From a virus: a DNA stretch of 61,719 bases. A program made the position numbers and the translations under genes. Position 1 is the stretch's first letter; every line of letters begins with the position of its first letter. The stretch lies in the IMG/VR virus record IMGVR_UViG_3300045999_005102, positions 1 to 61,719 of that record; one strand, written 5' to 3'. Under the pieces are notes generated by a model. The model was not told where the DNA came from, made no database searches, and worked only from the letters and a program-made list of their open reading frames with translations. Below, piece by piece: positions 1 through 61,719 of the stretch.

Positions 1-102
1 GGGCATGGCTCTCAAGACAAACACCACGCTCCTGGCGCAGCTACCCCTGCGCCAGATCGGCGGCTCGCCGGGAACTTTCCGTTCCATGTGGAGGCGTGGT
101 GA
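1..102 (+). CDS. 3' part of small ORF that crosses the window ends
   Basis: If the window is circular, the ORF that starts at ATG 61684 continues in frame through position 1 and stops at TGA 100-102, giving 45 residues (first 12 at the window end, last 33 here). GGAGG lies 6 bases before the ATG at the far end. I recognise no domain; the C-terminal part is rich in Pro, Ala and His. It sits between a CxxC microprotein and the structural protein at 107. Function unknown. Confidence 0.45.
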   Translation, partial: GHGSQDKHHAPGAATPAPDRRLAGNFPFHVEAW

Positions 103-106
103 CCGG

Positions 107-703
107 ATGAACCAGTCCGTGGGCGAGGGCATCCCGTCCAAACTAGCGGGCGTCCCCAGCGGGCACTTGGCTCCATCGTCGTGGGTGCTGCCGTACAAGC
201 CGGGGGCGATGTCGTCGTTCACCAATCTGGTGGTGACGGTCACGCCGGGTACGCTCAACCTCGCGGCGGGGCGCAACATCAGCGGCGATGCGGCGGTCAC
301 GATCACCGTCAACCCGGCCGATGGCCAGCTCATAGTCTCGGCGGCCGGCAACGCTTCCATCACGTTCGACCTGGCCGCCAACCTGGCCGGCGCCCTGTCG
401 GCTGCGGGCAGCACTTCCTTTTCGTTCACAGTGCCCAGCGCCACGCTCGGCGCCATCGTCGACGCCGTGGGCGCTGCGCTGGTCCAGTTCTCAAACAGCG
501 CCACGATCAGGGCCACGGGAAATTTGAGCGGCGACATCACGCCCTTCACCGAGCTGAGCCCGCAGTCTTTGGCGGCGGCCGTGAGAACAAACCTGGAATC
601 CGGCACCCCGATCCCGGTAGACGCCCAGCGCATCAACGGCGCCGAAGTCATCGGCGATGGCACCACCGGCAACGCATGGCGGGGCCTTGGTGTTTCGCCG
701 TAG
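107..703 (+). CDS. Putative virion-associated (fibre or tail) protein
   Basis: Protein of 198 residues from ATG 107. The frame is open further back to ATG 5 (232 aa) and across the junction to 61715. I prefer 107 because it follows the TGA at 100-102 of the preceding ORF and has GGAGG at 90-94, although the spacing is long. The middle is rich in Ala, Gly, Ser, Thr and Val with beta-strand-like alternation. The C-terminus, around LSPQSLAAAV and INGAEVIGDG, resembles the end of many small phage structural proteins. The next gene starts inside its last codons. Late-operon position suggests a virion component; exact role unknown. Confidence 0.55.
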   Translation: MNQSVGEGIPSKLAGVPSGHLAPSSWVLPYKPGAMSSFTNLVVTVTPGTLNLAAGRNISGDAAVTITVNPADGQLIVSAAGNASITFDLAANLAGALSAAGSTSFSFTVPSATLGAIVDAVGAALVQFSNSATIRATGNLSGDITPFTELSPQSLAAAVRTNLESGTPIPVDAQRINGAEVIGDGTTGNAWRGLGVSP

Positions 704-1355
704 CAGCTTTTCCGACCAGTCGTTCAAGGCCGACTCATTCGAGTTCGGCGACGACATTGGCGGCACCGCACAAGGACAGACCACAACCGGCGCGGGAACA
801 GTCAGCGTCGCCATCACGGGCAGCGCGACCACGGCGCAAGGACAGACCGCAACGGCATCTGGCGTCCTGGCATTCAGCGGAACTGCCAACACGGCGCAAG
901 GGCAATCCAACGAGACTGCTGGAACACTGGCGTTCACCGGGGCCGCAAACGCTTCGCAAGGGCAATCCATTGCCGGCACTGGCGCCCAAGCGTTCAGTGG
1001 AGCGGCCACCACCGCACAGGCTCAAGCCGTTGATGGTGCCGCCACCCTGGCGTTCAGTGGCGCAGCCGGCACAGCGCAAGGGCAGGCCGCTGATGGCGCG
1101 GGCACAGTCCTGGGGGGCATCACCGGATTTGCCGAGACAGGCCAAGCACAGGGAATTGTTGCGCGTGGCTTTTACGACGAGTTCCTGGAGCCGATAGGCG
1201 TCGGCGCAGATGCTCGGATTGCTCGGCGCCGGTCAGAATCAGACACCTTCGTTCCAGCCGACGTGCTGGCAATGCGCCGCCTGGACGAAGATGAGATCTT
1301 GCTTGTCATGATCGCCCGCGCTGTCACCTCTGGGGCCTTGAACCAATGGCACTGA
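690..1355 (+). CDS. Repeat-containing structural protein (22-aa repeats)
   Basis: Read from GTG 690, which overlaps the end of the previous gene (ATG 657 is an in-frame alternative). The body has about seven copies of a 22-residue repeat, each carrying AQGQ or a close variant followed by an Ala/Gly/Thr stretch and usually FSGAA or similar. The DNA period is 66 bp. A non-repetitive C-terminal segment of about 65 residues follows, charged and rich in Arg, Asp and Glu. Such regular small-residue repeats fit a fibrous or beta-solenoid virion part. The stop overlaps the ATG of the giant gene at 1346, so the two are probably translationally coupled. Function is inferred from position and repeats only. 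Confidence 0.55.
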   Translation: MFRRSSFSDQSFKADSFEFGDDIGGTAQGQTTTGAGTVSVAITGSATTAQGQTATASGVLAFSGTANTAQGQSNETAGTLAFTGAANASQGQSIAGTGAQAFSGAATTAQAQAVDGAATLAFSGAAGTAQGQAADGAGTVLGGITGFAETGQAQGIVARGFYDEFLEPIGVGADARIARRRSESDTFVPADVLAMRRLDEDEILLVMIARAVTSGALNQWH

Positions 1356-4300
1356 ACACCAAACTCGCCGGGTCCGGCTGCGTCGAAATCGCCGCACGGA
1401 TTTCCCAGGAAGACCAGGACGCGCTGCTGCAGCGCCTCGAAGACCTGGAGGCGGCCGGCACCGGGCGCAAAGAGGCCCAGGTCATCGCCGCGCAGGACGC
1501 CCTGCAGGCGATCCTCGATGAGCGCAAGGAGTTTCAGCGGCTGCTGCGCGAGCAGCACCCGGATCTCTTCGCCGACGACCTCGACGCAATGTTCGATGAC
1601 GTCCTGGCCGAGGAGATGGGCAAGGACAAGGCCGAGGGCAAGAAACCGCTGCGCACGGTGCGCCAGGCGCTGGGCTCCGCGGCCAAGAACACCGGCTCGG
1701 GCCTGACCAACGCTATCGACGGCCTGGGCAAGTTGTTCGGCGGCAAGCCGGGGCAACTGAACTCCGGCATCGGCTTCGACGAGGAGACCTACGCCAAGGC
1801 CAAGCCGTTCTTCCTCCAGGCGATCAAGAACCTCAAGGACGCAGCCCAGGATCTGCGCGAAGCCATGCGGGCAATCGTGCGCATGGTGCTGGACAAGTTC
1901 GGCGCCCAGGCCGCGGAGAACATGAAGCCCTACGTGGTGCGCTTCATGAAGGACGTGCAGGCGGGGGAGGTCAAGTTGGAAGGCCCGGCCACCGCCACCG
2001 AAGGCGAGCGCGTCACCCTGGCGCGTGGGTTCCTGCAGGACTTCGAGGCGGGCAAGTCGTTCGGCACGATCGTGGCAGCCCGCACGCGGGCCAGCGAGAT
2101 CATCGGACGCAAGATCGAGCCGGGCACCGCTGACGCGAAGCTGGTGGACGAGGCGGTCGAACTGGCCGGGGTCATGTTCGCCCGGGGCGTGGTGCGTGCT
2201 GGCGGCACGGCGGTGGAGATCTACAACCGGCTGCAGGAGTTCCAGGAGAACCAGATGCCGGGCCTGAACGTGCGCGACACGATCAGCCTGCGCAATCAGG
2301 CCTACAGCACGCCGCTGCCCCTGGCCTACGTGGCGAGCAAGCTCGCGGGCATCAACTTCCAGACGACGGTCCTGGAGCCCACGGCCGGCAACGGCGCGCT
2401 CGTAATGCGCGCCATGCCCAGCAAGACGGTCACCAACGAGATCAACCCCGACCGGGCCGAGGCGCTGCGCGCCCAAGGCTACACGCCCACGCAGGAAGAC
2501 GCGGCGACGATGAAGTTCGCGCCGAAGTCGGTCAAGGTGGTGATCGCCAACCCGCCGTTCGGCCCGCGTGGCGACGAGCGGTGGCAGATCGACGGCCTGG
2601 ACACACGGGAGATCGACCACGCCATCTCGCTGAACTCCCTGCAGGCCATGGATGACGACGGCACGGCCGTGCTCATCATCGGAGGACCGATCGCACGCGA
2701 GGACGGCGCACGGCGCGACACCTACCGCGGCAAGAGCAAGCGCGAGTTCTTCTACACGCTTTACAACTCCTACAATGTCGTCGATCATTTCACCGTGGCC
2801 GGCGACCTGTACGCTAAACAGGGCGCCACGTTCCCGGTCGATGTCATCGTCATCAAGGGCCGCGGCAAATCGAATCGAGCCCTGCCGGCCGCCCAGTTGC
2901 CGCAACTGGTGGACACCTGGGACGCACTACGGGAGAAGCTGAATGCCAATGCTGATGACTTGGGCGCCGAAGGGACAGGAACTCCTGGGGGCGATACGCG
3001 GGGTCAAGGGCCAGGAACTCAGCCGGGATCTGTACCCGGTACTCCTCCGACGCCGACTGGAGCAGATGGTGGAGACGGCGGAACCAGAGGACGTCCAACA
3101 GATGGAGGATCTGCTGCTGGAGGCGGGACTACTGGCACAGCCACTGGATCGAACCAGGATCGGCCGGGAGGTGGTCGAGGACAACGAGGAAGTCCTGATG
3201 GAACTGCGCAGCCGGGGGATACCGGGACGGATGCCACCGTCCCTGGAGACCAGCAACTCGGCAGCGGAACAGACGGTGCTCGAAACCAACCTGCTGGAGT
3301 GGACACACGCGTTGGTGAGCGGAAGGATCGAGCGCGGGTAAGCGAGGACGACGCTGGCAAGCTCCAGGTCAAGTACAACAACTTCTCCGGCAACAAGTCG
3401 GTCAACACCCTCGTTGCCACCAACCACCTGACGGCCATCGAGCGCGCCTTCGAGGCGCTGCGGGCCCGGGTCGGTGAAATCGACGAGTTCGTGCGCAACG
3501 AACTCAAGTACACCCCCGAAGAGTTCAAGAAGTCGTTTTCGGCCGAACAGGTCGAGGCGCTGGCGCTTGCCATCGACAACATCAAGCGCGGGGCCGGCTT
3601 CATCATCGGCGACCAGACTGGCATCGGCAAGGGCCGGGTCGTGGCGGCCATGATCCGCTACGCCAAGCTCAACGGCAAGACACCGGTCTTCGTCACGCAG
3701 ATGCCGGACCTGTACGGCGACATGATGCGCGACCTGAACGACATCGGCATGAGCAACATCAAGCCGCTGATGACGAACAACAACGCCTCGGTTCCGCTCG
3801 ATGCGGAGGCCCTAGCGTGGTTCGGCGAGAAGCAGGGCATCCAGACCCAGATCGCCGAACTGCAGGACGACATGGACGTGCTGGCCATCGCCGACCTGGG
3901 CAACAAGCTCAACGGCATGGAGGACGCCGACCGCAAGAAGGAGATCGCGGCCGAGGTCAAGCGGTCCACCAACCCCGACATCGTGGCCATCAAGCAGCAG
4001 ATCATCGAACTGCGAGCCGAGATGCCCGAGCGCCGCGGCAAGTTCCTGGAGACGCCCGAGATCGAGCGCCACGAGTCGATGCTTCGCGGCATAGTTGAGT
4101 CCAACTCGATTGGCAACTTCGATGTGATCTTCACCACCTACAACCAGATGGCGCCGCTTGACTCAGGCAAGCCCAGGCGCGATCCGGGGACGGGGTTGAG
4201 GGTTCGCAACCCGGTGAAGTTCGGCTACCGCAATGCGTTCCTGCAGCACTTCGTCAACAGCGACTCCATGCTGATTCTGGACGAGTCGCACAACGCGGGC

Positions 4301-7300
4301 GAGGCCGGCGACGGCAGGTTCCCAAAGGTGGGCGACGTGGTGCGGCAACTCATCAACGCATCGGGCGGGGTCTTCTACTCGTCGGCCACCTTCGCCAAGA
4401 ACCCGAGGGTGATGGATGCCTACAGCAAGACCGACCTGGGTAAGGCGTTCGGCAACGTCACGACGCTGATCGAGAACATCAGCAGCGTGCCGATGCAGCA
4501 GACGTCGTCGGCCATGCTGGTCGCGGCCGGCCAGTACCTGCGGCGCGAGCGGTCGTTCGATGGCATCGAGTACCGCATCGACAGCGTTGAGGTGAACACC
4601 CAGGACGCCGAGGACGTGAGCGAGGCCATGCGCCTCATCGTGGACTTCGATCGGGCCAAGCGCGCCGCAATCCAGGATATCCAGGACGCCCTGGACTCCG
4701 AGGGCGCAGTGATGAGTGCCGGTGGCGCCGGCATGTCGCAGGCGTCGGTGGACTCGGTGAACTTCACCTCGGTGATGCACAACGTCATCAACACGTTCCT
4801 TCTGGCGCTCAAGGCCGAGCAAGCGGCCAACAAGGCGATCGAGGCGATCCGCAGGGGCGAGAAGCCTGTCATCACCGTGGCCAACACCATGGGGGCCTTC
4901 ATCGCCGAGTACGCCAGTGCCGAGAACCTGGGCATCGGCGACAAGATCGAGGCCAGCTTCGCCGACATCCTCACGCGCTACCTGGAGAAGACCCGCACCG
5001 TCACGATCAACAACGGCGACGGCTCGCAGACCAAGACTCGACTGACCGACGAGCAACTGGGTGACGAAGGTGTGGAGGCCTACAACGCGGCCCGCGACTT
5101 CATCGAGGAACTGGAACTGTCGGTCCCGCTGTCGCCCATCGACCACATCAAGCAGTTGATCCAGGGGGCCGGGCACAGCATCGGCGAGATCACGGGGCGG
5201 CAGACGATCGTTGACGAGAACGGCGTGCTGCGCAAGCGCCCGAGCGCCGAGATGAACACGGCCGGCAAGAAGAACACGATCGCCAAGTTCAACGGCGGCC
5301 AACTCGACGCGCTCATCATCAACCGCTCCGGCTCGACCGGGCTGTCGATGCACGCCTCGGAGACCTTCGCCGATCAGCGGCGGCGCGTGATGGTGATCGC
5401 CCAGGCCGAACTGGACATCAACAACCACATGCAGATGCTCGGCCGGGTCAACCGGACGGGGCAAGTCAGCGCCAACGGCAAGGCGCCGCCAGACTTCACG
5501 GCCACCTTCGGCCTGCCGCGCTACGTGCAGATGACGGCCAACGTGCCGATCGAACTGCGCCCGGCTGCGGTGCTGTCGAACAAGATGGCCGGTCTGAGCG
5601 CCAACACCACGGCCGGCCGCAAGTCGGCGGTCGAGGACAAGAGCGCGCCGGACTTCATGAACAAATACGGCGACCGGGTGGCTGCCGAGTTGGTGGGCAG
5701 CGATCAGGCGCTGAACTTGCGCCTGGGGCTTCCCGTGAGCTTCGACGAAAACGGCCGGCCAGCGGTGGATGGCGCCATGGCCAAGGTCACCGGACGCATC
5801 GGCCTGCTACCGCTCAAGGATCAGAACGAACTCTACGACCAACTCGGCGCGGCCTACGTCGAACTGATCGCGCAGTTGGACGCCCTCGGCCAGAACGAAC
5901 TGGAGGCCAAGACCTACCCGCTCGACGCCAAGACCATGGCCACCCGCGAGGTGATGCCGGCCGACGCGGGCTCCGATAGCCCGTTCACGGCCGCTGTCAA
6001 CGCCGAGCGTGTCAACGTCAAGAAGCTCGGCAAGCCCTGGCCCAAGGCCAAGGTCGAGGAACTGGTGCGCGGCGCGCTGGGGATCACGGACGGCAACCAG
6101 ACGGCGGCCAACGTCGCCAAGCTCAAGCGCGCCGAGATGCTGAGTCAGATGCGGCGCGACATCGCCGCCGAACAGCAGGCCAACACCGCGGAGGCCGGCA
6201 CGGACCCCGACAAGGTCACCGAGGCCACCAAGAAGAACGACGCCCTGGACCGGGCGCTCACGCGCTTTCAGTCGATGCTGCCCACCATCGGCCAGGGCGT
6301 GAAGCTGGAGACGGACTCAGGCAACCTGTACGGCATCGTCACCAACGTCGAGCGCAAGGGCAAGGCCAAGTCGGCTGGATCTCTGAGCGTGTGGAAGATC
6401 CGGGTTGCCGTGGTCGATGGCGCCAAGAGCATGACGTTCTCCATGACGCAGTTGGCCGCCACGCCGGAGGAGCGTGCTCTGCGCATGGACGGCGTGATGA
6501 TCTCGCCAGCCACTGAGATGACGGTCATCTCCCAGGATGGCAGCGGAACGGAGCGCGTGCCGATCGCCGACGGATTCGACCGCGGCCAGACCGATGCCCG
6601 CGAGACGCGCTGGATGATTACCGGCAACGTGCTGCGCGGCTACTCGCAGTTCAAGGGCCGCATCCTCAACTACACCGACAGCAGCGGCAACATCCTGCAG
6701 GGCATCATGATGCCTGCAAACTTCGACCTCGACGCTGCGCTGCGCAGGGTGAGGTCGGAGATGAGCGACCCCGCGAAGATCGCCGCGCTTCTGGATGCGG
6801 GCGGCGTGGTGGTGGACAAGGAGACGGGCGGCGACGTCGTCACGCTCAAGCGCAGCGGCGGGGCCTACATCATCGAGGTGCGCCGCAGCGGCACGGGCAA
6901 GAAGATCTCCAAGGATCTCGGCCCGTACTTCTCGTCGGTCGGCAACAGGATGCGTGCCGAGCTATGGAAGAACGGGGAGAGCGACAAGTTCCTGGAGGCG
7001 GTGCGCGGCATCATCAACGTGTTCAAGACGCCCCTGATCGCCGACAAGGACTCGGATTCGATCCTGCGCGGGATGCAGGAGAGGCAGCAGCCGCCGAATC
7101 CGATGGACTTTGCGCGCCAGCCACCCATCCTCGATGTCACCGGCATCAAGGAGATGAAGGGGCGCCACCTTCAAGTCCAGGCCGCGGCTCGCCTGCTGGA
7201 GCAGGGCAAGATCACCCGCAGCCAGTACGACGCCTACGTTGACTTCTACAAGCCAATCGAGTTGATCGAGCCTGACAAGCTGCTCGCGCCCACGTCGGAC

Positions 7301-10300
7301 GAGAAGATGCAGCAGACGGTGGACGCGGGCAAGCGTGACAAGGTCAACGTGCCGGTGGCCGATGGCACCAAGGTCGGTCTTCGCATGGATCTGCCGGCTC
7401 GTGATCGCGGCGGCTCTGTGGTCTCGATCCACGAAGGCAACGCCGGCAGGGCTTCGGCCGGCAAGATCATCAGCTTCCAAAGCACCGGATGGTTGAAGAA
7501 CGTCACGTTCGAGACGCGCAGTCAGACCAAGGGCCTGAAGATCGCCACAGGCGCGGCCAAGGAGCCGCTGCAGACGGTCGAGGGCACATGGTTCAACCTG
7601 TCGCCCGAGGACGCGTTCGCTAGGGCCAAGGCGCTGATGAGCGACCCGGCCTGGAAGCAGATCGGGTTCGACCCCACACGGCACGGCTACTTCTACGACA
7701 GGGCCACAAGGCAGCCTGTTGTGGCCGCTGACGAGGTCTACCAGATCGGCCAGTTCCTCATCGCCAAAAACGTCCAGTTCGCGCCGCGTGAGTCGTTCCT
7801 GTACGCGCCGCCGCCAGACATCCAATCCCCCTCCCTGGCCTTCAGCGAAACCCTGGAGTCGGTGCGGGCCGACGCGCTGCCCACGCTCACGAGCCTGGAG
7901 AAGAAGCGTGACGCGGGCAAGATCACCGAGTCCGAGTACCGCCTGGGCGTGCAGCAGTTGATCGGCCGGATGCAGCGGCGCAACGAAGAGCGCACCTACC
8001 GCAGGGTGGTCAGCGGGCGCAAGCGCGGCACCGACTGGATCATCGCCAAGATGCGCACCGGGGTCTCGCAGGGCACCGTGACGAAGGAGGCCGCTGACTT
8101 CGCGCAGTGGCTGCTCGATCAGAACCCGCACATGGGCGATGGCCTGGGGATCAGCATCAAGAGCGCCGAGAAGGACCGCACGGCAGCCGGCCAGTACGAC
8201 TACGTCAGCAAAGTATTCACGCTGGTCACGGGCAGGATGAGCGACACCACAGCCGTTCACGAGGTCTTGCACCACGCCGAGCGGATGATGCCGATCGAGG
8301 TGCAGGACGGCGTGCTCAAGGAGTGGATCCGCGCTTGGGACGCAGCCTACAAGAACGGCACCCCAGAAATGCGGCAAGCCCTGAATGACATGCTGCACTC
8401 CGGGCTGTTCGGCGACAAGGCGGCGGGCGATCGTCTGCGTGATGCCTACGCCAAGGGGGTGTGGAACTACGACGACCACTACCAGTTGTTCAGCCCGTCA
8501 GAGTTCTGGGCGGTCAACGCCACGCGCATCCTGTCGGGGCGGTATGCGGCCAAGGGCTCGTGGGTCAAGCGGGCGATCCAGTGGATGAGGGAGTTCATCC
8601 AGCGGATCAAGGCCGTCTTTGGCCTGCGCTCTGATGCGCCGATCATCGAGGGCCTGAACGCCGTCATGGAGGGCAACGGCACGTTCCTGTCGCGGCAGAT
8701 GTTGTCGGAGCAGGCGGTGCTGGAAGTTGCCGAGCGCACGCGCCGCGCCCCGCAACCCGCAGCGCCCACCGTCAACGACTTCGCTCGCAACATCACCGAT
8801 GGACTGATCCAGCACTACGGCCGGCCCAAAGCAAAGTTCAAGACGTTCAACGCCTACGACAAGACACTGTCTACCCAGTTCAATAAGGCGCTGAAGGACC
8901 GCGACTTCGGCAAGGTCTTCGCCTACGCGAACGCGATGCAGAACCAAGTGTCGCTGTCGTCGCTGCGGCCGTCCGAGTTGGCACCCAGGCTGCTGCCACG
9001 GGTGGACGACATCGTCTCCGCGGCCCGCACCATGGTGAAGGGACGAGTCGATGATGCCGACACCCAGGGCGCGGCCAACGCCATCTTCGCGGGCACGCTG
9101 GACGGCGCGAGCGTGCTGGAGGGCCGGGTCTGGAGCGAGGAAGAGTTGCGCACCCGGTTCGATCTGACCGACCGTGGCGTGGCGCTCTACAACGAGGCCA
9201 GGGCCGCGATCGACGCCAGCCTGGACGAGGTCTCGGCAGCCGAGGCGTACTCGATGGTGCAGGTCTTCGTGACCAAGGACGTGCGCCGGCAGATCATCGA
9301 CAACCCGCAGTCAGCCCAGCCCCTCATCACGGCGCAGTTGCGCCGGATGTTCGCCCAGCTTGAGGCGGCCATCAAAAAGGCTCAGGAGTTGGGCTTCGAG
9401 GATCGTGTCGCTGAACTGGAAGCGACCCGCGACTCGTACCTCGAAGTGCAACGCAAGGTCGAGTCGGTCTTCAACCTGGGCCGGGCCATGAAGGCTGCAG
9501 GCTACGCGCCCCTGATGCGCTTCGGCAAGTTCACGGTGCAGGCCGAACTCGTCAACCCGGAGACGGGGCAACTGATCCGCGGCGACGACGGCACTGCGGC
9601 CACCCTGTACTTCGAGCGGTTCGAGACCGGGGGCGAGGCTCAAGAGGCTCTGCGCAAGGCTCAGATGCTGCACGAGGGCAACCCCGAGGTGCGGGTGCGC
9701 TTCGGCACGAACAGCGAACTGCAGCACGAGATGTACGCCGGCATCTCGCCCGAGACCCTGGCGCTGTTTGCCGAGGCCGTGGGTGCCAAGGACGTCATGC
9801 GCACCTACTACCAGGACGCCATCTCGGAGCGGTCGGCGCTCAAGCGGCGCCTGAACCGCAAGGGCGTGCCGGGGTACTCCAAGGACATGCCTCGGGTGCT
9901 GTCGAACTTCATCACCAGCAACGGCCGGTACGCCGCGCAGCGGTTCTACCTGCGCGACCTGACCAACGCGGTGAAGTACATCCCGCAAGAAAAGGGCGAC
10001 GTCAGGGACGAGGCGATCAATCTCAAGAACTTCGTCATGAACCCCAACGACCCGGCCGCTCCGGTGTCTACGTTGGCCTTCGCGTGGTTCCTGGGCGGCT
10101 CGGTAGCGGCCATGTTCGTCAACATGGCCCAGCCGTACATGGTCACGTTCCCGCACCTGACGAGGTTCGCCAGCCCAGCGCAAGTGACCGCTGTCATGGC
10201 CAAGGCGCACCCATACGCCTGGGGCCGCAAAGAGATCACCGACCAAGACCTCAAGCGGGCTCTCAAGCGCGCCAGCCAGGAGGGCATCGTTGACGCCCAG

Positions 10301-11566
10301 GAGATCTTCCACCTCTACAGCATCGGCGCGCAGAGCGTGGCGGCCAAGCTGGTCGCGGGGCTGTCGCGCATCCCGGGGGCTGGACGCGGCATCAAGGCCG
10401 GCAGCGAGAGCGCCCGCGCCCGGATCAATGCCTTCCTGACCCTGTGGGGCTCGATGTTCTCGGTGGCCGAGCGGCTGAACCGCAAGGTGACGTTCATCGC
10501 CGCCTACAACCTCGCGGTCGAGAACGGCATGACGGACCCCTACGCCTTCGCGGTGCGGGCTGTCAACGAGACGCAGGGGATCTACAACAAGGTGAGTCGC
10601 CCGAACTGGGCGCGCCCAGGCTTCGGCCGGATCGTGCTCACCTTCAAGCAGTTCCCCATCATGATGGTGGAGCTAATCAACAGAATGTGGCGCAACGGCG
10701 GCCCCGAGGGCAAGCGGGCGGCGCTCATATTCCTGGCCATCCTCATGCTGCTGTCTGGCCAAGAGGGTCTGCCGTTCGCCCAGGATCTGGACGACATCAT
10801 CGACACGCTCGGGCAGATAATGGGCTTTGACACCAACATGAAGGGGTCGAAGCGCGAGTTGGCCTACACGGTCCTGGGCAAGGCGCTGGGCGACCAGTTC
10901 CTCTACGGGCTGTCGGTCTATCTGCCGCTGGACTTCTCCGGCCGCTTCAGCCTGGGCAACCTGATCCCTGGCACCGGCATGTTCAAGAAGTCGAACGCAG
11001 AGTCCACCGGGCGAGAGATCGCTGAGATCGCCGGCCCGGTGTTCGGAGGTCTCGCCACCCAGGCCATGGACGCCTTCGAGGCCTGGAACGCCGGCAACGA
11101 CAGCAAGGCGATGGAGAACATGGCACCCAAGGCCGTTAAGGACGTCGTGGCTGCAGCCAAGATGGCCAAGGAAGGCTACGCGGTGGACCGGGCCGGGCGC
11201 AAGGTGGTGGACACCACGCTCGGAGACGCGGCCATCAAGGCGGCGGGCTTCAACCCGACGGTGGTGGCCAACGTCACGCGCAAGACCATGCCCATCCAGC
11301 AGGACATCGCCCTGCAGCGCACCGTCGAGGCCTCGATCGTCGATCAGTGGGTGCGCGGCATCGTTCAGGACGACGAGGCCATGATCCAGGCAGCGCAGAA
11401 GGAGCGCGACGACTGGAACAAGCGCAACCCCAAGACCCAGATCGTGATCGGGCCGCAGCAGATCAGGAGCAGGATCAAGGCGCGCAACCAGGACAAGGAA
11501 AACCGCGTGCTTCGCAACGCCCCACCGGAGATGCGAGGCCGGATCGCCTCAGAGCTTGCTGAGTAG
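1346..11566 (+). CDS. Giant DarB-like polyvalent protein: methylase, helicase and HExxH peptidase motif
   Basis: A 3406-residue protein, the largest here. Visible in order: AIDGLGKLFGG at 123-133; a SAM-dependent N6-adenine methylase with EPTAGNG near 344-350 and NPPF at 402-405; a Gly/Thr/Pro linker near 530-670 that carries a nested gene; a Strawberry-notch-type helicase with GDQTGIGKGR at 755-764, DESH at 979-982 and QMLGRVNR at 1363-1370; a zinc-peptidase-like HEVLHH at 2305-2310; and a C-terminal part with hydrophobic segments near 2905-2940 and 3125-3150 that resembles large polyvalent protein-associated domains. In the DarB family such proteins are packaged and injected with phage DNA to protect it from restriction; that role here is inferred. 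It is the last late gene, before attP. Confidence 0.85.
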   Translation: MALNTKLAGSGCVEIAARISQEDQDALLQRLEDLEAAGTGRKEAQVIAAQDALQAILDERKEFQRLLREQHPDLFADDLDAMFDDVLAEEMGKDKAEGKKPLRTVRQALGSAAKNTGSGLTNAIDGLGKLFGGKPGQLNSGIGFDEETYAKAKPFFLQAIKNLKDAAQDLREAMRAIVRMVLDKFGAQAAENMKPYVVRFMKDVQAGEVKLEGPATATEGERVTLARGFLQDFEAGKSFGTIVAARTRASEIIGRKIEPGTADAKLVDEAVELAGVMFARGVVRAGGTAVEIYNRLQEFQENQMPGLNVRDTISLRNQAYSTPLPLAYVASKLAGINFQTTVLEPTAGNGALVMRAMPSKTVTNEINPDRAEALRAQGYTPTQEDAATMKFAPKSVKVVIANPPFGPRGDERWQIDGLDTREIDHAISLNSLQAMDDDGTAVLIIGGPIAREDGARRDTYRGKSKREFFYTLYNSYNVVDHFTVAGDLYAKQGATFPVDVIVIKGRGKSNRALPAAQLPQLVDTWDALREKLNANADDLGAEGTGTPGGDTRGQGPGTQPGSVPGTPPTPTGADGGDGGTRGRPTDGGSAAGGGTTGTATGSNQDRPGGGRGQRGSPDGTAQPGDTGTDATVPGDQQLGSGTDGARNQPAGVDTRVGERKDRARVSEDDAGKLQVKYNNFSGNKSVNTLVATNHLTAIERAFEALRARVGEIDEFVRNELKYTPEEFKKSFSAEQVEALALAIDNIKRGAGFIIGDQTGIGKGRVVAAMIRYAKLNGKTPVFVTQMPDLYGDMMRDLNDIGMSNIKPLMTNNNASVPLDAEALAWFGEKQGIQTQIAELQDDMDVLAIADLGNKLNGMEDADRKKEIAAEVKRSTNPDIVAIKQQIIELRAEMPERRGKFLETPEIERHESMLRGIVESNSIGNFDVIFTTYNQMAPLDSGKPRRDPGTGLRVRNPVKFGYRNAFLQHFVNSDSMLILDESHNAGEAGDGRFPKVGDVVRQLINASGGVFYSSATFAKNPRVMDAYSKTDLGKAFGNVTTLIENISSVPMQQTSSAMLVAAGQYLRRERSFDGIEYRIDSVEVNTQDAEDVSEAMRLIVDFDRAKRAAIQDIQDALDSEGAVMSAGGAGMSQASVDSVNFTSVMHNVINTFLLALKAEQAANKAIEAIRRGEKPVITVANTMGAFIAEYASAENLGIGDKIEASFADILTRYLEKTRTVTINNGDGSQTKTRLTDEQLGDEGVEAYNAARDFIEELELSVPLSPIDHIKQLIQGAGHSIGEITGRQTIVDENGVLRKRPSAEMNTAGKKNTIAKFNGGQLDALIINRSGSTGLSMHASETFADQRRRVMVIAQAELDINNHMQMLGRVNRTGQVSANGKAPPDFTATFGLPRYVQMTANVPIELRPAAVLSNKMAGLSANTTAGRKSAVEDKSAPDFMNKYGDRVAAELVGSDQALNLRLGLPVSFDENGRPAVDGAMAKVTGRIGLLPLKDQNELYDQLGAAYVELIAQLDALGQNELEAKTYPLDAKTMATREVMPADAGSDSPFTAAVNAERVNVKKLGKPWPKAKVEELVRGALGITDGNQTAANVAKLKRAEMLSQMRRDIAAEQQANTAEAGTDPDKVTEATKKNDALDRALTRFQSMLPTIGQGVKLETDSGNLYGIVTNVERKGKAKSAGSLSVWKIRVAVVDGAKSMTFSMTQLAATPEERALRMDGVMISPATEMTVISQDGSGTERVPIADGFDRGQTDARETRWMITGNVLRGYSQFKGRILNYTDSSGNILQGIMMPANFDLDAALRRVRSEMSDPAKIAALLDAGGVVVDKETGGDVVTLKRSGGAYIIEVRRSGTGKKISKDLGPYFSSVGNRMRAELWKNGESDKFLEAVRGIINVFKTPLIADKDSDSILRGMQERQQPPNPMDFARQPPILDVTGIKEMKGRHLQVQAAARLLEQGKITRSQYDAYVDFYKPIELIEPDKLLAPTSDEKMQQTVDAGKRDKVNVPVADGTKVGLRMDLPARDRGGSVVSIHEGNAGRASAGKIISFQSTGWLKNVTFETRSQTKGLKIATGAAKEPLQTVEGTWFNLSPEDAFARAKALMSDPAWKQIGFDPTRHGYFYDRATRQPVVAADEVYQIGQFLIAKNVQFAPRESFLYAPPPDIQSPSLAFSETLESVRADALPTLTSLEKKRDAGKITESEYRLGVQQLIGRMQRRNEERTYRRVVSGRKRGTDWIIAKMRTGVSQGTVTKEAADFAQWLLDQNPHMGDGLGISIKSAEKDRTAAGQYDYVSKVFTLVTGRMSDTTAVHEVLHHAERMMPIEVQDGVLKEWIRAWDAAYKNGTPEMRQALNDMLHSGLFGDKAAGDRLRDAYAKGVWNYDDHYQLFSPSEFWAVNATRILSGRYAAKGSWVKRAIQWMREFIQRIKAVFGLRSDAPIIEGLNAVMEGNGTFLSRQMLSEQAVLEVAERTRRAPQPAAPTVNDFARNITDGLIQHYGRPKAKFKTFNAYDKTLSTQFNKALKDRDFGKVFAYANAMQNQVSLSSLRPSELAPRLLPRVDDIVSAARTMVKGRVDDADTQGAANAIFAGTLDGASVLEGRVWSEEELRTRFDLTDRGVALYNEARAAIDASLDEVSAAEAYSMVQVFVTKDVRRQIIDNPQSAQPLITAQLRRMFAQLEAAIKKAQELGFEDRVAELEATRDSYLEVQRKVESVFNLGRAMKAAGYAPLMRFGKFTVQAELVNPETGQLIRGDDGTAATLYFERFETGGEAQEALRKAQMLHEGNPEVRVRFGTNSELQHEMYAGISPETLALFAEAVGAKDVMRTYYQDAISERSALKRRLNRKGVPGYSKDMPRVLSNFITSNGRYAAQRFYLRDLTNAVKYIPQEKGDVRDEAINLKNFVMNPNDPAAPVSTLAFAWFLGGSVAAMFVNMAQPYMVTFPHLTRFASPAQVTAVMAKAHPYAWGRKEITDQDLKRALKRASQEGIVDAQEIFHLYSIGAQSVAAKLVAGLSRIPGAGRGIKAGSESARARINAFLTLWGSMFSVAERLNRKVTFIAAYNLAVENGMTDPYAFAVRAVNETQGIYNKVSRPNWARPGFGRIVLTFKQFPIMMVELINRMWRNGGPEGKRAALIFLAILMLLSGQEGLPFAQDLDDIIDTLGQIMGFDTNMKGSKRELAYTVLGKALGDQFLYGLSVYLPLDFSGRFSLGNLIPGTGMFKKSNAESTGREIAEIAGPVFGGLATQAMDAFEAWNAGNDSKAMENMAPKAVKDVVAAAKMAKEGYAVDRAGRKVVDTTLGDAAIKAAGFNPTVVANVTRKTMPIQQDIALQRTVEASIVDQWVRGIVQDDEAMIQAAQKERDDWNKRNPKTQIVIGPQQIRSRIKARNQDKENRVLRNAPPEMRGRIASELAE
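2943..3341 (+). CDS. Nested +1-frame gene inside the giant polyvalent gene
   Basis: A 132-residue ORF wholly inside the linker region of the 3406-aa gene, shifted by +1. The ATG follows directly after a TGA in the same frame, with GGAG at 2932-2935 and 7-base spacing. Of its first 40 codons 30 end in G or C, but only 17 of the 40 overlapping host-frame codons do; that host frame reads as Gly/Thr/Pro low complexity with many GGA, ACT and CCT codons. The product looks like a folded, helical, Leu/Glu-rich protein (for example RRRLEQMVETAEPEDVQQME). I recognise no family. The alternative is a relic of a once in-frame segment rescued by two compensating frameshifts. Confidence 0.65.
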   Translation: MPMLMTWAPKGQELLGAIRGVKGQELSRDLYPVLLRRRLEQMVETAEPEDVQQMEDLLLEAGLLAQPLDRTRIGREVVEDNEEVLMELRSRGIPGRMPPSLETSNSAAEQTVLETNLLEWTHALVSGRIERG

Positions 11567-11764
11567 CCGTGCGTCCTCCAGTGCGCTGTGCAGGGCATCG
11601 TTCTGCCGGCGCACTGCGGCGTAATGCGTCAACAAGTGCGCTTGCACGGCACGCATCTGGTTCAGTTCTTCGATGGCCTCCTCAACCGCTGGGTGCTTGG
11701 TCTCGTCCAGAACTCGATCTAGTGCTCGTCCCACAACAAATTCCCCCTCAAAGTTCGAAGGCAA
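11549..11764 (-). CDS. Small coiled-coil protein, possible moron gene
   Basis: A - strand gene that converges on the end of the giant late gene and overlaps it by 18 bases, lying between the late operon and attP. The open frame begins at TTG 11764 (71 aa). GTG 11734 may be the real start (61 aa), since GAGGGGG lies about 8 bases before it. The product is helical and charged, with heptad-like Leu and Ala spacing. Genes facing against the late operon next to att sites are often expressed in the prophage, so lysogenic conversion is plausible. No family recognised. Confidence 0.55.
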   Translation of the reverse strand: MPSNFEGEFVVGRALDRVLDETKHPAVEEAIEELNQMRAVQAHLLTHYAAVRRQNDALHSALEDARLLSKL

Positions 11765-11918
11765 GGGATCACGAACTGTGCCAACAATGATGGGTCACGG
11801 TTGGGCACAACACGTCGAAAATTCAATGGGTTAAATGGCAGCAGTTGTGTCTACCGTGACCCATTGGACAGTTCGCAAGAACCTGAAAGATTGGGCCATT
11901 TTGTCCAAGCGAACGTCA

Positions 11919-11965
11919 GGCTACGAACCAGGGGGTCGTGGGTTCAAATCCTGCCGGGCGCGCCA
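11919..11965 (+). other. attP core: 3' half of a tRNA-Arg(ACG) gene
   Basis: These 47 bases match the anticodon loop to CCA end of a proteobacterial tRNA-Arg(ACG): loop CTACGAA with anticodon ACG, 3' anticodon strand CCAGG, variable loop, T-arm with TTCAAAT, acceptor strand CGGGCGC, then G and CCA. There is no matching 5' half upstream, so this is not a tRNA gene. A phage-borne 3' tRNA half beside an integrase gene is the classic layout of an attP site; integration would rebuild the host tRNA. Confidence 0.88.
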
Positions 11966-11980
11966 CTATTCAAGGACTTG

Positions 11981-12001
11981 CGGGCCTCCACGAGAGGCCC
12001 G
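11981..12001. terminator. GC-rich hairpin between attP and int
   Basis: CGGGCCTC at 11981-11988 pairs with GAGGCCCG at 11994-12001 around a 5-base loop. There is no T run, so intrinsic termination is uncertain; it may instead end or stabilise the int transcript or shape the att complex. Confidence 0.35.
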
Positions 12002-12024
12002 TGGGTCACAGACCTGGGCATGGG

Positions 12025-13131
12025 TCACACGCGCTCTGCGCGGCGCCTGTAGACCCGCTGCGTCGTGCGGGTGTCGGCGTGCTGCAGCAGGGCCCTGGCC
12101 TTGTCCAGGCTCTCGGCATCGGACCCCACCTTGGCCCGCAGATCGTGCTCGGTGAACCGCTCGCGCACCGAGGTCTCGGCCAGCACGCGATCGAGGAACC
12201 GCTGCCACATGGAGTCCCAGCCGTGGCTCTGGCCGGTCTTCTCGTCGATGTAGCCCTCGCCGCGCCGGTTGCAGAACAGGAACGGTGACAGGCACGGCCG
12301 GGCCCGGGTGGCTTGCTCGACAGCCTCGCGCCGCTCGGGCACCGCCTCGTAGGTGTAGACCGTGCTCTTGCCGGTGGTGCCCGCGGTCTTGTGCCGGGTG
12401 ACGTGGATGCCATCATCGCGCAAGTGCTCCCCGGCCCGCAGGCGCAGCAGATCCGAGCGCGCCAACCCCGTCAGCAGCTTGAGCCGGATGTAGGCCTGGA
12501 TCATCAGCACCGAGCCCTTCTTGCGGTGCGAAGTCAGGGACAGGCACTCCAGGATCTCCCAGTCCTCGACGTAGCGCGTGCGCGGGCGCAGCGCCAGATC
12601 GCCGTCCAGGCGCACCTGATCGCGGAACGGGTGGCGATCCATCTCGCCCCACTGCACGGCCTTGGTGAAGGCGTGGCTCAACACCTCGATCTCGCGGTGC
12701 GCGGCAGTCAGGGCCGGCACGTCAACCTCGACGCCATCCACCATGGCACGTTTCTTGCGTCTGGACACGTAGCCGTAGACGTGGGACGGCTTGATCGCGG
12801 TGATCTGCATCGCGCCGAAGACGGCCCGCAGCCGCACGATGATGCGCAACTCGTTGGCCTGGGTCTTGGGCGGCTTGAAAGGGGTCACCTCCAGGCTGTA
12901 GCGGTCCAGGAGGTCATTGACGCTGCGCACCCTGCCCAGGGCTCCAATGCGGGCGGCGTAGGCCGCGTGGGCCTCGTGCAGGGCCTTGCCCAGCCGAAAC
13001 CGTTTCTTGCCGTCCCAGGCCGCTTCCAGGCCCGGGGGCACCCGGTAGTAGTACGCGCCGTTGTGCCACTGCCAGCGCGCCGGCAGGCCCCTGTTCTCTG
13101 GCCTACGACAGCGCCGACCAGTCTGGCTCAT
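12025..13131 (-). CDS. int: Tyrosine recombinase (phage integrase)
   Basis: A 368-residue integrase that would recombine attP with the host tRNA-Arg(ACG) gene. The catalytic set is complete: R225 in TGLARSDLL, K248 in the HKT hairpin, H329 and R332 in HDLR, H351 in LQHADTR, and nucleophile Y361 in RVYRR. A core-binding region lies near residues 70-165. The gene reads towards attP, which begins about 60 bases past its stop, the usual arrangement. Its start overlaps the DUF4224 gene by 29 bases. It is the last gene of the leftward operon. Confidence 0.95.
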   Translation of the reverse strand: MSQTGRRCRRPENRGLPARWQWHNGAYYYRVPPGLEAAWDGKKRFRLGKALHEAHAAYAARIGALGRVRSVNDLLDRYSLEVTPFKPPKTQANELRIIVRLRAVFGAMQITAIKPSHVYGYVSRRKKRAMVDGVEVDVPALTAAHREIEVLSHAFTKAVQWGEMDRHPFRDQVRLDGDLALRPRTRYVEDWEILECLSLTSHRKKGSVLMIQAYIRLKLLTGLARSDLLRLRAGEHLRDDGIHVTRHKTAGTTGKSTVYTYEAVPERREAVEQATRARPCLSPFLFCNRRGEGYIDEKTGQSHGWDSMWQRFLDRVLAETSVRERFTEHDLRAKVGSDAESLDKARALLQHADTRTTQRVYRRRAERV

Positions 13132-13315
13132 GCGTCTTCCCCTGTCGTTGTGGTGTCACGCCCAGGACATTCTGGACGTGCTCGCGCAGAACGGCAATGC
13201 TGCCGTCAGGACGGACGCGGTGCTCGATGCCCATCCACTTGAGGGCGCGAAGCTGGGCCGGCCTGCGCTGCCGGCCGGTGAGTTGCTGGATCTCCTGCTC
13301 TGTCAGGATCAGCAT
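13103..13315 (-). CDS. DUF4224 family protein
   Basis: A 70-residue protein opening with MLILTEQEIQQLTG, the hallmark of DUF4224, a small family usually encoded just upstream of phage integrases. The conserved pattern continues through QLRALKWMGI. Its ATG overlaps the stop of the upstream gene (TGATG) and its end overlaps int, so the three are coupled. The usual neighbourhood suggests an excision or directionality factor, but no such activity can be read from the sequence. Confidence 0.82.
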   Translation of the reverse strand: MLILTEQEIQQLTGRQRRPAQLRALKWMGIEHRVRPDGSIAVLREHVQNVLGVTPQRQGKTHEPDWSALS

Positions 13316-13518
13316 CAGAAGGGGATCTCATCCCAAGCCCACGCCGGGCATCCAACCTTCTCAACCTCGGGCGGCGGGCGCTCGCCGTTGGCCAGCTTGC
13401 AGCCGGAGTCGTACCAGTTGATGCAGTCGGCGCAAGACTTCTTGCGCAGGATCTCGCGCCAGTAGTGGGCCTCGCGCTCGGCGCACTGGATCTTGACCTG
13501 GATCTCTGAGACCTTCAT
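13315..13518 (-). CDS. Small cysteine-rich protein, possible zinc binder
   Basis: A 67-residue protein with an N-terminal charged helix and Cys residues as CADC, then GC and GC further on, which could hold a metal. The longer in-frame ORF upstream lies over the helicase gene and is a shadow. I chose ATG 13518 because it forms an ATGA overlap with the helicase stop. Function unknown; position suggests a role in early DNA metabolism. Confidence 0.7.
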   Translation of the reverse strand: MKVSEIQVKIQCAEREAHYWREILRKKSCADCINWYDSGCKLANGERPPPEVEKVGCPAWAWDEIPF

Positions 13519-15161
13519 GCGTACTGCTCCGCAAACTCCACCCAGGTCTTGCGCCGGATCACCTGAGCCCGGCCCGGCACCATGGGCTTGTGGGCCTTGA
13601 CGACGCGCCAATACTTGCCCTCCAGCTTCACCGTGATGAAGGATGGAGTCAGGATCTTTTCGGCGGCCACGGCCAGGGCGTCGGTCACAGTGGCCGGGCA
13701 CATCATCCCGCGGTCCCAGAACCACGAGACAGCGTGCTTCTTGACGTAGGGCCGATCGTCCTCGATGGGCACCCACTCCTGGAACGTCGAGACGCCGCAG
13801 TGGTAGGTGACCTTCATGCTCGGGGGCTTGCCCTGCTTCTCGTGCCGCTCGTACTCAACGCGCTCAACGTCGTAGACCCGAGGCTCTTCCAGCGCGGCCA
13901 CGATCACGGCATCCGCGGCCTGGGTGCCGTGCGCGGCGCCGCGCTGCCACTCGTGGCCGCAGCCTGGGCACTCCATCACCGAGGTGTGGACAAGTTCGTG
14001 GCAGTCGGGGCACTCCTTGACCGGGGCCACGCTCACGCCCTCGCCCTTGCCGCCCTTGCGCTTGACCTTGATCTGGTCGATGGGGCCGTGGCGCTGCACG
14101 TTGCCGGCGAAGTCCAGCACCAGGGTGTTCTCCTTCACCCCGTCCCTGCGCAGCCCACGGCCCATGATCTGCACGTACAGGCCCGTGCTCTTGGTCGGGC
14201 GCAGCATCACGATGCAGTCGATCGAGGGGTAGTCGAACCCGGTGGTGAGTAGCATCGCGTTGCAGAGCATGCGCAGCTTGCCGTCCTTGAAGGCCTTGAT
14301 CTTCGCGTCACGCTCGCCGGCTGCCATGTCGCCGCTGACGTAGTCCGCAGCCCAGCCGCGATCCCTGGCGGCCTGGGCGACGTGGTTCGCGTGCTCGATG
14401 CCGGCGCAGAACGTGAGAATGTGGTGGCGGTCATGGGCCAGCCGTGTGATCTCGTCAAGCGCGCCCTGGATGAGGTTGTCCTTGTCCATGGCGGCCTGCA
14501 GTTCGCTGGCCACGAACTCCCCGCCTCGGGTGTGAACCCCGGACAGGTCAGCCTCGGTCGCGCCGCGCTTGGCCACCAGCGGGCAGAGGTAGCCGTCGCG
14601 GATCAGGTCGCCGACGTTTGCCTCGTAGGCGATGTCGGTGAAGATCCTGCTGTCGCCCTCGATCAGGATTCCGCTGTCCATGCGATAGGGCGTGGCCGTG
14701 AGGCCGATTACCTTCAGCGCAGGGTTGTGGACGCGCAGCCCGGCCAGGAACCGGCCGTACATGGTGTCGGCCGAGCGGGGGATCAGGTGCGCCTCGTCCA
14801 CCAGCACGAGGTCGATGGGGGCGAACTTCGCGGGCATGCCATGGACCGACTGGATGCCGGCCACCGTCACCTGTCCCTTGGTCTTCTGGCCCAGGCCGGC
14901 CGACCAGACGCCGATCGGCGCTTGGGGCCAGTAGCGGATGATGGCCTTGGCATCCTGCTCGATCAGTTCCTTGACGTGCGTGAGCACCATGATCCGCGTG
15001 CCGGGGTACTGCTCGATGGCCTGCTTGATGAACGCGGCCAGCACGAGGCTCTTGCCGGCGCCGGTCGGCAGCACGATCAGCGGGTTGCCGTCGTTGGCTG
15101 CGAAGTAGGTGTAGAGGGCCGCGATGCTGGCGGTCTGGTAGGGGCGTAGTTCGATGGTCAC
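13515..15161 (-). CDS. SF2 DEAD/DEAH-box DNA helicase
   Basis: A 548-residue helicase from GTG 15161, which overlaps the stop of the MazG-like gene. Motifs: Q-motif-like RPYQ near residue 6, Walker A PTGAGKS at 32-38, DEAH in LVLVDEAH, GLTATP (motif III), and QIMGRGLRRDG (motif VI). A C-terminal CPDC...CPGC pair could bind zinc. This type of phage helicase is often encoded with replication and recombination genes, as here. The longer ORF to 15242 only overlaps the neighbour and is not needed. Confidence 0.9.
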   Translation of the reverse strand: MTIELRPYQTASIAALYTYFAANDGNPLIVLPTGAGKSLVLAAFIKQAIEQYPGTRIMVLTHVKELIEQDAKAIIRYWPQAPIGVWSAGLGQKTKGQVTVAGIQSVHGMPAKFAPIDLVLVDEAHLIPRSADTMYGRFLAGLRVHNPALKVIGLTATPYRMDSGILIEGDSRIFTDIAYEANVGDLIRDGYLCPLVAKRGATEADLSGVHTRGGEFVASELQAAMDKDNLIQGALDEITRLAHDRHHILTFCAGIEHANHVAQAARDRGWAADYVSGDMAAGERDAKIKAFKDGKLRMLCNAMLLTTGFDYPSIDCIVMLRPTKSTGLYVQIMGRGLRRDGVKENTLVLDFAGNVQRHGPIDQIKVKRKGGKGEGVSVAPVKECPDCHELVHTSVMECPGCGHEWQRGAAHGTQAADAVIVAALEEPRVYDVERVEYERHEKQGKPPSMKVTYHCGVSTFQEWVPIEDDRPYVKKHAVSWFWDRGMMCPATVTDALAVAAEKILTPSFITVKLEGKYWRVVKAHKPMVPGRAQVIRRKTWVEFAEQYA

Positions 15162-15475
15162 GCCTCCTCCTTCACAAACACCCCATTCGGCATCAGCGTG
15201 CCCTTGCGGTCCTTGATCTCGTCGTAGGCGTTGCACAGGCACTCCACGAGGTCAATGTCGCGCAGCGCGCAGTAGTTGATGAGGCAGACCATGACGTCGC
15301 CGATCGAGTCCTCGATCTTCGGTCGTTGGTTGCGGGCCTCGCCTGCAGCCAACTCGCCCATCTCCTCGAAGGCCTTGAGAAGCTGGCTCTGTGGCGTGGC
15401 GTTGGGGATGATCCTGCGGGCCTCGGCCCACTGAATCACCTTCATCTCCACCTCGCGGTAACTCATGCGTGTCAT
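15158..15475 (-). CDS. MazG-like nucleotide pyrophosphohydrolase
   Basis: A 105-residue protein with the MazG-like all-alpha NTP pyrophosphohydrolase pattern: KAFEEMGELA (metal-binding Glu residues) followed by EDSIGDVMVCLINY (second acidic cluster). Phage MazG-like enzymes hydrolyse nucleoside triphosphates, perhaps to cleanse the pool or alter alarmone signalling; the substrate here is unknown. ATG 15475 overlaps the nuclease stop (ATGA) and the gene's own end overlaps the helicase GTG. Confidence 0.82.
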   Translation of the reverse strand: MTRMSYREVEMKVIQWAEARRIIPNATPQSQLLKAFEEMGELAAGEARNQRPKIEDSIGDVMVCLINYCALRDIDLVECLCNAYDEIKDRKGTLMPNGVFVKEEA

Positions 15476-16548
15476 CCTGTGATCCTTCCTTGGAACTGTT
15501 GACGGACTGCTTCGATCTCCGGGTTGGCAATGGCCTTGTGGTCGGCGGCTGCGCTGACTTCATGGCTGGTGTAGGCCGGCACGTCGTTGGGCGGCGTGCA
15601 GAAGTTGTCTGCCACCACGAACTGGACCCCGTTGTCCTTGCGCTGGAAGCGGATCCAGCCGTCGCCCGCGTCGATCGGCTCGGCGTAGGTCACCAGGAAC
15701 GGCAGCGGCAGATGGCCTGGGCAGCCCTTGCGCTGGATCTCGACAGGGATGTCCACCTTCTCCTGGCCCTTCGCGCACGTCCAGCGCCCGTCACCATCGC
15801 GCTCGGCCGTGGAGTGAACGCAGGTCCTGCACGAGACGGCCGGCACCCGGTTGCCGTGGCACACGCCGTTGTGCGGGCACCAGTTGCAGAGATAGAACTT
15901 GGGGTCGCTAGAGATGCGATCAGGTGGGGTCTGGCCAAAGATGATCGACTCGGCCTTGGCCTGGATCTGCTCGAACCGCACGGGGTCGAACTCCAGTCGC
16001 TCGCTGTAGAGGTCGTCGTCGTCCTTTGAGACGGCGAGGTACAAGGCGCGATCCATTCCGCTCTTGCCCATGTACCACTGCATCTGGTCGAAGTGAGTCG
16101 GCTTGGACTTCTTGACGCCGTTCTTCTTGAGGTCGGCGAAGGACTTGGAAGAGTGCGTCTTGTACTCGGCGACGTGCCACTTGAGGCCGCCGCCTGGGAT
16201 GTTTTTCACGCACCCGTCCATGTGGCCGCGCATGTGACCCGCGTGGTCAGAGAAGCCGAACTGCTTGCCGGTGGCTGGGTCGGAGTCGTACACCGTGGCG
16301 CCGATCGAGCGCAGGTCGGCCACGAAGCGCGACTCGGCCAAGTGCCCGGTTTGGAACAGGCGCAGCATGCGGCCGTTGAATGACTCCTTGCCGGCCCAGC
16401 GGAACCCGTACCAGAGCGCCCTGGCGCACTCGTTGCCGATGACGCTGGCGCCCAGGTAGGTGCGCGCCTGCTCGGCCGCGCCGGTCTTCTCGTACTGCTC
16501 GAAGATCGCGGCTGCGATCACGTCAACATGTTTGGTGAGATCAGCCAT
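15472..16548 (-). CDS. PD-(D/E)XK exonuclease, Cas4/RecB-like
   Basis: A 358-residue protein. ATG 16548 has GGGAG five bases upstream, so I prefer it over the longer open frame. HMDG followed by AEYKTH gives the D...ExK nuclease core. Cys residues early (NECARALWYG) and late (LCNWCPHNGVC) resemble the iron-sulfur staple of Cas4/AddB nucleases, and more Cys follow (CRTC, CAKG, GCPG). Together with the Sak4-like ATPase and DUF669 protein upstream it likely forms a phage recombination set, resecting ends to make ssDNA. Activity is inferred from motifs. Confidence 0.82.
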   Translation of the reverse strand: MADLTKHVDVIAAAIFEQYEKTGAAEQARTYLGASVIGNECARALWYGFRWAGKESFNGRMLRLFQTGHLAESRFVADLRSIGATVYDSDPATGKQFGFSDHAGHMRGHMDGCVKNIPGGGLKWHVAEYKTHSSKSFADLKKNGVKKSKPTHFDQMQWYMGKSGMDRALYLAVSKDDDDLYSERLEFDPVRFEQIQAKAESIIFGQTPPDRISSDPKFYLCNWCPHNGVCHGNRVPAVSCRTCVHSTAERDGDGRWTCAKGQEKVDIPVEIQRKGCPGHLPLPFLVTYAEPIDAGDGWIRFQRKDNGVQFVVADNFCTPPNDVPAYTSHEVSAAADHKAIANPEIEAVRQQFQGRITG

Positions 16549-16828
16549 TGAAACTCCCAGGCTTGAAGTGGTCGCGCAAGAACTCCTCTGCGCTGACGCC
16601 GCCATCAGCCTCGGATTCGTGCAGCGTGGCGCGGCACTCCATGGCGTGCTGCACGATCGCGCCGAACATCAGGTTTGCGGCCTGCAGCATGTCCTCGCGG
16701 GTCTCGATCAGCGCCAGGGCCTCGCCCAGGCCCATGCTGACGGCCCGGGTGAAATGCGCGTACTGCTCCTTTGAAAAGTCGTTGCAGACGTGCATCAGCA
16801 TGTCCCTGACCATTTTCTCGTAGTCCAT
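16541..16828 (-). CDS. Small helical protein of unknown function
   Basis: A 95-residue, largely alpha-helical, acidic protein; its end overlaps the nuclease start by 8 bases. AAAGGAG lies just before the ATG. Helical heptads with Met and Leu run through the middle. No domain recognised; it is co-transcribed with recombination genes. The 134 bp upstream (16829-16962) hold only a small hairpin, CACGGG/CCCGTG at 16935-16953. Confidence 0.65.
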   Translation of the reverse strand: MDYEKMVRDMLMHVCNDFSKEQYAHFTRAVSMGLGEALALIETREDMLQAANLMFGAIVQHAMECRATLHESEADGGVSAEEFLRDHFKPGSFNG

Positions 16829-16962
16829 CGCTCGCTCCTTTCCAATTCGGCAGAGGCCCGCGAGCCGCTATCGGATTGGTGCCGGTCTTTCCCGGCTGTC
16901 ACCCCTTTGCACACGCTGGGGTCAGGCGCGATCACACGGGAGGAGCGCCCGTGGTGCTTGGG

Positions 16963-17175
16963 TTAGGCCTCGCCACCCTCGCTGTCAGCAACCGGCGCCT
17001 CGGCCTTGGCCTGCTCCTTCTGCTGCGCCGCCTGGACCTGCTCCAGGGCCACGCGGCGGATGCCAACGACCATCTCGTTGACCTCGTCGTGCGGCAACTT
17101 GCCGAGCGCGGCCAGGATGACGTTGACGTGGCCGACCGTCATCGTCAGGGTGATGGGGATCTGTGTGATGTCCAT
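16963..17175 (-). CDS. Small hypothetical protein
   Basis: A 70-residue protein with a hydrophobic N-terminal half (IPITLTMTVGHVNVILAALG) and a charged, Ala/Glu/Lys-rich C-terminus. It starts 3 bases after the DUF669 gene stop, so it is in the same operon. No family recognised. Confidence 0.62.
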   Translation of the reverse strand: MDITQIPITLTMTVGHVNVILAALGKLPHDEVNEMVVGIRRVALEQVQAAQQKEQAKAEAPVADSEGGEA

Positions 17176-17178
17176 GAG

Positions 17179-17652
17179 TTACTTCATCCAGGGAGCCACA
17201 GCCGGGGCGGCTGCGGCGGGTGCTGCGGGGCGAGGAGCGGCCGCGGCGGATTGGCCACCGCTCACGCTCTCGTACTTCTTGATGATGTTGCCTTCGCGCT
17301 TTTTGTCATCGACCTCCACGCCGACCGTAATCATCAGCGGCCGGTTGTGGAGTTCGGACGAGTCGTTGGGCTTGATGACACCGACGGCCCGGCAGATGGC
17401 GCCCAGTTCGCGCTGGGCGATATCGACCGCCGTCTGGTTCGGGTTCTGCAGGTTGAGGCGGGCCCACACCTTGCGGCCCTTGCACGGACCATCCAGCACC
17501 TCGAAGGTGAACTGCAGGTACGCGCCCGTGCCGCTCTTGGTGGGCTTCATCTCGCTGGCCGTGGCGAGCACCACGTACTGCCCCTCGGGCAGAGCATCGA
17601 AACTCTGCTGCTCGGGGACTTGGCTTGCGTCGAATCCTAAAAGTGATGCCAT
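17179..17652 (-). CDS. DUF669 single-strand DNA-binding-like protein
   Basis: A 157-residue protein of the DUF669 type: an OB-like core (YVVLATASEMKPTKSGTGAY, then KGRKVWARLNLQNPN) and a low-complexity Ala/Pro tail ending in APWMK. Members sit in phage recombination cassettes beside Sak4 or RecA-like ATPases and act as ssDNA-binding partners. Here the Sak4-like gene lies two genes upstream. Its leader carries GAAGGAAG and one copy of the putative repressor operator. Confidence 0.8.
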   Translation of the reverse strand: MASLLGFDASQVPEQQSFDALPEGQYVVLATASEMKPTKSGTGAYLQFTFEVLDGPCKGRKVWARLNLQNPNQTAVDIAQRELGAICRAVGVIKPNDSSELHNRPLMITVGVEVDDKKREGNIIKKYESVSGGQSAAAAPRPAAPAAAAPAVAPWMK

Positions 17653-17671
17653 GGGTTACTTCCTTCGGTAG

Positions 17672-17686
17672 TTGAGAAAAACTCGA
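17672..17686. promoter_or_regulatory. Operator-like palindrome before the DUF669 gene
   Basis: TTGAG-AAAAA-CTCGA matches the TYGAG-N5-CTCRA palindrome found at both early promoters. It sits between the stop of the 78-aa gene and the ATG of the DUF669 gene. I see no good -10 box, so it may be a roadblock site or part of a duplicated leader. Confidence 0.55.
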
Positions 17687-17923
17687 TCAGGCGGCCGCGG
17701 CTTCGGCCGGGGCCTCGACGGCAACCGTCTCCGGCTTGGGTGCCCGGATCACGGTCATGCCGTCGCGCACCAGCACGGCCGCTTCGAGGGCCGTTGGCAC
17801 GCTGACGCTGAACAGGTCCGATGCCATCGTCTTGATGGCGGCGGCGGGGTGGTGGGCCTCAACCAGAACGCTGTCCTGCGTCTGGTTGTTGCTCACGAGA
17901 TAAAGGCGGTTGAGTGCGGACAT
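17687..17923 (-). CDS. Small hypothetical protein
   Basis: A 78-residue protein from ATG 17923. An upstream in-frame ATG at 17935 exists, but AAAGGA lies just before the second ATG, which I prefer. N-terminal strands (NRLYLVSNN) are followed by an Ala-rich tail with alternating Pro and Glu. It is between the Sak4-like and DUF669 genes. No family recognised. Confidence 0.65.
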   Translation of the reverse strand: MSALNRLYLVSNNQTQDSVLVEAHHPAAAIKTMASDLFSVSVPTALEAAVLVRDGMTVIRAPKPETVAVEAPAEAAAA

Positions 17924-17949
17924 GATTCCTTTCATAGTTGAGGGGCGGG

Positions 17950-18687
17950 TTATGCAGCGGAGCCTGAGATCGCGTTGGCAAACGTGTTCCAGTCAAGCGG
18001 CATCTGGGTGGGGAGACCGTACCGGTTCTTTGCGAGGTACGCGGGCGTCTCCTGGGTGTACATCAGGCGCTCGCCGGTCGTGATACCGCGAGTGACTGAC
18101 TTGTTGAACCCGACGTCGTCCTTCTTGACGAGCGTGCGGTAGTTGGCAAACAGAACCGCGTCGGCCCATTCCTGCAGCAGCGCCGATGCGCGGGCCTGGA
18201 GCTTGGGCTGATAGCGGTCGTAGGGCTCCACCTCGGGGCTGTCGAACCGCTTGATCTCGCAGTGCCCGACGAGGATTACGACCATGTTGCGGTCGTTGCG
18301 CAGGGCGTTGAAGCCGTCCAGGATCTCGCGCCACTTGTCGGCCAGGATGAGCGCACCCTTGCCGTAGGCCAGTTCCTTCGCGTCGTACTTGGTCTCAATC
18401 TCGCGCTGCAGGATGTTCTCCAGCCAGTCGGCCGAGTCCAGCACCACGGTCTTGTAGTCGTGCTTCTCGGTGTAGAGCGTCTTTACCGCGGCAAAGACGT
18501 CCCCGCTGGACTTGGCCATCGGGAAACTGCTGGTGTCAATCGAGCCCAGGCCGTCCTCAGTCGTGATGAAGATGGGGTCCGGGGCCGCTGCGGCGAACGT
18601 GCTCTTGCCGATGCCGTGGGGGGCATAGAGGAAGATGCGCGGCGCGTGGATCGCCTTGCCCTTCTTGATAGATGACAGATCAAACAT
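17950..18687 (-). CDS. Sak4-like RecA-fold ATPase (recombinase)
   Basis: A 245-residue AAA-type NTPase. Walker A is APHGIGKST at residues 22-30 (K28). Walker B-like TVVLDSADW follows, then a strand ending in VGHCEIKRF. This matches phage ATPases of the Sak4 type, single-strand annealing or RecA-core proteins that work with an SSB-like partner. The DUF669 protein and the Cas4-like nuclease in the same operon support that role. GGAAG precedes the start, which overlaps the end of the next gene upstream by 8 bases. Confidence 0.85.
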   Translation of the reverse strand: MFDLSSIKKGKAIHAPRIFLYAPHGIGKSTFAAAAPDPIFITTEDGLGSIDTSSFPMAKSSGDVFAAVKTLYTEKHDYKTVVLDSADWLENILQREIETKYDAKELAYGKGALILADKWREILDGFNALRNDRNMVVILVGHCEIKRFDSPEVEPYDRYQPKLQARASALLQEWADAVLFANYRTLVKKDDVGFNKSVTRGITTGERLMYTQETPAYLAKNRYGLPTQMPLDWNTFANAISGSAA

Positions 18688-18913
18688 CTTTACTTCCTTC
18701 CGTCGTGATGATGCGCGAGGGCTCCGGGTCCAGTTCCGGCACCGTGTCCTCGACTTTGGTGAACGTCTTGGCCGTGCCGAGCACAGCCTGTAGGAGTTGG
18801 TAGATCATCCCGTGAGCCTGTGACTTGGGATCGAGTTCGGCGCCGAAGTCGGCGCCGACCGTCACCTGTCCAGTCAAGGGGTCGTCTTCAATGGTGATGG
18901 TGCCTCGGGCCAT
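18680..18913 (-). CDS. Small hypothetical protein
   Basis: A 77-residue acidic protein from ATG 18913, which overlaps the upstream stop (TAATG). N-terminal strands (TITIEDDPLTGQVTVGADFG) are followed by a helix. Longer frames upstream are shadows of the neighbour. The family is not recognised; the gene lies directly before the Sak4-like gene. Confidence 0.68.
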   Translation of the reverse strand: MARGTITIEDDPLTGQVTVGADFGAELDPKSQAHGMIYQLLQAVLGTAKTFTKVEDTVPELDPEPSRIITTEGSKDV

Positions 18914-19296
18914 TACGCGCCACCCCCAACAGGCTTCACTTCCACCGCCGTCTTGGCCGGCTTGATCTCGATGGGCAGGAGGGCGTAGAGGGCGGGGTCG
19001 TTGTCCCGCAGCCACTTGACTCCCTTCTCGTCGAGTTCCGGCTTCATCTTGACCGGGTGCAGGTTGGCCGGGATCGAACCCTTGACCTGATCCCACTTGT
19101 CCCAGTCCATCTTCCGGATCACCTTGCCGGTGACGGCCACCTTGAAAGCGCCGGCCTCGTGGGTCTGGGCGCCTTCGTCGCGTTTGCCGGTGAGGCCAAC
19201 GATCATGTCCTCGATGGCCACGCGCAGGGCCGCGGCCTTGCGCTCAGATTCCTTGGCCGCGAGCCAGTCTTGGCAGAGTGCTTCAAGGGTGTTCAT
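18913..19296 (-). CDS. Hypothetical early phage protein
   Basis: A 127-residue protein. The N-terminal helix (LCQDWLAAKESERKAAALRVAIEDMI) resembles small phage proteins of recombination cassettes that start with a similar helix and continue with a short beta-rich domain. Pro/Lys-rich strands run to the C-terminus. Its ATG overlaps the end of the 52-aa gene. Function unknown. Confidence 0.68.
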   Translation of the reverse strand: MNTLEALCQDWLAAKESERKAAALRVAIEDMIVGLTGKRDEGAQTHEAGAFKVAVTGKVIRKMDWDKWDQVKGSIPANLHPVKMKPELDEKGVKWLRDNDPALYALLPIEIKPAKTAVEVKPVGGGA

Positions 19297-19441
19297 GTGC
19301 GGGCTCCTTGGCCTTGCTGGGGGGAATCCACCCGTACTTGGCCCAGGTGCGGGCGACGTCCGTGGCCGCCGCGGGCACGTAGTTGAATCGGCTGTCTGTC
19401 AGCCGATATGGCGGCATTGCTGTTTTGGGTTTTCGCTTCAT
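19283..19441 (-). CDS. First gene of the leftward operon, small basic protein
   Basis: A 52-residue basic protein (MKRKPKTAMPPYRL...). I chose ATG 19441 because it is the first ATG after the predicted leftward promoter; the much longer open frame upstream runs through the promoter and the repressor gene and is a shadow. No family recognised. Confidence 0.6.
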   Translation of the reverse strand: MKRKPKTAMPPYRLTDSRFNYVPAAATDVARTWAKYGWIPPSKAKEPAHEHP

Positions 19442-19455
19442 CGGGTACTTCGGTA

Positions 19456-19498
19456 GTGAGGGGGACTCGACTGTATTCTTGGGTCGAGAAAAACTCAA
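19456..19498 (-). promoter_or_regulatory. Leftward early promoter with two operators
   Basis: On the - strand, TTGAGT (19493-19498), a 17-base spacer and TACAGT (19470-19475) form a sigma70-like promoter pointing at the recombination operon. Palindrome TCGAG-AAAAA-CTCAA (19484-19498) covers the -35 box, and GTGAG-GGGGA-CTCGA (19456-19470) covers the start region. This is a PL-like repressor-controlled promoter by inference. Confidence 0.68.
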
Positions 19499-19530
19499 CC
19501 CCCCACCCGTAGAGTTGCGCATCCGCAACA

Positions 19531-20151
19531 TCAGATCAAAGAGCGCCTGACGGTGACCTCGGTGACGCGCCCGATGATGCGCACACCCTCCTGCAGGCGC
19601 ACGGTGGGCCAGCGCGCATCGTCGGCCACGAGCAACTGATTCCCGCCGTCGGTGACCAGTCGGCGCATGACGGGTTCCCCGGCCCTGGAGACGGCCGCGA
19701 ACACGATGGAGTTCGGCGGTGTAGGGTGCGACTTGGACACCACAGCGTAGGCCCCCGACGGGCACGCGCTGGTGAGCGCATCGCTGGCCACAAGCACGCC
19801 GGCCGCTGTGTGGGGCGGATAGGCGATCGCCGTCTGCAGCAGTTCGGTAACCGCCTCCCAGCGCCACTTCAAGAGGGAAGAGGCCGGCACCACGGGCACA
19901 GTCCACAGCGGCGGGCCGGTGCGCTTGACCTTGGAGGGTGGCATTACATCCACGCCCAGCAGCCAGTCGGTGGACACGCCGAACCACTCGGACAAGCGCG
20001 CCAGTTCCCCGGGCCGCGGCTCGGTCTTGCACTTCTCCCACAAGTTGATTGCCGAGGGCGACAAACCCATCCGCTTGGCGACGTCACGCTGCGTGGGCGT
20101 GGGGTACAGCGCGAGCCGTGCCGCTCTGATGCGTTGACCTACGTAAGACAT
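19531..20151 (-). CDS. CI-like repressor (HTH plus degenerate S24 domain)
   Basis: A 206-residue protein from ATG 20151, with GGAGG five bases upstream. Residues about 4-60 form an HTH_3 domain (QRDVAKRMGLSPSAINLWE). The C-terminal half has the LexA/CI S24 fold pattern, with ASDAL at the place of the usual GDSM and NQLLVADDARWP near the end. The catalytic Lys appears replaced: EPVMRRL stands where VKRL is usual. It would bind the TYGAG-N5-CTCRA palindromes and keep the lysogenic state; whether RecA-stimulated self-cleavage still works is uncertain. Confidence 0.85.
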   Translation of the reverse strand: MSYVGQRIRAARLALYPTPTQRDVAKRMGLSPSAINLWEKCKTEPRPGELARLSEWFGVSTDWLLGVDVMPPSKVKRTGPPLWTVPVVPASSLLKWRWEAVTELLQTAIAYPPHTAAGVLVASDALTSACPSGAYAVVSKSHPTPPNSIVFAAVSRAGEPVMRRLVTDGGNQLLVADDARWPTVRLQEGVRIIGRVTEVTVRRSLI

Positions 20152-20176
20152 AGATGCCTCCAGGCATAGGTACAAA

Positions 20177-20191
20177 CCCTAGACCATAGGG
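20177..20191. repeat. Inverted repeat in the repressor leader
   Basis: CCCTA-GACCA-TAGGG, a perfect 5-bp inverted repeat with a 5-base spacer, between the repressor start and the main operator. It differs from the TYGAG palindrome, so it might bind the Cro-like protein instead, or act in the repressor mRNA leader. Confidence 0.45.
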
Positions 20192-20193
20192 TA

Positions 20194-20253
20194 TCGAGAT
20201 TGACTCGATCTTGTAAAGTCCTATGATCCAGTCTAGAGTTGAGTTTTCCTCAA
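20194..20253 (+). promoter_or_regulatory. Rightward early promoter with two operators
   Basis: TTGACT (20200-20205), a 16-base spacer and TATGAT (20222-20227) form a strong sigma70-like promoter reading to the Cro-like gene. Palindrome TCGAG-ATTGA-CTCGA (20194-20208) overlaps the -35 box and TTGAG-TTTTC-CTCAA (20239-20253) lies past the -10. Repressor bound here would block the right early operon. No clear promoter for the repressor gene was found, only a weak TTTACA-N18-TACCCT on the other strand. Confidence 0.78.
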
Positions 20254-20262
20254 GCATTGAGT

Positions 20263-20514
20263 ATGAGCAAAGACAGTCCAATCGGGTTCACGGTTGATGG
20301 CGTGCTGGCTGCGGCCGGTGGCCATGCAGCGGTGGCCAATGCCTGCGGGGTGACCGTGCAGGCCGTGGCCAAGTGGGGGCGGCGAGTCCCGGATCGTCAC
20401 GCGCAGATCGTTGCGGTGATGGCCGGCTTGCCGCTGGAGATCGTGCGGCCAGACCTCGTGCGCGCAGGCCACGAGCAGGCTGCAAGATGGGCAAAAGGGA
20501 GACGAAGGAAATGA
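20263..20514 (+). CDS. Cro/YdaS-like HTH regulator
   Basis: An 83-residue basic protein with a YdaS/Cro-like helix-turn-helix: GGHAAVANACGVTVQAVAKWGR, then VPDRHAQIVAVMAGLPLEIVRPDL. I start at ATG 20263; the TTG at 20239 lies inside the operator. Divergent from the repressor and first in the right early operon, it fits the Cro role of shutting off repressor expression. Its stop overlaps the next ATG (ATGA). Confidence 0.82.
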   Translation: MSKDSPIGFTVDGVLAAAGGHAAVANACGVTVQAVAKWGRRVPDRHAQIVAVMAGLPLEIVRPDLVRAGHEQAARWAKGRRRK

Positions 20515-20615
20515 CCTACGTTGCGGTGTTTGTGCTGGGGGCCTGGGTGGGCGTCTTGGTGATGTGCTTGATGTTCGTGGCAAAGGACGGAGACCAAGAG
20601 GGCTACCGTGAATGA
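20511..20615 (+). CDS. Small single-pass membrane protein
   Basis: A 34-residue protein, nearly all one transmembrane helix (YVAVFVLGAWVGVLVMCLMF) with a short charged tail. GAAGGAA lies just before the ATG, and the start overlaps the previous stop. Resembles DUF3789-like phage micro membrane proteins; role unknown. Confidence 0.65.
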   Translation: MTYVAVFVLGAWVGVLVMCLMFVAKDGDQEGYRE

Positions 20616-20947
20616 AGTGCCCGCACTGTCACAAGGAGTCCAAGGGACGGGTGATCTCGTCGCGGCGCCTGGATGCGGACGTCTGGCGCATCCGCCTGTG
20701 CGGCATCTGCACCAAGCAGTTCGTCTCACGCGAGACGACATCCATGGACTTGAAGTTTCCATGGGACGAGATACAGAAACGCCGACGTCGGGCCGTCGCG
20801 CCCGAGGAAAAGCCCGTCCAGAAAGAGAACCGGTGGGTGTTCCCCGACAAGTTGTGGTTAGGCCATGGCCCTTCCTCTACTCCTACCAGGGAGACGGAAG
20901 AGTCGTTGTCAATCGAGCAAAACGCGGGCCCAGGTGCCCAGAAGTAG
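20612..20947 (+). CDS. Zinc-ribbon protein (NrdR/Ogr-like)
   Basis: A 111-residue protein with an N-terminal zinc ribbon: CPHC at 3-6 and CGIC near 30-33, followed by KQFVSRETT, as in NrdR-type ribbons. The C-terminal half is charged and probably disordered. It could be a small transcription or DNA-binding factor of the early operon. The start overlaps the previous stop (ATGA). Confidence 0.7.
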   Translation: MKCPHCHKESKGRVISSRRLDADVWRIRLCGICTKQFVSRETTSMDLKFPWDEIQKRRRRAVAPEEKPVQKENRWVFPDKLWLGHGPSSTPTRETEESLSIEQNAGPGAQK

Positions 20948-20957
20948 GAGAAGCACT

Positions 20958-21140
20958 GTGGTGAAGAAGTTACCCAAGGGCCTTGACCAGCAGGGCCGCT
21001 ACCCAGAGGCCGCGCACGCGGCGACCGAGATCGACAGCCTGGAGCGCGAAATCCAGAGCGGCGTGCGAGATGCCGTGGTCGCCGTCTGTGTGGCCGCTGT
21101 GGCGATGGGCACCGGGTTGTTGGTGGCGTGGCTGTTATGA
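20958..21140 (+). CDS. Small membrane-anchored protein
   Basis: A 60-residue protein from GTG 20958 (GTG 20961 also possible), with AGGAG seven bases before. A charged N-terminal helix is followed by a C-terminal transmembrane helix (AVVAVCVAAVAMGTGLLVAW). Upstream frames over the zinc-ribbon gene are shadows. Function unknown. Confidence 0.62.
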   Translation: MVKKLPKGLDQQGRYPEAAHAATEIDSLEREIQSGVRDAVVAVCVAAVAMGTGLLVAWLL

Positions 21141-21292
21141 GGAGCAGAGAGGAATGGGGCGCGGTATCCACCGAGATCCTGCGGCTGCTGACCGACTACG
21201 GCCCGATGACGCGATCCGAGATCTGCGCGCACCTTGGGGGAATGGGCCGTGATGCCCGCGCCGCCATCGCACGGGCGGAGGGGGAGGTATGA
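21137..21292 (+). CDS. Small winged-helix-like protein
   Basis: A 51-residue protein starting in an ATGA overlap with the previous gene and ending in one with the next. ILRLLTDYGPMTRSEICAHLGG has the pattern of the first helices of a winged HTH (short helix, turn, recognition-helix start). Probably a small DNA-binding early protein; inferred from pattern only. Confidence 0.65.
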   Translation: MRSREEWGAVSTEILRLLTDYGPMTRSEICAHLGGMGRDARAAIARAEGEV

Positions 21293-21588
21293 CCCCCCTA
21301 CGCGAAGCCGCCCAGCAGGCGCTGGCGGCGTTGGAAGGAGGCGGGGATTCTTGGGTTTTGATCGGGCCTGCAATCGAAGCCCTCCGCGCCGCGCTGGAGC
21401 AGCCCAACGAATGCCACTGGTACCAAGACGGCGACGAGGATTCCGACAAGTGGGCCGCATCGTGCGGCAGGCATCGCTATTTCCAACTGAACGACGGCAC
21501 CCCGACCGACAACAGAATGAAGCACTGCTGCTACTGCGGCAAGCCGCTGGTCGAGGTGCCCATTGAACCGGAGGATAACCATGACTGA
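21289..21588 (+). CDS. Hypothetical protein, tandem paralogue 1
   Basis: A 99-residue protein. The N-terminus, LREAAQQALAALEG...LRAALEQ, recurs in the next gene, so the two share a duplicated helical head. The C-terminal half has Cys and His pairs (CHWY, CGRH, CCYCG), a possible metal site. Function unknown; this kind of helical head is common in small phage early proteins. Confidence 0.7.
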   Translation: MTPLREAAQQALAALEGGGDSWVLIGPAIEALRAALEQPNECHWYQDGDEDSDKWAASCGRHRYFQLNDGTPTDNRMKHCCYCGKPLVEVPIEPEDNHD

Positions 21589-21883
21589 CCTGAGAACCGC
21601 CGCCCAGCAGGCGCTTGAAGCTCTGGAAGAGCTGAACGGCTGGCAGTCGCTGGCTCCGCCGTTGGCGTCCCAAGCTGGGAGACAGGCGGCAATCAACCTG
21701 CGCGCCGCGCTGGAGCAGTTTGCCCACCCACCCCGCCGCGAGCCGGAGCGGGGGCCGCAATGCAACCCGCACCCCAATGCACCGCACGGATTTTTGCGAA
21801 ACGCCAGCCACACCGAGGGCCGCTACGTCTGCGCGTGTGAGTATTGGCAGCCCTGCGAGGCCGCGCATGAGATCAAGGAGTAG
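21581..21883 (+). CDS. Hypothetical protein, tandem paralogue 2
   Basis: A 100-residue protein from ATG 21581, preceded by GGAGG. The head LRTAAQQALEALEE...LRAALEQ repeats that of the previous gene; the tail differs and ends with CACEYWQPC. It overlaps the previous gene by 8 bases. Function unknown. Confidence 0.7.
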   Translation: MTDLRTAAQQALEALEELNGWQSLAPPLASQAGRQAAINLRAALEQFAHPPRREPERGPQCNPHPNAPHGFLRNASHTEGRYVCACEYWQPCEAAHEIKE

Positions 21884-21885
21884 TA

Positions 21886-24321
21886 GTGTCCGATTCAGGT
21901 TCACCGTTCGCCCGACGCGCCTACGCCTACCTTGAGCGAGGCTACTGCGTCATCCCCATCGCGCCGGGCACCAAGCGGCCGGGCCAATGGTCCCAGGCCG
22001 ACGGCTGGCGCGGCATGCCCGACTGGGAGAGGTTCTTCACCCGCATGCCCACCGAACTCGAACTGGAGCACTGGTATCAGTGGCCAGACGCGGGCATCGG
22101 CCTGTTGCTGGGCAAGCAGTCCAAGATCATCGCCCTGGACCGTGACTACGACACCAACGGGACCGATGCCCTCGATCGCCTGATTCCCTGGACCCCAGTC
22201 AAGAAGAAGGGCGCGAAGGGCTGGACCGGCTTCTACCGGTACAACGGAGAGCGGTCCTGCAGCTTCAACATCGGCGGCGTGCGCGTGCTCGACGTCCTGG
22301 CAGAGGGGCGGCAGACCCTCATGCCCGGCACGATCCACCCCGACGGGCACACCTACGTGTACCTGACGGAGGACATGCTGGAGGACTTCGACCCGGCCGA
22401 TCTGCCCGTGCTGCCCGACGACTTTTTGCTGCAGGTCGAGCGCATCATCGCGCCGTACCAGACAGAAGAAGACCGCAAGACCATGCGCGGCAAGACCTCG
22501 TACAAGGTCGATGACGCGCCGATCAACACGGACCTGAGCATCCAGGCCCAGTATTTCCGCGAGATCAACTCCCAGGCCCTGGCCAACCTCGACTTGTGGG
22601 TGCCGCGACTGGTGCCGCACGCGACCCGCGACGGTGCGGGATATCGGTGCGTGGCCGTCTGGCGCAACGTCAAGAATCCCAACGTCGGCATCCACCCCCG
22701 AGGCATCTTCGACTTCGGTGGCAACTACGGGATGACGCCGATCGACATCGTGATGTACCTGCACGGCCTGTCGTTCGCCAAGGCGGCCGAGTCCCTGCGC
22801 TCGTGCTTGCCGATGGCCGAGCCGGAGCCGATCCAGATGACGGTGGGCGCAGCCATCGCACCCTTGAGAGAGTCGCCACCACCGACCCCCAAGGAGCCGC
22901 CCAAGCCGTTGACACCAGCACCAAAGCCGCTGACGCTGCCCTGGCAGAGAGCCACTGCCGTGGAGTCGGTGCAACTGCCATCCGAGACCAGCGTGGACCC
23001 CGCGCCGGCCATCGAGGCGTTCATCCTCAACCCGCCCGGCATCCTCAAGACCATCGCCGACTGGATCACGGCCACCGCCCCAAAGAGCCAGCCGGAACTC
23101 GCCGTTGCCGCGGCCATCGCCCTGTGCTCGACCGTCATGGGCCGCGCCTATCGCAGCCAGTACGGCAACTGGACGTCGCTGTACCTCGTGATGGTGGCGC
23201 GCTCTACAGAGGGCAAGGAGCACCCCCAGGCCTGCGCAGAGAAGATCTTGACCCACTCCAACCTTTCATCGCTCATCGGAGGGTCAGGCTACACCTCGTC
23301 GGGCGCCGTGTTCTCGGCTTTGCTCAAGTCTCCAGCGCATCTCGTCACCATCGACGAGATGGGCAAGCTGCTCAAACTCAGCCGGGCCAAAGGGCAGTCC
23401 CACGCCGAGGCCGCGATCGACAAACTCATCGAGGCCTACGGCCGCTGCGACGGCATCATGCGCCCACCGACCTACAGCACGATGGCGCTCAAGGCGTCCG
23501 AGAAGCCATCTGAGAGAGTGATCCACAACCCGTCGATCACGCTGCTCGGCGCGACCACCCCAGGCACGTTCTACGGGGCGCTGACGGATGACCTCGTGCA
23601 TGACGGCTTCCTGGGCCGCTGCATCGTGGTGGAAAGCCGCCAGCCGCGCCAGTTGACCCGCTTCGTGGATCGCACCGACCCACCTCAGAGAGCGATCGAC
23701 TGGTGCCGAGGCGTCTACATCGAGGCCGCCCAGCCAGAGGAGGGGAACCTAGTCAACCTCGTGGCAGCGGAGATGCCGCCGCATCACATCGTCCTGCCCT
23801 TTAGCGACGAATGCAGGCCGCTGATGGATCGCTTCGAGGGAGTGCTCAACGATGCCAAGGAGGCCGCAGAGGGTGACAAGCTGGACGTGCTGCTGGGCCG
23901 CACCCTTGAGAAGGCGCTGCGACTGGCGATGATCTGCGCCAAGGCGGACAACCCCGACAACAAGCAGATTCAGCCCGCCCACCTGGAGTGGGCCATCAAG
24001 TACGTGCGTCACTACGACATGGCCCTGCTGCGCACGGTCAAGGCACAGAGAGCGGTCAACGAGACCGACGCCGACATCAAGAGAGCGGTGGAGTTCATCA
24101 AGCAGGCCAAGACCTACCTCAAGAATCCCAAGTACCGGCCCAAGTGGGGCAAGGCCCTCGAAGCCGGTGGCATGCCTCACAGCATGCTGTTGCGATTCAT
24201 GCACATGAAGGCCGCGGACTTCAAGAGGCTGATGGAAACCGCCAAGGAGGCGGGCATCATCCATTGGGGTCCGACACCCGACCTCGGAGCGGGTGACGTC
24301 TATTTCCTGGTCGATGAATAG
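21886..24321 (+). CDS. Primase-polymerase / DUF3987 replication protein
   Basis: An 811-residue protein from GTG 21886. Residues about 10-190 form a bifunctional primase-polymerase domain: GYCVIPIAPGTKRP, then GIGLLLG, IALDRDYDT with an acidic D-x-D metal site, and an IHPDGHTY strand. A Pro-rich linker near 325-365 leads to a DUF3987-type ATPase/helicase-like half, with SITLLGATTPGTFYGAL and HDGFLGRCIVVE. The protein would prime and unwind DNA at the phage origin. It ends the right early operon, just before a convergent hairpin. Confidence 0.87.
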   Translation: MSDSGSPFARRAYAYLERGYCVIPIAPGTKRPGQWSQADGWRGMPDWERFFTRMPTELELEHWYQWPDAGIGLLLGKQSKIIALDRDYDTNGTDALDRLIPWTPVKKKGAKGWTGFYRYNGERSCSFNIGGVRVLDVLAEGRQTLMPGTIHPDGHTYVYLTEDMLEDFDPADLPVLPDDFLLQVERIIAPYQTEEDRKTMRGKTSYKVDDAPINTDLSIQAQYFREINSQALANLDLWVPRLVPHATRDGAGYRCVAVWRNVKNPNVGIHPRGIFDFGGNYGMTPIDIVMYLHGLSFAKAAESLRSCLPMAEPEPIQMTVGAAIAPLRESPPPTPKEPPKPLTPAPKPLTLPWQRATAVESVQLPSETSVDPAPAIEAFILNPPGILKTIADWITATAPKSQPELAVAAAIALCSTVMGRAYRSQYGNWTSLYLVMVARSTEGKEHPQACAEKILTHSNLSSLIGGSGYTSSGAVFSALLKSPAHLVTIDEMGKLLKLSRAKGQSHAEAAIDKLIEAYGRCDGIMRPPTYSTMALKASEKPSERVIHNPSITLLGATTPGTFYGALTDDLVHDGFLGRCIVVESRQPRQLTRFVDRTDPPQRAIDWCRGVYIEAAQPEEGNLVNLVAAEMPPHHIVLPFSDECRPLMDRFEGVLNDAKEAAEGDKLDVLLGRTLEKALRLAMICAKADNPDNKQIQPAHLEWAIKYVRHYDMALLRTVKAQRAVNETDADIKRAVEFIKQAKTYLKNPKYRPKWGKALEAGGMPHSMLLRFMHMKAADFKRLMETAKEAGIIHWGPTPDLGAGDVYFLVDE

Positions 24322-24323
24322 AG

Positions 24324-24343
24324 AGGGGCCCCGAGGGGCCCCT
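24324..24343. terminator. Hairpin between convergent operons
   Basis: AGGGGCC (24324-24330) pairs with GGCCCCT (24337-24343) between the primase-polymerase stop and the end of the leftward accessory operon. Only a short T pair follows, so it is a probable, not certain, bidirectional terminator. Confidence 0.6.
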
Positions 24344-24345
24344 TG

Positions 24346-24690
24346 TCATGCTGCTGGTTGTTCCTTGGCCTTGCGTGGCCGCTTCACCCCCTTGGGGTAA
24401 GGCTTCTTGTTGCGGGCCCCTGGCGGGCGCCCACGAGGCCGCCCGGTGGGTGGCCGCTTGTAATCCTTGTAATCCCAGTGAGGCACGTCGTTGGGGTTGA
24501 TGACAGCGTGGCGCTCCGGCACAACCAGCACCCGATCCTCGCCCCACTTGTCAGGCCCCCAGACAACCCCCGGGAGGAAGTTGTCGATCCTGAACCAGTG
24601 CGCGGCGACGTACAGGGGCACGCCGTGCTTCTTGGCAACGTCCGCGACGGTCAGCCAGCGAGTCACCCGAATGTGCGCGGCCCGTGGCAT
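24346..24690 (-). CDS. Small protein with AT-hook-like tail
   Basis: A 114-residue protein. The N-terminal part (TVADVAKKHGVPLYVAAHWF) looks like a helix-turn-helix of the excisionase/DNA-binding type. The basic C-terminus contains GRPRGRPPGARNKK, which matches the AT-hook core RGRP. It probably binds DNA, perhaps the AT-rich region near 29300. It is the last gene of the accessory operon. Confidence 0.68.
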   Translation of the reverse strand: MPRAAHIRVTRWLTVADVAKKHGVPLYVAAHWFRIDNFLPGVVWGPDKWGEDRVLVVPERHAVINPNDVPHWDYKDYKRPPTGRPRGRPPGARNKKPYPKGVKRPRKAKEQPAA

Positions 24691-24691
24691 G

Positions 24692-25180
24692 TCAGATCAA
24701 CCCCCGCTCGGCCATCGACACTGCCGAAGACCCACCGACGATGACGTGATCCAGCACCCGCACGTCCACCAAGTGCAGCGAAGCCTTCAGCGTTTGCGTC
24801 ATGAACTCATCGGCTCGGCTGGGCTCGGCTTGGCCCGAGGGGTGGTTGTGAGACAGGATCACTCCAGCCGCGTTGTGTCGCAGGGCAGCCTTCACGATCT
24901 CGCGGGGGTACACGCTGGTTTGGGTAAGGGTGCCCCGAAACATGGTCTCGGTCGCAAGGGGGCGGTTATGCGAGTCAAGGAACATGACCGTGAACTCCTC
25001 GTGCTCCAGGTGCGCAGCGCGCAGGGTCAGGAAAGACCTGACGGTACGCGGGTCGCTCATCGCGTCCGCCTTGTTGACGCGGCGCTCCAGAATCTCCAGG
25101 GCACGGGCAATGGTGTCGTTTTCGATGTCACCCAGCAGGCGATAGGGTGCGGGGTCTTCGGTGCGTACTTCAGTCTTCAT
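24692..25180 (-). CDS. RadC/YkfG-like JAB domain protein
   Basis: A 162-residue JAB/MPN-domain protein. The metal site is complete: a Glu near 61-62 (LEHEEFTVMFLD), HNHPSG at 111-116, and Asp near 124 (SRADEF). RadC-like proteins are common in phages and mobile elements; their enzymatic role is not settled, and despite the name a repair role is doubtful. The start lies inside the end of the upstream membrane-protein gene. Confidence 0.88.
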   Translation of the reverse strand: MKTEVRTEDPAPYRLLGDIENDTIARALEILERRVNKADAMSDPRTVRSFLTLRAAHLEHEEFTVMFLDSHNRPLATETMFRGTLTQTSVYPREIVKAALRHNAAGVILSHNHPSGQAEPSRADEFMTQTLKASLHLVDVRVLDHVIVGGSSAVSMAERGLI

Positions 25181-25343
25181 GATGCTTCAATGCTTTCGAT
25201 GCTGCTAGGCCAGCGCACACAGCGCCAGCCAGGATGGTAAAGAAGGGGGCCGGGCCAATCAGCCCGACCCACAACCATATGACCGCCACGAATACGACGA
25301 TCATGGATGCCACTAGGGTTAGGGCGGCGATGGTGTCACGCAT
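25170..25343 (-). CDS. Two-helix small membrane protein
   Basis: A 57-residue protein with two hydrophobic stretches (ALTLVASMIVVFVAVIWLWV, then FFTILAGAVCAGLAA) and a charged tail. Its end overlaps the RadC-like gene. It has the shape of a class II holin, but its place in an early accessory operon makes another membrane role equally likely. Confidence 0.6.
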   Translation of the reverse strand: MRDTIAALTLVASMIVVFVAVIWLWVGLIGPAPFFTILAGAVCAGLAASKALKHHED

Positions 25344-25346
25344 GGG

Positions 25347-25685
25347 TCAGTAGTTGTAGGACACCCGCGTCTCCAGCACCACGCGCCGGCCATGCCGGTG
25401 CAGGACTCGGGTGGTGTAGCTGGCGCAGCCGCAGCAGTCGTACTCGTGGGCACAGCCCCAGCGGGAGAAGGTGTCCACCAGGGCCCGGCAGGCCGCGTCC
25501 CGGTCCACCCCGGGCGGCAGGGTGGCCCAGCGGATGTAGGTACGCCCCTCGTCGTACCCGTTGCCGGGATCGACGATCCGCCCGGGAGTGACCTTGGCCG
25601 CGCCGAGGTAGCGCCATTCGTCCAGGTGTCTGAACGTGCCGACATAGCGGTGGGTCAGGCGTAGGGATAGGGGGTGGGTGTTCAT
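25347..25685 (-). CDS. Hypothetical accessory protein
   Basis: A 112-residue protein with several Cys (GCAHEYDCCGC) that could bind metal. It starts in an ATGA overlap with the upstream gene. No family recognised. Confidence 0.65.
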   Translation of the reverse strand: MNTHPLSLRLTHRYVGTFRHLDEWRYLGAAKVTPGRIVDPGNGYDEGRTYIRWATLPPGVDRDAACRALVDTFSRWGCAHEYDCCGCASYTTRVLHRHGRRVVLETRVSYNY

Positions 25686-26068
25686 GCTGCCCCCTTGGAT
25701 CGGATCACGTCGTCGGCTATTGCGACCGCCTCGCCGGGGTTCAGCAGTTTCTCCAGGGCATCCCGTCCAATGGGCTGGCCGTTGTGCTCAATGGCCCAGT
25801 AGATCGGTTCAAGGTCGTGGTCATCCTTGTACATAGTGCCGTCTGAACTCCAACCATCGACCATGGCGAAGTAAATCGTGTCCACGATGCCGTCGGGCCA
25901 ATCCTCCCAATGGTTGTGGTCGATTTCCTCTGAGACTTCCTGAGTCACGCGGGGCAGGATGCTGACGGTCAATTCAGACCCGTGGAAGTATTCCACCGGG
26001 GCAGTGAACATCGGGTAACGCGAGTCGTTAATTCTGAGTTTGAACTCAGTGTCTTGTGTGGTGGTCAT
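25682..26068 (-). CDS. Hypothetical acidic accessory protein
   Basis: A 128-residue acidic protein (MTTTQDTEFKL...), rich in Asp, Glu and Trp. Its first nine codons resemble those of the 18-codon ORF at 26930. The start overlaps the upstream stop (ATGA). Function unknown; acidic DNA-mimic-like composition is noted but not proof. Confidence 0.65.
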   Translation of the reverse strand: MTTTQDTEFKLRINDSRYPMFTAPVEYFHGSELTVSILPRVTQEVSEEIDHNHWEDWPDGIVDTIYFAMVDGWSSDGTMYKDDHDLEPIYWAIEHNGQPIGRDALEKLLNPGEAVAIADDVIRSKGAA

Positions 26069-26541
26069 GCTGCTTTGCTCCCGTCTTCGTAGAACTCGAA
26101 CCCGTTCAAATCAAGGTCTTCGTCCACTGCCGCATCGGTCAGTCGGTACTCCATGTCATCGCGCCAGCCACGGAAGCCAGCATCTAGCGCTTCTTCAAAT
26201 GCCTGCTTGGCGTTGCCTGTGTTCTTGAACACGAGGTAGAACGTCTGCCACAGATCGCAGTCAAGGTAGTACCCCGTTGGCATGTGGTCGTAACTGAAGT
26301 CCTTGAGCTTGAGCCCTCTGAAGTTTTCGTTGCTGGCGTCGTGCCGGTACTCGATGGGGCTGTGTGCGGACACAGACCAGTCCGTGATGCGCACCCCGAA
26401 GTGCTCACAGAACTTGTCGATGCTGTGCTTCTCGTCGGTGCCATCGAAGTCGATGGTCTCGCGCCACCAAGCCCGAGCCTTGTCCTTGGCCGCGTCCGGC
26501 AGTTCCTCGAACCGGTAGAGGTTGAGTGTGATGCTTCTCAT
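26065..26541 (-). CDS. Accessory protein of a phage/antitoxin-like family
   Basis: A 158-residue acidic protein that begins with NLYRFEELPDAAKDKARAWWRE, a pattern shared by many phage and plasmid proteins annotated only as hypothetical or antitoxin-like. It ends with DLNGFEFYEDG, typical of the same family. Role unknown; possibly anti-defence, given the company of small accessory genes. Confidence 0.65.
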   Translation of the reverse strand: MRSITLNLYRFEELPDAAKDKARAWWRETIDFDGTDEKHSIDKFCEHFGVRITDWSVSAHSPIEYRHDASNENFRGLKLKDFSYDHMPTGYYLDCDLWQTFYLVFKNTGNAKQAFEEALDAGFRGWRDDMEYRLTDAAVDEDLDLNGFEFYEDGSKAA

Positions 26542-26798
26542 ACCGCCCCCCTCATCAATGCCGCTTGGTGCGGGCCGTAGGAGCGTTCGAGGTCGTCGGT
26601 CGTGGCAGTGTCCTGGTAGTGCTCATCTGCCCCACCATCCGGAACCCACACCCAGGCCTGAACCCAGGCCCCGCCGTCGCCCTCGGACACCAGGGCATCG
26701 TCGTCAATCTCGATGTCGTCGTCCGAGTACATCTCCCTGGCCTCGTCGATCTGGTCAGGGGTCGCCCGGGGGCGATCGTCTGTCGTTGCTGCATCCAT
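26538..26798 (-). CDS. Small acidic hypothetical protein
   Basis: An 86-residue, very acidic protein (YSDDDIEIDDDAL). The leader has GAAGGAAG-type sequence. Its end overlaps the next gene (ATGA). The acidity could suit DNA mimicry or a protein-binding role; no family recognised. Confidence 0.62.
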   Translation of the reverse strand: MDAATTDDRPRATPDQIDEAREMYSDDDIEIDDDALVSEGDGGAWVQAWVWVPDGGADEHYQDTATTDDLERSYGPHQAALMRGAV

Positions 26799-26873
26799 CG
26801 GTACTTCCTTCCTTCGTTACTTCGGCGCGCCAATCGCACCCCCGAGGGCCCCGCAAGGCCCAAGGGGCTAGGA

Positions 26874-26930
26874 TCAAGTCAGCACGTAGTCGCTCATGTT
26901 CAGGCCGCGAACGTCTTGTGTGGTGGTCAT
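26874..26930 (-). CDS. Possible 18-residue micro-ORF or decayed gene
   Basis: ATG 26930 opens MTTTQDVRGL... and stops after 18 residues. Its start resembles that of the 128-aa gene at 26068, so it may be a truncated copy of that gene's 5' end. It overlaps the stop of the next upstream gene (ATGA). Low confidence that it is a functional peptide. Confidence 0.3.
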   Translation of the reverse strand: MTTTQDVRGLNMSDYVLT

Positions 26931-27139
26931 GCCCCCCTCCCCAAAGTCGCCCGCTGGGCCAAGGCTTGGCTGACCTCTCCGGCCTCCTGCATGGCATCCA
27001 GCCAATCGACAAACGCCACGCGGGTGTCAGTCGGGTACATCTTGCCGTTGCCGCTGTAGTCGCGGATGCGCCTGCGCGGCAGGCCGGGATGCTGGGCCCA
27101 GAAGACCCGCCTCAATTCGCGTTGGGTGGTGATGGTCAT
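26927..27139 (-). CDS. Small hypothetical protein
   Basis: A 70-residue basic protein (MTITTQRELRRVFWAQHPG...) with a helical C-terminal half. The RRRIRDYSGNGKMYPTDTR section resembles small phage proteins of unknown role. It is coupled by ATGA to the upstream zinc-finger gene. The longer upstream frame is a shadow. Confidence 0.6.
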   Translation of the reverse strand: MTITTQRELRRVFWAQHPGLPRRRIRDYSGNGKMYPTDTRVAFVDWLDAMQEAGEVSQALAQRATLGRGA

Positions 27140-27255
27140 GCGTCCGCCCCCTTCGCCACCTCGCACCGCAGCCGCACGGGCCAGCAGGTGGCGCATTTGA
27201 AACCTCGCCCGTGCGGGCAGGTCGGGCACTTATTGGGGGGTTGTGTCGTGTTCAT
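27136..27255 (-). CDS. Zinc-finger microprotein
   Basis: A 39-residue protein with CPTC near 10-13 and CATC near 21-24, a compact four-Cys zinc knuckle, plus a fifth Cys. The leader has ACCGAAGGACGG, like other starts in this operon. Probably metal-binding; function unknown. Confidence 0.58.
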   Translation of the reverse strand: MNTTQPPNKCPTCPHGRGFKCATCWPVRLRCEVAKGADA

Positions 27256-27335
27256 GCTTCAGTCCGTCCTTCGGTTGCGTGTCGGGGTGACACTGGTCAG
27301 GCTCGGGGCCTGACCGCTGCCACCGCAGCGGGGCT

Positions 27336-27530
27336 CTACCAAGCCCGGGTCTTCACAACCCGCTCCCCCTCGCGCAGGGTCACGGCCCGGATGTCCCCAA
27401 CTTGGTCCCGGGGCCCGTACACAGCGGCCCAGGTGGCATCGACATAGGCCTCGTGGGCCTCGTCGGCGTCGGGGTACTCGGACACGATGGGCGGACCATC
27501 GTAGTAGGCCACCGTCACGGTATGGGTCAT
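27336..27530 (-). CDS. Small hypothetical protein
   Basis: A 64-residue protein (MTHTVTVAYYDGPPIVSEYP...) with an N-terminal beta hairpin, a helix, and strands at the end, a compact alpha/beta outline. Coupled by ATGA to the upstream gene. No family recognised. Confidence 0.62.
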   Translation of the reverse strand: MTHTVTVAYYDGPPIVSEYPDADEAHEAYVDATWAAVYGPRDQVGDIRAVTLREGERVVKTRAW

Positions 27531-27751
27531 GCTGCACCCCCGGTGGCAGTCCCGAAGATGATTTCTCGGATGGCACTGAACCCGTCATCGAGCCGCATAA
27601 GGCGAACGGCAGCAGGGGTACTGTCGTCCATCAGCAAGACGGCCAAGGCCAACCTTGCCCGGGCCATGTCTTCAATGACGTTGAGCGAAAGGTACGGCGC
27701 GGCTTTGCGGGCCTCCCGTACCGCATCGCGAGCAAGTTGTGTTGCGGTCAT
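27527..27751 (-). CDS. Small helical hypothetical protein
   Basis: A 74-residue, mostly helical protein (RDAVREARKAAPYLSLNVIEDM...). I chose ATG 27751 for its ATGA overlap with the upstream gene; the longer frame is a shadow. Function unknown. Confidence 0.62.
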   Translation of the reverse strand: MTATQLARDAVREARKAAPYLSLNVIEDMARARLALAVLLMDDSTPAAVRLMRLDDGFSAIREIIFGTATGGAA

Positions 27752-27951
27752 GCCCTGCCCTCCGCCCAATCGGCCACCACAGCCGCACCCCAGCCGCAGC
27801 CCAGGCACAGCCCAGCACCGGCCACAGCCAGCACCGGGTGAATGCCCGAGCCATCGGTCAGGTAGGACGCACCCAGCAGGGCCAGCAGGCCAGCCCCCAC
27901 CATCGACAGGCCCAGGGTCGCCCAGGCCATCCAGCACAGGGCCCGGGTCAT
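27748..27951 (-). CDS. Two-pass small membrane protein
   Basis: A 67-residue protein with two transmembrane helices (WATLGLSMVGAGLLALLGA, then HPVLAVAGAGLCLGCGWGAA) joined by a short loop. Coupled by ATGA at both ends. Possible roles include superinfection exclusion or membrane stress; neither can be shown. Confidence 0.62.
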   Translation of the reverse strand: MTRALCWMAWATLGLSMVGAGLLALLGASYLTDGSGIHPVLAVAGAGLCLGCGWGAAVVADWAEGRA

Positions 27952-28133
27952 GCTGCACCCCCCACCGGGCGACGCAGAATCTCCAGCACATCGTCTCGAA
28001 CGCCTTCAGTGACCAAGTCCCATGCGGCGTACTGCCGACGGGTGAACTCGTTCCAGTCGATACGGTTGGCGGTCACGTCGGCCACGTTCTGATTGATCTT
28101 CGCGGCAATGGTGGCGGCATCGGTCTTGGTCAT
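27948..28133 (-). CDS. Small helical hypothetical protein
   Basis: A 61-residue helical protein (TIAAKINQNVADVTANRIDWNE...). It is in the ATGA-coupled run of the accessory operon. No family recognised. Confidence 0.62.
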   Translation of the reverse strand: MTKTDAATIAAKINQNVADVTANRIDWNEFTRRQYAAWDLVTEGVRDDVLEILRRPVGGAA

Positions 28134-28453
28134 ACCGCCTCCCCTTGCGTCACCCTCTGGTCATTGAAGGGCAGCGCCGCCCGCATGGTGGCGATCCACA
28201 CATCCAGGTCGGCCACAGCCGCCTCGGCCTGACCGCGCCGGTAGGCCTTGCCCGTGATGGCCCCGGCTGCCGCCAGCATCTTCGTGGGCCCAAAGCCCCG
28301 GGTCGGAATCAGGCCGGTCTTGGCATGCAGGCGGATGGCCGCCCGCAATTGGATGGCCCGGTAGAAGGCCATCCCGTCCCGCCCGGAAACGCACACGGCG
28401 CCTCCCTTGGTGATGGTGATCTCGGAGTCGTCTCTGATGCTTGCCGTGGTCAT
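28130..28453 (-). CDS. Hypothetical accessory protein
   Basis: A 107-residue basic protein from ATG 28453, coupled to the upstream stop. The N-terminal strand region (SEITITKGGAVCVSG) is followed by helices (AFYRAIQLRAAIRLHAKTG). The KAYRRGQAEAAVADLDVWI end is helical. Unknown function. Confidence 0.65.
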   Translation of the reverse strand: MTTASIRDDSEITITKGGAVCVSGRDGMAFYRAIQLRAAIRLHAKTGLIPTRGFGPTKMLAAAGAITGKAYRRGQAEAAVADLDVWIATMRAALPFNDQRVTQGEAV

Positions 28454-28593
28454 GCTGCCCTCCGCGCATCCAGCCATGCCTTGGCCTCTTCCCGGCTGTC
28501 GAACCGGCCACCTAGCGGCGTCTGGTGCGGCCCACGAACCACGAACCAGCCGCCAAGCAGCCGGTTGTGAACGATCCTGATTCCTGTCTTCAT
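28450..28593 (-). CDS. Small hypothetical protein
   Basis: A 47-residue protein with beta strands (IRIVHNRLLGGWFVVRG) and a C-terminal helix (SREEAKAWLDARRAA), the outline of many small phage proteins with a single sheet-helix fold. The leader carries AAGGAAGGACCGAAG. Function unknown. Confidence 0.62.
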   Translation of the reverse strand: MKTGIRIVHNRLLGGWFVVRGPHQTPLGGRFDSREEAKAWLDARRAA

Positions 28594-28666
28594 ACTTCGG
28601 TCCTTCCTTGCTTCAGCAGTGCCACCATGGCCCCACTGACAAACCCCCGGGGGCTTGTCGCTGGGG

Positions 28667-29047
28667 TCACGCTGCCTTGCGCCAGATCACGACCTCCCAC
28701 TCGCCCACCCAGGGGTCATACGCACAGTCGGCGTACTGTCGCGGGTTGACCGCGTAGTCGATGCCACCCTCGATTGACAGCATGTCGGCCCCAAGCCCGA
28801 ACCGGGCTTCCTCGACCGCAGCCAGCAGACTCTTCAGCGTGCCGTCCCAAGGCCAGCACTCGGCTTCCCCCGCGACCAGTTCACCGCCTCGCATGGCCCG
28901 CAGGTGCCGACCACGGCTGTGGTAGCTACCCCGACCACAGTCGCGCCGGGCTTCGGCTAACGCGGCTTGGTAGCCATCGCTGCAGGCAGACTTAACGTCC
29001 GTCAGGTTGTTGAACAAGGAACCAGTCGGGAATGTGTTGTTGCGCAT
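28667..29047 (-). CDS. First gene of the leftward accessory operon, unknown
   Basis: A 126-residue protein (MRNNTFPTGSLFNNLTDVKS...) with Cys and Trp residues and an Asp/Tyr-rich end. A GAAGGAAG leader precedes the ATG and a promoter candidate lies about 50 bases upstream. No family recognised. Confidence 0.66.
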   Translation of the reverse strand: MRNNTFPTGSLFNNLTDVKSACSDGYQAALAEARRDCGRGSYHSRGRHLRAMRGGELVAGEAECWPWDGTLKSLLAAVEEARFGLGADMLSIEGGIDYAVNPRQYADCAYDPWVGEWEVVIWRKAA

Positions 29048-29094
29048 GTTCGTCTTCCTTCGTTGCCCCGCCCCTTGCGGGAACCCCGAGTGTA

Positions 29095-29124
29095 ATTAAA
29101 TAATCTGCAGTCGGATGCGGACAA
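29095..29124 (-). promoter_or_regulatory. Candidate promoter of the accessory operon
   Basis: On the - strand, TTGTCC (29119-29124), an 18-base spacer and TTTAAT (29095-29100) give a moderate sigma70-like promoter about 50 bases before the 126-aa gene. No TYGAG operator overlaps it, so the operon may escape the repressor and be expressed in the lysogen. Confidence 0.5.
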
Positions 29125-29263
29125 ACCCTAATCTGGCACGATTGTTGCTTTCGCGCCACAGTTTTGCCCGGGCCAGCTGGTCCAGGCCACCACCAGCCGG
29201 GCCGCAGCCGGGGCCTCCCCCACCCCCGCCCTTGCCCCGCCCTTGCCCCGCCCAATGCACCGA

Positions 29264-29542
29264 TTCACAGTCGATTCACAGGCCAGCAAGTGAACAGACG
29301 TGGTCAGGTAAGTTGTTGATTTGATTAGTATTTATATAAGACACATATATATATTCACTACTTCACTCTCTCCTACTCCCTCTCTCTCTTTCTCTATCTA
29401 TTTCCTACCCTTAATATTTACTTTATTAGGGTGAACCCGTGAAACCGTGAATTTTGACCCCCCAAACGCACGTAAGTCCTTGTCAGCATTCATCTTTTTG
29501 GCCTGGAACGGTTCACAAACGGGCTTGTGAACGACAGTGAAC
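29264..29542. other. Non-coding AT-rich region with GTGAA repeats, candidate origin
   Basis: The stretch 29048-29669 has no convincing gene. GTGAA or its complement TTCAC occurs at least ten times between 29264 and 29542, including three copies at exact 8-bp steps (29431, 29439, 29447) and a perfect inverted pair GTTCACAA/TTGTGAAC. Between them lies a long AT-rich tract (about 29310-29430) in an otherwise GC-rich genome. Iterons beside an AT-rich unwinding zone suggest a replication origin or a regulatory hub. Polypyrimidine runs near 29360-29400 are also notable. Confidence 0.5.
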
Positions 29543-29669
29543 CGCCGTGGAAGCCCGTTGTCGGCTTGGTGGACACACGAAGGTGTCAACCCGGCTTGGC
29601 ATGTGCTCCAGGTTGACCACGACTCGACCCGAGGCCCACAATTGAGGCCAACTCGACTCGGACAACGTT

Positions 29670-30080
29670 ATGCAAGATGCGCATAGATCGGAGCTTCGTC
29701 AGCAAGGACGACTCATCCGATGGTCTCACTTGACAGTGTCTAGGGCACTCATGCCCGAACTGAAATGGCTGCACCACAGCCCCAACGGAGGCCTGCGATC
29801 GGGCTTCACCGGGGCCCAAATGAAGGCCCTCGGGTGCAAGGCAGGCTTCCCCGACCTCGTGCTCCCGGTGCGCCAACCCGGCTCGCTTGGCACAGTCCCA
29901 GGCCTCGCCATCGAAATGAAGACCGACACCGGCAGGACGAGCAGCCACCAGGACGACTGGCTCGCCCACCTGGACAACCAGGGCTGGACTACCCACGTCT
30001 GCCGCTCCGCCGACGAGGCCCGGGACATCCTCTGCCGCTACCTCGCGGTCGATCCCGCCACCGCTCCACCCTTGCCCTAG
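29670..30080 (+). CDS. VRR-NUC domain nuclease
   Basis: A 136-residue single-domain VRR-NUC protein, a PD-(D/E)XK family often standing alone in phages. Key residues: P61-D62 in GFPDL, E82 and K84 in IEMK, and Q94 in SSHQDDW, with HSPNGG before them. It may act as a Holliday-junction or flap-type nuclease in phage DNA metabolism. The start is uncertain because ATG 29670 has no clear Shine-Dalgarno sequence; ATG at the MPELK codon is an alternative. Confidence 0.85.
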   Translation: MQDAHRSELRQQGRLIRWSHLTVSRALMPELKWLHHSPNGGLRSGFTGAQMKALGCKAGFPDLVLPVRQPGSLGTVPGLAIEMKTDTGRTSSHQDDWLAHLDNQGWTTHVCRSADEARDILCRYLAVDPATAPPLP

Positions 30081-30365
30081 ATGGTCACCGTCCGCGCCCG
30101 AGCCCGAGCCGCCCAGGCGGCACGCACCACCTACCGCGCCCGTGTCCTGGTTGTGGTGTCCACCGCCCAGGCCTGCCTTACCGGCCTGGAGATCGCCAGC
30201 CGCTCCGGACTCACCTACCGGCAGACCGTGGACGCCCTCGGCGCGCTCCACGACCAAGGCCGCATCGAGCGCCATGGCCGCAAGTTCTCGGCCCGATGGT
30301 GCCCGCTCCCAGACCCACAACCCAACCCCATCGCCCTTCTGGAGGCCATCTGGAGGCAAAAATGA
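30081..30365 (+). CDS. Winged-helix DNA-binding protein
   Basis: A 94-residue basic protein whose ATG directly follows the nuclease stop. TGLEIASRSGLTYRQTVDALGALHDQGRIERHGRKFSARW is a classic winged-helix pattern (helix, turn, helix, wing). Its position before the late genes makes it a candidate late regulator, by inference. The end overlaps the next gene (ATGA). Confidence 0.75.
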   Translation: MVTVRARARAAQAARTTYRARVLVVVSTAQACLTGLEIASRSGLTYRQTVDALGALHDQGRIERHGRKFSARWCPLPDPQPNPIALLEAIWRQK

Positions 30366-30769
30366 CCACCCAGCACCCACCAGGACACGCAGAATCGCCC
30401 AAAACGCGCCCGGATTGCTCAAAAAAGCAGCAACCGACCCCCATTCCGGGCGCCTGCCCACCCCCTTCCATCCTCTCCGAGGCCGCCCGCATCGTCGATG
30501 GAGACCGCGAACACACCCACGGAGACCCCGGCCGCAACCTCCGAACCATCGCCAACCTCTGGGATTCCTGGCTCCTCGCACGCGGATGGTCCGGCCCAGG
30601 CCTCTCCACCGACGACGTTGCCCTCTTGATGGTGTTGCTCAAGGTCGCTCGCCTCGCCAACCAGCCCACCCACCGCGACTCCCAGGTGGACATCTGCGGC
30701 TATGCCCGCCTCCTCGAACGCATCCAAGCCTCGAATTCCACCCAGCCGGGTACGCTTGGCCGCACCTAA
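30362..30769 (+). CDS. DUF6378-like phage protein
   Basis: A 135-residue protein from ATG 30362. After a disordered Pro/Lys-rich head, ILSEAARIVDGDREHTHGDPGRNL...IANLWDSWL...DVALLMVLLKVARL...HRDSQVDICGYARLL matches the pattern of the DUF6378 family of phage proteins; its role is unknown. Coupled to the winged-helix gene and followed by a terminator. Confidence 0.78.
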   Translation: MTTQHPPGHAESPKTRPDCSKKQQPTPIPGACPPPSILSEAARIVDGDREHTHGDPGRNLRTIANLWDSWLLARGWSGPGLSTDDVALLMVLLKVARLANQPTHRDSQVDICGYARLLERIQASNSTQPGTLGRT

Positions 30770-30836
30770 CCCCCCCACCACCAGGGGGGGAGGCCCCCGC
30801 GGCAGGGGGGGCGGGAAGATTTTTTTGTACCACCCC
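30770..30836 (+). terminator. Tandem G/C hairpins with T tract
   Basis: C7 (30770-30776) and G7 (30784-30790) form a first hairpin. A second, CCCCC...GGGGG, lies just after and is followed by seven T (near 30830-30836). This is a good intrinsic terminator separating the early + strand genes from the lysis genes. Confidence 0.75.
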
Positions 30837-30875
30837 CCGGGCGCGGCGATTTTGAAAATCACCTAAAAATTCACC

Positions 30876-31373
30876 ATGATCGACATCCTTTCAGGCGGCA
30901 TATTCGGATCACTTCTAGGCGGCCTCTTTCGCCTAGCGCCCGAAGTGCTCAAGTTCTTCGACAGAAAGAACGAACGCCAGCACGAACTGGAGATGTTCAA
31001 GAACCAGTGCCAACTCGAAGCCCAGCGCGGATCGCAGAAGCTGCAGGAGATTGGTGCGCAGCACGGCATGGCGGTGGATGTCGGCGTGTTGGATGCCTTC
31101 AAGTCGGCCGTAGAGCAGCAGACGGAGATGGTCAAGGCGGCCGGTGGGTGGGTGGCTTCACTGAGCGCGAGCGTGAGGCCGATGGTCACCTACTGGATCC
31201 TGGCGCTGTGGTCGTTCGTGCATGTCTGGTTCGCCTGGAATGCGTGGCTTTTGGGGGCATCGCCCAAGGAAGTGTTCATTACCATGATGACCGCTGACTT
31301 CGCGGCCTTGGTCTCTGGCACGCTGAACTACTGGTTCCTCGACCGCACATTGAAGCAGCGGGGGCTGGCGTGA
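30876..31373 (+). CDS. Putative holin (3TM-type)
   Basis: A 165-residue protein. A short amphipathic N-terminus (IFGSLLGGLFRLAPEVLKFF) leads to a charged coiled segment (NERQHELEMFKNQCQLEAQ), then SVRPMVTYWILALWSFVHVWF and TADFAALVSGTLNYWFLDRTL, the signature end of the 3TM holin superfamily. It would permeabilise the inner membrane to release the lysozyme encoded next. No spanin gene was found nearby. Confidence 0.8.
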   Translation: MIDILSGGIFGSLLGGLFRLAPEVLKFFDRKNERQHELEMFKNQCQLEAQRGSQKLQEIGAQHGMAVDVGVLDAFKSAVEQQTEMVKAAGGWVASLSASVRPMVTYWILALWSFVHVWFAWNAWLLGASPKEVFITMMTADFAALVSGTLNYWFLDRTLKQRGLA

Positions 31374-31400
31374 ACCTGGATCTGGCGTGAGGAGCACGAA

Positions 31401-31886
31401 ATGAACCTGGATCTAGCGGTGGCGCTGTGCAAGCAGTTCGAGGGCCTGCATCGACTCGGCAAGGACGGACTCATCTACCCCTACATCTGCCCGGCTGGAT
31501 ACCCCACCATCGGCTGGGGGACGGTCTACAAGCCTGACGGCAGCAAGGTGACCATGGAGCACCCGCCCATTACCCGCGAAACGGCTGACGCTTGGCTGAT
31601 CGAAGACCTGCGCAAGGTGTACGCCTCTGCGGTGATGCGTCAGTGCCCGGAGCTATTCGCCTGGAGCCTGACCAACGGCAACTGGCGGGCCTTCTGCGCC
31701 ATTGCAGACTTCACCTACAACCTGGGCACCGGCCGGTTGCAGACGAGCACGCTGCGCCGCAAGCTGCGGGCCCTGGATTGGGATGGAGCGCGGGAGCAAC
31801 TGGCGCTGTGGGTGCGCGGCGGTGGTCGGGTGTTGCCTGGGCTGGTCAGGCGCAGACAGGCCGAAGCGGCGTTGCTGGAAGTCTGA
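31401..31886 (+). CDS. GH24 lysozyme (endolysin)
   Basis: A 161-residue T4-type lysozyme, cutting the beta-1,4 bond in peptidoglycan. Catalytic E14 (QFEGLHR) and T36 (YPTIGWG) are clear. The usual Asp position is C30 in YICPAG, a variant seen in other phage GH24 enzymes. There is no signal peptide or SAR segment, so export needs the holin. The stop overlaps the terminase small-subunit ATG (TGATG). Confidence 0.9.
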   Translation: MNLDLAVALCKQFEGLHRLGKDGLIYPYICPAGYPTIGWGTVYKPDGSKVTMEHPPITRETADAWLIEDLRKVYASAVMRQCPELFAWSLTNGNWRAFCAIADFTYNLGTGRLQTSTLRRKLRALDWDGAREQLALWVRGGGRVLPGLVRRRQAEAALLEV

Positions 31887-32809
31887 TGGCCGCACCGAAC
31901 AACCCGAACCCCAAAGGCACTCGCGTCAAGCGCACGCCCGGATACTTCCGAAAGCCCCGGCTCGACTCGAACATCACGAACGAGCAGGAGGCCTACTGCC
32001 GCGGCCGGGCCATGGGGATGGACATCACGGAGGCCCTCAGCGCGGCTGGGTTGAACGTCACTTACACGACGGCAAAGAATTGGGAGAAAAATCTCTCAGC
32101 GGTGCGCGACCGCATCCAGGAACTGGCCAACATCGCCACCAAAAACGCGATCATCAACACCCGCCTGGACCGGGAGTGGGTCATCAAGCGGTTGATGTCG
32201 GTGGTGGACCGGTGCATGCAGGCCGAGCCGGTGATGGACAAGAAGGGCGAGCTTACGGGCGAGTTCAAGTTCGACTCTGCCGGTGCCAACGCTGCGTTGA
32301 AGATGCTTGGTGACACGATGGGCATGTTCAAGCCCGCGGAAAAGAAGCCTGGGGATGAATATGCCGAACTCACCGACGATGACATTGCCAGAATCGCTGC
32401 GGAACTTGCCGCCCAAACAGGCCTTACTGAGGCTATTGCAGGAGCAAAAGAGGCGCCAGGACCGCAACAAGTTGTCGAGATACGCGCCCTACCTCAAGCA
32501 GATCGAGTTCCACAACGCTGGGGCGACGAAGCGGGAGAGGTTGTTCCGAGCGGGGAACCAGTTGGGGAAGACGTGGAGTTCGGCCTACGAGACGGCCTAC
32601 CACCTGACGGGGATGTACCCGGACTGGTGGAAGGGCAAGAGGTGGAGCCGGGGGGTGACGGGCTGGGCGCTGGGCGAGTCGATGGAATCGACCCGGGACA
32701 CGATGCAGCGCCTCATCATGGGTCGGCCGGGGGAGTGGGGGACGGGGTCGATCCCGATGGACCGGATCATCGAGGTCAAGCGCGCACAGGGGATCGCGGA
32801 CTCCATTGA
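31886..32809 (+). CDS. Terminase small subunit, with a long 3' overlap
   Basis: An ORF of 307 residues. About the first 190 are a convincing DNA-packaging small subunit: MAAPNNPNPKGTR..., NEQEAYCRGRAMGMDITEALSAAG (HTH-like), then a helical oligomer region ending in ELTDDDIARIAAELAAQ. The remaining residues overlap the large subunit in another frame, become Gly/Asp/Pro-rich and look like out-of-frame reading. The stop at 32809 may therefore not mark the ancestral end. It binds phage DNA to start packaging. Confidence 0.8.
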   Translation: MAAPNNPNPKGTRVKRTPGYFRKPRLDSNITNEQEAYCRGRAMGMDITEALSAAGLNVTYTTAKNWEKNLSAVRDRIQELANIATKNAIINTRLDREWVIKRLMSVVDRCMQAEPVMDKKGELTGEFKFDSAGANAALKMLGDTMGMFKPAEKKPGDEYAELTDDDIARIAAELAAQTGLTEAIAGAKEAPGPQQVVEIRALPQADRVPQRWGDEAGEVVPSGEPVGEDVEFGLRDGLPPDGDVPGLVEGQEVEPGGDGLGAGRVDGIDPGHDAAPHHGSAGGVGDGVDPDGPDHRGQARTGDRGLH

Positions 32810-33827
32810 CTGCGTCTATATCCGGCACATCTCGGGCGGGGTGAGCCGGCTGTACTTCAAGTCCTACGAGAAGGGGCGCAGCAAGCTGCAGGGCGAGACC
32901 CTGGACTTCGCGGCGCTGGACGAGGAACCGCCGCAGGACATCTACACCGAGGTGCTGACCCGCACGAACGCCACCAAGGGCATCGTGTGGATCACGTTCA
33001 CGCCGCTGCTGGGCATGTCGGAGGTGGTGCGGCGCTTTCTGCAGGAGTTCAGCCCAGACCGCGCCGACATCAACATGACGATCGACGACGTCGGCCACTA
33101 CACCGAAGAGGACAAGCAGCGCATTATCTCGTCCTACCCCCCGCACGAGCGCGAGGCGCGAGCCAAGGGCATCCCCATCCTGGGCTCGGGGCGGGTGTTC
33201 CCGATCGCCGAGGCGCAGATTTCGGTTGACCCGTTCCTCATCCCGGAGCACTGGCCGCGCATCGCCGGCATCGACTTCGGCATCGACCACCCCTCGGCCG
33301 GCGCATGGCTGGCCTGGGACCGGGACGCCGACGTCACATACCTCTACGACACCTACCGGGTCAAGGACGAGACGCCCACCGAGATCGTGCCGCGCATCAA
33401 CCAGCGCGGGCCCTGGATCCCGGTGTCGTGGCCGGCCGACGGCCTGCAACGCTCCAAGGGCGACGGGATCCAGTTGGCCGACCAGTACCGCATGCACGGG
33501 GCCAACATGCTGCACGAGTTCGCCCAGTTGCCCGAGACCGGCGACGAAGAAGGCAAGAAGATGAGCCGCACCAGCGTCGAAGCGGGGGTGCTGCAGATGT
33601 ACGAGGCCATGAAAGCGGGCAAGTTCAGGGTCTTCAAGGGCCTGGAGGACTGGTTTTCGGAGTTCCGGCTGTACCACCGCAAGGACGGACAGATCGTCAA
33701 GCTGCAGGACGACCTCATGAGCGCCACGCGCTACGCCTGGGTGATGCGGCGCTACGCTCAAATTGCCCCCGACCCGTCCAAAATCACCCTCAACCCGCGA
33801 CGTGACTACGACTGGCGGGCCGGATGA
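32361..33827 (+). CDS. terL: Terminase large subunit
   Basis: A 488-residue packaging motor from ATG 32361, with GGGGA just upstream; the open frame extends to 32307. ATPase: GNQLGKT near residues 65-71 (Walker A) and LDEEP near 186-190 (Walker B with catalytic Glu). Nuclease: Asp 305 in GIDFGIDHPSAGAW and the DDLMSATRYA Asp pair near the end. The N-terminal RYAPYLKQIEFHNAG is typical. It pumps DNA into the capsid and cuts it. Confidence 0.93.
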   Translation: MPNSPTMTLPESLRNLPPKQALLRLLQEQKRRQDRNKLSRYAPYLKQIEFHNAGATKRERLFRAGNQLGKTWSSAYETAYHLTGMYPDWWKGKRWSRGVTGWALGESMESTRDTMQRLIMGRPGEWGTGSIPMDRIIEVKRAQGIADSIDCVYIRHISGGVSRLYFKSYEKGRSKLQGETLDFAALDEEPPQDIYTEVLTRTNATKGIVWITFTPLLGMSEVVRRFLQEFSPDRADINMTIDDVGHYTEEDKQRIISSYPPHEREARAKGIPILGSGRVFPIAEAQISVDPFLIPEHWPRIAGIDFGIDHPSAGAWLAWDRDADVTYLYDTYRVKDETPTEIVPRINQRGPWIPVSWPADGLQRSKGDGIQLADQYRMHGANMLHEFAQLPETGDEEGKKMSRTSVEAGVLQMYEAMKAGKFRVFKGLEDWFSEFRLYHRKDGQIVKLQDDLMSATRYAWVMRRYAQIAPDPSKITLNPRRDYDWRAG

Positions 33828-33909
33828 CCCCCATCCCTCAGAAACGTAGGGTCAAATTGCGCCCGAATGGCCAAAATCGACGCCACTACCCCCATCCTGG
33901 ACCCGATTC

Positions 33910-36030
33910 ATGCCTATCGGCGACATCCAACTGACGGGCGCGGCCATGGAGATGGGCTCGCAGCCCGTCGCCCAGGTCGATGAGCGCCCAAGCGGCGACG
34001 TCGTGATCGGCGAAAAGCCCACCGACGGCTCACAGACCCCCGAAGACCTCGAAAACACCGCCCTGCCGAGGGCTCAGGTCGAGCAATTCCTGATGGAGAT
34101 CCGTCACCAGCCCAACTGGCGGCGTGAAGCCGACCGGGCGGCCGACTACTACGACGGAAATCAACTCTCCCCCGAGGTGGTGGAGCGGCTGCAGGAGCGC
34201 GGACAGCCCCCGCTCATCACCAACCTCATCAAACCCAGCATCGACACGGTCCTGGGCATGGAGGCCAAGACCAGAACCGACTGGAAGGTACGGCCGGAGG
34301 ACAACGACGAGTGCCCGGACGAGTTGGCCGAGGCCATGTCGATCAAGTTGAAGCACTCCGAGGCCGAATCAAGGGCCGACCGGGCCGTTTCCGACGCCTA
34401 CGCGGCCCAAGTCAAGGCCGGGTTGGGGTGGGTGGAGGTCGCACGCGAGGCCGACCCATTCAAGTGCCCGTACCGGGTCAAGTACATCCACCGCCGCGAA
34501 ATCTTCTGGGACTGGCGGGCCGAGCAACCCGACCTGAGCGATGCGCGCTACCTGATCCGCCGCCGCTGGCTCGACCTGGAGCACGCCATCGCGCTGATGC
34601 CCCAGTACGCTTCGCTCTTCAGGATGACCACGGGGGGCTGGGCCGGCTTTGACCCGCTCCTGGAGCAGGATTCCCGCCTTGTGCAGTCCTGGGAGATCGA
34701 GCGCGACACGCGCATCGAGGCCGTTGACTGGCGCGACATCCAGCGCATGCGGGTCTGCCTGTACGAGATCTGGTATCGCAAGTGGGTCAGCGGCTACGTC
34801 ATGCGCCTCCCCAACGGCACGGTCATGGAGGCCGACTTCAACAACCCGCGGCACAACGAGGCCATCGTCGCGGGCATCGCCCAGGTCAGCCGCGCCACCT
34901 TCCAGAAGGTTCGACTGGCTTGGTACGTCGGCCCGCACTTCCTCTACGACGTGCCGAGCCCGTACAAGCACGGCCACTTCCCCTACGTGCCCTTCTTTGG
35001 CCATCGGGAAGACCTGACCAACGTGCCCTACGGCATCATCCGCACGATGATCTCGCCCCAGGACGAGATCAACGCCCGCAAGTCCAAGATGCTCTGGCTG
35101 CTCAACAGCCGGCGCGCTGTGGTAGACGCGGATGCGGTGCTCGATCACCAGAAAGCCGCCAGCGAGATCAGCCGGCCGGACTCCTACATCATCCTCAACG
35201 CCAACCGCAAGCCGAACTCCAAGTTCACGGTGGAGCCGGGCGGCGATCTGGCGCGTGACCAGTTCACGGTCATGCAAGAGGCCAAGCAGGAGATCGCCGA
35301 GGCCAGCGGCATCCACAAGTCGATGATGGGTCAGCAGACCAACGCCCGCTCGGGGCTGGCGATCAACTCGCTGGTCGAGCAGGGCATGAACACCATCGCC
35401 GAGATCAACGACAACTTCCGCTACGCCCGCCGACTGGTGGGCGAGATGCTGTTCGAGTTGGTGCGCCAGCAGATCGGCCAGGGCCCCACGCGGGTCACCA
35501 TCGGCGAGGGCGCACGCAAGCGCACCATCGTGCTCAACGGCCTGGGCATCGACCCCGAGACCGGCGAGGAGGTGAAGATCAACGACATCTCCCGCATCAA
35601 GACCAAGATCGTGCTGGACGACGTGCAGAACACGCCGACCTACAAGATGCAGATGCTCACGATGCTCACCGAGGTCGCCAAGAGCCTGCCCCCCGAGCAG
35701 CAGGGTCTGGTCATGGACTTCGTTGTGGAGGCCACCGATCTGCCCAAGCGGTTCGAGATCGCCGACCGCCTGCGCGGGGCGCTGGGCATTCTGCCGCCCG
35801 AGCAGCAAGCCGCGGCCATGGAGCAGCAGGCCGCACAGCAGGCCCAGGCTGCAGCCATGCAGAATAAGATGTTTGTCTTGGATGCGGCCGAGAAAGCGGC
35901 CAAGATTCGCAAGCTCTCAGCCGAGGCCGAGAAGGTTCAGCGCGAGTCAGAGATGGTGGGCATGCAGCCGGCAGGCGCGGGCGACGACGTCGTCGAGCCC
36001 GTCACGGTCAACGCCCCAAACATCCAGTAG
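33910..36030 (+). CDS. P22-like portal protein
   Basis: A 706-residue portal, the 12-subunit ring through which DNA enters and leaves the head. The N-terminus is disordered; YYDGNQLSPEVVERLQERGQPPLITNLIKPSIDTVLGMEAKTRTDW is the characteristic early segment, followed by IFWDWRAEQPDLSDARYLIRRRW and DEINARKSKMLWLLNS. Residues after about 620 are helical and Gln/Ala-rich, like the barrel of P22 gp1. This size and type suit a short-tailed phage. A terminator follows. Confidence 0.92.
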   Translation: MPIGDIQLTGAAMEMGSQPVAQVDERPSGDVVIGEKPTDGSQTPEDLENTALPRAQVEQFLMEIRHQPNWRREADRAADYYDGNQLSPEVVERLQERGQPPLITNLIKPSIDTVLGMEAKTRTDWKVRPEDNDECPDELAEAMSIKLKHSEAESRADRAVSDAYAAQVKAGLGWVEVAREADPFKCPYRVKYIHRREIFWDWRAEQPDLSDARYLIRRRWLDLEHAIALMPQYASLFRMTTGGWAGFDPLLEQDSRLVQSWEIERDTRIEAVDWRDIQRMRVCLYEIWYRKWVSGYVMRLPNGTVMEADFNNPRHNEAIVAGIAQVSRATFQKVRLAWYVGPHFLYDVPSPYKHGHFPYVPFFGHREDLTNVPYGIIRTMISPQDEINARKSKMLWLLNSRRAVVDADAVLDHQKAASEISRPDSYIILNANRKPNSKFTVEPGGDLARDQFTVMQEAKQEIAEASGIHKSMMGQQTNARSGLAINSLVEQGMNTIAEINDNFRYARRLVGEMLFELVRQQIGQGPTRVTIGEGARKRTIVLNGLGIDPETGEEVKINDISRIKTKIVLDDVQNTPTYKMQMLTMLTEVAKSLPPEQQGLVMDFVVEATDLPKRFEIADRLRGALGILPPEQQAAAMEQQAAQQAQAAAMQNKMFVLDAAEKAAKIRKLSAEAEKVQRESEMVGMQPAGAGDDVVEPVTVNAPNIQ

Positions 36031-36061
36031 CAGTTGTCTCCATCCTTGCAAGTGCAAGTTC

Positions 36062-36087
36062 GGCCCGCCGCGTGCGGGCCGTTTTTT
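36062..36087 (+). terminator. Rho-independent terminator after the portal gene
   Basis: GGCCCGC and GCGGGCC pair around a 5-base loop (36062-36080) and six T follow (36082-36087). The 195 bp between portal and scaffold otherwise show no gene; a new promoter would be expected here, but I see no clear one. Confidence 0.88.
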
Positions 36088-36225
36088 CGCGTGGGGCCTC
36101 ATGGGGTCGAATTGCTCGACCGGTCAGATACTTGGGGCGCCTGTCAAGCCGTATTCCCCCGCCATGGGTCATTGGCCGGTTGAAGCAGGATTTCCGCAAC
36201 CAACGCGATACGTGGAGTGAAGTGA

Positions 36226-37236
36226 ATGGCAGATCTTGACTTGGATGTGAATACCACTGACCCCGAGGCTCTGGCCAAGGTGTTCGAGCAGATCGAAAGC
36301 GGGCAAGACCTGCAGACGATCGACACGAAAACCGAGGCGGCAACAAGTCAGACACCCCAAGCCGAGTCGGCAGGAACATCGAAGGAGCAGCAGGCCGCGC
36401 AGGGCCAGACAGACCAAGACGACGACGGCGCAGCCGGCGTTGCCACCAAGGACGGGAAGCATGTCATTCCGTACTCGGTGCTCAAGAGCGAGCGCGAGCG
36501 CGCCACCCGGGCCGAGCAGTTGGCCCAGGAAATGCGGGAGCGAGTCGAAGCCCTTGAGGCAATGGTCAAGTCTGGTAATCAAGGGGCGAACAACGGTGAG
36601 AGCGCCCGCACCGACCAGCAACAGCCAGCAGCAGCGGAACAACTTTCTCAGGAGGATCTGGAGTCTCTGAAAGAGGATTTCCCGACGGTCTACAAGGCGG
36701 TGATGGCGTCCATGGCGAAAGCCCAGGCGCTGGAAGCCAAACTGCAGCCAGTCGAAGAAAGTGTGCGCAACGCCCAGGAAGATCAAGCGCGGACGGCAGC
36801 CGACACGGTGCAAGACGCGATCGACTCAATCCCCAAGCTATCGCACATTCAGGCCAACGACCCAGAAGCGTTCGAGCTTGCCAAGCAGTTCGACGCCACC
36901 CTGCGGACACAGAAGTCCTGGGCCAGCAAGTCCCTCGCAGAGCGATTCCAGAAAGTCTCTGAGATGGTGGAAGCCGCCATCGGTCCGATCGAAATTCCAG
37001 GAGCCAAGCCAACAGCCTCACAACCGAGTGCCGAAGAACTTAGGAAAGCGGCGATCGCCAAGGCCAGCAGCGCCACCAAGCGCGATGTGCCGACGTCGTT
37101 GTCCGAGTTCCCGGCAGGTCAGGCGCCAGCAACGGATGAACGTGCGGCAGCGGAGCAACTGAGTCCGCTCCAGCTTGCCGAAAAGTTCTCCAAGATGTCG
37201 TCTGAAGACATGGATGCGTATTTCCGCGCTTTGTAA
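36226..37236 (+). CDS. Putative capsid scaffold protein
   Basis: A 336-residue acidic protein rich in Gln, Ala, Glu and Lys with no sheet-like core and a strong coiled-coil character in the middle (SERERATRAEQLAQEMRERVEALEAMV). The C-terminus, LAEKFSKMSSEDMDAYFRAL, is a short helix-turn-helix as in scaffolds that bind coat protein. Location between portal and major capsid gene supports the role. Confidence 0.78.
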   Translation: MADLDLDVNTTDPEALAKVFEQIESGQDLQTIDTKTEAATSQTPQAESAGTSKEQQAAQGQTDQDDDGAAGVATKDGKHVIPYSVLKSERERATRAEQLAQEMRERVEALEAMVKSGNQGANNGESARTDQQQPAAAEQLSQEDLESLKEDFPTVYKAVMASMAKAQALEAKLQPVEESVRNAQEDQARTAADTVQDAIDSIPKLSHIQANDPEAFELAKQFDATLRTQKSWASKSLAERFQKVSEMVEAAIGPIEIPGAKPTASQPSAEELRKAAIAKASSATKRDVPTSLSEFPAGQAPATDERAAAEQLSPLQLAEKFSKMSSEDMDAYFRAL

Positions 37237-37259
37237 CCAACCTCTGAGGAGCCAACACC

Positions 37260-38528
37260 ATGGCAACCAATATCCCCGTCGGGTCTGCGCTTGCGCGCAA
37301 GATCTACTCGGTGGGCCTGTTCACTCGCGTGCAGCATGCTCCCGGCTTCATGAACCTGCTCTCCGGCGAAATGCCCAAGGAAGGCTCGTTCGCCGCCAAG
37401 ACCAAGGGCCAGACCTCTCCGGACTACCCGATCGTCAAGGCCGGTGATCTGGCCAAGGGCGCTGGCGACACCGTCTCCATCGACTTGTTCAACATTCTGC
37501 AGGGCAAGCCTGTGATGGGTGACCGTCGCATCGCCGGCAAGATGATGCAGTTGACCTACTCGTCTATGGACGTGAAGATCGACCAAGTCCGCGGCGGCGC
37601 CGACTCGGGCGGTCGCATGACCCAGAAGCGCACGGTCCACAACCTGCGCAACATCTCCATGGCCGGTCTGCAGGCCTGGATGCAGCGTCTCGAAGACCAG
37701 ACCGCCCTCGTGCATCTGGCCGGTGCCCGCGGCACCCAGAACACCAGCGACTGGGTGGTGCCTTTGGTCGCCGACCCCGACTTTGGTGACATCATGGTCA
37801 ACGCCATCAAGGCCCCGACCAAGAACCGCCACTACTTCGCCAACGACGCGACCAGCCCGGCAACGATCGGCACCAACGACGCCCTGACCCTGCAGGACGT
37901 GGACCGCATCGTCGCCCAGTTGCGCGAGTCTCCGGTGGTGATGCAGTCGGTTCGCATCAAGGGCGATGACCGCGCCTGGAACGATCCGCTGTGGGTCATG
38001 TTCGTCACCGAGCGCCAGTGGCTGTACCTGCAGTCCCGGACCTCGCAGACGACGTGGCGCCAGGCCGTCCAGTACGCCTTCGAGCGCAAGGCCTCTGGCG
38101 TCAAGCACCCGCTGTTCGACGCCTACGAGACCATCATGTGGAACGGCGTGCTCATCAAGCGCATGAACCGCTACGCGGTTCGTTTCGACACCGGCACGGC
38201 AGTGACGATCGACAGCGGCGGCGGCGACGGCGTGACCTACACCGAGACGACCTCCACGACCGCCGAACCGGTGGATCGGGCGATCATCGTCGGTGCCCAG
38301 GCGCTGGCCAAGGCCTACGGCAAGTCGGCTTCCGACTACTTCTACGACTGGAGCGAAGAAGAGGTCGATCACGGCAACTCGATGGAAACGGTGTGCGCGG
38401 CCATGTGCGGCACGAGCAAGATCCGTTTCAAGATCGACGGCGCCGACACCGACTTCGGTGTGGCCGTCCTCGACAGCTACGCACCGGATCCCGCCTCGGC
38501 GGCCGGTCGCACGCTGCTCGGCTCGTGA
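37260..38528 (+). CDS. Major capsid protein, N4-gp56 family
   Basis: A 422-residue protein of the N4-gp56/DUF4043-like capsid family: PVGSALARKIYSVGLFTRV...FMNLLSG, KTKGQTSPDYPIVKAGDLAKGAGDTVSIDL, and MQLTYSSMDVKIDQVRGGADSGGRMTQKRT, a set of conserved patches around the HK97-like fold. A strong GAGGAGC leader fits high expression. It forms the shell of the head. A UUCG-loop hairpin follows. Confidence 0.93.
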   Translation: MATNIPVGSALARKIYSVGLFTRVQHAPGFMNLLSGEMPKEGSFAAKTKGQTSPDYPIVKAGDLAKGAGDTVSIDLFNILQGKPVMGDRRIAGKMMQLTYSSMDVKIDQVRGGADSGGRMTQKRTVHNLRNISMAGLQAWMQRLEDQTALVHLAGARGTQNTSDWVVPLVADPDFGDIMVNAIKAPTKNRHYFANDATSPATIGTNDALTLQDVDRIVAQLRESPVVMQSVRIKGDDRAWNDPLWVMFVTERQWLYLQSRTSQTTWRQAVQYAFERKASGVKHPLFDAYETIMWNGVLIKRMNRYAVRFDTGTAVTIDSGGGDGVTYTETTSTTAEPVDRAIIVGAQALAKAYGKSASDYFYDWSEEEVDHGNSMETVCAAMCGTSKIRFKIDGADTDFGVAVLDSYAPDPASAAGRTLLGS

Positions 38529-38532
38529 TGAC

Positions 38533-38554
38533 GAGGGGGGCTTCGGCCCCCCTC
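38533..38554 (+). terminator. Stable UUCG tetraloop hairpin after the capsid gene
   Basis: GAGGGGGGC pairs with GCCCCCCTC around TTCG, giving a nine-bp stem closed by C(UUCG)G, the most stable RNA tetraloop. No T run follows, so it may protect the 3' end of the capsid mRNA or act as a partial attenuator rather than a full terminator. Confidence 0.6.
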
Positions 38555-38585
38555 TCCCACAACACCCCCTTCTGAAGGAACTGAC

Positions 38586-38993
38586 ATGGCAACCCTCAAT
38601 GCCTCGACCCTGAACGACACGCAGTACAGCGGCGACTGCCCCCTGGCCAACGCGCACGGCGTTTTCACCTTCGCTGCCACTCCCATCGCGGACGTGGTGC
38701 GACTGGTGAAGCTGTACGCCGGCACGAAGATCCACGACATCAAGTTGGTCAACGCCGCTCTGGGCGCGTCCACCACGGTCTCGTTGGGCTTCACCTACGT
38801 CAACGGCGAAGCTGGTGGCGGCGCGGCTGCGCTGCTGGCTGCAACCTCGACGTCTTCGGCTGCGGCTACCCACATGGGCGCAACTTCTCCGGTCGTCCTG
38901 GAATACGACGCCTTCATCACCGCCACGGTGGGCGGCGGCGCGGCCACGGGCAAGATCGACGTCATCACCACCTACGAGTTCCGGGGCGAGTGA
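38586..38993 (+). CDS. Putative head decoration/minor head protein
   Basis: A 135-residue protein rich in Ala, Thr and Val with beta-strand alternation and no charged core. It lies directly after the major capsid gene, the usual site of decoration proteins. The fold cannot be named; the role is from position and composition. Confidence 0.6.
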   Translation: MATLNASTLNDTQYSGDCPLANAHGVFTFAATPIADVVRLVKLYAGTKIHDIKLVNAALGASTTVSLGFTYVNGEAGGGAAALLAATSTSSAAATHMGATSPVVLEYDAFITATVGGGAATGKIDVITTYEFRGE

Positions 38994-39065
38994 TTGCCCC
39001 CGATCTTGCGGCCTGAGTGACGCGGGGCGGCCGGTGGCTGCCCCGTTTTTCTTGGAAGGAACCCT

Positions 39066-39464
39066 ATGAGCACCATCCCCATCGTCTACCTTGGCAACAA
39101 GGACATCGCTTTCGACAACGTCGCCCACTCCGGCAGATCATGGCATGGCAACGGCGACGTGCAGTACGTCACCCCGGCCCAAGCCAAGCTGTTGCTCAAG
39201 CACCCCAAGGTGTGGGGCTTGAAAGATCAAGCCGACGCGGCCATCGTCGCGCACCCGGTCAAGATCGAGGTGAAAGACGAGGACGGGGAACAGGTCAAGG
39301 TTGACACCGACGACTTGCGCAAGCCGCTGGAGAAGATGAGCAAGCCCGAACTCATCGCCTTCGCCTACACGCGCTGGGGCAAGCACCTGGACGCTCGACG
39401 CTCCACCAAGCTGCTAATCGACCAGATCGAGGAAATGCAGCGCGGCGAGCCCGAACTGGTCTGA
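39066..39464 (+). CDS. Hypothetical head-module protein
   Basis: A 132-residue protein. The N-terminus (IPIVYLGNKDIAFDNVAHSGRSWHGNGDVQYVTPAQAKLLLKHPKVW) resembles a short domain often found in small phage head proteins. The C-terminal part is charged and helical (KPLEKMSKPELIAFAYTRWGKHLDARRSTKLLIDQI). Probably involved in head completion. Confidence 0.6.
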   Translation: MSTIPIVYLGNKDIAFDNVAHSGRSWHGNGDVQYVTPAQAKLLLKHPKVWGLKDQADAAIVAHPVKIEVKDEDGEQVKVDTDDLRKPLEKMSKPELIAFAYTRWGKHLDARRSTKLLIDQIEEMQRGEPELV

Positions 39465-39522
39465 CGGGTCGAATAGCGGCACCGGCTACAAAATCCCCGA
39501 ACCACCACCCAGGTGACGTTCC

Positions 39523-40161
39523 GTGTCCACCATCAAGTATTCCGATCTGCTGCCGGACGTCTTGCCTTTCCTCAAGGCCGATCCGTCTGACCCTGTGACC
39601 GAGCGCGCCGTCAAGCGCGCCGTCATCGAGTTCTGCGCGGGTTCCTGGATCTGGCAAAACCTGATGGACCCCATCGACTTAGTCGCGGGCGAGTCGTTCT
39701 ACGACCTGGAGACGCCGACCGGGGGGGACATCTCGACCGTCATGCACGTAGAGTGCAACGGCTTGCCACTGGTCAACAAGTCAGTGGAATGGCTGAACAA
39801 GGAACAGCCGTTCTGGCGCCTGGACCAGGAGACGCCCAAGTGGTTCACCCAGGTCACGCCGGACCAAGTAATCCTGGCCAAGGTGCCTGACGTCACGGTG
39901 GCCGGTGGCCTGTACGTGACCATCGCGGCCGAGCCTGCGCGCACCTCGACCAGCTTCCCCAAGTGGATCTGCAATCAGTACATCTACGCGCTAGTTGACG
40001 GCGCCCTGTCCACGCTGATGCTGATGCCGGACAAGCCCTGGACTGACTTGAAAAACGGCGCGGCGCGACTGGATAGCTTCAACGCGGCCATCAACAACGC
40101 TCGCGCCTCCGGCATCGCGGCTCTCTCGCGTGCCCCGCTGCGTACCACCTCGCAGCATTGA
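39523..40161 (+). CDS. Putative head-tail adaptor protein
   Basis: A 212-residue protein from GTG 39523. Helical ends (AVKRAVIEFCAGSWIWQNLMDP and AARLDSFNAAINNARASGIA) flank a beta region (VTVAGGLYVTIAAEPARTS). This outline and the position after the head genes fit an adaptor or connector protein of a podovirus. Paired with the next gene. Confidence 0.68.
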   Translation: MSTIKYSDLLPDVLPFLKADPSDPVTERAVKRAVIEFCAGSWIWQNLMDPIDLVAGESFYDLETPTGGDISTVMHVECNGLPLVNKSVEWLNKEQPFWRLDQETPKWFTQVTPDQVILAKVPDVTVAGGLYVTIAAEPARTSTSFPKWICNQYIYALVDGALSTLMLMPDKPWTDLKNGAARLDSFNAAINNARASGIAALSRAPLRTTSQH

Positions 40162-40174
40162 CTAGGAACACACC

Positions 40175-40855
40175 ATGGCAACCGTCACCGTCGCCTCCGT
40201 CATCGACAAGACTCAGGTCATCCTGCAGGACACCACCGGCATTCGCTGGCCGGATGATGAACTGCTGGGCTGGCTCAACGACGGCCAGCGCGAGATCGTC
40301 CTCTACAAGCCCAACACCTTCGTGCGCAACACCTCGGTGCGGATGTCGTCGGGCACCAAGCAGGGCCTGCCGGCCGACGGCGTGCAGTTGATCGACGTGG
40401 TGCGCAACATGGGCATCAACGGCTCCACGGCCGGGCGCGCCATCCGCATCACCATGCGCGAGATCCTGGACTCCCAGATCCCGAATTGGCACACCGAGAC
40501 GCCGGACAACGAGGTCAAGCACTATATGTACTCGATGCTCGACCCCAAGAACTTCTACGTCTACCCACCCAACACCGGCAACGGTTACGTCGAACTGGTC
40601 TACGGCGCGGCACCCACCGACGCCACGCTCAACAGCACGATCACGCTGGACGACATCTACCAGACCATCCTGGTGGACTACATCCTGTACCGAGCCTACA
40701 GCAAGGACACCGAATTTGCGGCCGACGTCAACCGGGCGTCTTCGCATCAGCAAGCCTACCTAACCGCGCTGACCGGGAAGGCCAAGGTGGAGATCGGGGC
40801 CAACCCGAATTCAATGGCTCCGGCCAATCCCAACATCCAACCCAACAGCAAGTAA
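40175..40855 (+). CDS. Phage adaptor protein (DUF6682-like)
   Basis: A 226-residue protein: VIDKTQVILQDTTGIRWPDDELLGWLNDGQREIVLYKPN is the typical start of phage adaptors of the DUF6682 type, followed by a beta-rich middle (VYPPNTGNGYVELVYGAAP) and a C-terminal helix (ILYRAYSKDTEFAADVNRA). It likely joins portal to tail. Confidence 0.75.
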   Translation: MATVTVASVIDKTQVILQDTTGIRWPDDELLGWLNDGQREIVLYKPNTFVRNTSVRMSSGTKQGLPADGVQLIDVVRNMGINGSTAGRAIRITMREILDSQIPNWHTETPDNEVKHYMYSMLDPKNFYVYPPNTGNGYVELVYGAAPTDATLNSTITLDDIYQTILVDYILYRAYSKDTEFAADVNRASSHQQAYLTALTGKAKVEIGANPNSMAPANPNIQPNSK

Positions 40856-40872
40856 CCTGAAAGGGGAACGTC

Positions 40873-41301
40873 ATGCCCGGCTTTTCGCAACAAGTCGCTC
40901 AAGAGATCTTCAACGCCACCCTAGCGTCATCCCGCAGCAACCTCGCGGCCAAGGCCGGGGTGTGGATGAGCCTGCACACGGCAGCGCCCTCCGACGCCAG
41001 CGGCGGCAACGAGGCCACCTACACCGGCTACGCCCGGGTCAACATCGCCTCGGTGATGACCTCCTCCGTGGTCGGTACAGCGCCTGAGCAGTCAGTGCGC
41101 GCCACCAACAACACAGACATCAACTTCCCGGCCTCCACGGGTGCCAACCAGACGGTCACCCACTGGGCCATCTGGTCAGACCAGACGCTGGGCACCTCGT
41201 CTTACCTGATGTACTCCGGAGCGCTGTCATCCAGTCGCACCGTGCAATCGGGCGACGTGGTGGTGATCCCGTCCGGCCAACTCCAGATCGACCTGACCTG
41301 A
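40873..41301 (+). CDS. Small fibre/spike-like protein, family copy 1
   Basis: A 142-residue protein with the pattern GVWMSLHTAAPSDASGGNEATYTGYARVNI, then NFPASTGANQTVTHWAIW and SGALSSSRTVQSGDVVVIPSGQLQIDL. The same family recurs in the next gene and at 61106-61546. This small beta-rich family occurs in many phages near tail fibres; its exact place in the virion is unknown. Confidence 0.7.
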   Translation: MPGFSQQVAQEIFNATLASSRSNLAAKAGVWMSLHTAAPSDASGGNEATYTGYARVNIASVMTSSVVGTAPEQSVRATNNTDINFPASTGANQTVTHWAIWSDQTLGTSSYLMYSGALSSSRTVQSGDVVVIPSGQLQIDLT

Positions 41302-41311
41302 TAGGTGCCGC

Positions 41312-41743
41312 ATGGCCGGCCTGTCCAAGTACCTCGCGCTGGCGCTGTTCAACGCAACGCTCAACCCGTTGCGCGTTAGCCTGACGCCGCCGCCTGGGTT
41401 GTGGCTGGCCTTGCACACCGCCGCGCCAGGAGACGCTACTTACGGTCAGGAGGCCACCTACGCATCCTACGCCCGGCAACCGCTGAACAGCTTGATTTCT
41501 GACAGCGGTGTTGAAAACGGTCAAGGTGAAGTCCTCGTCACCATCACCAACGGATCGGCAGTGGTGTTCCCGGCCTCAACCGACACCTCTGGGCAAACGA
41601 TCACCCATTGGGCGATCTGGGACAGTGCCGCTGCCGGCGACGGCAACATCCTCTACTCCGGGAACCTGACGTCATCTCGCTTGATCGTGGTGGGCGATAG
41701 CGTGGTCGTGCCGGAAGGCAACATCGTCATCGAGGTGGTATGA
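41312..41743 (+). CDS. Small fibre/spike-like protein, family copy 2
   Basis: A 143-residue paralogue of the preceding protein: LHTAAPGDATYGQEATYASYARQPL, VFPASTDTSGQTITHWAIWD, and SGNLTSSRLIVVGDSVVVPEGNIVIEV. The two genes are 10 bases apart, a tandem duplication with divergence. Its stop overlaps the next ATG. Confidence 0.7.
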   Translation: MAGLSKYLALALFNATLNPLRVSLTPPPGLWLALHTAAPGDATYGQEATYASYARQPLNSLISDSGVENGQGEVLVTITNGSAVVFPASTDTSGQTITHWAIWDSAAAGDGNILYSGNLTSSRLIVVGDSVVVPEGNIVIEVV

Positions 41744-42750
41744 GCCAGCAGGGCCCGATCAACTCGGGGGCGATCAATGCCCTATCGTTTCCGGGGGCAG
41801 AGTCAGGGTTGTCGCTGGTGCAACTGGTCGGGTCGGTCTCTGTTACCTGCCGGATCATCGGCACCTACCGCCGACTGAACGCAGGTGCATCGGTCGCCGC
41901 GACGGCGACCACGTCCAGCAATATCAGGCTGCGTCGCTTCATTGACGCAACGACCTCCGCTGCAGCGGTGACGCTGGTAACGCCGCGTTCCAAGTCAATA
42001 AGCGCAGCCTCTACCCAAGGCACGGCTGCCGCCTCTGCTTCGATTTCTAGGCGCCTTTTGCTGTCGGCGCTGACCTCGGCAACGGCCTCCGCTGCAGTTA
42101 TCGCAGCTAGGTCACGCATCTCCTTTGGCGCAAGCGCCGCGCCTACAGCCGTCGCGTCAGTCGCCTCGCGCAAAATGGTCTTTGTCGTTGCCAGCGCAAT
42201 GGCAACAGCCGTCAATGCAGCAACCGCTTTGCGCAAGCTGCGATTCGGTGTTCAGACGGTCGGCAGCGCAAACGTCACCGCCAGCATTATTTTTCTCCGT
42301 AGGACTGGCGGATCCACTGTTTCGTCGGCTGCGACCTCAGTAAACAACACGACATTGCGGCTGCCGGCCTCCGCTGGCACCGTGGCCACAATCACCCACA
42401 GCGTCACCCCGTATCGAGGACTGCAGCAGCAAGCCCCCGGCGCGGCATTCGCAGCGACTTCTGCTATTGCCACCCGTGCGAGGACGCCAAGAGGAGCCAG
42501 CGGTCAGGCCAGCGTCCAGTCGTCGGCCAACGCGATTCTGACTACCAAGCGGTTTGTCGCTGGCGGCATCACGGCCGCGGCCATTGGATCGGTGCAAGCA
42601 GCGGGCCGAATTGTTACTGGCGCCTATACCGTAGCGTCCTTCGCTTCGTTCATCGTGGCCACAGACCTCAACATCACTCAGCCTGCGCCCACGGATCGCC
42701 GAATGGTAGTTCCGCTTGAAGAGCGTCGGATGGAGGTTGGAGAATCATGA
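41740..42750 (+). CDS. Ala/Ser/Thr-rich repetitive structural protein
   Basis: A 336-residue protein of low complexity, with loosely repeated segments of about 35 residues (variants of R-k-L-x-x-x-A-s-A-x-A-x-A-x-A with Arg at joints). The C-terminus PTDRRMVVPLEERRMEVGES resembles the end of other phage structural proteins. Probably a fibre or shaft part. The third codon bias is weaker here than in neighbours. Confidence 0.55.
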   Translation: MSQQGPINSGAINALSFPGAESGLSLVQLVGSVSVTCRIIGTYRRLNAGASVAATATTSSNIRLRRFIDATTSAAAVTLVTPRSKSISAASTQGTAAASASISRRLLLSALTSATASAAVIAARSRISFGASAAPTAVASVASRKMVFVVASAMATAVNAATALRKLRFGVQTVGSANVTASIIFLRRTGGSTVSSAATSVNNTTLRLPASAGTVATITHSVTPYRGLQQQAPGAAFAATSAIATRARTPRGASGQASVQSSANAILTTKRFVAGGITAAAIGSVQAAGRIVTGAYTVASFASFIVATDLNITQPAPTDRRMVVPLEERRMEVGES

Positions 42751-43058
42751 TCCTTGGAACCTTCATCAAGCAGCCGGCTGAAAACCTGGACTACGACATC
42801 GACTTCTCGGAGTTCCTGTCGGCTGGAGACACCTTGCAGTTCACCGGCTCGCCGCCAGTGCCAAGCCCATTGTCGGTGACCGTCGCGCCATCAGGGATCA
42901 CCCTCGGACCGACCTTCGTCATCAACAACGGCACCGGCATCAAGCAGTGGCTGTCGGGAGGCACCAACGGCGTGCGCTACAAGGTGACGCTGACCGCAAC
43001 CACCAACGGCGGCCGGATCAAACAAGTCGAGTTCGTGGTTCGCGTGAAGGACGAGTGA
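42747..43058 (+). CDS. Putative fibre-tail adaptor protein
   Basis: A 103-residue beta-rich protein. FIKQPAENLDYDIDFSEFLSAGDTLQFTG and GTGIKQWLSGGTNGVRYKVTLTATTNGGRIKQVEFVVRV match small adaptor-like proteins encoded before phage tail fibres, with an Ig-like strand pattern. Coupled to both neighbours by overlaps. Confidence 0.72.
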   Translation: MILGTFIKQPAENLDYDIDFSEFLSAGDTLQFTGSPPVPSPLSVTVAPSGITLGPTFVINNGTGIKQWLSGGTNGVRYKVTLTATTNGGRIKQVEFVVRVKDE

Positions 43059-43059
43059 C

Positions 43060-46000
43060 ATGCCCACCTTGCTTTTCAAGAACAACGCGAGCACGACCCT
43101 GTCAGGGTCGATCAACAACACCCAGACGACTTTCACGGTTGGGAGTAGCTCAGGCTTTCCTACGATTTCCGGGTCGGACTACTTCTACGCCACGATGTAC
43201 GAGGTCTCGGCAACTGTCGAGATCAACATCGAAATCGTCAAGGTCACCGCAGTCGCCGGCAGCACTTGGACCGTCGTGCGCGCTCAGGATGGCACCACCG
43301 CTCGAAGCCGCAATGGCATCACAAACTGCTTCGTCGAACTGCGCTGGACAGCGGCCTCCGGCGAGTTGATGGTGCAGCGGGACAACAATCTGTCCGACCT
43401 TGCCAACGCAGCCACGGCGCGGACCAACCTGGGGCTGGGCTCAATAGCCACTCAGTCGGCCGCCTCAGTTGCGATCACCGGCGGCACGATTTCGGGCGTG
43501 ACGTTGACCTCGCTCGACGCCACCACCACGATCCAGGACAACACCGACCCGACCAAGCAGTTCCGTTTCGAGGCCTCGGGCATTACCGCTGGCGCCACGC
43601 GAGTGCTGACCGTGCCCGACGCCGACGGCACGATCGTCACCACCGCCGCCGTGGCTGCGGCATACCAGCCGCTCGATGCCGAACTGACCGCCATCGCCGG
43701 GTTGTCAAGCAACGGCCTGATTGCCCGCACCAGCGCAACCACCGCGGCTGCGCGCACGCTCACGGCTCCCGCTGCAGGCTTTACCATCACCGACGGCAAC
43801 GGCGTGGCAGGCAACCCCACGTTTGTGCTGGCTAACGATCTGGCCGCGGCCGAGGCCATTAACACCACCGGCTTCGTGCGCCGCACGGCCACCGACACCT
43901 GGAGCGCATCGGCGATCGTCGATGGCGACCTGCCGGCCGCGCTCACCGGCAAGACCTACAACGGCCTCACGCCAACCGCGCTGGCAACCGGCTTCTCCGT
44001 GGCCGGTGGGACCACCAGCAAGACCCTCACGGTCAGCAACAGCATGACCCTGGCGGGCACCGACGGCACGACCATCACGCTGCCGGCCACCAGCGGCACG
44101 CTGCCCCTGAACAACCAGACGTTCTTCATCGGCACGTCCTCGATCGCCATCAACCGCACCAGCGGCTCGATGTCGCTGACCGGCGTCAACATCGACGGCT
44201 CTGCCGGCTCTGCGACCAGCGCCACCAGCGCCACGACCGCCACCAACCTCGCGTCTGGCGTCCTGGGCTCACTGCCCTACCAGTCGGCGGCGGCCACCAC
44301 TGCCCTGCTGGCCCCCAACACCAGCACCACGCGCAACTTCCTGCGCATGACGGGCACTGGCACGGTTGGAGCGGCCCCGGCCTGGGACACGGTCACCAAG
44401 ACCGATGTCGGACTTGCCAACGTCGAGAACACGGCGCTGTCAACCTGGACGGGCTCGGCCAACATCACGACGCTGGGCACCATTGCCACCGGCACCTGGA
44501 GCGCCAGCACCATCGCCATCGCCCGGGGCGGCACGGGGGCTACGACGGCCGTGGCGGCGTTCGACGCGCTGTCCCCTGCCACCACCCTGGGCGACCTGAT
44601 CTACAGCGATGGCACGGACAACGTCCGATTGGCCGGCAACACGGTGGCAGGGCGCCGCTTCCTGCGCCAGACCGGCAACGGCACGATCTCGGCGGCGCCG
44701 TCCTGGGACAGCCTGCAAGACGGCGATGTGCCCTCGGCGCTCACCGGCAAGACCTACAACGCCCTGACGCTCACCGCTGCGGCCACCGGCTTCACAGTGG
44801 CGGGCGGCACAACGTCCAAGACGCTCACGGTCAGCAACACGCTGACCCTGGCCGGCACCGACGCCAGCACGTTGAACGTCGGCGCGGGCGGCACCCTCGG
44901 CTCGGCAGCGTTCACCGCCAGCACGGCCTACGCTCCCGCTGCCGGGTCCGCCAGCATCGTGACGGTGGGCGTGGTCACGTCCGGGACGTGGCAGGGCAGC
45001 GCCATTGGCATCAGTTCCGGCGGCACTGGCGCCACTACCAAGGCGGCAGGCTTCAACGCCCTGTCGCCGGTCACGACCCTGGGTGACCTCATCTACGGCG
45101 ACGGCGCCAACAGCAACACCCGGTTGGCCGGCAACACCGCTGCGGCCAAGCGGTTCTTGACCCAGACGGGCAACGGCACGGTGTCGGCGGCGCCTGGGTG
45201 GAATGCCATCGTGGACGGAGACGTGCCCTCGGCCCTGACCGGCAAGACCTACAACGGTCTCACGCTGACGGCCAATGCCACCGGGTTCTCGGTGGCGGGC
45301 GGCACGACGTCGAAGACGCTCCAGGTCAACAACAACATCACGCTGGCCGGCACGGACGGCTCGACGCTGAACATCGGCGGCGGCGGCACCTTGGGCAGTG
45401 CGGCTTACACCGCGTCTTCGGCTTATGAGCCCGCGATCACGACGCTGTCCGTCGCCAAGGGCGGAACCGGCTCAGGCACGGCGTCTGGGGCCAGAACAAA
45501 CCTGCTGGCTGCTGAGTCTTCGCAGCAAACCGGCGCCGCATACGACTTCAACAACTACCGCCCAAGCACTCCGGGGCTCCAGCGCATCGTCTGGAACACT
45601 GGTGACGCAGCGATAGCCAACGGCCCGAATGGAAATGCCACGGGTTTCGTTCTTGCCTCCCAGGGCTCTCACGACCTCTGGAATGCCCAGATGTTCTTTG
45701 AGCAGGGGCAGACCGGCGATCTCTGGATTCGCGGGTCAAATGACAGCGGCGGGACCCGCGTGTGGGGAAGCTGGCGCAGGGTGCTCAACACCAGCAGCGT
45801 GTTGACCGGCTACGCCAGTGGCGCCAACTCTGCCCTGGCGGCAACCGACACGATCCTGGGTGCCTTTGGCAAGGTTCAGGGGCAGTTGGACGCCAAGGCT
45901 CCCCTGGCATCGCCTACGCTCACCGGCACTCCGGCTGCGCCCACGGCAGCAGCGGACACCAACACGACGCAACTGGCTACGACGGCGTTTGTGGTGGGTC

Positions 46001-47535
46001 AGGCTTCATCCGCGACTCCGGGGATGAGCGGCACGGCGGCCGTAGGCACGTCGCTGCGCTACGCCAGGGGCGACCACATCCACCCCACGGACACGTCGCG
46101 TGCGCCGATTGCCTCGCCGACGTTCACGGGCACTCCGGCGGCACCGACTGCGGCGGCCAACACCAACACCACGCAGATCGCCACGACAGCGTTCGTGCTC
46201 GGCCAGGGCAACTCGACGGCGGGCACCATCGCCATGAACGGCACCCAGGCGGCGGGTTTGTCAAACCTGTACGCCAGGGCGGACCACGTTCACCCGACAG
46301 ACACGTCTCGCGCCCCGTTGGCAAGCCCGAGCTTCACGGGGAACGTGGCTACCACGGGCACTGTCACGGCTCGGGGCACGATTGCGATGCAGTCGAGCAG
46401 CATCGGGGGCAACCCAACGATATTCAGTGTGCAGGACCAATCCGGCGCCACCTTCATTGAGTGGGGCAGAACAGACGGCACGGCCAGCTCCTCTGGCATC
46501 GACTTCCACACCGGGGCTACCTCTACCGACTACGACTCCCGCATTATCGCCAGCGGCGGCACGGGCTCGATTGGCGGCGGCACGCTGCAATTCCTGGCTG
46601 CGAGCGTCCTTGCGCCCACGGCGGCAGTCGATACCAACAACACTCAGATCGCTACGACGGCTTACGTCATCGGTCAGGCATCGGCCACCACCCCGGTCAT
46701 GAACGGTACGGCAGCGGTCGGAACCTCGGCGCGCTACGCCCGCGCTGACCACGTCCACGCCTCCGACACGTCGCGCGCCGCGCTGGCGGGGTCCAACACC
46801 TTCACAAACAACCAGACCATCACTGGCACCAGCGCGGGTGCGCTGCTCCAGGTGACGCAGTCAGGCGCGGGGCCGGCGGCGACATTCGGCGGGAGCCTGA
46901 CCTTCAGCGGCACGGCCCGCCGCATCATCGCCGACTTTGACAACGGCACCCTGGCGAACCGGCTGGCCTTCCAGACCAGCACGACCAACGGCACCACGGC
47001 TGTCCAGGCCATCGCCAACGGCTCGGGTGCAGCGTCGTACTACGTCGCCTTCGCCGGCTCCGACCCGGCCAATTCCGCCTATGGCTGGCTGTCGGCCACC
47101 ACGACCGGGGTGGACATCTACTCCGACAAGACCGGCACTGGCACGGTTCAGCCGATTCGTCTGCTCACGGGCGGGTCTGTGCGGACAACGGTCGGCGCCC
47201 TGGGGGGATTCGATCTCTCCACCGGCCTGCGTGAGGCCCGCGTGACGATGGGCGCCAGCGATATCGACGTGCGCTCCGGCAACTACTTCACCCGCACCAT
47301 CAGCGGCGCGACCACGCTCACGGTCAGCAACGTGCCGGCCAGCGGCACGGCGGCGAGCTTCATCCTCGACCTCACCAATGGTGGCAGTGCGGTAATCACA
47401 TGGTGGGCCAACGTGAAGTGGGCCGGGGGCATATCGCCAGCGCTCACGGCGGCAGGTCGTGATGTCTTGGGCTTCTTCACGCACGACGCTGGCAACACCT
47501 GGAGCGGACTGCTATTGGCAAAGGACATCAAATGA
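43060..47535 (+). CDS. Large tail fibre protein
   Basis: A 1491-residue fibre. After an N-terminal domain with FKNNASTTLSGSINNTQTTFTV, several long repeats follow: SALTGKTYNGLT...ATGFSVAGGTTSKTL recurs three times with about 160-residue units, and ARGGTGATT-like linkers. A pyocin-knob-like domain (NNYRPSTPGLQRIVWN...GSWRRV) lies near residue 830. Then come repeats with YARADHVHPTDTSR and ATTAFVVGQ, typical of phage fibre shafts. Receptor binding is the likely role. Confidence 0.85.
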   Translation: MPTLLFKNNASTTLSGSINNTQTTFTVGSSSGFPTISGSDYFYATMYEVSATVEINIEIVKVTAVAGSTWTVVRAQDGTTARSRNGITNCFVELRWTAASGELMVQRDNNLSDLANAATARTNLGLGSIATQSAASVAITGGTISGVTLTSLDATTTIQDNTDPTKQFRFEASGITAGATRVLTVPDADGTIVTTAAVAAAYQPLDAELTAIAGLSSNGLIARTSATTAAARTLTAPAAGFTITDGNGVAGNPTFVLANDLAAAEAINTTGFVRRTATDTWSASAIVDGDLPAALTGKTYNGLTPTALATGFSVAGGTTSKTLTVSNSMTLAGTDGTTITLPATSGTLPLNNQTFFIGTSSIAINRTSGSMSLTGVNIDGSAGSATSATSATTATNLASGVLGSLPYQSAAATTALLAPNTSTTRNFLRMTGTGTVGAAPAWDTVTKTDVGLANVENTALSTWTGSANITTLGTIATGTWSASTIAIARGGTGATTAVAAFDALSPATTLGDLIYSDGTDNVRLAGNTVAGRRFLRQTGNGTISAAPSWDSLQDGDVPSALTGKTYNALTLTAAATGFTVAGGTTSKTLTVSNTLTLAGTDASTLNVGAGGTLGSAAFTASTAYAPAAGSASIVTVGVVTSGTWQGSAIGISSGGTGATTKAAGFNALSPVTTLGDLIYGDGANSNTRLAGNTAAAKRFLTQTGNGTVSAAPGWNAIVDGDVPSALTGKTYNGLTLTANATGFSVAGGTTSKTLQVNNNITLAGTDGSTLNIGGGGTLGSAAYTASSAYEPAITTLSVAKGGTGSGTASGARTNLLAAESSQQTGAAYDFNNYRPSTPGLQRIVWNTGDAAIANGPNGNATGFVLASQGSHDLWNAQMFFEQGQTGDLWIRGSNDSGGTRVWGSWRRVLNTSSVLTGYASGANSALAATDTILGAFGKVQGQLDAKAPLASPTLTGTPAAPTAAADTNTTQLATTAFVVGQASSATPGMSGTAAVGTSLRYARGDHIHPTDTSRAPIASPTFTGTPAAPTAAANTNTTQIATTAFVLGQGNSTAGTIAMNGTQAAGLSNLYARADHVHPTDTSRAPLASPSFTGNVATTGTVTARGTIAMQSSSIGGNPTIFSVQDQSGATFIEWGRTDGTASSSGIDFHTGATSTDYDSRIIASGGTGSIGGGTLQFLAASVLAPTAAVDTNNTQIATTAYVIGQASATTPVMNGTAAVGTSARYARADHVHASDTSRAALAGSNTFTNNQTITGTSAGALLQVTQSGAGPAATFGGSLTFSGTARRIIADFDNGTLANRLAFQTSTTNGTTAVQAIANGSGAASYYVAFAGSDPANSAYGWLSATTTGVDIYSDKTGTGTVQPIRLLTGGSVRTTVGALGGFDLSTGLREARVTMGASDIDVRSGNYFTRTISGATTLTVSNVPASGTAASFILDLTNGGSAVITWWANVKWAGGISPALTAAGRDVLGFFTHDAGNTWSGLLLAKDIK

Positions 47536-48293
47536 GCGCCAAAAACATTTTGATGGCTGCGGCAGGTGCGGTGAACCCGACTTTGCCGGCAATTGCAGTA
47601 GCCCACAGTACTTCACCCTTTATCACTGCATACCCTTGGTCCGGTTCGGGGTTCGGAACCAAATACGCAAACCCCAGTACGACTCCTTCGAGTACTGGTA
47701 ATAGCGTAGCCTTCAGTCCAGATGGATCTGTTCTTGCAGTAGCTCACAATTCTTCACCCAACATTACTGCATACCCTTGGTCTGGTTCGGGGTTCGGAAC
47801 CAAATACGCAAACCCCAGTACGCTGCCTGCCGGCGACGGCAATGGCGTAGCTTTTAGCCCAAATGGATCTGACATTGCAGTAGCCCACAGTACTTCACCC
47901 TTTATCACTGCATACCCTTGGTCTGGCTCAGGCTTTGGAACCAAATATGCAGACCCCAGTACGCTGCCTGCCAGCACGGGCCGTAGCGTAGCTTTCAGCC
48001 CCAACGGCTCAGCAATTGCAGTAGCTCACTTTACTTCACCCTTTATCACTGCATACCCTTGGTCTGGTTCGGGGTTCGGAACCAAATACGCAAACCCCAG
48101 TACGCTGCCTCCAAACAGCGGCCGTGGCGTAGCTTTCAGCCCCAACAGCTCAGCAATTGCAGTAGCCCACAGTACTTCACCCTTTATCACTGCATACCCT
48201 TGGTCTGGCTCAGGCTTTGGAACCAAATATGCAGACCCCAGTACGCTGCCTGCCAGCGACGGCCGTGGCGTGGCATTCAATACACTGACCTAA
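47532..48293 (+). CDS. Beta-propeller-like repeat protein (five 47-aa repeats)
   Basis: A 253-residue protein made of five nearly identical 47-residue units, each with AVAHSTSPFITAYPWSGSG, FGTKYANPST and VAFSPNGS. The VAFSPDG signature marks WD40/YVTN-type propeller blades. ATG overlaps the fibre stop (ATGA). The base composition is clearly less GC-rich than its neighbours, suggesting recent acquisition. A surface-exposed or receptor-contact role is likely, given its place after the fibre. Confidence 0.75.
   Translation: MSAKNILMAAAGAVNPTLPAIAVAHSTSPFITAYPWSGSGFGTKYANPSTTPSSTGNSVAFSPDGSVLAVAHNSSPNITAYPWSGSGFGTKYANPSTLPAGDGNGVAFSPNGSDIAVAHSTSPFITAYPWSGSGFGTKYADPSTLPASTGRSVAFSPNGSAIAVAHFTSPFITAYPWSGSGFGTKYANPSTLPPNSGRGVAFSPNSSAIAVAHSTSPFITAYPWSGSGFGTKYADPSTLPASDGRGVAFNTLT
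47592..48293 (+). repeat. Five tandem 141-bp repeats
   Basis: Copies begin at 47592, 47733, 47874, 48015 and 48156, each exactly 141 bp apart and highly alike at DNA level, within the propeller gene. Near-identity suggests recent expansion or gene conversion; copy number may vary between phage isolates. Confidence 0.9.
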
Positions 48294-48303
48294 AGAAAAC
48301 CAA

Positions 48304-48552
48304 ATGGAAATTCAAACACGCAAGGAAATCATCGCCGCAGCCTTCGGGGCTCGACAGCAGGAGGTGATGCACTACCAGATCAACATCGACAACTACACAT
48401 TGGCTCTAGCGGAAATCCGCAAGTTGCCTGACGCAGAGCAGAGCGAGTTGCAGTCTTTTGCTGACCAGTTGCGCGGCCTGCTGGCTTCGGAAAAGCTGGA
48501 GCAGAAAAAAGCCAAGATTATGTTGAAAGTGGTCAAGCAGCAGTTGGAGTAA
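48304..48552 (+). CDS. Small helical protein, possible fibre chaperone
   Basis: An 82-residue, charged, helical protein (NYTLALAEIRKLPDAEQSELQSFADQLRGLL...). Helical microproteins after fibre genes often help fibre folding or assembly; no family recognised. Three bases separate it from the next gene. Confidence 0.6.
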   Translation: MEIQTRKEIIAAAFGARQQEVMHYQINIDNYTLALAEIRKLPDAEQSELQSFADQLRGLLASEKLEQKKAKIMLKVVKQQLE

Positions 48553-48555
48553 AGC

Positions 48556-49104
48556 ATGTTTGCACTCATCGAGAACGACGCTGTGTCTCAGTATCCGTAC
48601 ACGGTTACGGACTTGCGCCTCGCCAATCCTGGCACCAGTTTTCCAAACACTCCTAGTGACGAAACGCTGGCTGACTTCGGGTTGTATCGCGTGGCACAGG
48701 TGGCCGTGCCGCAGGTTCAATCTGGGCAGGTGGCAGTCGAAGGCACGCCAGTGCTGGTGAGTGGGCAGTGGACGCAAGTGTGGACCTTGCGAGACAAGAC
48801 GCCCGGCGAGTTGGCCGCTGAAATGCAGGCTCTGAAAGCCGGCATCGTGCAAGCCACTCAAGACCGCCTGGACGCCTTCGCCCGCGAGCGTAGCTACGAC
48901 GACATCAAGAGCGCCAGCGACTACGCCGGATGCTCGGTGCCGCGCTTTGCGACTGAAGGGACGTACTGCCGGGACGCCAGGGCCGAAACCTGGGACGTGC
49001 TCTACACCATGCTGGCCGAGGTGCAGGCCGGCACGCGGCCTATGCCCAGCGGCTTTGCCGACATCGAGCCGGAACTTCCCGCGCTGGTGTGGCCCACCGT
49101 ATGA
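48556..49104 (+). CDS. Putative tail fibre assembly protein (DUF4376-like)
   Basis: A 182-residue protein: MFALIENDAVSQYPYTVTDLRLANP...FPNTPSDETLADFGLYRV, then a helical segment AEMQALKAGIVQATQDRLDAFARERSYDDIKSASDYAGCSVPRFATEG as in DUF4376-type tail fibre assembly proteins. It follows fibre and propeller genes and probably assists their assembly. Confidence 0.75.
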   Translation: MFALIENDAVSQYPYTVTDLRLANPGTSFPNTPSDETLADFGLYRVAQVAVPQVQSGQVAVEGTPVLVSGQWTQVWTLRDKTPGELAAEMQALKAGIVQATQDRLDAFARERSYDDIKSASDYAGCSVPRFATEGTYCRDARAETWDVLYTMLAEVQAGTRPMPSGFADIEPELPALVWPTV

Positions 49105-49133
49105 TTCGTTGTGACCTGTAGTTGAGGTGCGGT

Positions 49134-49373
49134 ATGAACGAGGAACAGATCGAAGCGATGTTGGAGCGAGCGGCCAAAAAGGGGGCGCGTGAGGCTCTGG
49201 AATCCATTGGCCTGCACGACGACTGCGCGGTCCATGACGTAACCGAACTTCGTGGCCTGCTGGACGCATGGCGTAGTGCCAAACGGACAATCTGGAAGAC
49301 GATCATGCAGGCGTTCACGATGGCCGCGTTGGGCGCCCTGGCGGCGGGCGCGTTCATTCATCTGAAAAAGTGA
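49134..49373 (+). CDS. DUF6127-like membrane protein
   Basis: A 79-residue protein from ATG 49134. A charged head (EEQIEAMLERAAKKGAREALESIGLHD) leads through ELRGLLDAWRSAKRTIWKT to one C-terminal transmembrane helix (AFTMAALGALAAGAFIHL). This layout matches the DUF6127 family found in late phage regions, sometimes called holin-like. Function unproven. Confidence 0.7.
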   Translation: MNEEQIEAMLERAAKKGAREALESIGLHDDCAVHDVTELRGLLDAWRSAKRTIWKTIMQAFTMAALGALAAGAFIHLKK

Positions 49374-49399
49374 CGCGGCTGCAGCGTTGAGGCGTACTC

Positions 49400-51358
49400 A
49401 TGGCGGGCTACAAACTCCAGACATTCTCAGGAATCCGGCCGCGGTTGCCTGATTCCCGGCTGTCCGAGGGTGAAGCCTCGCTGGCCGAGAACTGTGACTT
49501 CGCTTACGGCGAACTGCGCAACACCAAGGGCGGGTTCTTGCTGCAGAGCCTGCAAAACGACGCCGGCTCGATCTACACCGAGGATGGCCTGTCGTTCTAC
49601 ACCTGGACGGGCGACGTCGATGCCGTGCGCTCGCCGCTGGCGAATGACAAGTTCAGCCGGATGTACTACACCGGCGACGGTGGCATGAAGGTGGCCAGCC
49701 GGCTTGGCACGCGCATCAACGGCGGCCCCCCGGGTTCGTCCTACGTCGTGGGGGTGCCGCGCCCAGGTACGGCCCCTGCGCTGTCCGTGTCGCAACTGGC
49801 ACTGACTACGGCCACGATGACCTTCACTCACCAGTTCCACTGGGAGTACGGTGGGGTCAAGTACCAAGAGCAGAACGTCACCCCCAACAGCGCGTCCTAC
49901 GGCGACAGCGTGACGCTGACCTTCTCCGACCCCCCGGCGCGGGCCGCGGACACGCCTGAAGCCGCCTATCCGGTGTACCGCGTCACGGCCAAAACCACGC
50001 AGACGCAGGTTCAGGTGTTCGACGTCTACACCGCCAACTCGTCGCTTGTTGCCGCCAATCAGGCCTATGTGGCCACGATAGGAGACACCGGGCAAGGCGC
50101 TGGCTACACCGTCAAGATCTCAGCCAACCAAGTCGAAGCGACTAAGGAGACGCGGGCCTACGTCTACACCTACGTCAACTCCTACGGCGAGGAAGGGCCG
50201 CCCAGCGACCCGGGAGTGATTACGCTGACCCCAGCGCAGACCGTCCAGGTGTCGGTGCAACGCGACTCGGTCGCACTCAACTACGCCCCGATCACCGAGA
50301 TCCGGGTGTACCGCACGCCCACGGGTTCTTCGATCGCTCAGTATTTCTACGTCGGCACCATCGTGACCGCGGGGGGGTCTGGCGTCTTCACGTTCGCCGA
50401 CAACGTGCGCGGGGAACAGTTGAACGAGCCGTTGTCGTCGTTCAACTACTACCCCCCTGACCCCGCCCTTCAGGGCCTGATGAGCCTGCCCAACGGCATC
50501 CTCGCAGCCTGGAAGGGCAACGAGTTGCACTTCAGCGAGGCCTACAAGCCCTGGGCGTGGCCACCTGGGTACGTCAAGACGCTGCCCAACGGAATCGTTG
50601 GTGGCATCGTCTACGGCGCCGGGGCGCTGGTCACGACCCGGGCCCAGCCCTACCTCGTCTCCGGGGTGTCGCCGGACTCGATGACAACCAGCAAGATCAA
50701 CGTCGATCAGGCCGGTGTCTCCAAGCGGTCGATTGCGGTGGTGGACGGGTCCGTGATCTACGCCAGCCACGACGGGCTGGTGGTGGTCTCAGGCGGCAGC
50801 GCCAGCCTCGCTCAGGGGCAAAAGTTCTTCACCCGCGACGTCTGGCGCCAGCGGTACGCTGCGGGCCTGTCTTCGATGCACTTCAGTTCTTGGGACGGCC
50901 GGCTGGTGGCGTTCTCGTCGGCGGGCACGTTTCGGCCGTTCATGATCCGGCTGGACGAGGCTGATGGCACGATGACAGAACTGCCGTCGTTTGTAGCCAA
51001 GTGCGCGTTCGTGAGCCAGTTGTCCGACCAGATGTACTACGCTCACGACAGCAAGATCTATCAGTTCAACGGCGGCAATGACCTGCAGACGACATGGGCC
51101 TCACGCGAGATCGTGATTCCCAGGCCGTGCAACTTCGGTATTGCGCAGACGCTGGTGGAAGGATCGTGGACCGTCGAGTTCTGGTCTTGGGGTGGCACCT
51201 GGGTCAAGCGTCACACCGAGACGCTGACCACCGGACAGCGCACATTCAGATTGCCATCAGGCTACGAGTCCGACCGCTACCAGATCAAGATCACCGGCCA
51301 AGGGCGCTTCCGTGAGTTGCGCGTGGCGCAGTCAGCGCGAGAACTCGCAACCATATGA
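49400..51358 (+). CDS. Large structural tail protein
   Basis: A 652-residue protein beginning GYKLQTFSGIRPRLPDSRLSEGEASLAENCDFAYGELRNTKGGF, a start shared by large podovirus tail-associated proteins. The middle has fibronectin-like strands (TRAYVYTYVNSYGEEGPPSDPG), and later repeats such as VSKRSIAVVDGSVIYASHDGLVVVSGG look propeller-like. Probably part of the tail tube or hub. Stop overlaps the next ATG. Confidence 0.68.
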   Translation: MAGYKLQTFSGIRPRLPDSRLSEGEASLAENCDFAYGELRNTKGGFLLQSLQNDAGSIYTEDGLSFYTWTGDVDAVRSPLANDKFSRMYYTGDGGMKVASRLGTRINGGPPGSSYVVGVPRPGTAPALSVSQLALTTATMTFTHQFHWEYGGVKYQEQNVTPNSASYGDSVTLTFSDPPARAADTPEAAYPVYRVTAKTTQTQVQVFDVYTANSSLVAANQAYVATIGDTGQGAGYTVKISANQVEATKETRAYVYTYVNSYGEEGPPSDPGVITLTPAQTVQVSVQRDSVALNYAPITEIRVYRTPTGSSIAQYFYVGTIVTAGGSGVFTFADNVRGEQLNEPLSSFNYYPPDPALQGLMSLPNGILAAWKGNELHFSEAYKPWAWPPGYVKTLPNGIVGGIVYGAGALVTTRAQPYLVSGVSPDSMTTSKINVDQAGVSKRSIAVVDGSVIYASHDGLVVVSGGSASLAQGQKFFTRDVWRQRYAAGLSSMHFSSWDGRLVAFSSAGTFRPFMIRLDEADGTMTELPSFVAKCAFVSQLSDQMYYAHDSKIYQFNGGNDLQTTWASREIVIPRPCNFGIAQTLVEGSWTVEFWSWGGTWVKRHTETLTTGQRTFRLPSGYESDRYQIKITGQGRFRELRVAQSARELATI

Positions 51359-53313
51359 CCCAGTCCGTGCTGGGCGCATTTGCGCAGTTGAACAAGGGCG
51401 TGCCTGGGGTGCCTTTGCACTCGCTGGACGCCATCGCCGACGAGAACACACGGCAGGTTCTGCGCTCCATCGTTGACGGCTGGCATGTGCGCAACGGCTC
51501 GTCGGGGACCGGCGATCAGCGGTTCGTCACAGCGTCAGAACTGGGCAGCATCGAAGGCTCGATCAACGGCATCCGACGCACTCTCAACGCAGTCCAGAGC
51601 GAGACCAAGGACGCCATCAAGCCGGGGGACATCAGCAGGATCATCTACGACCTGCAGGTCTCCATCATGGAGTCCGCGCTGTTTAAGAAGTTGGGCGAGC
51701 GGATTGACTTGATCGACCTGGACTTGGTCGAGGAGCAGCAAGAGCGCATCGCGCAGGCGCAGGGGCTCGCCAACCAGATCCAGGGGGTGGCCAACAACCT
51801 TGCAGCTACCTCCAACGCCCTCGCTGCCGAGGCGGCCACGCGGCTCGGGTTCGACAACGTGCAGGGCTCCAAGATCGCGTCCCTGGAAACCACGACAGCC
51901 AATCAGGCAACTCAGATCTCCGGGCTGACGACCCGCGTAGGCGGCGCCGAGTCCACGATCATCAACCTGCAGACCACCACGGCCACGCAGGCACAGTCGC
52001 TGACCACCCTGACGACCAGGACCGCGAATTCGGAGTCGAACATCGTCAGCCTGCAGCAGACCACTGCGACACAGGCCACGCAACTCAACACCCTCAGCAC
52101 GCGGGCCGAATCCTCAGAGTCCAACATCACCAGCCTGCAGCAGACCAGCGCCACCCAGGCGCAGTCGCTGACGACCTTGACCACGCGGGTAGGAACCGCC
52201 GAGTCCAGCATCACGGCGCTGAACACGACGACGGCCACGCAGGCTACGCAACTCAACAGCCTGACGACGCGGACGACGACCGCAGAGTCAAACATCAGCA
52301 CGCTCAACACGACCACGGCGAACCAAGCCAATTCTCTGACCAGCCTGACCACAAGGGTCGCCAATTCAGAGGCGGCCATCACCTCGGAGCAGACGACGCG
52401 GGCCAACGCCGACAACGCGATTACGAGCAACGTCAACACTCAGGTGTCCAGGATCGACACCAACGTGGCGGCGATCCAGACGCAGACCACCACGCTGTCG
52501 AACAACTTTGCGTCTCTGAGCAGCCAGATCACGACCATCCAGGCCTCGATCGGCGCCAACAGCGTTGCCATCCAGCAAGAGGCCCAGGCCAGGGCGAACA
52601 AGGACGGGCTGCTCGACGCTCAGTACACGGTCAAGATCGACAACAACGGCTATGTGTCCGGGTTCGGACTGGCGAGCACGTCCAACAACTCGACGCCGTT
52701 CTCGGAGTTCATCTTCCGAGCCGATCGCTTCTCGATCGCCAGTCCGTCGGGGCCGTCCATCGCCCCGGCGATCCCCTTCATCGTCCTGACGACACCGCAA
52801 AGCGTCAACGGGCAAACACGTCCTGCTGGCGTCTACATCAAAGACGCCTTCCTGGGCAACGGCGTCATCGACAACGCCAAGATCGGCGACGCGGCGATCG
52901 ACACGCTGCAGTTGGCCGGTGAGGCGGTGACCATCCCGGTCTATGCGGAAGGATTCCTGTCTACCACCGTCACCTCGTCATGGAGCGCGGACATTGCATC
53001 TGCGTCTTTCACGGTGAATGGGCTTTCATCTTTCGGTCTTGCTCGTGTCGCGGTGACGGCTGCGCTGCAAGCCTACCCAACGGACGCTTCGGCGGCCAAT
53101 CTGGAGTTCGGCATCTTCGCCAGCGGGACTCTGAACACATCATCTACCTCGACAATCTCAGACTTCGGGATCTCGGTCACAACCATGGGTAGCTTCATGG
53201 TTCCCAACGGAACCCACACGGTCAGTCTGCGGGTCAGAATCGCTGATGGCGGCGCCTCAACCAAGGGGGCCAGCATGCTGGCTAGGTTCATCTCACTCAC
53301 GGCAAAACGATGA
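51355..53313 (+). CDS. J-like tail tip protein with DUF1983 domain
   Basis: A 652-residue protein. After a helical head (IEGSINGIRRTLNAVQSE), six 28-residue repeats (variants of TATQAQSLTTLTTR) run from about 180 to 350, four heptads each, a clear trimeric coiled coil. Then a DUF1983-type C-terminal part of phage host-specificity protein J: VKIDNNGYVSGFGLAST...FIFRADRFSI. This module usually belongs to siphovirus tips, so its use in a podovirus-like genome is a mosaic feature. Confidence 0.8.
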   Translation: MTQSVLGAFAQLNKGVPGVPLHSLDAIADENTRQVLRSIVDGWHVRNGSSGTGDQRFVTASELGSIEGSINGIRRTLNAVQSETKDAIKPGDISRIIYDLQVSIMESALFKKLGERIDLIDLDLVEEQQERIAQAQGLANQIQGVANNLAATSNALAAEAATRLGFDNVQGSKIASLETTTANQATQISGLTTRVGGAESTIINLQTTTATQAQSLTTLTTRTANSESNIVSLQQTTATQATQLNTLSTRAESSESNITSLQQTSATQAQSLTTLTTRVGTAESSITALNTTTATQATQLNSLTTRTTTAESNISTLNTTTANQANSLTSLTTRVANSEAAITSEQTTRANADNAITSNVNTQVSRIDTNVAAIQTQTTTLSNNFASLSSQITTIQASIGANSVAIQQEAQARANKDGLLDAQYTVKIDNNGYVSGFGLASTSNNSTPFSEFIFRADRFSIASPSGPSIAPAIPFIVLTTPQSVNGQTRPAGVYIKDAFLGNGVIDNAKIGDAAIDTLQLAGEAVTIPVYAEGFLSTTVTSSWSADIASASFTVNGLSSFGLARVAVTAALQAYPTDASAANLEFGIFASGTLNTSSTSTISDFGISVTTMGSFMVPNGTHTVSLRVRIADGGASTKGASMLARFISLTAKR

Positions 53314-53654
53314 AGACCTACGCTCGACTCGATGAAGGCGGTTACGTCACCGCCATCTTCAGTGCCGTTGAGGCACCTGATGGCGCGGTTGAATACCCCG
53401 AGTCCGCGCCGCGCCTGAGTTTCCAGCGCATCCAACTGGTCGATGGTGAGTTCGTCCAGACCAGCGAAAGTTGGGCGCCGGACCCGGCCTATGACCTGCA
53501 GCGCGTGCGCGCCTACCCCAGCCTGGGCGACCAAATGGACATGATCTGGCACGCGATGGACGACAACGTGATCCCTCGGGTCGAGCCGTTCTACAGCCAG
53601 ATCAAGGCGGTCAAGGAGGCGCACCCCAAGCCCGGTGCGCCGGGGTCGAATTGA
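53310..53654 (+). CDS. Hypothetical tail-module protein
   Basis: A 114-residue protein (MKTYARLDEGGYVTAIF...) whose first part reads as a small beta domain and whose end (YPSLGDQMDMIWHAMDDNVIP...) matches the widespread phage pattern YPSIGDQLDALWH seen at the C-terminus of tail assembly chaperone-like proteins. It is coupled to the J-like gene. Confidence 0.68.
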   Translation: MKTYARLDEGGYVTAIFSAVEAPDGAVEYPESAPRLSFQRIQLVDGEFVQTSESWAPDPAYDLQRVRAYPSLGDQMDMIWHAMDDNVIPRVEPFYSQIKAVKEAHPKPGAPGSN

Positions 53655-53676
53655 CCTCGCACCGGCAGAATTGGTC

Positions 53677-54162
53677 ATGCTCGCCAATTCCGCGTCCACC
53701 GTCTGCGTGCGCCCAGCCGAGCCGGACGACCTGCCGGCGCTGATGCGCATGGCCGAGCAATTCCACACCGCCTCGCCCTGCGCGGCCTACATCCCGTTTT
53801 GCCCGGCCTCGATGGCCGACACGTTCCACCGGCTGGCAGTGGGCGAGACGTCATGCCTGCTGGTGGGCGACGTCGGCGGGGAAGTGCTGGGCATGATCGC
53901 CGGGGTCGCATCGCCGCACTATGTCAACGCGGCGCACACGACCACGCACGAACTGTTCTGGTGGGTGGACCCTGCCGCACGTCACACACGCACGGCGTTG
54001 CGCCTGCTGCAGGCCTTTGAGGACTGGGCCAAGGCGATCGGATCGAGCACCCTTTTCATGGCCAGCACCGCCACCATGACGCCTGACAAGCTGGCGCGCT
54101 TCTACGAGCGCAAGGGCTACGGCGCAGTGGACGTGAACTACGCCAAGAACCTGGAGAACTGA
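53677..54162 (+). CDS. GNAT family acetyltransferase
   Basis: A 161-residue N-acetyltransferase from ATG 53677 (an in-frame start at 53635 overlaps the previous gene). VRPAEPDDLPALMRMAEQF is the standard GNAT head, VGDVGGEVLGMIAG the core strands, and the ELFWWVDPAARHTRTALRLLQAFEDWAKAIG segment contains the acetyl-CoA loop, followed by FYERKGYGAVDVNY. Such genes sit in many phage tail modules; the substrate is unknown. Confidence 0.82.
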   Translation: MLANSASTVCVRPAEPDDLPALMRMAEQFHTASPCAAYIPFCPASMADTFHRLAVGETSCLLVGDVGGEVLGMIAGVASPHYVNAAHTTTHELFWWVDPAARHTRTALRLLQAFEDWAKAIGSSTLFMASTATMTPDKLARFYERKGYGAVDVNYAKNLEN

Positions 54163-54164
54163 AC

Positions 54165-54866
54165 ATGGCTATCGGCACTGCAGCGGCCATCATCGGCTCG
54201 GCCGTCATCGGGGGGGTCGCTTCCAACAGCGCATCGAGAAGGGCCGCCCGTGCCCAGCAGGGCGCCTCCGACGCCGCGGCTCAACAGGCCGAGATTGCGC
54301 GAGAGCAGTGGGACACCTACAAGGAAACCTACCAGCCGCTGGAGCGGCGACTGGTGGCCGATGCGCAGCAGTTCGACTCGCCCGAGCGGTACGCCGAAGC
54401 GGCTGGCGAAGCGGCGGCCGACGTCAACAGCCAGTTCGGCCTTGCCCGCGAGCGCCTGAGCCGGCAGCCGGGCTTCGATCCCTCGTCGGCTGCAGCCCAG
54501 TCCAGCATGGTCGGGTTGGAGTTGTCTCAAGCAGCGGCGGGCGCCACCAGCCAGAACACGGCCCGGCGCAACATCCGCGACACGGCCTGGGCGCGCAAGG
54601 TGGACGCGATGAGCCTGGGCAAAGGTCTGCCCGCGCAGGCCTCGTCGATGCTGAATTCGTCGGCGAACACGATGGGTAACATCGCGGCCAACCAGTACAG
54701 TCTGGCCGACTCGCAGGCGCGCAACGCCGGCCGAGTGGCGGATCGGATCTTTTCCACGCCGACGGTGAGCAACTGGTTGGGGAACGTAGGCACCTCAGTC
54801 AAGTACGGCACGGACATCGGCTCGCAGCAGACCAACATGCTGCAGCAGCAAGAGTTCGGGATGTAG
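54165..54866 (+). CDS. Putative internal virion (ejection) protein A
   Basis: A 233-residue protein. A hydrophobic N-terminus (GTAAAIIGSAVIGGVASNSA) is followed by long Ala/Gln-rich helices, the outline of small ejection proteins such as T7 gp14 or P22-like pilot proteins. It precedes two more helical proteins. Probably part of the DNA ejection machine; inferred from order and composition. Confidence 0.66.
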   Translation: MAIGTAAAIIGSAVIGGVASNSASRRAARAQQGASDAAAQQAEIAREQWDTYKETYQPLERRLVADAQQFDSPERYAEAAGEAAADVNSQFGLARERLSRQPGFDPSSAAAQSSMVGLELSQAAAGATSQNTARRNIRDTAWARKVDAMSLGKGLPAQASSMLNSSANTMGNIAANQYSLADSQARNAGRVADRIFSTPTVSNWLGNVGTSVKYGTDIGSQQTNMLQQQEFGM

Positions 54867-54874
54867 GAGATACC

Positions 54875-56113
54875 ATGAGCCTCGCAATGGGCCTGTCGGC
54901 CCTCGATGAATACTTCCGCGAAGGCGACCGCCGAGAACTGCGCGACCGCGACCGCAAACGGTTTGGCTGGGAGTCGCAACGCTCCGATGCTGAGATGTCG
55001 GTGCTGGGCGACAAGACCGAGGCCGACCGCCTGAGCTACCGCGATCGGGTAGGGGAGTCCGGTGCGCGCATCGCCACCCGACCGCAGCGCACGGCCAACG
55101 AGATTGTTCGCCTGGGCCAGGAAGGCTACAGCCTGGAGCGCGCCGGGGCGCGTCAGCCCAGGGTCGAGGACACCACCGACGCCAAGGTCGATTACTCCCT
55201 GGCCGACGCCAAGTTCGGACTTACCCAGCAGCCGACCGTGCAGGACACCCAGCGCAACACCAACGAAGTCGGCCTGCAGAACTCGGCCAACGCGCTGCAG
55301 AACAACCCGGCTCGTCTGGAGACCGCGACCAACCAGACCATGGTGGGGCTGAACCAGTCGCGTGAGGATCTTTCCACGCAACCGGTCAAGATCGCCACCC
55401 AAGCGGCGCAGGGCGTCATCAGTCAGGCCCAGGCTCAAGGCCAGTTGGTCTCGGGCCTGTACGACACCCTGCAGTCTGGCAACCCGGACATGGTGCGCAA
55501 CTACATCCAGGGTTCAATCAACACCGGCCTGTTCCCGTCGCTCAAGGGCAAGACGGTGGCCGAGGTCGGCTCAATGAAGGATGCCAAAGGCCAGCCCCTA
55601 CTGGTGGCCAAGGGCGCAGACGGCGCGGTGCTGTTCCAGATGCCGCTGGCCGACATGCAGCGCGTGCGTGACTCGATGGACAAGGGTCAAGTGTTCAACG
55701 TGAACGACGGCAACAGCCTTGTGCAGGTCAAGGGCGGCAAGGCCACGCCGCTCTACACGGCGCCTACCTCACCGGGCAAGGCGGTTGAGCGCGAAGGCAA
55801 GAAGCCGGCCGAGGTGCAGCTTGCAGAATGGCTCATCAAGAGCAGGGTCGCGCCCAACGAGGCAGAGGCATGGAGGCTTGTGCGCTCGTCAAAGGAAAAG
55901 AGCAGATCTGCATTCGTCCAAGAGTACGTGCTGAAAACTGCAGGAATTGTGGACCCATCCAAGGCCGCGACTGACGCCGGAAAGATGTGGGACAGCCAGA
56001 ACCAACCGCAAGGCGGGGGGCCAGCCGCTGGTGGTCCGCGTGCAACGCCTGCCGCGCCCGCAGCCCAACCCGGCATGGACCCGGCCCTCAAGAAGTTGCT
56101 CGGCATCCCCTGA
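54875..56113 (+). CDS. Putative internal virion (ejection) protein B
   Basis: A 412-residue helical protein rich in Ala, Gln, Asn and Arg (LGDKTEADRLSYRDRVGESGARIATRPQR...), with a Gly/Pro/Ala tail. Context between ejection protein A and the 1392-aa polyvalent protein suggests the middle member of an ejection set. No catalytic motifs seen. Confidence 0.66.
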   Translation: MSLAMGLSALDEYFREGDRRELRDRDRKRFGWESQRSDAEMSVLGDKTEADRLSYRDRVGESGARIATRPQRTANEIVRLGQEGYSLERAGARQPRVEDTTDAKVDYSLADAKFGLTQQPTVQDTQRNTNEVGLQNSANALQNNPARLETATNQTMVGLNQSREDLSTQPVKIATQAAQGVISQAQAQGQLVSGLYDTLQSGNPDMVRNYIQGSINTGLFPSLKGKTVAEVGSMKDAKGQPLLVAKGADGAVLFQMPLADMQRVRDSMDKGQVFNVNDGNSLVQVKGGKATPLYTAPTSPGKAVEREGKKPAEVQLAEWLIKSRVAPNEAEAWRLVRSSKEKSRSAFVQEYVLKTAGIVDPSKAATDAGKMWDSQNQPQGGGPAAGGPRATPAAPAAQPGMDPALKKLLGIP

Positions 56114-56116
56114 GTC

Positions 56117-59100
56117 ATGGCACTGAACCAGAACTTCTCGGACTTCTTCGAGCAGCCGGCGCCGAAGCCGGCGCAGCCGAAGCCCGCCCAGCCCAAGCCG
56201 GCCGCGCCCGCCGAAGACAAGTTCGCAGGCGTGCCGGCCTGGACCGACATCCAGTCCAAGCCCGAGTTCCAGGCGCTGCCTGCGGCCAAGCAAGCCGAGG
56301 CCAAGGCCGCCTACTTCGACTACTGGGTGGCGCCGCGAGTCGGCCAGGACGCGGGCGCGATCCGCGAGCAGTTCCTGGGCCCAGCGCCAGAGCCAGCCCC
56401 CGCCGTAGACGAGCAGGCTGGGCAGGCGGCGTTCGGGATCTACCCCAAGGCCAAGAGCGCCAAGCCGGCCAAGCCGATCCTGGAGCAGCCGGGCCCGGTG
56501 CCCGACCAGGAGTTCACCAGCCGGGCGCCCGTCAAGCCCGAGGTTCGGCGTGCGTTCGAGGCGGCTTGGAACTCGGCCACGCCCGCCGAGCGGTCGATGA
56601 TGGGCGCTGCCCCCGGCTGGACGGGACAACTGGCCCGCGAGCGCGCCGGTTTCGCCCAGGCCACCGACCAGGGCATGGCTCAGGCCGGCACCGGCATGCG
56701 CACCATGCTCGAAGGCCTGGACCCCCGCGCCGAGTTCCGAGCCGCCCGTCTGCGCCTGCAGGGCGAAGACCCGCGCTTTGCCGAGACGGCCGGGCGCGAG
56801 GGCGCCAAGCGCAACGTCACGCCTGGGCAAGAGATCAAGGCGCTGGACGGCACGGTCCAAGAGTCCACGTTCAACTTCGAGACTGCCGACTTCTTCGACC
56901 CCAAGAACCCGGCCAACGGCGCGAACAACGCGCTGGTGCGCGGCATCACCAAGGGCGTGCTCGGGATCGGCAAGACCTACGCCGGCCTGTTCCAGTTCCA
57001 GTCCGACTTGATCGGGTTCGATGCAGCCTCGAAGTCGGCGGCTGACGCCGGGCGCGGCATTCGCGGCCAGGAAGAGGCCATCGGCGAGCGCGGAACTTTC
57101 CTGGAGCGCAACCTGGAAGGCGCAGTCAGTTCGATCGCCCAACAGTTGCCGCTCCTCATCACCGGCACGGCCGTGGCATCGCAGGCCATCCCGCTCGCCG
57201 GCATGGCGCTGCAGTCGTTCGGCCAGGAGTACAGCGACGGTCGGGCCAAGGGGCAGAACACTGGACAGGCCGCCACCCGGGCTGGGATGTTCTCTGCCTT
57301 CGAGGTGATCGGCGAGAAGTTCGGCCTGGGCGCCCAGATGGACGCGCTGCGCGCCGCGGCTCGGGGCATGCCCACGGACGAGATCGCCAACCTGCTGTTC
57401 TCGGCGCTGAAGAAGGAGATCCCGGGCGAACTGCTGACCACCACCGGCCAGTTCTCGGTGGACAAGTTCGCGGGCAACGGCATTGGCCTAAACCCGAACG
57501 CCACGTTCGGCGACTACATGAAGCAGGTCGCCGACACGATCGCGCAGACCATCATGCAGTCGGGGCTCATGGGTGCTGGCACCACGGGCGTCTCGGCAGG
57601 CGTGCGTTTTCTGCGCGACAGTGGCGTGAGCCAGGGCGTGGCCGAGGCCGACGCAGAGGCCGCTAAGCGCACGGCGCTGGATCGTTGGTCCGGTTTCATC
57701 GGTCGCAAGCAGCCGGCCGCGGACACGCCGACCACGGTGGACGGCCGGATCGAGCCCAGCCTGGGCGCCACCGCGCCGGCCGGGGATCCGCTCGTCCAGA
57801 CCGCCGACGAGATCGTGCGCGGCATGGCAACCGACGCGGGCCTGCCCGAGTCCACGGTGCTGCCGACCGCACCCACGGCGACGAATGCCCCGGCTGCGGA
57901 GGCGCAACCGACGGTGGATGCCGGGATCGCTGCGCAGACGTCGGCTGGGGCGCCCGCCACACCGGCCGCCATCACCCAGGGCGACCAGGACATCCTCGAC
58001 TTCGCGGGCACGCGCTTCCAGCAGTTGCGCGACAAGCAGGGCACGCCCGAAGAACCCGGCCCGGGGTTGTCCGCAAGCGAGTCCCAGGAACTGCAGGCCC
58101 TCGTGCAGGCACGCGGCAACCCTGTCGCGTTGCGCGAGTTCTACGGCATCGACCAACCAGGAGAAGCAGATGTACGGCAAACCGAAGAATCACTCGATGG
58201 GTCTGCATCAGGCCCGGCCACCGGCCAAGGCGCCCAAGGGCAAGCAGCCCCCGGCGCAGTACCAGAACAGCCAGGGCAACAGCCCAATGAAGATGGCCAA
58301 GCGCAAGGGCTAGACCAAGCGATCGACGGCCTGGGCGCCCTGTTCGGCGGTCAACAGCAAGAGACCGAAGCGCAGCGCGAAGCCCGCCTGGAGCGCGAGG
58401 CGATCCAGGGCGAGAGCGCCTTCCAGGCCCAGGCGCCTACCAACGACGACGACATCCCATTGGATCTCGGCCCACCCAGGACCGAGAAAGAGGCACGCCA
58501 GCGAAAGGAGCAGCAGCCCAATGTCCAAGCCGATCAAGCCCAGCAAGCAGAAACGCCGCGAGAAGAAACCCTACGAGCCCCCGCCGCACCGCAGGGTGCT
58601 GCCGCCCCAGGGGTAGGGCCCAAGACCGAGCGCGAGGCCAAGCGGCAACGCGACGTGGAAGATCTGACTGCGCAAGTCAACTCGGCGACAAGTCTTGAAG
58701 AGCTTTCCAGGATCGCCAACGAATCCAATGCGCGCTTTCCCGAAGCCGACGTGCTGGGAGAAGGTGAGCCGAATGACGATGACAGGGCGATGGCCGCTGT
58801 CTCGCGGGCGGCTGCGCAACGCGCAAAGCAAATCATGGAAAGTGGTAGGGGCAATTCCACCACTCCCAAGACCGAGAAAGAAGCCAAGGAGCGCAAGCAA
58901 CAGCCTGCGACAGAGGCTGAACTAGATGCGCTGTATGACCGCGCCGAAAAGCTGACAAAGGACTTCCCGAAAGAGTCTGGAGAAATCCAGCAGCAGGTCA
59001 TGGACGCCGGCGAGAAGTTTTCTTTGCCGGAGGTCGAGGCGCGCCTTTCGGATCTTGAGCAGAGGCAAGAGCGCGTCAGGCAAATCAAAAACGACTTCAA

Positions 59101-60295
59101 CAGTTGGCGAGAGGGCCTGCGGCGCACAGAGGGCGAACTGCGCACGTCGTTGCTTGATCCAGCCAACAAGAATCGCACGGACGAGATCAACAAGCAGATC
59201 GAAAACCTGGGCGATCAGGCAGCAGCCGGGTATCAGAAGCTCGAAGCCGACATCGAGGCAGCCAAGACAGGCAAACCGGCCAAGCCCAAGACCGAACGCG
59301 AGGCCAAGCAGCAGCGGCTGGCCGACAAGCCGCTGCCGGAGTGGACGCAGAAAAAAGACAACTCGTTCCCGGACGGAACCTCGTTCGAGTGGGAGCAGAA
59401 CGGCGACAACGTCTTCTTGGTGGCCAAAGTCGGAGACAAAGTTGTCTCTCGTCAGAGCGAAGGACAGGTCCGCGAGCGCGTGGCTTACGGCTCAATGGTG
59501 ATGAGCAAGGCCCTGCTCGAAGAAAAGATGAGGGAACTCGGCCTGACCCCGGACCAGAAGTGGACCCCGAAAGGCGGCGACACCAGCGTCCAGGATGCCA
59601 TCGACAGGAGAGAGAAGCGGTCTGACGAGCGTTCGCGTGTAAGCGGAGCTTTAGACGACGCCATCAAGCGGGCCGACAAGGCTGGCGCAACCGAGACCAA
59701 GTCAAAGCTGGTTGGGGCGCGCATCAAGTTCGACAACAAGAGCATGGGCCCAGCCGAAGTGCGCAAGTTGATCGAGCGCACCGACTCGGACATCGAAAAG
59801 GAAACCGCACCCAAGACCGGCGCCGAGCCGCAAAGGCTGTCCGCAAAGCAAATCAACAGGCTCATAACCAAGCACGGCACGCAGTTCAACAACCCAGTCG
59901 AGATTGAGCGTGCGTTCGGCGATGGCGACCTAGTGTTTGCCTCGCACGACATGATGGAGGAGCCGGCGCAAGTCACCACCATGAAGATGCTGGAGAGCTA
60001 CACGCCTGACCAGCTTTTCATCGTGCCACGGGCGGCTGCAGAAGAGACCCTGAGCCGGGGTGGGGCGCCCAAGCCCAAGACCGAGAAAGAGGCCAAGGCC
60101 CCAGCCCCACCGCCCCCACCGCCGCCGCCGCCGCCCCAGGCCCCCACCCTCTCCGGCGTGAAGGTCAAATTCGACGTCATGGTCGAAGATACGGGCCAGA
60201 CGGCGTCGATGACGGTGGATGCTGCTGCCCAGATGAAAGAGTACGAAGACCGCGAATCAGTGTTGCGAGAGTTGATCGCTTGCCTGCAAAAGTGA
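56117..60295 (+). CDS. Large polyvalent/ejection protein with KTEKEAK repeats
   Basis: A 1392-residue protein. A Pro/Lys head is followed by a hydrophobic middle (QQLPLLITGTAVASQAIPLAGMAL, about 340-365, in an ERNLEGAVSSIAQQ...FGQEYSDGRAKG context) that resembles transmembrane-bearing parts of giant phage polyvalent proteins. AIDGLGALFGG at 735-745 also occurs in the 3406-aa protein. The tail is charged, with five (K/R)TE(K/R)EA(K/R) repeats near 790, 836, 918, 1058 and 1321, and a poly-Pro run near 1332-1345. Two nested +1-frame genes lie in its linkers. Probably injected with DNA. Confidence 0.7.
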   Translation: MALNQNFSDFFEQPAPKPAQPKPAQPKPAAPAEDKFAGVPAWTDIQSKPEFQALPAAKQAEAKAAYFDYWVAPRVGQDAGAIREQFLGPAPEPAPAVDEQAGQAAFGIYPKAKSAKPAKPILEQPGPVPDQEFTSRAPVKPEVRRAFEAAWNSATPAERSMMGAAPGWTGQLARERAGFAQATDQGMAQAGTGMRTMLEGLDPRAEFRAARLRLQGEDPRFAETAGREGAKRNVTPGQEIKALDGTVQESTFNFETADFFDPKNPANGANNALVRGITKGVLGIGKTYAGLFQFQSDLIGFDAASKSAADAGRGIRGQEEAIGERGTFLERNLEGAVSSIAQQLPLLITGTAVASQAIPLAGMALQSFGQEYSDGRAKGQNTGQAATRAGMFSAFEVIGEKFGLGAQMDALRAAARGMPTDEIANLLFSALKKEIPGELLTTTGQFSVDKFAGNGIGLNPNATFGDYMKQVADTIAQTIMQSGLMGAGTTGVSAGVRFLRDSGVSQGVAEADAEAAKRTALDRWSGFIGRKQPAADTPTTVDGRIEPSLGATAPAGDPLVQTADEIVRGMATDAGLPESTVLPTAPTATNAPAAEAQPTVDAGIAAQTSAGAPATPAAITQGDQDILDFAGTRFQQLRDKQGTPEEPGPGLSASESQELQALVQARGNPVALREFYGIDQPGEADVRQTEESLDGSASGPATGQGAQGQAAPGAVPEQPGQQPNEDGQAQGLDQAIDGLGALFGGQQQETEAQREARLEREAIQGESAFQAQAPTNDDDIPLDLGPPRTEKEARQRKEQQPNVQADQAQQAETPREETLRAPAAPQGAAAPGVGPKTEREAKRQRDVEDLTAQVNSATSLEELSRIANESNARFPEADVLGEGEPNDDDRAMAAVSRAAAQRAKQIMESGRGNSTTPKTEKEAKERKQQPATEAELDALYDRAEKLTKDFPKESGEIQQQVMDAGEKFSLPEVEARLSDLEQRQERVRQIKNDFNSWREGLRRTEGELRTSLLDPANKNRTDEINKQIENLGDQAAAGYQKLEADIEAAKTGKPAKPKTEREAKQQRLADKPLPEWTQKKDNSFPDGTSFEWEQNGDNVFLVAKVGDKVVSRQSEGQVRERVAYGSMVMSKALLEEKMRELGLTPDQKWTPKGGDTSVQDAIDRREKRSDERSRVSGALDDAIKRADKAGATETKSKLVGARIKFDNKSMGPAEVRKLIERTDSDIEKETAPKTGAEPQRLSAKQINRLITKHGTQFNNPVEIERAFGDGDLVFASHDMMEEPAQVTTMKMLESYTPDQLFIVPRAAAEETLSRGGAPKPKTEKEAKAPAPPPPPPPPPPQAPTLSGVKVKFDVMVEDTGQTASMTVDAAAQMKEYEDRESVLRELIACLQK
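58170..58313 (+). CDS. Nested +1-frame basic microprotein 1
   Basis: A 47-residue, Lys/Gln/Pro-rich protein (MYGKPKNHSMGLHQARP...) inside the 1392-aa gene. AGGAG at 58159-58163 is six bases before the ATG, an ideal Shine-Dalgarno site. 41 of 47 codons end in G or C, against 22 of 47 for the overlapping host frame, which reads as Gly/Gln/Ala/Pro low complexity. Basic composition suggests nucleic-acid binding. Overprinted gene by inference. Confidence 0.7.
   Translation: MYGKPKNHSMGLHQARPPAKAPKGKQPPAQYQNSQGNSPMKMAKRKG
58521..58616 (+). CDS. Nested +1-frame basic microprotein 2
   Basis: A 31-residue, strongly basic protein (MSKPIKPSKQKRREKKPYEP...) in the same +1 frame. AAGGAG at 58505-58510 is ten bases before the ATG. 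29 of 31 codons end in G or C, against 15 of 32 for the host frame here. Lys/Arg/Pro content suggests DNA or RNA contact. Short length makes it less sure than the other nested genes, but codon bias is striking. Confidence 0.6.
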   Translation: MSKPIKPSKQKRREKKPYEPPPHRRVLPPQG

Positions 60296-60305
60296 GAATC
60301 CCTCA

Positions 60306-60644
60306 ATGAAGTCGGTCAAGTCGATCCAGGATCTCAAGAAAATGGCCCTGCGTCAGGGGGCCACGGTCGAGATCGGTTCGGAGCGGTTCAACACGGCCGG
60401 CGTGCGCGCCCAGGTGGTCCCCAAGCCCGCGCCCAAGCCCGCGCCCGCACCGCCACCGACGCCAGCCGTGGCGGCCATCGACATGGCGCCGATGGCGCTT
60501 GCACAGGAGAAGCTGGGAGCCATGCTGGCGCACGCGATCGCATCGCTTCCGCAGCCTCACGTCCCCGTTCGTGAGTGGCTGTTCACGGTCGAGCGGGACA
60601 AGGACGGTCTACTGACCAACATTCGCGCAACTGCGCAAAGCTGA
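60306..60644 (+). CDS. Hypothetical protein with Pro/Ala linker
   Basis: A 112-residue protein: a short N-terminal domain (SIQDLKKMALRQGATVEIGSERFNTAG), a KPAPKPAPAPPPTPA linker, then a C-terminal segment ending VREWLFTVERDKDGLLTNIRATA, a short beta pattern found at the end of many small phage proteins. Lies after the polyvalent gene. Function unknown. Confidence 0.65.
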   Translation: MKSVKSIQDLKKMALRQGATVEIGSERFNTAGVRAQVVPKPAPKPAPAPPPTPAVAAIDMAPMALAQEKLGAMLAHAIASLPQPHVPVREWLFTVERDKDGLLTNIRATAQS

Positions 60645-60667
60645 AACCATCGACACGGGGCCAAGCA

Positions 60668-61093
60668 ATGCCAAAGAACACCCAACTGACCAACGCCACC
60701 GTCAACGGTCAAGCCGACGACCTCGCGACGCGGCTGAACAACGGCTACCTGCGCATCTATGACGGCGCCCAGCCGGCCGACGCAGACACCGCCGTCAGCA
60801 CGCAGACACTGCTGGCCGAGTTGCGCTTCAACACCACGGCGGCGCCTGCGGCGGTCAACGGCGTGCTGACATTCAACGCGCTCACGGCCGACAGCAGCGC
60901 CAACGCCAGCGGCACCGCGTCCTGGTTCCGCGCCCTGTCGTCCAACGGCTCCACGGCGGTCATGGATGGCACCGTGGGCGAGACCGCCGACACGCCCAAC
61001 CTCGTGCTCAACAGCAAGGCGATCTCGGCCGGCGCCAGCGTGTCAGTGTCGTCCTTCACCCACACCGTTCAGAAGGCCACCAGCGGCCTGTAA
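60668..61093 (+). CDS. Small beta-rich virion protein
   Basis: A 141-residue protein from ATG 60668. GYLRIYDGAQPADADTAVSTQTLLAELRFNTTAAPAAVNGVLTFN...SGTASWFRALSSNGSTAVMDGTVG is a pattern common in short phage structural proteins near fibres. Upstream in-frame sequence overlaps the previous gene and is ignored. Probably a virion surface part. Confidence 0.72.
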   Translation: MPKNTQLTNATVNGQADDLATRLNNGYLRIYDGAQPADADTAVSTQTLLAELRFNTTAAPAAVNGVLTFNALTADSSANASGTASWFRALSSNGSTAVMDGTVGETADTPNLVLNSKAISAGASVSVSSFTHTVQKATSGL

Positions 61094-61105
61094 AGGAGTT
61101 GCCCC

Positions 61106-61546
61106 ATGTCCATGACCAACGCTGCCGAGCACGCATTTCTCGACCTCCTGTTCCTCAACGTCGATTGGAGCAACATCGGCGACGCCGCCGGCCTGCAGAA
61201 CAGCGCTGCTGCAGGCTCGTTTTTCATCTCGCTGCACAGCGCAGACCCTGGCGAGGCGGGCAACCAGAGCACAAACGAGATCGCCTACACCGGCTACGGC
61301 CGCGTAGGTGTAACCCGCACGGCAGGCGGCTTCACTCGCACCGGGTCTACCATCGCCAACACCGCGCTGGTGCAGTTCGGTCAGTGTACGGCGGGCAGCG
61401 CCACGGCCACGCACTTCGGCATCGGCACGGACTCCACGGGCACCGGCCACCTGCTGCTGAAGGGAGCACTGAACGCCAGCCTGTCCATCTCCAACGGCAT
61501 CCAGCCGCAGTTCGCCGCTGGTGCGCTGACGGCCACGGTTGATTGA
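61106..61546 (+). CDS. Small fibre/spike-like protein, family copy 3
   Basis: A 146-residue member of the same family as the genes at 40873 and 41312: FFISLHSADPGEAGNQSTNEIAYTGYGRVGVTRT, then ATHFGIGTDSTGTGHLLLKGALNASLSISNGIQPQF. It stands about 20 kb away from the other two copies along the late operon. GGAG lies upstream of the ATG. Confidence 0.72.
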   Translation: MSMTNAAEHAFLDLLFLNVDWSNIGDAAGLQNSAAAGSFFISLHSADPGEAGNQSTNEIAYTGYGRVGVTRTAGGFTRTGSTIANTALVQFGQCTAGSATATHFGIGTDSTGTGHLLLKGALNASLSISNGIQPQFAAGALTATVD

Positions 61547-61547
61547 T

Positions 61548-61694
61548 GTGGTGTACCGCTGCGCTCACTGTCGGGAGTTGCTGACGCTGACCGACACCGA
61601 GTTGTCGGCCTGCTCAGAGCACCCTGACGGGGGCGTGGAGTGGTCACCCGACGAAGTGGAGTGGATACCGCTGGAGGACCCTGATGCCGTTTAG
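61548..61694 (+). CDS. CxxC microprotein
   Basis: A 48-residue acidic protein from GTG 61548, just after the previous stop (the TGATGTG context also holds an out-of-frame ATG). YRCAHCRELLTLTDTELSACSEHPDGGVEW has CAHC and C/H pairs that could bind zinc. The next ORF starts inside its end. Function unknown. Confidence 0.55.
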   Translation: MVYRCAHCRELLTLTDTELSACSEHPDGGVEWSPDEVEWIPLEDPDAV

Positions 61695-61719
61695 GTCCGT
61701 TGCCGAGGTGGCTAATGCC
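61684..61719 (+). CDS. 5' part of small ORF crossing the window ends
   Basis: ATG 61684 overlaps the end of the CxxC gene; GGAGG lies six bases upstream. It opens MPFRSVAEVANA and reaches the window end in frame; joined to position 1 it continues to 102. See the entry at 1-102. Confidence 0.45.
   Translation, partial: MPFRSVAEVANA

Follow-up and report, generated by a model that had tools for sequence, protein, structure and literature searches.

A probable overlapping gene within the linker of DarB-like methyltransferase-helicase genes of phages, plasmids and cyanobacteria

The locus and its nested reading frame

The window, meaning the whole stretch of DNA that was analysed (61,719 nt, 61.7 kb), is the viral IMG/VR record IMGVR_UViG_3300045999_005102, and its portal protein (PHROG 156), major head protein (PHROG 334) and internal virion protein (PHROG 511) mark its source as a podovirus-like phage. 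Its structural region also contains a 1392-aa ORF (56117-60295) without a PHROG match at E 1e-5. A giant ORF, referred to here as the host gene, encloses a small ORF in another frame, which we call X. The features of the locus are listed below.

1346..11566, + strand: host ORF, a DarB-like polyvalent protein of 3406 aa (ORF list, domain matches)
2549..2560, + strand: NPPF catalytic motif of the host adenine methyltransferase (sequence)
2932..2935, + strand: Shine-Dalgarno GGAG of X, inside conserved host LREKLN/LKEKLN codons (sequence; AAGGAG kept in relatives)
2940..2942, + strand: TGA stop in the +1 frame, abutting the ATG of X (sequence); it rules out frameshift entry upstream of the ATG
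2943..3341, + strand: nested gene X, 132 aa plus TAA, frame +1 relative to the host (ORF list, homologues, substitution pattern, AlphaFold2); predicted order E4-7, E18-21, six helices
2945..3352, + strand: host-frame Gly/Thr/Pro/Ala linker, about host aa 534-669, with low GC3, no stop and weak amino-acid constraint; probably the younger, overprinted frame
3530..3766, + strand: AAA_34 / Strawberry-notch helicase N-terminal NTPase match (E 1.4e-21; residues 64-142 of the ORF at 3341-5800)
5138..5680, + strand: Helicase_C_4, C-terminal domain of the Strawberry notch homologue (E 8.7e-16; residues 600-780 of the same ORF)

The host protein runs from an N6-adenine methyltransferase part through the linker to a Strawberry-notch helicase and a long C-terminal part without a Pfam match. 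Its N-terminal part also had no Pfam match, and the methyltransferase part was matched by a PHROG DNA methyltransferase (E 5.8e-9). The linker is of low complexity, with 20% Gly. By architecture, the host gene meets the criterion for a DarB-like methylase-helicase dyad, namely an NPP(Y/F) adenine methyltransferase with a C-terminal SF2 helicase. Such dyads of polyvalent proteins were described by Iyer et al. 2017 (PMC5512222), and the host gene resembles them in having an NPPF adenine methyltransferase followed by a SWI2/SNF2-like helicase, here of Strawberry-notch type. DarB of phage P1 is carried in the virion and shields DNA from type I restriction (PMC5512222).

An earlier note, made from the letters of the window alone, had pointed to a +1 ORF at 2943-3341 with an ATG right after a stop, GGAG at 7-base spacing and its own TAA, and all of these were verified in the sequence, 7 nt separating GGAG from the ATG at 2943. 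Its count of G/C-ending codons among the first 40, 30 for X and 17 for the host frame, was reproduced exactly. Over the full overlap, 102/132 codons end in G or C in X versus 54/132 in the host frame; GC3 of the entire host gene is 0.88. The window is GC-rich and contains 196 ORFs of at least 100 aa in six frames, so the length of X by itself is weak evidence. What raises X above chance is the conserved ORF, start, Shine-Dalgarno site and frame in relatives, together with the substitution pattern of the nested frame, the suppression of synonymous change in the host frame and the absence of host stops.

Conservation, selection on both frames and production of X

Used as a lone single-sequence query, X found no relatives in phages by tblastn, in viral contigs, in Pfam or in PHROG. 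Relatives were reached through searches with the helicase flank and then with an X profile over IMG/VR and GTDB genomes. The closest relative (L002) has a +1 ORF at the equivalent site whose product is 45% identical to X across 124 aa (E 3e-32), and its host linker is also of low complexity. At E<1e-3, nested matches were found at 113 loci, and all except one (L135) lie in frame +1 (112/113). The host frame is open at 110 of these 112 loci, the two others being a contig edge (L086) and a host gene interrupted by stops (L136). Some contigs are counted more than once among these loci; what remains is 94 different nested DNA sequences, drawn from phages in IMG/VR and from GTDB genomes, all of them in frame +1 and situated between the methyltransferase part of the host protein and its Strawberry-notch helicase. 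Under a first-ATG rule, 80/94 of these have a Shine-Dalgarno-like site ahead of the start, versus 197/1948 (10%) control +1-frame ATGs; typically, AAGGAG lies 6 to 10 nt ahead of the ATG, and this start context falls within host LKE codons. In about 14/94 the first ATG has no such site, and the choice of start is uncertain there.

Substitutions in the overlap were analysed in 30 independent sequence pairs. Changes at nested codon positions 1, 2 and 3 numbered 576, 480 and 1030. The nested second position is thus the lowest, which means that the host third position is the slowest, the opposite of what is expected if only the host frame were constrained. For changes that are synonymous in the host frame the nested N/S ratio was 0.26, and for those that are nonsynonymous there it was 0.54; the host N/S ratio among nested-nonsynonymous changes was 1.30. 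When the comparison was limited to 4-fold sites coding an identical host residue, divergence was 4.8% in the overlap versus 38.2% upstream and 45.0% downstream, and it was lower in the overlap in 30/30 pairs against the downstream and 29/29 against the upstream region. Shuffling of X's own synonymous codons gave an expectation of 195.8 host-frame stops, and 0 were observed; in the third frame, 1130 were observed versus 1108 expected. The absence of host stops indicates that both frames are held open. As expected of a negative control, X genes standing alone outside any host gene have 8-15 stops in the host-equivalent frame.

One could argue that a biased low-complexity linker merely leaves the +1 frame open and that the homology of X is a by-product of host conservation, since GC-rich DNA carries many long spurious ORFs, as the window itself does. 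The data leave scarcely any room for such an artefact: amino-acid identity within the overlap is lower for the host than for the nested frame in all 30 pairs, host synonymous sites are frozen while nested third positions are free, stops are plentiful in the third frame and missing from the host frame, the Shine-Dalgarno site and ATG are conserved, and the frame is retained even in AT-rich relatives (e.g. L004, host GC3 about 0.2). The comparison of relatives that the earlier note had proposed came out in favour of its claim of an overlapping gene under selection, which is now strongly supported by homology, substitution pattern and host stop avoidance: no +1-frame stop was found in relatives, start and Shine-Dalgarno site are kept, and purifying selection acts on the nested frame and not on the host frame alone. 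Together with the fixed position and frame and a confident fold prediction, these results make it very probable that 2943-3341 is dual-coding and that X is a real overlapping gene, a conclusion drawn from sequence analysis without expression data.

Under this dual-coding interpretation, the giant methyltransferase-helicase ORF would be read straight through, giving a Gly-rich disordered linker, and an internal start on the same mRNA, at the Shine-Dalgarno site and the ATG at 2943, would give a separate soluble X of about 15 kDa. Internal initiation at this ATG is the most likely route, although it is inferred, with no ribosome profiling, proteomics or mutant. Programmed frameshifting into the +1 frame, yielding a methyltransferase-X fusion, would suit a +1 relation that is fixed throughout the family, and one locus has X in frame with the helicase. 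We consider it very improbable, because the ATG of the window, like that of many relatives, directly follows a +1 stop, and the shift would then have to occur within X, past the conserved Shine-Dalgarno site and ATG. A separate helicase made by reinitiation after the stop of X was also rejected. No conserved host-frame start was found near that stop in phages, so the giant protein must there be read through X; at several loci of cyanobacteria an ATG does occur about 23 nt past the stop.

The locus with X in the helicase frame is L135, from a Leptolyngbya MAG (4389-5915 and 5326-11304), where the methyltransferase lies in another frame. This arrangement may reflect an indel introduced by sequencing or a natural fusion of X with the helicase.

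Fold, family and distribution of X

AlphaFold2, run with 62 homologues, predicted X to be well folded (mean pLDDT 95.6, pTM 0.87), with two short strands followed by six helices, in line with the earlier description of the product as a normal helical protein. The structure prediction and profile search suggested at that time matched X to no known family or fold: Foldseek gave no significant match in PDB (best E 1.8) or BFVD (best E 0.73), and no convincing family was found in Pfam, PHROG, NCBIfam, PADLOC or PDB sequences. Matches to DUF438 (E 0.025), to ParD (E 0.001, one stand-alone copy) and to DELLA GAI (E 0.0075, short subfamily) each concerned a single member only and were judged to be chance, below the cut-off or unrelated. 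X therefore apparently represents a new protein family and, going by the predicted model, a new fold. The family is acidic, with a median pI of 4.5 and a median net charge of -9.5, and X of the window has 23 acidic and 15 basic residues. DNA mimics of the Ocr/ArdA type are more negatively charged, and such a role is unsupported by the charge of X. Many phage copies (L035-L089) share a conserved C-terminal SSLD, SDLD or SDLA tail, which is possibly a recognition or degradation signal.

Shorter +1 ORFs occupy the X site in relatives that were at first scored as lacking X, and many of them are homologous to one another. They form a shorter, all-helical subfamily at the same site in diverged dyads (L098:4633-4950 and relatives). 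A single comparison of this subfamily with the X profile gave a probability of 94% and E 1.7e-7, and in the AlphaFold2 model (pLDDT 86.5) the helical part is present and the N-terminal strands are missing. A few loci of the clade, among them L093 and L114, remain unresolved. At the equivalent place (L165:4905-5267), a +1 run of 121 codons is open in the cultured Bacteroides phage BS-TP4 (PQ571277.1) and ends in a similar L..W motif; its homology to X is suggestive only (single comparison, hhalign E 0.0013).

On the helicase tree, X is confined to one dyad clade, and the overlap is a fixed feature of this whole methyltransferase-Strawberry-notch clade, in phages, plasmids and cyanobacterial genomes, rather than a peculiarity of the window phage. 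Carriers of the overlap include plasmid pB of Chroococcidiopsis sp. CCNUC1 and plasmid3 of Synechococcus sp. NIES-970. X was absent from the outgroup dyads and lone helicases of Bacteroidota, Xanthomonas, Pseudomonas, Cupriavidus, Vogesella and an Acinetobacter phage. The plasmid dyads of Xanthomonas, Pseudomonas, Vogesella and Cupriavidus and the Acinetobacter phage have different linkers and no homologous +1 ORF, and another outgroup dyad (L154) has only a short, unrelated linker.

When the X profile alone was searched across about 1100 genomes, matches lay nearly always inside dyads. The exceptions are four stand-alone chromosomal X genes in one cyanobacterial order (L188, L189, L194 and L197; e.g. 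L188:1312-1950). They form one clade (support 0.968) within the cyanobacterial nested clade, and by this position they are best read as escapes from the overlap, which is what they look like from sequence. No nested copy was found in these genomes, and the neighbourhoods are housekeeping loci without a common functional hint. On plasmid1 of Leptolyngbya boryana NIES-2135 (L174), a probable X is a separate annotated gene (BAY59332.1; 2414-2911) just upstream of a helicase-methyltransferase ORF. The match is weak (hhalign E 1.4e-4), and the methyltransferase motif NPPF (nt 7741) is C-terminal to the helicase, an order unique in the set.

In the plasmid records examined, X is uncalled in all but one, and in that one the call came with a truncated helicase. 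The record is Gloeobacter morelensis pGMOR1 (L175), where X (WP_230844304.1; 3932-4381) and a truncated helicase (4378-8856) are annotated, yet the host frame is open over 2917-8853. In Oscillatoria sp. CS-180 (L136), the host ORF (4297-6759) is interrupted by in-frame stops and the X frame (5312-5908) is intact.

Origin, possible role and relation to known overlapping genes

The earlier note had regarded X as overprinted within a linker left free to encode a second protein. The second coding frame stands, while the direction is probably the reverse, the linker overprinting X, as judged from codon usage and fold. We infer that X is probably the older frame and the Gly-rich linker the younger one, on account of the normal codon usage and confident predicted fold of X, the odd, disordered linker, the unfused copy in L. 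boryana and the outgroup dyads without X. The linker would have arisen once the reading frames on either side were joined across X. Only the codon usage, the predicted fold and a single unfused case with a weak match (L174, E 1.4e-4) underlie this order of age.

Classical overprinting, with an old linker in which X was born de novo and stand-alone or unfused copies as later escapes, is less credible but cannot be dismissed. X-less outgroup dyads do exist, and since the four stand-alone copies are one clade inside the cyanobacterial nested clade, escape does occur. On the other hand, it is the linker and not X that has aberrant codon usage (54/132 versus 102/132) and low-complexity composition (20% Gly), the outgroup linker of L154 is short and unrelated, and X has a confident predicted alpha/beta fold.

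As to function, X accompanies the dyad across phages and plasmids, and a relocated methyltransferase does not separate it from the helicase. From this genomic association alone we infer, at slightly below even confidence, that X is a dedicated accessory partner, regulatory, assembly or targeting, of the methyltransferase-helicase machine and would be produced alongside it from a shared message. Two caveats apply: a gene that overlaps another goes wherever its host gene goes, which inflates co-occurrence, and in the four cyanobacterial genomes with stand-alone X no nested copy was found, so that in those genomes at least X can act in the absence of the dyad.

The main rival to the partner role holds that X is real but independent of the dyad and is an anti-defence or host-takeover effector in its own right, sharing the message for co-expression only. 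The stand-alone chromosomal genes, with no dyad-linked copy found, and the acidity of X would fit, many anti-defence proteins being acidic. We nevertheless regard it as unlikely, since X keeps its place between the methyltransferase and the helicase even in phages and plasmids that are very distant from one another, still adjoins the helicase in L174, where the methyltransferase is relocated to the C-terminus, has a charge far below DNA-mimic strength and has no PADLOC match. The partner role belongs to a broader proposal, which we put forward only tentatively: X would be an unrecognised third dyad component with a new fold, the giant protein would come from read-through of X, the linker would be a by-product of X codons, and X would have escaped at least once to a cyanobacterial chromosome.

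Embedded genes of this kind have precedents. In the lambda Rz/Rz1 spanins, the small Rz1 gene is wholly embedded in the +1 frame of Rz, and two-component spanin genes whose products act together also occur in overlapped and separated arrangements (PMC6139136). Like Rz1, X is a small +1-frame gene embedded in a phage gene and missed by gene callers. Unlike Rz1, it encodes no outer-membrane lipoprotein, X of the window having neither cysteine nor lipobox, so that the o-spanin criterion is not met; it is placed in the linker between two domains of a giant protein with many domains, whereas the Rz1 overlap is in the C-terminal region; and it is predicted to be a globular domain and occurs also in plasmids and cyanobacteria. 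With the overlapping genes of the phiX174 type, reviewed together with de novo overprinting in PMC8227390, X shares an internal, same-strand position and selection on both frames. It differs in that the folded protein is encoded by the nested frame and the disordered one by the host frame, and in that codon usage is closer to normal in the nested frame, which makes the direction of overprinting look like the reverse of the usual one. The genomes concerned, moreover, are those of large dsDNA phages or plasmids and not of small viruses. For the dyad itself, the passages on it in PMC5512222 that were consulted mention no embedded gene, and the words 'overlap' and 'linker' are absent from the main text of that paper. 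A literature search, which was not exhaustive, found no report of the X overlap. Embedded +1 phage genes and the dyad are thus already known; the X overlap and the X family are apparently new.

Long same-strand overlaps in which both frames are demonstrably selected have rarely been established in large dsDNA phages or plasmids, and here the linker is apparently secondary to the embedded gene, with apparent escape of that gene. The case also exposes an annotation error, in which a nested gene is overlooked or is called at the cost of truncating the helicase, as in pGMOR1. Kept over very distant mobile elements, the overlap points to a protein family hidden within one of the best-known anti-restriction architectures, and X offers a testable missing component for the methyltransferase-helicase dyad.
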